Below are positions 1-5,887 of a stretch of 5,887 nucleotides of DNA, piece by piece. Source of the DNA: an uncultured Eubacteriales bacterium (lineage in GTDB: Bacteria > Bacillota > Clostridia > Lachnospirales > Lachnospiraceae); contig OMSZ01000021.1 of the NCBI GenBank assembly GCA_900313855.1, forward strand, positions 1 to 5,887, read 5' to 3'. The translations under genes and the position numbers were made by a program. Position 1 is the first letter of the stretch. Each line of letters starts with the position of its first letter. The notes under the pieces are model-generated. The model made no database searches. It was not told where the DNA came from and saw only the letters and a list, made by a program, of their open reading frames with translations.

Positions 1-1033
1 AGGTCAGATAATATTTTAGATAATCCATTCCATAATCCTTAATAAAATCCTCTGCCGAATCATATTCATAGTCCTCATATACACCTTCGACAAACTCATT
101 CACATCATCATCAGAGACAGAGATATTCTCGGCTTTTGCGATAGCCTCTACCACCTGATGCTCATGCACCATAGCAAGAATATCCTCCTTCTTTGACGCA
201 TCATCGATTCCAATAAGCTCCTCATAAGCGGAAAGCTCCATGCCATACATGGCAGCCATCTGTTCATTACCGCTGTTATATTCTTCCTCACAATCAGAAT
301 ACATTTTCTTGTCATATCCCGAAAATGTTGAATTATCAATAATCTTCTGCATTATCTGCGAAACGCTTTCTGACTTATATTCGTCTTCCTTTTCCTGTAA
401 AAGCTGTTCCTTCAAAGCAGTCTCATACTCTGCAACACTATTATATTCAAGCTTTTCCTTGACAAATTCATCATTATATTCAGGTGTATTCTCAACCGAA
501 ATACTGTTAAGCGTTACTTCGAATTCTCCGGTTTTTCCTACCGCATCCTCATCAGCGTAATCGTCAGTAAATGTGACAGAAACCGTTTTCTTCTCTCCCT
601 TTTTCATTCCCACAAGGGCTTTCTCTATTTCAGGATAGATATATTCTTCACCTAAAACAACATCCTCCTCATATCCCGAATACGGATCATCACTTTCAAC
701 CTCTTCCTCATCATCAGAGGCCTCAGACTCATCACTATCCTCATCATCGGAGGTATCTGACTCATAAGGCTTACCATCAAACTTGGTTATAACATAGTCA
801 ACATTAACCATGTCACCATCTACTGCCGCACGATCCGTCACCTCATCATAAGTAACATAATCATACATCATTTCCTCAACGGCATCTTTGACCTCCTGGT
901 CACTTATTTCGCAGATAACCTTTTCTGCCTCAATTCCTTTATACTCCCCAAGCTTAACATAGTTGCCGCCGCAACCGGTAAGCATTGCTAAAACGCATAT
1001 TCCGGCAAGTCCTTTTACGATATTTTTCTTCAT
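1..1033 (-). CDS. Lipoprotein with FKBP/trigger-factor-like domain (C-terminal end beyond the window)
   Basis: The reading frame is open for 344 codons from ATG at 1033 and has no stop before the left edge, so the C-terminus is missing. AAGGAG lies 6 nt before the start. Residues 1-21 form a lipoprotein signal: basic MKKN, a hydrophobic stretch, then the lipobox L-T-G-C with Cys21 as the lipidation site. Residues about 68-180 resemble the FKBP domain of trigger factor: R-A-A-V-D-G-D-M-V-N-V-D-Y, then G-M-K-K-G-E, V-T-F-T-D-D-Y and G-K-T-G-E-F-E-V. From about 184 the protein is charged and helical, like the trigger-factor C-terminal domain. The ribosome-binding domain is absent. The predicted role is a surface-anchored peptidyl-prolyl isomerase or chaperone, comparable to PrsA. 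The usual P-G-F-E of the active-site region reads P-E-I-E, and an acidic insertion (residues 91-124) interrupts the domain, so isomerase activity is uncertain. It is probably the last gene seen of the minus-strand operon, 24 nt after the glycosyltransferase. Confidence 0.85.
   Translation of the reverse strand, partial: MKKNIVKGLAGICVLAMLTGCGGNYVKLGEYKGIEAEKVICEISDQEVKDAVEEMMYDYVTYDEVTDRAAVDGDMVNVDYVITKFDGKPYESDTSDDEDSDESEASDDEEEVESDDPYSGYEEDVVLGEEYIYPEIEKALVGMKKGEKKTVSVTFTDDYADEDAVGKTGEFEVTLNSISVENTPEYNDEFVKEKLEYNSVAEYETALKEQLLQEKEDEYKSESVSQIMQKIIDNSTFSGYDKKMYSDCEEEYNSGNEQMAAMYGMELSAYEELIGIDDASKKEDILAMVHEHQVVEAIAKAENISVSDDDVNEFVEGVYEDYEYDSAEDFIKDYGMDYLKYYLT
705..770 (-). repeat. 33-bp imperfect tandem duplication coding an acidic stretch
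   Basis: Two adjacent 33-bp units (705-737 and 738-770) share a 16-bp block, TCCTCATCATCRGAGG on the plus strand, with one mismatch, and later GACTCAT. They encode two 11-residue units in the lipoprotein, ESDTSDDEDSD and ESEASDDEEEV, with six identical positions. The length is a multiple of three and keeps the frame. It looks like an in-frame duplication that lengthened an acidic loop in the FKBP-like domain. Confidence 0.6.
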
Positions 1034-1057
1034 ATTATTCTCCTTTTTAATACCATG

Positions 1058-3154
1058 CTAGTTAAGAACTCTATCATGTTTCCCCGTAATTGTAAAGTAA
1101 ATTTCATACCACTCTTTTCTCGTCAGATTGACTCCTGACGCCTCACAAATACTCTTAATATCTTCGATATCAGTAACATCTACAGCAACCTGAAGCTTAG
1201 CCGGATGCCGCATAGTCCATGCGATCGCTATCGCTTTATCGGACACCTTATACTCATCCGAAAGTGACGCCAAAACCTTCTTAGTATCCTCTGATAGAAA
1301 ATCCCCCGGAAGCGCATCCGTTGCCTGAACAGTAACTTCGAACAGACCACATCTGTCAACAAGCTTAAGTGATTCATCAATCACCTCACCCGATGCTACC
1401 CCGCACGAGAATCTGTTGATAAGAAATGTTTCCTTACACGCCGACTGCAAAAGCGCCATCTGCTCCGCATCAAAATGACTCAGCCCGAACTGTCTCACCT
1501 TACCGCTTTTCTGCAATTGGTTAATAGTATCAGCCACCTCATTGACATCCATAAGGTAATCAGGTTTCCCGAGCAATAATATATCAATACAGTCAACCTG
1601 CAATCTTCTCAAGCTGTCTTCGACAGAAGATAAAATGTGCGCGCCCGACAGATCATAATATCCGTTGTAGCTGCCGCATTTTGTCTGTATTCTCATACGC
1701 TGCCGCATGCCCTTGTTCTCGGTTATAACCCTGCCAAACATCTCCTCACAGCGTCCATTGCCGTAATTCGGAGCAAGATCATACATTGTTATTCCCTGCT
1801 CTAAGGAGGTATCCACTAATTTGACGGCATCACTGTATGAAAGCTTATCAAGGTTCTTAAGGCAGAGAGCAAGCCTGCTCGCATCCATATCGGAATTACC
1901 GAGGATCATTGCCATATCTCCGCCAAGCGGTTTAACGCCCGTTCTCTCATACCCTATCTTACCGGCAACCTTATTAGCCATCCTGATAAGCATATTTCTA
2001 TGGTTCTTCGTTACGTGATAGTAAATGTTCTCAACCTTTGCTGCAAACTGTTCGGTAGAAAACTTTTCCACGCTCTGTAACGCCTTACTTCTATAATCTA
2101 TATGCTCGCCATTCCAAAGAACCGCATTAATCCCCGATACAAATGACTGCTCGTCTTCAAACTCATAACCGTTTTCCCCGTTAAACAAAACTCCGTCAAG
2201 ACAGGGATCCTTTCTCGCAACCACAGGCACTCCGGAAGCCAGCGCTTCAATGTAAGTCAGCCCCTGCGTCTCGCTCGTTGATGAAGACACAAACACGTCA
2301 CCTAACTGATAGTAATGATTGATCTCATCCCATGGCTTTGCTCCGGCAAATATCATCTGCTTCCTGTTCTTCAAGCCTTTGGCTTTCTTTTCCAAAGCAC
2401 TCTTATGCGGACCGTCACCAACCACAAGAAATGTTACTTTATCCTGCTCCTCCATATAATCATCGAGATAATCCATCAGTTCATCAATGTTTTTCTCCTC
2501 GGATACTCTGCCAAGATATAATACGACTTTATTACCCTTTGGAATCCCCAGGGATGCCTTGAGCTTTTCCTTGTCATAGCTGCTATCCCACTTCTGGAAT
2601 TTTGAAAGATCGATTCCTGTAGGGATAACATTTATCTCAGGCTTAACCTTATATCTTTTCATCAGCTCCGCAACCTTCTCTGTAGGAACTATAAGTTCCT
2701 CTGCGCCGCGTACGCTGAACTTGCTGTACATTTTGGCAAACTGCTTTGCTCTCTTATCACTTGAGATATACTTCTTAAGATAATGAGCATAGTCCTCATA
2801 TATAGTATGATAAGTATGCACTACCGGGACAAAAAGCTCATGTGCCATGATCCTTCCGAACATTCCTATCGCAAACTCGGTATTAGTATGAATGATATCA
2901 AGCTTCATTTTATGAATCTGTAATGCGATCTTAGGATGATATAACAGTCCTAATCTTCTTTCGGGAACAAATGAAACCGCCTTTGAAGGAACCCTGAAAA
3001 CCCCCTTTTCGTTAGCAGGCGCTCCCGGCGTCTTGGTAGTTATCACATATACATTATGGCCTCTCTTTTCCAGCTCCTTTTTCAAAAGGAATACTGAATT
3101 GGCCACCCCATTTAATTCCGGATAATAAGTATCCGTAAACAACCCGATATTCAT
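1058..3154 (-). CDS. Fusion protein: GT4 lipid glucosyltransferase + degenerate YdhF-type aldo/keto reductase domain
   Basis: The protein has 698 residues. It starts at ATG 3154 with AAGGAG 9 nt upstream and ends at TAG. Residues 1-385 are a complete GT-B glycosyltransferase of family 4: N-terminal FTDTYYPELNGV, a V-V-H-T-Y-H-T-I-Y-E-D-Y segment (111-122) typical of diacylglycerol glucosyltransferases, L-G-R-V-S-E-E-K-N (214-222) with the Arg/Lys pair that contacts the nucleotide diphosphate, V-G-D-G-P (245-249), and an E-x7-E motif at Glu295 and Glu303. Such enzymes are usually about 400 residues long and move glucose from UDP-glucose to diacylglycerol at the inner membrane face; the exact acceptor here is inferred. 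A basic linker (about 385-410) leads to residues 412-698, which resemble YdhF-type aldo/keto reductases: Y-D-L-A-P-N-Y-G (458-465), T-K-C-G (491-494), K-P-D-Y-L-M-D, S-G-K-V-R-Q-F-G-L-S and the ending L-T-R-K-E-W-Y-E-I-Y. Asp459, Tyr464 and Lys492 of the tetrad are present, but the histidine position is Gly529. The reductase half is therefore probably not catalytic. It sits 45 nt after the HD-GYP gene, in an operon. Confidence 0.9.
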   Translation of the reverse strand: MNIGLFTDTYYPELNGVANSVFLLKKELEKRGHNVYVITTKTPGAPANEKGVFRVPSKAVSFVPERRLGLLYHPKIALQIHKMKLDIIHTNTEFAIGMFGRIMAHELFVPVVHTYHTIYEDYAHYLKKYISSDKRAKQFAKMYSKFSVRGAEELIVPTEKVAELMKRYKVKPEINVIPTGIDLSKFQKWDSSYDKEKLKASLGIPKGNKVVLYLGRVSEEKNIDELMDYLDDYMEEQDKVTFLVVGDGPHKSALEKKAKGLKNRKQMIFAGAKPWDEINHYYQLGDVFVSSSTSETQGLTYIEALASGVPVVARKDPCLDGVLFNGENGYEFEDEQSFVSGINAVLWNGEHIDYRSKALQSVEKFSTEQFAAKVENIYYHVTKNHRNMLIRMANKVAGKIGYERTGVKPLGGDMAMILGNSDMDASRLALCLKNLDKLSYSDAVKLVDTSLEQGITMYDLAPNYGNGRCEEMFGRVITENKGMRQRMRIQTKCGSYNGYYDLSGAHILSSVEDSLRRLQVDCIDILLLGKPDYLMDVNEVADTINQLQKSGKVRQFGLSHFDAEQMALLQSACKETFLINRFSCGVASGEVIDESLKLVDRCGLFEVTVQATDALPGDFLSEDTKKVLASLSDEYKVSDKAIAIAWTMRHPAKLQVAVDVTDIEDIKSICEASGVNLTRKEWYEIYFTITGKHDRVLN
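1907..1921 (-). promoter_or_regulatory. Internal Shine-Dalgarno-like site and ATG at the reductase domain boundary
   Basis: Inside the fusion gene, GGAG (1921-1918) lies 8 nt before the in-frame ATG of Met416 (1909-1907). Another ATG, Met414, lies at 1915-1913. Ordinary YdhF proteins start at about this point of the alignment. The site could make a separate 283-residue reductase-like protein, or be a trace of a once-separate gene. GGAG can also arise by chance from the Gly-Gly-Asp codons here, so the evidence is weak. Confidence 0.25.
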
Positions 3155-3199
3155 ATACCCATTCTCCTTTTTATAACATTCTGATCTTTTAACATCATA

Positions 3200-3814
3200 T
3201 TATGCAGACTTATACAAAACCCCTTCCAATTCCCATCTGCATTCCTCAAGGCACCGCACCATTTTGGGAGATATGCCTCCGCATTCCCCATTGACGATCA
3301 TATAAAACGCTCTGCCCGGATCTATCTTTTCCTTAAAATTATGATGCACCAACGTGTCATAAATATCCGCAATCCCAACAATCTGTGCCTCAACCGGGAT
3401 CTTATCCGCTTTTATTCCATAAGGATATCCGCTCCCGTCATATTTCTCATGATGATACACGCATACGTTATAGCATATACGTTCAAAGTCCTTGTCCCTT
3501 CCGTTTGATAAAGACTTGATAACCTGTCCCCCTTTGATCGTATGCTTCTTATATAGTGAGAACTCATACATAGACATTATCCCTGCTTTATCCAAAAGAC
3601 CGTCCGGCATCGAAAGCTTGCCAATATCATGAATTGATGCCGCTAATGCTATCAGCTTCTGTTTTTCCGTTGTCATCCTTGAATTACGAAAGAGCTTTGA
3701 ATAGCTTTCTGCAAGTATTGCCGAATACTGCTGAACATACCACATATGTTCCCTGCTCTCCACACTGCCCTGAACTATCATATCATTTAATAGATTAATG
3801 TAACTGTTATTCAT
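3200..3814 (-). CDS. Stand-alone HD-GYP domain phosphohydrolase (predicted cyclic-dinucleotide phosphodiesterase)
   Basis: The protein has 204 residues and consists almost entirely of one HD-GYP domain, with no receiver, PAS or membrane segment. Visible metal and catalytic residues in order are His23, the H-D-I-G-K motif (His62, Asp63, Lys66), His91, His121-His122 in H-H-E-K-Y-D-G-S-G-Y-P (121-131), and Asp150 and Asp153 in A-D-I-Y-D-T-L. HD-GYP proteins with this set typically cleave c-di-GMP or related cyclic dinucleotides; the substrate cannot be read from the sequence. The segment after A-D-I-Y-D reads T-L-V-H-H-N-F instead of the usual A-L-T-S-x-R-P-Y, so the C-terminal part is divergent. 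The start at ATG 3814 lies 10 nt after the EcsC stop. Its only Shine-Dalgarno candidate, a weak AGG, overlaps that stop codon, suggesting translational coupling. It is a cytoplasmic protein of the minus-strand operon. Confidence 0.88.
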   Translation of the reverse strand: MNNSYINLLNDMIVQGSVESREHMWYVQQYSAILAESYSKLFRNSRMTTEKQKLIALAASIHDIGKLSMPDGLLDKAGIMSMYEFSLYKKHTIKGGQVIKSLSNGRDKDFERICYNVCVYHHEKYDGSGYPYGIKADKIPVEAQIVGIADIYDTLVHHNFKEKIDPGRAFYMIVNGECGGISPKMVRCLEECRWELEGVLYKSA

Positions 3815-3824
3815 CTGCCAAAAC

Positions 3825-4628
3825 CTATTCCATATATTTAAGCAAAAATCTTCTCTTATATTTCAACACCGCGTAATCTGTTATCTTCTTAAGACATGTG
3901 ACATCATTCATTCCACCGACAATACCTATTATTGCTTTTCCCTGAACAAACTTGCCGTATAACAGCTCTCTTGAAAGCGCTTCTGCGGAGGTGTCGATCT
4001 GCCTTGTTATCATAAGTCTGACAACATACTCGTCATCCCCACTTTCCTCCTCCGAATCCATAATCTCTATAAGCTTATTAATCTCTTTGTTCTTCTTGCG
4101 AAGCTCGTCTCCACTCTTCAACGCCCCATCAATTATATTAAGAATAAAGAGCTTCTCCTGAGGAGAGGTATAACCAAAACCAAAGCTTATCGCAATCTCA
4201 TATATGCTCTTTAACATAACGGAAACAAATATCGGAATATCAGGAATACCCATTCCCGCAAGTCCCAGAGCAAGTCCCTCAACACCGGAGATGGCAAGAT
4301 TCTTCCCCATCGTGTATTTTGCCTGCCTGTCAAAACGTCTAACACCTGCAGCTGTAAAGCCTTCGCGCCTCATCTTTTTTGATGAATGCTTAAATGTGCT
4401 TTTCTGCGCATCCTTTTTGTATGTCTTTTCTATTATTCCTGTTCCCTTTTGAAACACCATAAAAAACGCTTTGCAAAAAGCCGATTCCAACGTCCTCTGC
4501 AAAGACACAGGAACCTTACGCCGCACAAAGCGTACCCATCCGGGGGTTTTATCCATTATATGTCTGGTAAGATATGATTCCTCTTTTAAATTCTGTAATC
4601 TCCATTCATTTTCCCAGGAAAAACTCAT
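3825..4628 (-). CDS. EcsC-family protein
   Basis: With the start at ATG 4628 the protein has 267 residues (MSFSWENEW...). The EcsC family is recognised from a glycine-rich hydrophobic segment G-L-A-L-G-L-A-G-M-G-I-P-D-I-P-I-F (118-134), followed by F-G-F-G-Y-T-S-P-Q-E-K, and a C-terminal K-A-I-I-G-I-V-G-G-M-N-D (231-242) with Y-K-R-R-F-L (257-262). The family is named after EcsC of the Bacillus ecs cluster; its biochemical function is not established. Residues about 30-105 are very basic and the glycine-rich segment could associate with the membrane. The start was chosen because AAAAGGA (4643-4637) lies 9 nt upstream. The frame stays open to a TTG at 4667, but that codon overlaps the predicted -10 box. 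ATG 4649 is possible but has no clear Shine-Dalgarno. It is the first gene of the minus-strand operon. Confidence 0.82.
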   Translation of the reverse strand: MSFSWENEWRLQNLKEESYLTRHIMDKTPGWVRFVRRKVPVSLQRTLESAFCKAFFMVFQKGTGIIEKTYKKDAQKSTFKHSSKKMRREGFTAAGVRRFDRQAKYTMGKNLAISGVEGLALGLAGMGIPDIPIFVSVMLKSIYEIAISFGFGYTSPQEKLFILNIIDGALKSGDELRKKNKEINKLIEIMDSEEESGDDEYVVRLMITRQIDTSAEALSRELLYGKFVQGKAIIGIVGGMNDVTCLKKITDYAVLKYKRRFLLKYME

Positions 4629-4663
4629 GCAAATCATCCTTTTATCCATTGATAATAACAAAA

Positions 4664-4708
4664 ACAAGTATAACTGTTTATGGTATATTTTACAAGTATA
4701 AATGTTTA
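4664..4708. repeat. Two copies of a 17-bp direct repeat, operator-like
   Basis: ACAAGTATAACTGTTTA (4664-4680) and ACAAGTATAAATGTTTA (4692-4708) differ at one base and are 28 bp apart. Each has partial dyad symmetry (ACA...TGT; the first copy extends to AAACA...TGTTT). The first copy covers the -10 box of the minus-strand promoter and the second overlaps its -35 box. This is what paired binding sites of a repressor would look like; no regulator gene is visible in the window. Confidence 0.5.
4667..4695 (-). promoter_or_regulatory. Predicted sigma-A promoter of the ecsC-family operon
   Basis: On the minus strand TTGTAA (4695-4690) is followed after 17 nt by TATACT (4672-4667). Transcription would start near 4660 and give a leader of about 30 nt before ATG 4628. 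The -10 matches the consensus at five of six bases and the -35 at four. Confidence 0.6.
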
Positions 4709-4722
4709 TCCGAATTCCCGTC

Positions 4723-4751
4723 TTGACACAGAGATAAACTATCTATACAAT
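4723..4751 (+). promoter_or_regulatory. Predicted sigma-A promoter of the EamA transporter gene
   Basis: A perfect -35 TTGACA (4723-4728) is followed after 17 nt by TACAAT (4746-4751), five of six consensus bases. Transcription would start near 4758, leaving a leader of about 80 nt. The spacer contains the inverted repeat AGATA-AAC-TATCT (4732-4744), a possible operator. The -35 boxes of the two divergent promoters are 27 bp apart. Confidence 0.75.
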
Positions 4752-4762
4752 GTCAATATTGC

Positions 4763-4801
4763 TGTCGGAAAGCCGAACTTTTTATCGTTAAGTTTCCGAC
4801 A
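4763..4801 (+). promoter_or_regulatory. Structured 5' leader hairpin of the transporter mRNA
   Basis: TGTCGGAAA (4763-4771) pairs perfectly with TTTCCGACA (4793-4801) around a 21-nt loop. Two other pairings compete or nest: TCGG-AAAG-CCGA (4765-4776), and AACTT (4776-4780) with AAGTT (4790-4794). No U-tract follows, so it is not a simple terminator. The ribosome site (AAAGGT, 4826-4831) lies outside the stem. It matches no riboswitch class I recognise; it could be a regulatory leader, an mRNA-stabilising hairpin, or a protein-binding dyad. Confidence 0.45.
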
Positions 4802-4837
4802 TTTATCAATACTTAATTACAATCGAAAGGTCAAATA

Positions 4838-5881
4838 ATGGGAAATACCGATCATAAAACCACAAGTTTAAAAGGTGTATTCATTCTTCTCTTAACTGCA
4901 TTTATATGGGGAACCTCCTTTGTTGCCCAGAGCTTAGGCATGGAGAAAATAGAAGCATTTACATTCAACGGAATAAGAACTGTCATGGGAGGCTTGTTTC
5001 TTCTTCCGATAATTATTATAAGGGAAATGTATTATCGTAGAAAAACCGGAATGAGCAACGACGCTATTCCAGGCAAAGCTTCAGGTACAGACATTGATCA
5101 AAGCAAAAACAAAAATGCAGGTACAAGCAATAACAACAAGGTTACAACCGGCAATACGAAAGGTACCGACAATCCGGCAAAGCGTCAGAACATTTTTACG
5201 AAAAAGGCTTTGCGTTATGGAATAGTCTTAGGACTTGTATTTTTCGTTGCCAGTAATTTTCAGCAGTTTGCCTTCTACTATTCAACTGCGGGAAAGATTG
5301 CATTTATAACATCACTATATATGTTCTTCGTACCGATAATAGGATTGTTTATTAGAAAAAGGGTTCCGTTGATTACCTGGATATGCGTGGTTTGCGGATT
5401 TATCGGAACGTATTTTCTATGTATAAAGCCGGGACAGACATTCGAGATCAACAGAGGTGATTTCTTAGCGCTTTTGTGTGCATTTTTCTACGCAATTCAT
5501 ATTCTTTGTGTTGAGAAATTCTCCAGGGAGGTGGACGGCACTCTGCTTTCCTGCCTGCAGTTCTTTGTCGGCGGAGGTATTTCGATCATAATGATGTTCA
5601 TTTTTGAAACTCCGGTGATAACTGACATACTTGCAGCAGGAAAACCACTTCTTTATTCAGGAATAATGAGCTGCGGCATCGCCTATACCTTTCAGATAAT
5701 CGGACAGCAATATACGGAAGCTACCATAGCATCACTTCTTATGTGCATGGAATCGGTATTCGCGGTATTATCCTCTGCCATCATCCTTAATGAATTCTTA
5801 ACCGGACGTGAAATTATCGGTTGTGTGATAATGTTTATTGCTATCATCATTTCCCAGATTTCTACTGCTAAAAACAAATAG
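4838..5881 (+). CDS. EamA-family (DMT superfamily) transporter with hydrophilic insertion
   Basis: The protein has 347 residues, starting at ATG 4838 with AAAGG 8 nt upstream and ending at TAG 5881. It has two EamA repeats and about ten membrane helices, near residues 12-31, 40-61, 126-142, 150-171, 178-196, 208-226, 235-255, 268-288, 297-317 and 325-343. Family signatures include A-F-I-W-G-T-S-F-V-A (21-30) early in repeat one and a short polar loop before L-A-L-L-C-A-F-F-Y-A-I-H (210-221) opening repeat two. EamA proteins export or import metabolites such as amino acids or other small molecules; the substrate cannot be told. Usual length is about 290-300 residues. The excess comes from a low-complexity stretch at about 67-119, rich in Lys, Asn, Thr and Gly, between helices 2 and 3. 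The gene is divergent from the operon and has its own strong promoter. Confidence 0.9.
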   Translation: MGNTDHKTTSLKGVFILLLTAFIWGTSFVAQSLGMEKIEAFTFNGIRTVMGGLFLLPIIIIREMYYRRKTGMSNDAIPGKASGTDIDQSKNKNAGTSNNNKVTTGNTKGTDNPAKRQNIFTKKALRYGIVLGLVFFVASNFQQFAFYYSTAGKIAFITSLYMFFVPIIGLFIRKRVPLITWICVVCGFIGTYFLCIKPGQTFEINRGDFLALLCAFFYAIHILCVEKFSREVDGTLLSCLQFFVGGGISIIMMFIFETPVITDILAAGKPLLYSGIMSCGIAYTFQIIGQQYTEATIASLLMCMESVFAVLSSAIILNEFLTGREIIGCVIMFIAIIISQISTAKNK

Positions 5882-5887
5882 TAAAAA

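Follow-up and report, generated by a model that had tools for sequence, protein, structure and literature searches.

The window analysed here, a stretch of 5,887 nucleotides from an uncultured gut-type bacterium, carries on its minus strand a gene (1058..3154) that reads as one open frame of 698 codons plus a stop, beginning with ATG. The encoded protein comprises a GT4 glycosyltransferase (GT) half (residues 1–384; 2003..3154, minus), a linker (residues 385–413; 1916..2002, minus) and an aldo/keto reductase (AKR) half (residues 414–690; 1085..1915, minus), whose first residue, M414, is the start point of standalone AKRs. Both Pfam GT4 domains scored above their curated cut-offs, PF13439 over residues 15–184 (E 1.1e-34; 120.4 bits versus a cut-off of 28.5) and PF00534 over residues 194–351 (E 3.6e-31; 108.4 bits versus 26.4), which places the first half in GT4. 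The second half matched PF00248 above its cut-off over residues 436–685 (E 9.7e-39) and was predicted at pLDDT 86–96 to adopt the TIM-barrel AKR fold, so that it belongs to the AKR superfamily by descent. Its top solved relatives by sequence were a putative AKR from Salmonella (4r9o; 110.6 bits) and Escherichia coli YdhF (1og6; 109.9 bits). The open frame of 698 amino acids, the Pfam domains and the solved relatives thus bear out the preliminary description of a GT4 enzyme and a YdhF-type AKR joined in a single frame. The AKR domain described there as full-length is so in its fold, but it lacks conserved cofactor-site and catalytic residues.

The linker was modelled as the end of a long helix (to residue 396) followed by a low-confidence stretch, with residues 396–405 at pLDDT below 50. 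Two structure models gave pTM values of 0.53 and 0.71, and the linker was weak in both. A membrane-binding role for the linker was considered and dropped; by hydrophobic moment, windows starting at residues 366–390 ranked between 37th and 179th of 681, and the amphipathicity of the linker helix is therefore unremarkable.

Three further genes were noted in the window, all on the minus strand, and their neighbourhood was compared across named loci, of which 80 were kept from 316 and 20 matched both halves of the fusion. At 2–1033, a trigger-factor-like peptidyl-prolyl isomerase (FKBP_C, Trigger_C) with a lipoprotein-signal-like start is encoded, and such a gene stands beside the fusion in 19 of the 20 fused named loci. 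A small HD-domain protein (PF13487) is encoded at 3200–3814, and 17 of the 20 fused loci have such a gene next to the fusion; the window's copy contains a segment, HHEKYDGSGYP, that in our assessment resembles HD-GYP c-di-GMP phosphodiesterases. The gene at 3825–4667 belongs to the EcsC family and has a counterpart in 13 of the 20; the TTG listed as its start probably lies too far upstream, given that the homologue in locus L042 begins with MSFSWENEWRL. Genes resembling those of tryptophan and thiamine pathways, named by reading their sequences, flank the group in several loci. The setting is chromosomal housekeeping and indicates no partner.

To follow the architecture beyond the window, a protein search was performed, which returned 5815 matches; the best 120 were taken for counts of relatives. 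Among these 120, 114 proteins had at least 690 residues, and all 114 contained both Pfam halves. The fusion was present in 22 of 26 genomes of the window's genus. Completeness of the four genomes without it was 70, 82, 95 and 76%, and since one of them is 95% complete, at least one near-complete member of the genus seems to lack the fusion. The preliminary description had named two things that would count against the fusion: a sequencing error, such as a missed stop or a frameshift, and an architecture confined to one strain. The first disagrees with the genus loci, all 22 of which have open frames of 696–721 codons across the joint and no internal stop; the second disagrees with its occurrence in 22 genomes. 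An artefact of assembly or gene calling that joined two genes would find some support in three public records that give the AKR half alone (P0122, P0125 and P0126). However, the DNA of these loci (L049, L051 and L052) shows the fused frame continuing upstream, and the open genus loci, together with the 20 named loci that match both halves, come from independent genomes and rule this reading out. The fusion is confirmed as real and conserved.

In the family and order samples, the fusion was confined to the window's genus. A Lachnospiraceae-wide search, which the preliminary description had suggested as a check, showed that the architecture recurs within the genus but found it in only 2 of 299 genomes of the family sample, both of that same genus. 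The order sample likewise yielded 2 of 392 genomes, again both of the window's genus, and among 294 genomes of relatives every one of the 22 carriers belonged to it. Ten further genomes of the family sample matched the GT half only, at 1e-100 or better. The titles of the loci matching both halves named Lachnospiraceae, Clostridium, Clostridia, Clostridiales, Clostridiaceae and, once, Bacteroidales. The Bacteroidales-labelled contig (L049) carries a Lachnospiraceae-type fusion and neighbours, and its label is probably that of a mislabelled bin. Ten full-length fusions (P0107–P0116) share 49–52% identity with the window protein, and these were not found in the 392 order genomes, the 294 relatives or the 80 named loci kept from 316. 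In three relatives with at least 75% identity, the GT half was listed alone (P0117, P0241 and P0242); these could reflect loss, a broken frame or the edge of a contig, and as that search was confined to proteins of at most 707 residues, they have no bearing on the rarity of AKR-half losses. The two halves as separate neighbours, an arrangement also raised in the preliminary description, were not seen: no AKR-like match occurred in the available flanks of 15 of 15 unfused GT loci, several of them on short contigs. A GT4–AKR architecture was not found described in a search of open-licence papers, in agreement with the preliminary description, which knew of no standard pairing of the two enzymes.

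In quick trees of each half, one branch with SH-aLRT 100 set the fused GT halves (62 rows) apart from 50 of 100 unfused GTs, and the fused AKR halves (62 rows) were likewise set apart from 56 of 112 standalone AKRs (SH-aLRT 100). The single AKR-half branch also held when the degenerate rows were removed. The fusion family has one origin. Unfused GT relatives are mostly 400–406 residues long and M414 falls at the start of standalone AKRs, which suggests that two whole genes were joined end to end. An internal start at M414, where the AKR begins and where some records begin, is not supported, as inspection by eye of 22 loci revealed no shared Shine–Dalgarno-like stretch before this codon.

The GT half retains the residues expected of its family. 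E295 and E303 (2246..2272, minus), which we take to be the GT4 E-x7-E motif, were both present in all 114 fusions among the best 120 of 5815 matches, as were H113, H116, R216 and K221; together these are presumably the GT4 active-site residues. The top NCBIfam match of the GT half was alpha-monoglucosyldiacylglycerol synthase (NF049988), over its whole length but at 267.8 bits versus a cut-off of 400; being below the equivalog cut-off, the GT half is likened to this enzyme and not filed under it. Its unfused clostridial GT4 relatives are 52–57% identical to it, and several are named 1,2-diacylglycerol 3-(alpha-)glucosyltransferase by their sources; unlike the fusion, the listed ones stop near residue 400, without an AKR half. 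A GalU gene, for the supply of UDP-glucose, was found in the window's genome (383.2 bits, above cut-off). The GT half is likely a diacylglycerol glucosyltransferase that makes a glycolipid at the membrane, and family resemblance and the genomic GalU gene suggest UDP-glucose and diacylglycerol as its substrates. A C-terminal extension that matters for activity has a precedent in another lipid glycosyltransferase, the Mycoplasma glycolipid synthase MG517, in which (PMC6506492) the extra element is a short amphipathic helix and not an enzyme domain.

The AKR half differs from those of most relatives. Fifteen of the fusions, all drawn from proteins of at least 690 residues and including the window protein (P0001–P0015), formed one clade in both the GT tree (0.986) and the AKR tree (1.0) with P0107–P0116 as the outgroup, and a second program also recovered one clade with a support of 99. 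We refer to this group as the window clade, and compare it below with the 96 intact fusions among the matches listed and with 112 standalone AKRs. The catalytic tetrad D-Y-K-H is present in 96 of the 96 intact fusions and in 109 of 112 standalone AKRs (the other three read E-Y-K-H), and in 4 of 15 members of the window clade. The window protein reads D459, Y464, K492 and G529. Gly529 (1568..1570, minus) replaces the catalytic His, a residue found in 103 of the 114 fusions among the best 120 of 5815 matches, in all 96 listed intact fusions and in 112 of 112 standalone AKRs, with 4 of 15 in the window clade.

The cofactor site has also changed, and S559 is the only conserved residue of the site that the window protein keeps (N560H, Q581R, W612T, G659D, T660V). 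His560 (1475..1477, minus) takes the place of the Asn of a Ser–Asn pair at the nicotinamide site, which is Asn in 96 of 96 listed intact fusions and 112 of 112 standalone AKRs and in none of the 15 window-clade proteins. Arg581 (1412..1414, minus) replaces a nicotinamide-site Gln with the same counts in the two reference groups, and is Arg in 14 of 15 clade members. Thr612-Asp613 (1316..1321, minus) stands for a conserved Trp-Ser, each residue of which occurs in 94 of 96 listed intact fusions; Asp613 is shared by 14 of 15 clade members. After the last barrel strand, Asp659-Val660 (1175..1180, minus) replaces a conserved Gly-Thr, the Gly being present in 95 of 96 listed intact fusions, 112 of 112 standalone AKRs and 0 of 15 clade members. 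The set S559-N560-Q581-G659 (S-N-Q-G) as a whole was complete in 95 of the 114 fusions among the best 120 of 5815 matches and in 112 of 112 standalone AKRs, and in none of the 15 clade members. In AKRtyl (PMC10923870), the nicotinamide stacks on a Trp, contacts to its carboxamide come from a Ser, an Asn and a Gln, and the tetrad includes a Tyr and a His; these positions were matched to the window protein by motif and not by alignment. Two other AKRs in the window's genome keep D, Y, K and H.

The AKR half of the window copy is thus degenerate when set against its relatives. YdhF-type AKRs such as E. coli YdhF (1og6) and the Agrobacterium proteins 7bby and 7bc1 are free-standing reductases with an intact site, whereas the window AKR is fused to a glycosyltransferase and has neither the catalytic His nor the cofactor residues. 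A missing loop of 14 residues was considered as a further sign of decay and dropped, because the loop is also absent from 7bby. The structure 7bc1, whose title describes NADPH and glucose as bound, ties with YdhF in fold score, and this title offers a lead only that intact AKR halves might act on a sugar; a search of open-licence papers on this lead found nothing.

Changes at the cofactor site were also observed outside the window clade. Among the 114 fusions listed, the S-N-Q-G set was incomplete in four other proteins (P0066, P0070, P0074 and P0091). In the DNA of the 22 genus loci, 15 keep the set, the six window-clade loci have lost both the set and the His, and one locus (L019, genome G023) has lost the Gly only. 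In all of these outside cases the cofactor site is altered and the catalytic tetrad is intact, and the losses are apparently independent of that in the window clade. At least two intermediate states can be distinguished, one with the cofactor site changed and the tetrad kept (P0066, P0074 and P0091) and one with W612 and G659 changed (P0070). On the GT tree, the second program required at least three changes of the cofactor set and at least two of the His.

These data led us to a reading in which the protein is a GT4 enzyme, likely a membrane diacylglycerol glucosyltransferase, carrying a non-catalytic AKR module that stabilises, positions or regulates the transferase; we give it a probability of roughly 0.6. 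The AKR half is predicted to be non-catalytic because it has lost the cofactor and catalytic residues of its relatives. Under this reading, whole GT and AKR genes would have been fused, both enzymes would for a time have been active in the one chain, and reductase chemistry would then have been lost in the window branch while the fold was retained. The AKR half of the window clade would bind NADPH poorly or not at all and would no longer reduce anything, but would support or regulate the transferase, and the folded barrel would be kept since the transferase, or a partner, needs it. Elsewhere in the genus, most members have an AKR half whose active site is complete and which probably works as a reductase.

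The main rival to this reading is that the AKR half is vestigial, that is, dispensable after the fusion, eroding under relaxed selection and kept only because its removal would unfold the transferase. The rates of the two halves bear directly on this question. The mean distance from the ingroup root of the AKR half was 1.298 in the window clade versus 0.444 in the other fusions (about threefold), and that of the GT half was 0.618 versus 0.518 (1.2-fold). Of the near-invariant sites, defined as shared by 95 of 96 other fusions, those of the GT half were kept almost entirely in the window clade (150 of 152), and of those in the AKR half 43 of 74 were kept. The faster change, the loss of 31 of 74 conserved sites and the repeated tolerance of cofactor-site loss, implied by its three or more changes on the GT tree, are all in line with a vestigial domain, and the first two, being features expected of a departing domain, weigh against a supporting module as well. 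Of the 31 lost sites, 21 lie near the C-terminal strand ends of the eight-strand barrel, compared with 9 of the 43 that were kept (Fisher P 9e-5, with the range picked after the sites were seen); these strand ends form the cofactor face of the barrel.

However, a vestigial domain is at odds with the way in which the AKR half has been preserved. All 15 window-clade proteins, selected at 690 residues or more, are free of stops or truncations, and the six clade loci encode 696–699 residues, none with an internal stop; the window protein itself has 698, compared with 715–721 in 16 genus loci outside the clade. In the closest usable pair, the AKR half showed a dN of 0.114 against saturated synonymous change, and the dN/dS of 0.066 rests on this single pair because synonymous sites are saturated. 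Moreover, 81 of 274 AKR positions are invariant within the clade and derived residues have become fixed, for example R581 and D613 (each in 14 of 15). We therefore consider a vestigial AKR half doubtful.

A role in sensing NAD(P)H, ligand binding or scaffolding at the membrane had been offered in the preliminary description. For the window protein the first is disfavoured by substitutions at residues matched to the nicotinamide-site and catalytic residues of working AKRs (N560H, Q581R, W612T, G659D and H529G), and scaffolding or binding of a different ligand would fit it better. A redox sensor, in which the AKR half would have retained NAD(P)H binding or would reduce something through an altered site, draws on the retention of D459, Y464 and K492 and on the 4 of 15 clade members with the full tetrad, which also count against the non-catalytic module; the changes just listed, with that of T660, make it very unlikely here. 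NADPH sensing is possible in the 95 fusions among the best 120 of 5815 matches that keep the site and look fully competent. Alternatively, the emptied cofactor pocket may have been rebuilt (K433, Y533, R581, S583, D613) and may bind another metabolite that controls lipid glycosylation, or support new chemistry. No ligand is known for such a pocket, and S583 and Y533 may be mere space fillers, which makes this quite improbable. A GT4 enzyme with a non-catalytic supporting module remains our preferred reading, with the NF049988 score of the GT half, below the cut-off, counting against a firm choice of its substrate.

Kv beta subunits of potassium channels are a comparable case, in which an AKR barrel is bound to a membrane protein and has a regulatory role. 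They match the AKR half by sequence and fold, more weakly than YdhF does, and differ in being separate subunits and not fused. Kv beta subunits bind NADPH.

The active relatives with which a pseudoenzyme is compared are usually distant. In this case, one fused domain occurs in both active-looking and degenerate forms, in the same architecture and within one genus, and the transferase half provides a built-in control for evolutionary rate. With intermediates also available, the role of the dead domain can be tested by swapping or deleting halves. It is rather unlikely, but conceivable, that a reductase joined to a membrane-lipid glycosyltransferase lost its cofactor and was remade into a regulatory pocket controlling glycolipid synthesis, while sister species still carry the intact two-enzyme ancestor; if this were true, the steps by which an enzyme becomes a control domain could be traced within one genus. 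Public records name these proteins 'aldo/keto reductase', and some contain the AKR half only, so the transferase function is hidden.

Among more distant unfused GT4 relatives, three loci (L076, L080 and L083) have a further GT, broadly of the same family, two genes away, and a gene of about 200 codons lies between the two GTs.
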